Of a DNA stretch of 7,283 nt, positions 1 through 7,283 are shown piece by piece. How positions within the stretch are numbered: the stretch's first letter is position 1; each line of letters begins with the position of its first letter. Source of the DNA: Deltaproteobacteria bacterium RIFOXYA12_FULL_61_11 (GTDB taxonomy: Bacteria; Bdellovibrionota_F; JAHFAK01; YA12-FULL-61-11); the NCBI GenBank assembly GCA_001799195.1, contig MGSU01000295.1, positions 1-7,283 of the forward strand, given 5' to 3'. The notes beneath the pieces are model-generated. The model was not told the DNA's origin and did not search any database. It was given only the letters and a program-made list of their open reading frames with translations. The position numbers were made by a program, and so were the translations under genes.

Positions 1-266
1 GGGGAGGTCTTCAAGTTGGATGACGCTGGAGATGCAGGTGACGAAGGCGTGCTCGATGGCATTTTCGAGTTCGCGGATGTTGCCCGGGAAATCATAGCGC
101 ATCAGCGCGGACAGCACGCGCTCGGAACAGGCGACGATTCTTCTGCCTTGGATGGCATTGAAGCGGTTCACGAAGTGTTGGACAAGCAGTGGGATATCCT
201 CTTTACGCTCCGCGAGGGGAGGAAGATCGATGGCAAACACATTGATGCGGTAGAAGAGATCGTTGC

Positions 267-288
267 GAAAGCGGCGGGAAAGCGGCGG
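267..288. repeat. Perfect 11-bp tandem duplication that frameshifts the sigma-54 activator
   Basis: The unit GAAAGCGGCGG occurs twice back to back (267-277 and 278-288). Eleven is not a multiple of three, so the second copy shifts the minus-strand frame of the NtrC-family gene. Removing one unit rejoins the sensor I region to the RNDLFYRIN segment in one frame. This points to a recent slippage-type duplication rather than gradual divergence. Confidence 0.9.
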
Positions 289-460
289 TGCCGGACCTCG
301 CGTTCGAGATTGCAATTGGTGGCAGCGAGAATGCGCACATCGATCTTCTGGGTTTCTGTGGAACCCAGGGGCTCAAATTCCCGTTGTTGCAGAACGCGCA
401 GCAGCTTAGCTTGAACCTGGAGCGGCAACTCTCTGATCTCATCCAAAAGGAGGGTTCCCC

Positions 461-465
461 CATTG
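461..465. repeat. Target site duplication CATTG, left copy
   Basis: CATTG directly abuts the left end of the insertion sequence, and the same five bases abut its right end at 2425-2429. Joining the flanks with a single copy restores the codons of the interrupted activator (GLAN-GGT). That confirms a 5-bp target duplication. Confidence 0.92.
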
Positions 466-490
466 CCTGGGTTTGGGGTGGGTAATCACA
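466..490. repeat. Left terminal inverted repeat of the insertion sequence
   Basis: It begins CCTGGGTTTGGGG and matches the reverse complement of 2400-2424 at 21 of 25 positions, with the outer 12 identical. The mismatches fall in the inner half, as usual for transposase-binding ends. Confidence 0.9.
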
Positions 491-541
491 CGCGTACGCG
501 CAGAGCGGCACTGGACAAGGGGGAGCGGGGATTCGGGAAAA

Positions 542-563
542 ATGGCGTGTGCCTACAGGATTT
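542..563. repeat. Subterminal direct repeat containing CCTGTAGGCACACG, transposase 3' side
   Basis: The stretch closely matches 2317-2338 in the same orientation, with one mismatch at each side of the perfect core CGTGTGCCTACAGG (546-559). It lies just downstream of the transposase stop, inside the insertion sequence. Related GTAGGCA(C/T) words sit at 2256-2263, 2324-2331 and 2401-2408, all in one orientation. The role is unknown; transposase or regulator binding is plausible. Confidence 0.7.
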
Positions 564-571
564 TTTGTCGA

Positions 572-2257
572 TTAGACGCGCGGCGTAATAGATAGTACTT
601 TGTTTGGTAAGTTGATTATTAGCTTATTCAGAACAGAAGCGGCCGAAGCGGAGGGTTCGTTTCGCTCAAAGAATTGGTGAGAAACCGTTTCGAAGCGAGC
701 GATCTGGAGTTGGCGCAGGAAGTTCCGGATACAGCGCCAGGTCTGTCCGGTTTCGTTCTCGGCCACTCGCTCGATGAGCAGGGCGAGCACGCAGAGTTTG
801 ACGTGGGTCTCGATGCGCCGTGGCACCCAGTGGTACATGGGGGTCAGGTGGAGCTGCACGGTCTTGAGCGAGCGGAAGCAGCGTTCGATCACCAGCAAAG
901 CCTTGTAACTCTGGGCGGCATCGGCGGGCGTCAGGGTGTCGTCATTGGTCTGCACCACCCACTTGCCGTCGTACTTGGTGGCCTCGTTCACCGCTTCGTA
1001 GTCCAGTTCCAGAGCCTTGTGCTTGGTCACCTTGAGGTATTTGCCATAGCGCCCGGAGGCTTTGAGTTCGATCGCCCATTGTTGGGTTGCCTCGTGGTTC
1101 GGATGACTGGCAAGTTTCTGCTCCAGTTCCACCAGAACTTGTTGGCGATGCCGTTGCTGGCGCTCCGCCTCGCGCGGGTTGTAGCACAAGAGATAGCGCT
1201 CCCGGCGCACGCCCTCGCCGACCACCGCCTCCTTGACGTGCAGGTTATCGGAGACTTTCTTGAAACGACCGGGCCGGGTGAGCACGTGGTCCTTGATAGC
1301 CTTGACGCTGCTCATCCGTGTGGCCAGTACATAGGTGCCACAACCACGCGCCAGCTCGAGCCTGTTGTCCGCTGAGTTCATGCCGGCGTCGCCCACGAAC
1401 AGGGCTCGGCCGAGCTTCCAACCTCGCAGGTCTTCCTTCACTTTGGCAATCGTGGTCGAATCCGTGGTGTTGCCCGGGAAGACCCAACTGCGTACCGGCA
1501 GACCGTCCCGGGTGACCGCCAGAGCCACGATGACCTGCGGAGCGAACCCGCCTTCTTTGGGGCGACCATACTGCCGGAGACCCTCTTCACCCTCCTCGTC
1601 CTCGTCTCCCTCGTCGATGCTGAAGGTCGCGGTCGTTGTATCGTAGAAGATGACGTCCACGTCGAGATTGAAGAGGTCCGCGGTGGTGAAGAACACTTGT
1701 TCCTCGATCGTGGCGAGGTGTCGGTACAGGAGGTCCATGGCCTCATACAGGTGCTCGAGCTTCAGCTCTTCTGTCCCTGGCAGATAGACCTTGTTCAGCC
1801 ACTCGATCCAGAGCCCCAACTTGGAGTTCGGTTCGCACAACCGGTTCGCGATCATGGCCAGGATCGCCCGATCGTAGGGTGTCCGGCAGTGGTCTTTCTG
1901 CATGGCTTCCCGCACGGCCTGGCCAATGCCCAGCCGCTCATAGAGCTGCTCGATGAGCAGCTGGGGGCCGTACTCGTAGGACCGCGAGAAGGAGAGGTCT
2001 TCCGGCAATCTGTCTCCCCCTTTTATCTTGCCGGAGCCCTCGGCCAAGGGGTCGGAGACTGAGAGCTTGCAGACGCGGGCAATGGAGCAGCACAACCGCA
2101 CCAGCGTGTCCCGGTCGAGCTGGTCGGCCCGGCCGAAGTTGTGGATGACCTTGGCTATGGGCTTCTTGGTCTCCGGATCCCGCTCGTTGTGGGCGAGCTG
2201 GTAGTAGGTCACCAGGGAGCCGTCGCTATTCCGGCGCTGAGTAGTGCGCAAGTACAT
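572..2257 (-). CDS. IS1634-family DDE transposase
   Basis: This 561-aa protein catalyses cut-and-strand-transfer of the surrounding insertion sequence through an RNase H-fold DDE site. It starts MYLRTTQRRNSDGS, a typical opening for this family. The likely catalytic residues are D206 (DVIFYDTTT), D290 (LFVGDAGM) and E458 (YKALLVIERCFRSLK). The last segment fits the IS4-superfamily spacing Y-2-R-3-E-6-K (Y451, E458, K465), except that Leu replaces the Arg. Between the two Asp residues is TRDGLPVRSWVFPGNTTDS, the conserved beta-strand region preceding the second Asp. A local acidic insert lies at residues 215-225. The frame is uninterrupted over the normal family length, so the enzyme may be functional. 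No strong ribosome site precedes the ATG (only AGG very close to it), which fits the weak translation typical of transposases. Family call is firm. Confidence 0.95.
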   Translation of the reverse strand: MYLRTTQRRNSDGSLVTYYQLAHNERDPETKKPIAKVIHNFGRADQLDRDTLVRLCCSIARVCKLSVSDPLAEGSGKIKGGDRLPEDLSFSRSYEYGPQLLIEQLYERLGIGQAVREAMQKDHCRTPYDRAILAMIANRLCEPNSKLGLWIEWLNKVYLPGTEELKLEHLYEAMDLLYRHLATIEEQVFFTTADLFNLDVDVIFYDTTTATFSIDEGDEDEEGEEGLRQYGRPKEGGFAPQVIVALAVTRDGLPVRSWVFPGNTTDSTTIAKVKEDLRGWKLGRALFVGDAGMNSADNRLELARGCGTYVLATRMSSVKAIKDHVLTRPGRFKKVSDNLHVKEAVVGEGVRRERYLLCYNPREAERQQRHRQQVLVELEQKLASHPNHEATQQWAIELKASGRYGKYLKVTKHKALELDYEAVNEATKYDGKWVVQTNDDTLTPADAAQSYKALLVIERCFRSLKTVQLHLTPMYHWVPRRIETHVKLCVLALLIERVAENETGQTWRCIRNFLRQLQIARFETVSHQFFERNEPSASAASVLNKLIINLPNKVLSITPRV

Positions 2258-2268
2258 GCCTACAGGTT
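2256..2268 (-). promoter_or_regulatory. AACCTGTAGGCAT repeat overlapping the transposase start
   Basis: This is a third copy of the CCTGTAGGCA word that also occurs at 546-559 and 2321-2334. Here it overlaps the transposase start codon and the likely -10 region. A protein bound at it could block transposase transcription or translation, so an autoregulatory operator is a reasonable inference. Nothing in the sequence proves it. Confidence 0.45.
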
Positions 2269-2293
2269 AAACATATACTACCTAGCATGTCAA
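2266..2293 (-). promoter_or_regulatory. Possible sigma-70 promoter of the transposase gene
   Basis: A perfect -35 hexamer TTGACA lies at 2293-2288 on the minus strand. The best spaced -10 candidate is TTTAAC (2271-2266, 16-bp spacer), which is weak. If used, the transcript would start within a few bases of the ATG and be almost leaderless. Only the -35 is convincing. Confidence 0.4.
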
Positions 2294-2303
2294 GCAGTAA
2301 AAG

Positions 2304-2312
2304 TTATCCACA
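2304..2312. promoter_or_regulatory. DnaA-box-like 9-mer TTATCCACA within the insertion sequence
   Basis: TTATCCACA matches the bacterial DnaA box consensus exactly. It lies about 50 bp upstream of the transposase start and 112 bp from the right end of the element. Some insertion sequences are known to use host DnaA at one end, IS50 being the classic case. A similar role here is inference only. Confidence 0.5.
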
Positions 2313-2316
2313 GGTC

Positions 2317-2338
2317 ATGTCGTGTGCCTACAGGTTTT
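2317..2338. repeat. Subterminal direct repeat containing CCTGTAGGCACACG, transposase 5' side
   Basis: This is the partner of 542-563 in the same orientation, 1,775 bp away and upstream of the transposase gene. Both copies lie inside the terminal inverted repeats, so they are internal to the element and are not target duplications. Confidence 0.7.
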
Positions 2339-2376
2339 GGCTGGATTTCGTGGTCCGATAGTTGATTTTCTTGCGA

Positions 2377-2389
2377 ATTTTCCGAAAAT
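2377..2389. repeat. 13-bp palindrome ATTTTCCGAAAAT near the right end of the insertion sequence
   Basis: This is a perfect palindrome around a central C, followed five bases later by another GAAAAT. It sits about 35 bp inside the right terminus, a usual position for auxiliary transposase or host-factor binding. No protein can be named. Confidence 0.5.
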
Positions 2390-2399
2390 ACCTCGAAAA

Positions 2400-2424
2400 T
2401 GTGCCTACTCAGCCCAAACCCAGG
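2400..2424. repeat. Right terminal inverted repeat of the insertion sequence
   Basis: Read inward on the minus strand it begins CCTGGGTTTGGGCTG and pairs with 466-490 (21 of 25 positions). It includes a GTAGGCAC word at 2401-2408 that recurs further inside the element. Confidence 0.9.
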
Positions 2425-2429
2425 CATTG
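2425..2429. repeat. Target site duplication CATTG, right copy
   Basis: This is identical to 461-465 and abuts the right inverted repeat. It codes part of the GLAN motif of the interrupted activator. Confidence 0.92.
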
Positions 2430-2551
2430 GCCAGACCAAAGTGGCCTGGCTTGTCGGTTCTCGCGTCGGTGAAAGCATCTTTGATGTAACGAAAAAGTTC
2501 TGATTCGATAAGATTCTCTGGCACTACAGCACAGTTGATAGCAACCAAAGA
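2425..2551 (-). pseudogene. Central fragment of the same NtrC-family sigma-54 activator
   Basis: The minus strand reads SLVAINCAVVPENLIESELF, then RYIKDAFTDARTDKPGHFGLAN, and stops at the insertion-sequence edge. The family equivalents are PFVAINCAA.PENL.ESELFG and the sigma-54-contacting GAFTGA loop. This is the segment immediately N-terminal to the Walker B region found at 1-465, so the two pieces are one gene split by the element. GAFTGA has become DAFTDA, with both glycines changed to aspartate, so this loop is unlikely to engage sigma-54. Similarity stops at about 2551, and the Walker A motif (G-E-S/T-G-T-G-K-E) is not found in the next 150 bp in any minus frame. The N-terminal half is therefore lost or moved elsewhere. 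The minus frame stays open to 2674 but with no family resemblance. Confidence 0.85.
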
Positions 2552-2572
2552 AAGAATCCCAAAAGAATCCCA
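2551..2572. repeat. Second perfect 11-bp tandem duplication, at the edge of activator homology
   Basis: AAAGAATCCCA is repeated exactly (2551-2561 and 2562-2572). It coincides with the point where similarity to NtrC-family proteins ends. It has the same unit length as the duplication at 267-288, though the sequence is unrelated. Removing one copy does not restore recognisable homology upstream. Confidence 0.85.
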
Positions 2573-2580
2573 GGTCGGAT

Positions 2581-2607
2581 TTCGAAGCATCGAATCGGTT
2601 TCGCGAA
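2581..2607. repeat. Small palindromes upstream of the HUH transposase gene
   Basis: TTCGA-AGCA-TCGAA (2581-2594) could form a 5-bp stem with a 4-base loop, and TTCGCGAA (2600-2607) is an 8-bp palindrome. They lie about 90-115 bp before the REP-associated transposase start. Such enzymes act on short hairpins, but these are small and could be chance. Confidence 0.3.
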
Positions 2608-2697
2608 TGTCGACAGGGGTTTTGCATGGAATCCCTAGAAGTTCAAAATAATAGACATGTCGTCTGCCTGGCATCGATCCTGCTGACTTCGCCGATC

Positions 2698-3507
2698 ATG
2701 AACGCAAGGGTCCCCCGGCATCTCCAATTCTCGGACGGCGCACTGCTGCACATGTACTGGCAGTGTACCAACCACAACAAGCAGTACCTCCTCGAGAACG
2801 ATAGTCTCAAAGAACTCTACCTTGAACTGGTAGCGAAGTACAAGAAGCAATACAATATCAAGCTATTGGACTATGCCCTCATGGGGAATCATCAACATCT
2901 CCTTGTACGTATCTCGACGGTCGTGAAGTTCTCGCGCTTCCTGCAGAGCCTGCACACCGCGTTCGCTCGGCGGGTCAATAACCATTATGGCAACACCGGA
3001 GCAGTGGTCGAAAACCGGGTCAAGGTTTCTGTGGTGGAGGAGACCGAGGAAGCGATCCTCGCCGTGCAGCGGTATCTCGCGCTCAACCGCTGGAACTGCG
3101 CCGAACGCACCCTACCGCGCGACTACCGTTTCTGCGGCTACAGCCATTACGCGGGTCTTGAGCGCGACGACCGAATCGATACCTCGGAGGCCTGGTTGGC
3201 CCTGGGCGAGACCGATGCCGAGCGTTGTGCTGCCTATCGTGAGATGGTAGAAGCCCACTGCCAAGAGCAGGGGAAACCCGCGCAGGAGCACGACTATCTC
3301 CCATCCTTCTCCAGAGCGGTGGTGGAGCAGTTCGTACAAGCAGTTTCAGACTCACGAGAGCATGACGACCTCCCGTCCTTTTACAGCGGCTCCCCAGACT
3401 ATTGCCGGACGCAGACCGAGCGGCTCCTCCAGGCTTTCCGCGAGCACAACCGGGCTCTTGCCGCTGCCCGGGCTCTGCGCCTCGATAGTTCCGACACGTC
3501 GAAATAA
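2698..3507 (+). CDS. REP-associated/IS200-like tyrosine (HUH, Y1) transposase
   Basis: This 269-aa protein belongs to the Y1 transposase superfamily, which nicks and rejoins single-stranded DNA through a 5'-phosphotyrosine. The HUH metal-binding motif is LMGNHQHLLV (H65 and H67). The likely nucleophile is Y126 in QRYLALNRW, where relatives usually read RYIxLNPVRA; here Arg replaces the Pro. FSRFLQSLHTAFARRVNNHYG and the RDYRFCGYSHYA segment match the core fold. Residues about 150-269 form a polar tail with a repeated EHD(Y/D)LPSF motif. The frame opens earlier, at an ATG at 2626 preceded by AGGGG, adding 24 residues. I chose 2698 because family similarity begins just after it, although no ribosome site precedes it. 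No IS200-type ends are visible, so it looks like a domesticated or solitary copy. It faces away from the broken activator. Confidence 0.85.
   Translation: MNARVPRHLQFSDGALLHMYWQCTNHNKQYLLENDSLKELYLELVAKYKKQYNIKLLDYALMGNHQHLLVRISTVVKFSRFLQSLHTAFARRVNNHYGNTGAVVENRVKVSVVEETEEAILAVQRYLALNRWNCAERTLPRDYRFCGYSHYAGLERDDRIDTSEAWLALGETDAERCAAYREMVEAHCQEQGKPAQEHDYLPSFSRAVVEQFVQAVSDSREHDDLPSFYSGSPDYCRTQTERLLQAFREHNRALAAARALRLDSSDTSK
3286..3381 (+). repeat. Intragenic duplicated motif EHDxLPSF in the transposase tail
   Basis: Codons 3286-3309 encode EHDYLPSF and codons 3358-3381 encode EHDDLPSF, 72 bp apart in register. The repeat is diverged at the DNA level but clear in protein. It marks a short internal duplication in the C-terminal extension, with no known role. 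Confidence 0.6.
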
Positions 3508-3803
3508 GACTGACCCTTCTTCCAGGTCAGCTCTTTGGTGATGTGCGAGGAAGGCCTTGGTGCGTCTTCTTTCTGGGCTAGCTCCGCTCTGCTTGCCGCC
3601 ATATCAGCCCGATGGTACCCTTGCCCGCATGAAGAGAGTTGTGGTGAGGGATGCGCGTGGAAAACGAGTCCGACTCTTCTGGCTATCTAGACTTCCCGAT
3701 ACCCCTCTAGGTTTACCCCGATGGCCACGAGGATCATCACGTTCCGCTAGGACCGAGAGATCAGCCGTAGACAAAGTAGATCGGTTACTCTTGACCTCGA
3801 TTT
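3508..3803. other. Intergenic region between convergent genes with no convincing coding sequence
   Basis: The region holds a small hairpin just after the HUH transposase stop (3510-3530) and an 8-bp palindrome AAGGCCTT (3551-3558). Short open frames on both strands have no recognisable motif or ribosome site. Neither of the converging genes has a clear U-tract terminator here. Confidence 0.6.
3510..3530. other. Hairpin CTGACC/GGTCAG downstream of the HUH transposase
   Basis: This is a perfect 6-bp stem with a 9-base loop, beginning three bases after the transposase stop codon. The following sequence is CTCTTT rather than a U-run, so intrinsic termination is doubtful. A recognition hairpin for the REP-type transposase is an alternative. 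Confidence 0.4.
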
Positions 3804-4424
3804 CTACTTCTTCAGTATGTCATCGATTCGCTTATTCACTTCGGTCCAGTTTACGATGCTCCAAAATCCCTCAATGAACTTGCCACGATCGTTCTTGTAG
3901 TCGAGGTAGTAGGCATGTTCCCAGACATCCAGGACCATCAGCAACTTGAAGGTCGGATAGACGTTGGTGTTGTGTTTCTCGATCTGCGAGATGATCGGTC
4001 TCATCGTCCCTTTGCAGAAAGTGAGCGCCGCCCACCCGGAGCCCTCGGTGCTATTTGCAGTTTGCGAAAACAGCTTACGAAACCGATCAAATGAGCCATA
4101 CTCCTCGTCGACTATCTTCGCAATGGTTCCCGACGGATTGCCGCCACCGCCCTTCCCAGCGGGGGCAAGGTTTCCCCAGAATAGCGAATGAAACACATGC
4201 CCTCCGATATGGAATGAGAGCTCCTTGAACGTTGCCTTCGGGTCGAAATCAGTACCGGCGGTCCGTGCATTGTCCATCTTCTGTAGAATGGCGTTTGCTC
4301 CGTTCACATAGGCCGCATGGTGCTTGTCGTGGTGCAGCTTCAACAGCTCTTCCGAGATATGTGGTGACAGCGCGTTGTACTCGTACGAGAGACTGGGCAG
4401 AACATACAGTTTCTTTTCTTCCAT
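3804..4424 (-). CDS. sodB: Fe/Mn superoxide dismutase
   Basis: This 206-aa enzyme converts superoxide to hydrogen peroxide and oxygen. The four metal ligands are visible: H31 in [13 protein letters not shown]79 in [13 protein letters not shown], and D166 and H170 in the signature [11 protein letters not shown]. There is no signal peptide, so it is cytoplasmic. The second-sphere positions that separate Fe from Mn enzymes read Gly75 (Mn-type, where Fe enzymes have Gln) and His151 (where Mn enzymes have Gln). That His, together with the [12 protein letters not shown] segment, recalls archaeal and cambialistic enzymes rather than the enterobacterial FeSOD. Metal use is therefore uncertain, and sodB is used in the generic sense. 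A strong ribosome site AAGGAGAG (4438-4431) sits six bases before the ATG. It is probably the last gene of the operon with wrbA and the hydrolase. Confidence 0.95.
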
Positions 4425-4430
4425 GGAATC

Positions 4431-4438
4431 CTCTCCTT
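4431..4438 (-). promoter_or_regulatory. Ribosome binding site of the superoxide dismutase gene
   Basis: AAGGAGAG with a 6-base spacer to the ATG at 4424 is the strongest Shine-Dalgarno in the window. It predicts high, independent translation of the dismutase compared with its operon partners. Confidence 0.75.
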
Positions 4439-4453
4439 CGTGAGTCGAGTACA

Positions 4454-4482
4454 GTGCCGCGCTGCGATTCAGAGCTCGGCAC
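4454..4482 (-). other. Intercistronic hairpin between wrbA and the dismutase gene
   Basis: GTGCCG and CGGCAC pair, then one mismatch, then GCT and AGC, giving a 9-bp stem with one internal mismatch and a 9-base loop. There is no U-run on the 3' side, so a terminator is unlikely. It could be an RNA-processing or stabilising element setting the level of dismutase mRNA relative to the upstream genes. Confidence 0.5.
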
Positions 4483-4495
4483 CGTCCCGTGTTAA

Positions 4496-5107
4496 CTAGG
4501 CTGACAGCTTCTTTGCGATCTGGGCGACATGCCCCCCCTGGAACTTCGCGGCCGCAAGCTCGTTCTCGCTAGGCATGCGCTCTCCCTTGCCTCCGGTAAT
4601 CGTCGTTGCCCCGTATGGTGACCCGCCAGTGATCTCGTCCATGCGGGTCTGTCCCAGAAACGTGTAAGGCAGCCCGACGATGACCATGCCATGATGGAGC
4701 AGCGTCGTGTGGAAGCTCAGGATGGTCGACTCCTGACCACCGTGCTGGGTCGCGGAACTCGCGAAGACGCTTCCGACCTTTCCGACAAGCTTGCCCTGTG
4801 CCCAGAGAGTTCCGGTGGTGTCGAGGAACTGACGCATCTGTCCCGCCATGTTCCCAAACCGAGTGGGCGTCCCGAAGATGATGGCATCAGCGTCAGCGAG
4901 GTCGTCGACGGTGGCCACCGGCACGTTCGCGAAGGACTTCTGCGCGTCCGTCGCGCCCATGGCCTTGACCACGTCGGGCGGCAGGGTCTCGAGCACCTGC
5001 TTGATTGTGAGATCGACGCCTGGCACCTCGCAGGCACCATCGGCGACAGCCTGCGCGAGTCGGTAGGTATGTCCATAGGTGGAGTAGAAGAGCACGAGTA
5101 CTTTCAT
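4496..5107 (-). CDS. wrbA: WrbA-type NAD(P)H:quinone oxidoreductase (flavodoxin fold)
   Basis: This 203-aa FMN enzyme reduces quinones by two electrons, avoiding semiquinone and hence superoxide formation. The flavodoxin P-loop that holds the FMN phosphate is [11 protein letters not shown] (residues 8-18). FMN isoalloxazine contacts are expected in GTPTRFGNM (79-87) and [10 protein letters not shown] (118-127), and the WrbA-typical [10 protein letters not shown] lies at 161-170. Length is normal for WrbA. The start at 5107 is chosen because [12 protein letters not shown] is the family N-terminus and AAAGGA lies 8-9 bases upstream; an in-frame ATG at 5200 would add 31 unrelated residues. Its ATG overlaps the TGA of the hydrolase gene (ATGA), implying translational coupling. 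No signal peptide is present. Confidence 0.93.
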
Positions 5108-5979
5108 CGTTCGATCCTTTCTCGTGAGGGTTGTGTGTCCATCCAGCTTTCCCCAAGAAACGCCAATAGCTCGCGGTTGACCTGGTCTGCGTGCGTCCAC
5201 GTCACACAGTGCGGCCCATCTTTCACCACCTGCAGCCGGGATCCTTTGATGAGCTTGGCTGTTCGGAGCCCCGAGGCTGCGATGGGCAGAATCCGATCCG
5301 CATCACCGTGTATGACCAGTGTGGGAACGTCGATTTGGGCCAAGTCCTTGCGGAAGTCCTCGAGCCACGTATTCACACAAGCGAGACTGGCTGTGGGAGA
5401 GGCTCCGGCTGCGACGTTCCAGCTAGCCTGGACCACCTGGTCGCTGACGCGCTTGCCCAACAAGAGATCGGTATTGAAGAAGTTCTTGAAGAACTCGGAG
5501 AAGAACGCAAAACGGTCCTCGATGACCGCCTTCTTGATACCGTCGAAGACGCTGCCATCTACACCTTCCGGGTTATTAGCCGTTTTCAAGAGGAACGGCG
5601 GGACTGACGAGATGAACACTGCCTGGCTTACGTCCTGCGACCCGAATTTCCCCAGGTAGCGCGCGACTTCGCCGCCCCCCATCGAGAAACCGACCAGCGC
5701 AAGATCGTGCAACTCGAGTCTTGTCACGAGTCTACGCAGGTCCTCTGCAAACGTGTCGTAGTTGTACCCAGTGACCGGATGGGAGGATTTACCAAACCCT
5801 CTACGGTCATACGCAATGACCCTGTAGCCCGTATCGAGAAGGGCCGGCACCTGCTTTTCCCAGGAAGCACCACTCAATGGGTATCCGTGAATCAGGACCA
5901 CTGGCTTACCCGATCCATGATCTTCGTAGAAGAGATCGATGGTGCCGGAGTTTTCCTTGCCGACGGTGACATAGGGCAT
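5104..5979 (-). CDS. Alpha/beta hydrolase of the non-haem chloroperoxidase/arylesterase type
   Basis: This 291-aa protein has the alpha/beta-hydrolase catalytic set: nucleophile S99 in GFSMGGGE, acid D228 in HGDADRILP and H257 in [12 protein letters not shown]. The oxyanion-hole motif is LIHGYPLSG (residues 29-37), and [10 protein letters not shown] follows at 58-67. The cap region (about 130-205) is rich in Phe. The closest described group is the bacterial cofactor-free haloperoxidases/aryl esterases, whose main activity is usually ester or lactone hydrolysis. The substrate cannot be deduced. The start at [12 protein letters not shown] matches family N-termini; the ribosome site is weak (AGAAG). 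It is the first gene of the operon and overlaps wrbA by four bases. It has no signal peptide. The last 15 residues lie beyond the fold and overlap the wrbA ribosome site. Confidence 0.92.
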
Positions 5980-6020
5980 TGAGACGCTTCTTTTGGGCTA
6001 ACGCCGAGGTGGACCTTTGT

Positions 6021-6036
6021 TGGCAACCTGTTAGCA
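6021..6036 (+). promoter_or_regulatory. Possible plus-strand sigma-54-like promoter overlapping the operon promoter
   Basis: TGGCAACCTGTTAGCA has the GG and GC pairs ten bases apart and most consensus bases (TGGCA, GCA), but reads TAGC instead of TTGC. Its -12 end overlaps that of the minus-strand promoter at 6033-6048. It would transcribe towards the small exported-peptide gene. It is weaker than its partner and may be chance. Confidence 0.3.
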
Positions 6037-6048
6037 CAACCCGTGCCA
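6033..6048 (-). promoter_or_regulatory. Sigma-54 (RpoN) promoter of the hydrolase-wrbA-sod operon
   Basis: The minus strand reads TGGCACGGGTTGTGCT. The consensus is TGGCACR-N4-TTGCW. The -24 box is perfect, the GG-to-GC spacing is exact, and only one -12 base differs (GTGC for TTGC). Transcription would begin near 6022, leaving about a 40-base leader before the hydrolase ATG at 5979. Sigma-54 promoters need an AAA+ activator bound upstream. Confidence 0.7.
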
Positions 6049-6067
6049 CATCGGTTACCTTGGACCA

Positions 6068-6081
6068 ATCCAGCGCTGGAT
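6068..6081. promoter_or_regulatory. 14-bp perfect palindrome ATCCAGCGCTGGAT upstream of the sigma-54 promoter
   Basis: Both half-sites are identical, and the palindrome is centred about 52 bp upstream of the predicted start. It is well placed for a dimeric regulator binding between promoter and enhancer. No known operator is recognised. Confidence 0.5.
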
Positions 6082-6155
6082 ATCACGGGAGGAGTTCCTT
6101 CGACCTGGGCGTCAAGGCGATCCTCCGGTCGTACCCATCAGAATGATTGCATGCT

Positions 6156-6168
6156 CTTCATTATGAAG
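6156..6168. promoter_or_regulatory. 13-bp palindrome CTTCATTATGAAG, candidate enhancer site
   Basis: This is a perfect palindrome around a central T, about 140 bp upstream of the predicted sigma-54 start, within the usual range for activator enhancer sites. It also overlaps the first candidate ATG of the small plus-strand gene (6163), so it may simply reflect coding sequence. Confidence 0.35.
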
Positions 6169-6357
6169 TACCGTGAAATGAACCGACAAAATACGTACAG
6201 TATTGCGTTAGGCTCCATCTGCATTCTGTTGGTTATTGTGGCCACCACCGCAGTTGTTGCTGCGCAGCAGGGGAAGGTTGTCTCCAGCTATGGACCGACG
6301 AACCAGGATGTCACCTTCGACCAGATCAAAGCCGATCGTATGGCCATGAAAACCTAG
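6163..6357 (+). CDS. Small putative exported peptide
   Basis: This frame encodes 64 residues (59 from the alternative ATG at 6178). A polar, basic N-terminus is followed by a hydrophobic core SICILLVIVATTAVVAA and a plausible signal-peptidase site before QQGKVVSSYG. The mature part would be about 30 residues, ending DQIKADRMAMKT. No clear ribosome site precedes either ATG. The KVVSSYxP start of the mature part faintly recalls small secreted proteins of deltaproteobacteria, so this could be the truncated front of a longer gene ended by the TAG at 6355. I do not recognise the family with confidence. It diverges from the hydrolase operon and could share its control region. Confidence 0.45.
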   Translation: MKYREMNRQNTYSIALGSICILLVIVATTAVVAAQQGKVVSSYGPTNQDVTFDQIKADRMAMKT

Positions 6358-6385
6358 CGGGATATAGAGCACATGAACTGCTCCG

Positions 6386-6410
6386 GGAAAGCAGGACCTG
6401 GCAGCTTTCC
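6386..6410. terminator. Hairpin between the convergent exported-peptide and lipoprotein genes
   Basis: GGAAAGC and GCTTTCC form a perfect 7-bp stem with an 11-base loop, between genes that converge on it. No U-run follows on either side. A bidirectional transcription barrier is plausible, but an intrinsic terminator is not proven. Confidence 0.35.
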
Positions 6411-6487
6411 TGAAATCCTTGTAAGCGTTTCGGGCAGTGCTGGGACTTATCATGAATCGTTCTACGGAGAAGGAACAGGAGGGAGGT

Positions 6488-7261
6488 TTAATCCTGGGGC
6501 CACAGGATGACGATGTCGGCCTTGCCGGTATCGGACCCACCGCCGACCTTCTTCATGGTGATGTCGACCGTGGTCACCTCGTTGGGTTTGATGGCGGCCT
6601 TGGCTTCACCGGAGTACAGGGCCGCGCCTTCAGCCCCGAGCGCTTCTATCAAGAATAGACGTTCTTCCCCGGCGGGAATTTTCTCGATGTTGAATTCGGT
6701 CTGCCCATTCTGGATGTCGAACTGGGCGATGATCGGTTCGGGTATTCCCTCGCCGCTGATCGTCACCTTGAGGACCTTGACGGTCGGAGGAATGGGGCTC
6801 GGTGGAGGTGGGGGCGGCGGAGGAGGCGGCGGAGGATCGTTGCTCGGATCCGGGTTCGAGGGATCCTCGGTCTCATCCTCTTTTTCTTGATCCTCTCCCG
6901 TACCCTCATCACCTTCCTCTTCCTCGGCCGGATCGTCGTCGCTGCTGTCCTCGGCCGGCTCCTCATCCTCACCCTTCGAGCCTTCACCTTCGTCCTCGTC
7001 CGGGTCGAACAGTGGATCAGGCAACGGCTGGCCGGTCGTGCCACTACTCCGGGTCTGATCCAGGGTCACGGTCTTGGGAGAGGAGGTCGGCGGAGCTGCT
7101 ATGAAGCGTAGGGCAGCAGATCCGAACTGCTTCAGGACCAGTTGGGTCTTCTTCGGATCTTTGCCTTCTTCTTCCTCCTCGGGCTTGGGAATGCGCTTCT
7201 GGCACCCGAGCGAGAGAACGAGCACGAAGACAAGGACCGGGAAGAGTCGGAGGTGACGCAT
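6488..7261 (-). CDS. Acidic, proline-rich putative lipoprotein
   Basis: This 257-aa protein starts MRHLRLFPVLVFVLVLSLGC. It has a basic tip, a hydrophobic core and C20 as probable lipidation site; the lipobox SLGC is slightly atypical because Ser takes the usual Leu at -3. Residues 27-32 are a Glu run. Residues 85-134 are mostly Asp/Glu with Ser, Gly and Pro. Residues 143-154 are twelve consecutive prolines, with more to 159. Residues 161-257 form a likely beta-rich domain (VKVLKVTISG, AEGAALYSGEAKAAI, VTTVDITMKK). The layout suggests an envelope-anchored domain held on a disordered, charged stalk. GAGGG lies seven bases before the ATG. Function is unknown, and the family is not recognised. 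The proline run would normally need EF-P for translation. Confidence 0.85.
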   Translation of the reverse strand: MRHLRLFPVLVFVLVLSLGCQKRIPKPEEEEEGKDPKKTQLVLKQFGSAALRFIAAPPTSSPKTVTLDQTRSSGTTGQPLPDPLFDPDEDEGEGSKGEDEEPAEDSSDDDPAEEEEGDEGTGEDQEKEDETEDPSNPDPSNDPPPPPPPPPPPPSPIPPTVKVLKVTISGEGIPEPIIAQFDIQNGQTEFNIEKIPAGEERLFLIEALGAEGAALYSGEAKAAIKPNEVTTVDITMKKVGGGSDTGKADIVILWPQD

Positions 7262-7283
7262 GGGAGCCCTCGAACAATACGAC

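Follow-up and report, generated by a model that had tools for sequence, protein, structure and literature searches.

In enterobacteria, sod and wrbA genes are controlled by SoxRS, OxyR, Fur or sigma-S. The operon described here has similar target genes and very probably differs from these systems in both the sigma factor and the mode of control. Its promoter resembles that of the pspA/PspF system, as both combine a TGGCACG-N5-TGCT core with an upstream activator site (putative in the present operon) in a genome that encodes RpoN and AAA+ activators. However, pspF is divergent from pspA, whereas the present operon has no adjoining intact activator gene, carries other upstream boxes and encodes a hydrolase, WrbA and a superoxide dismutase. 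In Desulfovibrio (PMC4641369), sigma-54 promoters have the form tGGcacg/tTGCt, and activator sites typically lie upstream, some of them being palindromes or inverted repeats. The one-component sigma-54 regulons of Desulfovibrio vulgaris are comparable in their cores, their upstream activator sites and their small size (PMC4641369). In contrast, these regulons were defined by what several genomes share, and the activator gene often adjoins its target operon, while our case concerns one genome in which the neighbouring activator gene is broken.

The window, i.e., the whole stretch of DNA analysed (7,283 nucleotides), is an entire contig (C295) of a 4.64-Mb assembly (342 contigs, 87% complete). 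Judging from sequence, we put the probability at roughly 80% that the promoter in this window is genuinely of the sigma-54 type, has an enhancer-like upstream site and is common to one other operon.

The operon and its probable core promoter

The gene order hydrolase-wrbA-sod proposed in the initial annotation was confirmed. The operon and its promoter element comprise the following features:

5104-5979, minus strand: first gene, alpha/beta hydrolase of the cofactor-free haloperoxidase/perhydrolase group (Abhydrolase_1, E = 6e-44)
4496-5107, minus strand: second gene, WrbA, NAD(P)H:quinone oxidoreductase (NF002999, E = 6e-97; TIGR01755, E = 6e-92; both over cut-off)
3804-4424, minus strand: third gene, Fe/Mn superoxide dismutase, sod (Sod_Fe_N, Sod_Fe_C)
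6033-6048, minus strand: sigma-54 -24/-12 element TGGCACGGGTTGTGCT

The hydrolase and wrbA genes overlap by four bases (ATGA), and a gap of 71 bp lies between wrbA and sod. The nearest solved relatives of the hydrolase are bromoperoxidase A2 and chloroperoxidase T (E ~1e-97), and its best identity (82%) is to proteins of Acidobacteria metagenome assemblies. The superoxide dismutase is nearest, among solved structures, to 1ma1 (E = 7e-86) and 1p7g, which we take to be archaeal enzymes.

A near-consensus sigma-54 element with the right spacing and orientation had been reported 54 to 69 bp before the hydrolase start codon. Indeed, TGGCACGGGTTGTGCT matches the consensus TGGCACG-N4-TTGCW at 11 of 12 specified positions, the mismatch being a G at the first T of TTGC. 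The GG-N10-GC signature is intact and correctly spaced, with GG at -24 and GC at -12, and the ends of the element (6048-6033) lie 69 and 54 bp from the ATG (A at 5979). The transcript start implied by this element is predicted near position 6022, in agreement with the initial annotation. No other 11/12 site occurs in the window; shuffled windows contained a mean of 0.037 such sites (10 of 300 with one), and none of 5,000 shuffles of the 200-bp region before the ATG reached this score on the operon strand.

Genes of this type are usually transcribed from ordinary sigma-70 promoters, with a redox regulator of the SoxR, OxyR or Fur type, and such a regulator could sit on the palindromes that exist upstream of this operon. 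However, no sigma-70 site above chance was found in the upstream region. The single sigma-70-like site there is weak and at chance level, and it lies inside the upstream site described below, approximately 180 bp before the ATG. Since the upstream site recurs together with a strong sigma-54 core, we regard sigma-70 control of this kind as very improbable.

Sigma-54 machinery and other sigma-54 sites in the genome

A consensus match alone is weak evidence for a sigma-54 promoter, as the sigma-54 pattern with one mismatch was not enriched genome-wide (145 occurrences versus 285 for the backward control). Six sites of the exact form TGGCACG-N5-TGCW are present in the genome, and by inspection at least five of them are upstream of, and directed at, a gene. 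The placement of sigma-54 sites across the genome covered 30 loci and relied on a crude gene caller plus inspection.

RpoN is encoded on another contig (C315; DNA-binding domain PF04552, E = 2e-64, in a 567-amino-acid open frame). The genome also contains 32 Sigma54_activat matches, of which approximately 27 look convincing as full or near-full domains; this count is our reading of the 32 matches, from which weak AAA+ hits and the remnants in the window were left out. The psp locus, a classic sigma-54 system (C297, around 7576-8219; L086/L144), served as an internal control. Here, pspA (TIGR02977) is divergent from pspF (TIGR02974), both over cut-off, and the pspA promoter TGGCACGGGAGATGCT lies 55 bp before the pspA ATG. 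It has the same TGGCACG-N5-TGCT form as the window promoter, including the non-T at the first position of TTGC.

Several other sigma-54-like sites were observed. On C87, a strong site (TGGCACGGAACCTGCT; L082:1501-1516, minus strand) is followed after approximately 45 bases by a perfect hairpin (GCCATGGGG...CCCCATGGC) and eight T residues (-22 kcal/mol, z = -4.9). The hairpin lies approximately 200 bp before an open reading frame (ORF) of 412 amino acids and could represent a short sigma-54-dependent RNA or a leader attenuator. Two exact sites, on C207 and C262 (L083 and L084), have an AT-rich upstream motif of another kind (about AATATATTATTAATA), which suggests that a second activator recognises a site of its own; the genes there encode a receiver-domain-like and a lipoprotein-like protein. 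On C45 and C47 (L108, L109 and L110), several one-mismatch sites directly precede ORFs, one of which resembles a Ser/Thr kinase, and the upstream context ACAATTGGCACG is common to two of these sites.

Conserved upstream elements and a second copy of the control region

Upstream of the core, the following elements were found:

6068-6081, no strand: 14-bp even palindrome ATCCAGCGCTGGAT, centred at -52
6097-6117, no strand: conserved dyad CCTTGAC-N6-GTCGAAGG, within a conserved block at approximately 6083-6121
6138-6166, no strand: putative upstream activating site TCATAATGA-N11-TCATTCTGA
6156-6168: odd palindrome CTTCATTATGAAG with 6-bp arms, centred at -140

The upstream activating site reads TCAtAATGA-N11-TCATTcTGA, i.e., two near-palindromic boxes 20 bp apart (approximately two helical turns), and it is centred approximately 104 bp before the -24 element. 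These paired boxes have the shape that would be expected of an activator enhancer. A model search of the genome found three copies (E < 1e-6), in the window, on C335 and on C117, and none further up to an E value of 10. Likewise, a pattern search allowing two mismatches returned two copies with the 11-bp spacer and no more; the spacer of the C335 copy is 12 bp. A small divergent ORF of approximately 59 amino acids (6179-6357, plus strand) begins near this site. It has one hydrophobic N-terminal segment and no Pfam match, and it may be a truncated gene.

When the genome was searched with the upstream region, a second copy of the control region was found at C335:22665-22801 (134 bp, 72% identity, E = 8e-12). 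The homology starts at the upstream palindromes and stops at the final base of the -12 element. The upstream site (26/32), the middle block (31/38), the CTGGATTGG block (13/16) and the core (13/16) show high identity, whereas the spacers (5/14 and 8/15) have diverged and the 60-bp flanks on either side (20/60 and 12/60, near chance) are unrelated. The distance from the centre of the upstream site to the -24 element is nearly fixed (104 bp in the window versus 107 bp on C335). The combination of conserved blocks and diverged spacers argues for selection on both promoter copies during most of their history, and block conservation between unrelated genes is what would be expected of a control region under selection.

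The C335 core is upstream of, and directed at, a gene; two PRC-barrel genes stand behind this promoter, and on its other side lies the beta subunit gene of an alternate F1F0 ATPase of the N type (TIGR03305, above its cut-off). At this locus (L142, 16480-19843), the PRC-barrel pair is divergent from the ATPase gene, and the putative C335 promoter lies between them.

Both palindromes that the initial annotation had placed at about -52 and -140 were located, and they fared differently in this comparison. The palindrome at -140 overlaps one box of the conserved two-box site. The one at -52 is not conserved as a palindrome, as C335 keeps one half only (GGCAAGCTCTGGAT). As palindromes, both are modestly unusual at most (14 bp or longer in 58 of 3,000 shuffles of the 160-bp region). 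The conserved middle element is instead the dyad, which is kept in C335 with an altered loop (31 of 38 alignment columns of its block identical) and could be a binding site for a second regulator or a bending site. The claim of sigma-54 control itself is now well supported, given RpoN and approximately 27 activators in the genome, the psp control and the recurrence of the control region before the PRC-barrel genes.

The third copy of the upstream site (C117:1369-1397; L143, 1365-1400) is 94% identical over 32 bp and lies approximately 250 bp upstream of a collagen-like lipoprotein gene. The best core there, TGGCCTAAAAGCTGCA, scores 8/12, a value reached by 183 of 2,000 shuffles. As this core is weak, C117 may not be a promoter and is not counted in the regulon.

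That the homology on C117 is limited to the 32-bp site would fit a repeat dispersed in the genome or a recent DNA copy, in which the sigma-54 match is incidental. Furthermore, the transposase encoded at 2626-3507 in the window resembles the REP-associated kind, and such enzymes can spread short palindromic repeats. However, only three copies are present in 4.6 Mb, the long homology stops exactly at the -12 element, identity occurs in blocks rather than uniformly, and the C335 core is also placed before a gene and points at it. Mobile or copied DNA is thus an exceedingly improbable source of these matches, and a control region under selection remains our preferred reading.

A broken activator gene downstream of sod

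The end of the window opposite the promoter contains parts of a sigma-54 activator gene and an insertion sequence:

1-458, minus strand: activator remnant, end of the AAA+ domain and lid (Sigma54_activat and AAA_lid_14 matches; 48% in tblastn with the C36 activator)
463-2425 (ends approximate), minus strand: IS1634-family element splitting the activator remnant (NF033559, E = 1e-111)
2426-2548, minus strand: further remnant of this activator gene (profile match 53-93)

The first remnant has a frame shift near position 279 and continues off the contig. In the second, DAFTDA replaces GAFTGA, and the segment that would hold the ATP-binding loop is absent. No further activator part was recognisable upstream of position 2548, where the transposase gene at 2626-3507 is found instead. 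The IS1634 transposase occupies 572-2257 on the minus strand, between terminal inverted repeats at 460-490 and 2400-2430. The element seems to have inserted into a conserved stretch at the boundary of two codons, accompanied by a short duplication (AAT).

The remnants follow sod on the operon strand, and the wrecked gene may originally have stood fourth in the operon and encoded the operon's activator. This is an idea only, as the DNA-binding end of the remnant lies beyond the contig. If it were correct, the control region could be a fossil, with the promoter now silent or with basal transcription from another promoter. The state of the remnants (the IS1634 insertion, the frame shift, the altered GAFTGA and the missing N-terminal half) is consistent with such a loss. 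No intact activator gene adjoins the operon, and the genome search found no activator gene accompanied by this upstream site. However, some 26 to 27 other activators are encoded in the genome, and the blocks of the promoter copies are conserved while their spacers have diverged. The cognate status of the remnant, whose DNA-binding end is off the contig, is moreover not demonstrable. We therefore consider a fossil promoter unlikely and continue with a functional sigma-54 promoter.

Relatives of the operon and the promoter

The order hydrolase-wrbA-sod was not found elsewhere among the relatives of the hydrolase and WrbA. Of the 80 hydrolase relatives (60 to 82% identity, most of them in Acidobacteria assemblies), none had a sod neighbour and one had a distant wrbA. 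Among 29 WrbA relatives from other genomes, none had an adjoining hydrolase gene, and one had a distant piece of a superoxide dismutase gene more than 1 kb away. A model of the 141-bp promoter, searched in 386 genomes, gave chance-level matches only outside this genome (E = 6e-4 to 0.008 per genome), and in the one other genome of the phylum that was covered there was neither a wrbA at E = 1e-20 nor a promoter match. The fetched flanks of the PRC-barrel protein relatives contained no sigma-54 site of at least 10/12 and no adjoining ATPase gene. A limited search of titles and abstracts returned no matching report of sigma-54 together with sod, wrbA or PRC-barrel genes. Where relatives are unavailable, as here, a promoter that recurs within one genome can replace conservation across species.

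Proposed mode of regulation and its meaning

Building on the elements observed, their recurrence and the RpoN and activators encoded in the genome, we propose the following mode of regulation. RNA polymerase bearing RpoN would wait at 6048-6033, and an AAA+ enhancer-binding activator would bind the paired boxes at 6138-6166, centred approximately 130 bp before the predicted start. On sensing its signal, this putative activator would remodel the polymerase via DNA looping. The PRC-barrel gene pair on C335 would be driven by the same control region, and the presence of that region before the pair suggests a small regulon of two operons.

A more far-reaching interpretation is a lineage-specific sigma-54 regulon for envelope and redox stress. 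It would join the antioxidant operon to the PRC-barrel proteins beside the N-type F1F0 ATPase through a complex conserved promoter of approximately 140 bp (paired boxes, dyad and core), on which a distant activator would act now that the operon has lost its own. We offer this as a tentative picture that is rather doubtful as a whole.

The gene set under sigma-54 here is unusual, though not startling. On present sequence evidence, the control region would mark a small shared regulon and not a new kind of control; the mechanism appears ordinary, and the regulon new. Overall, these results would place sod and wrbA, which usually answer to redox regulators or sigma-S, under the control of sigma-54 and an ATP-driven activator, in a bacterial lineage that has been little sampled.
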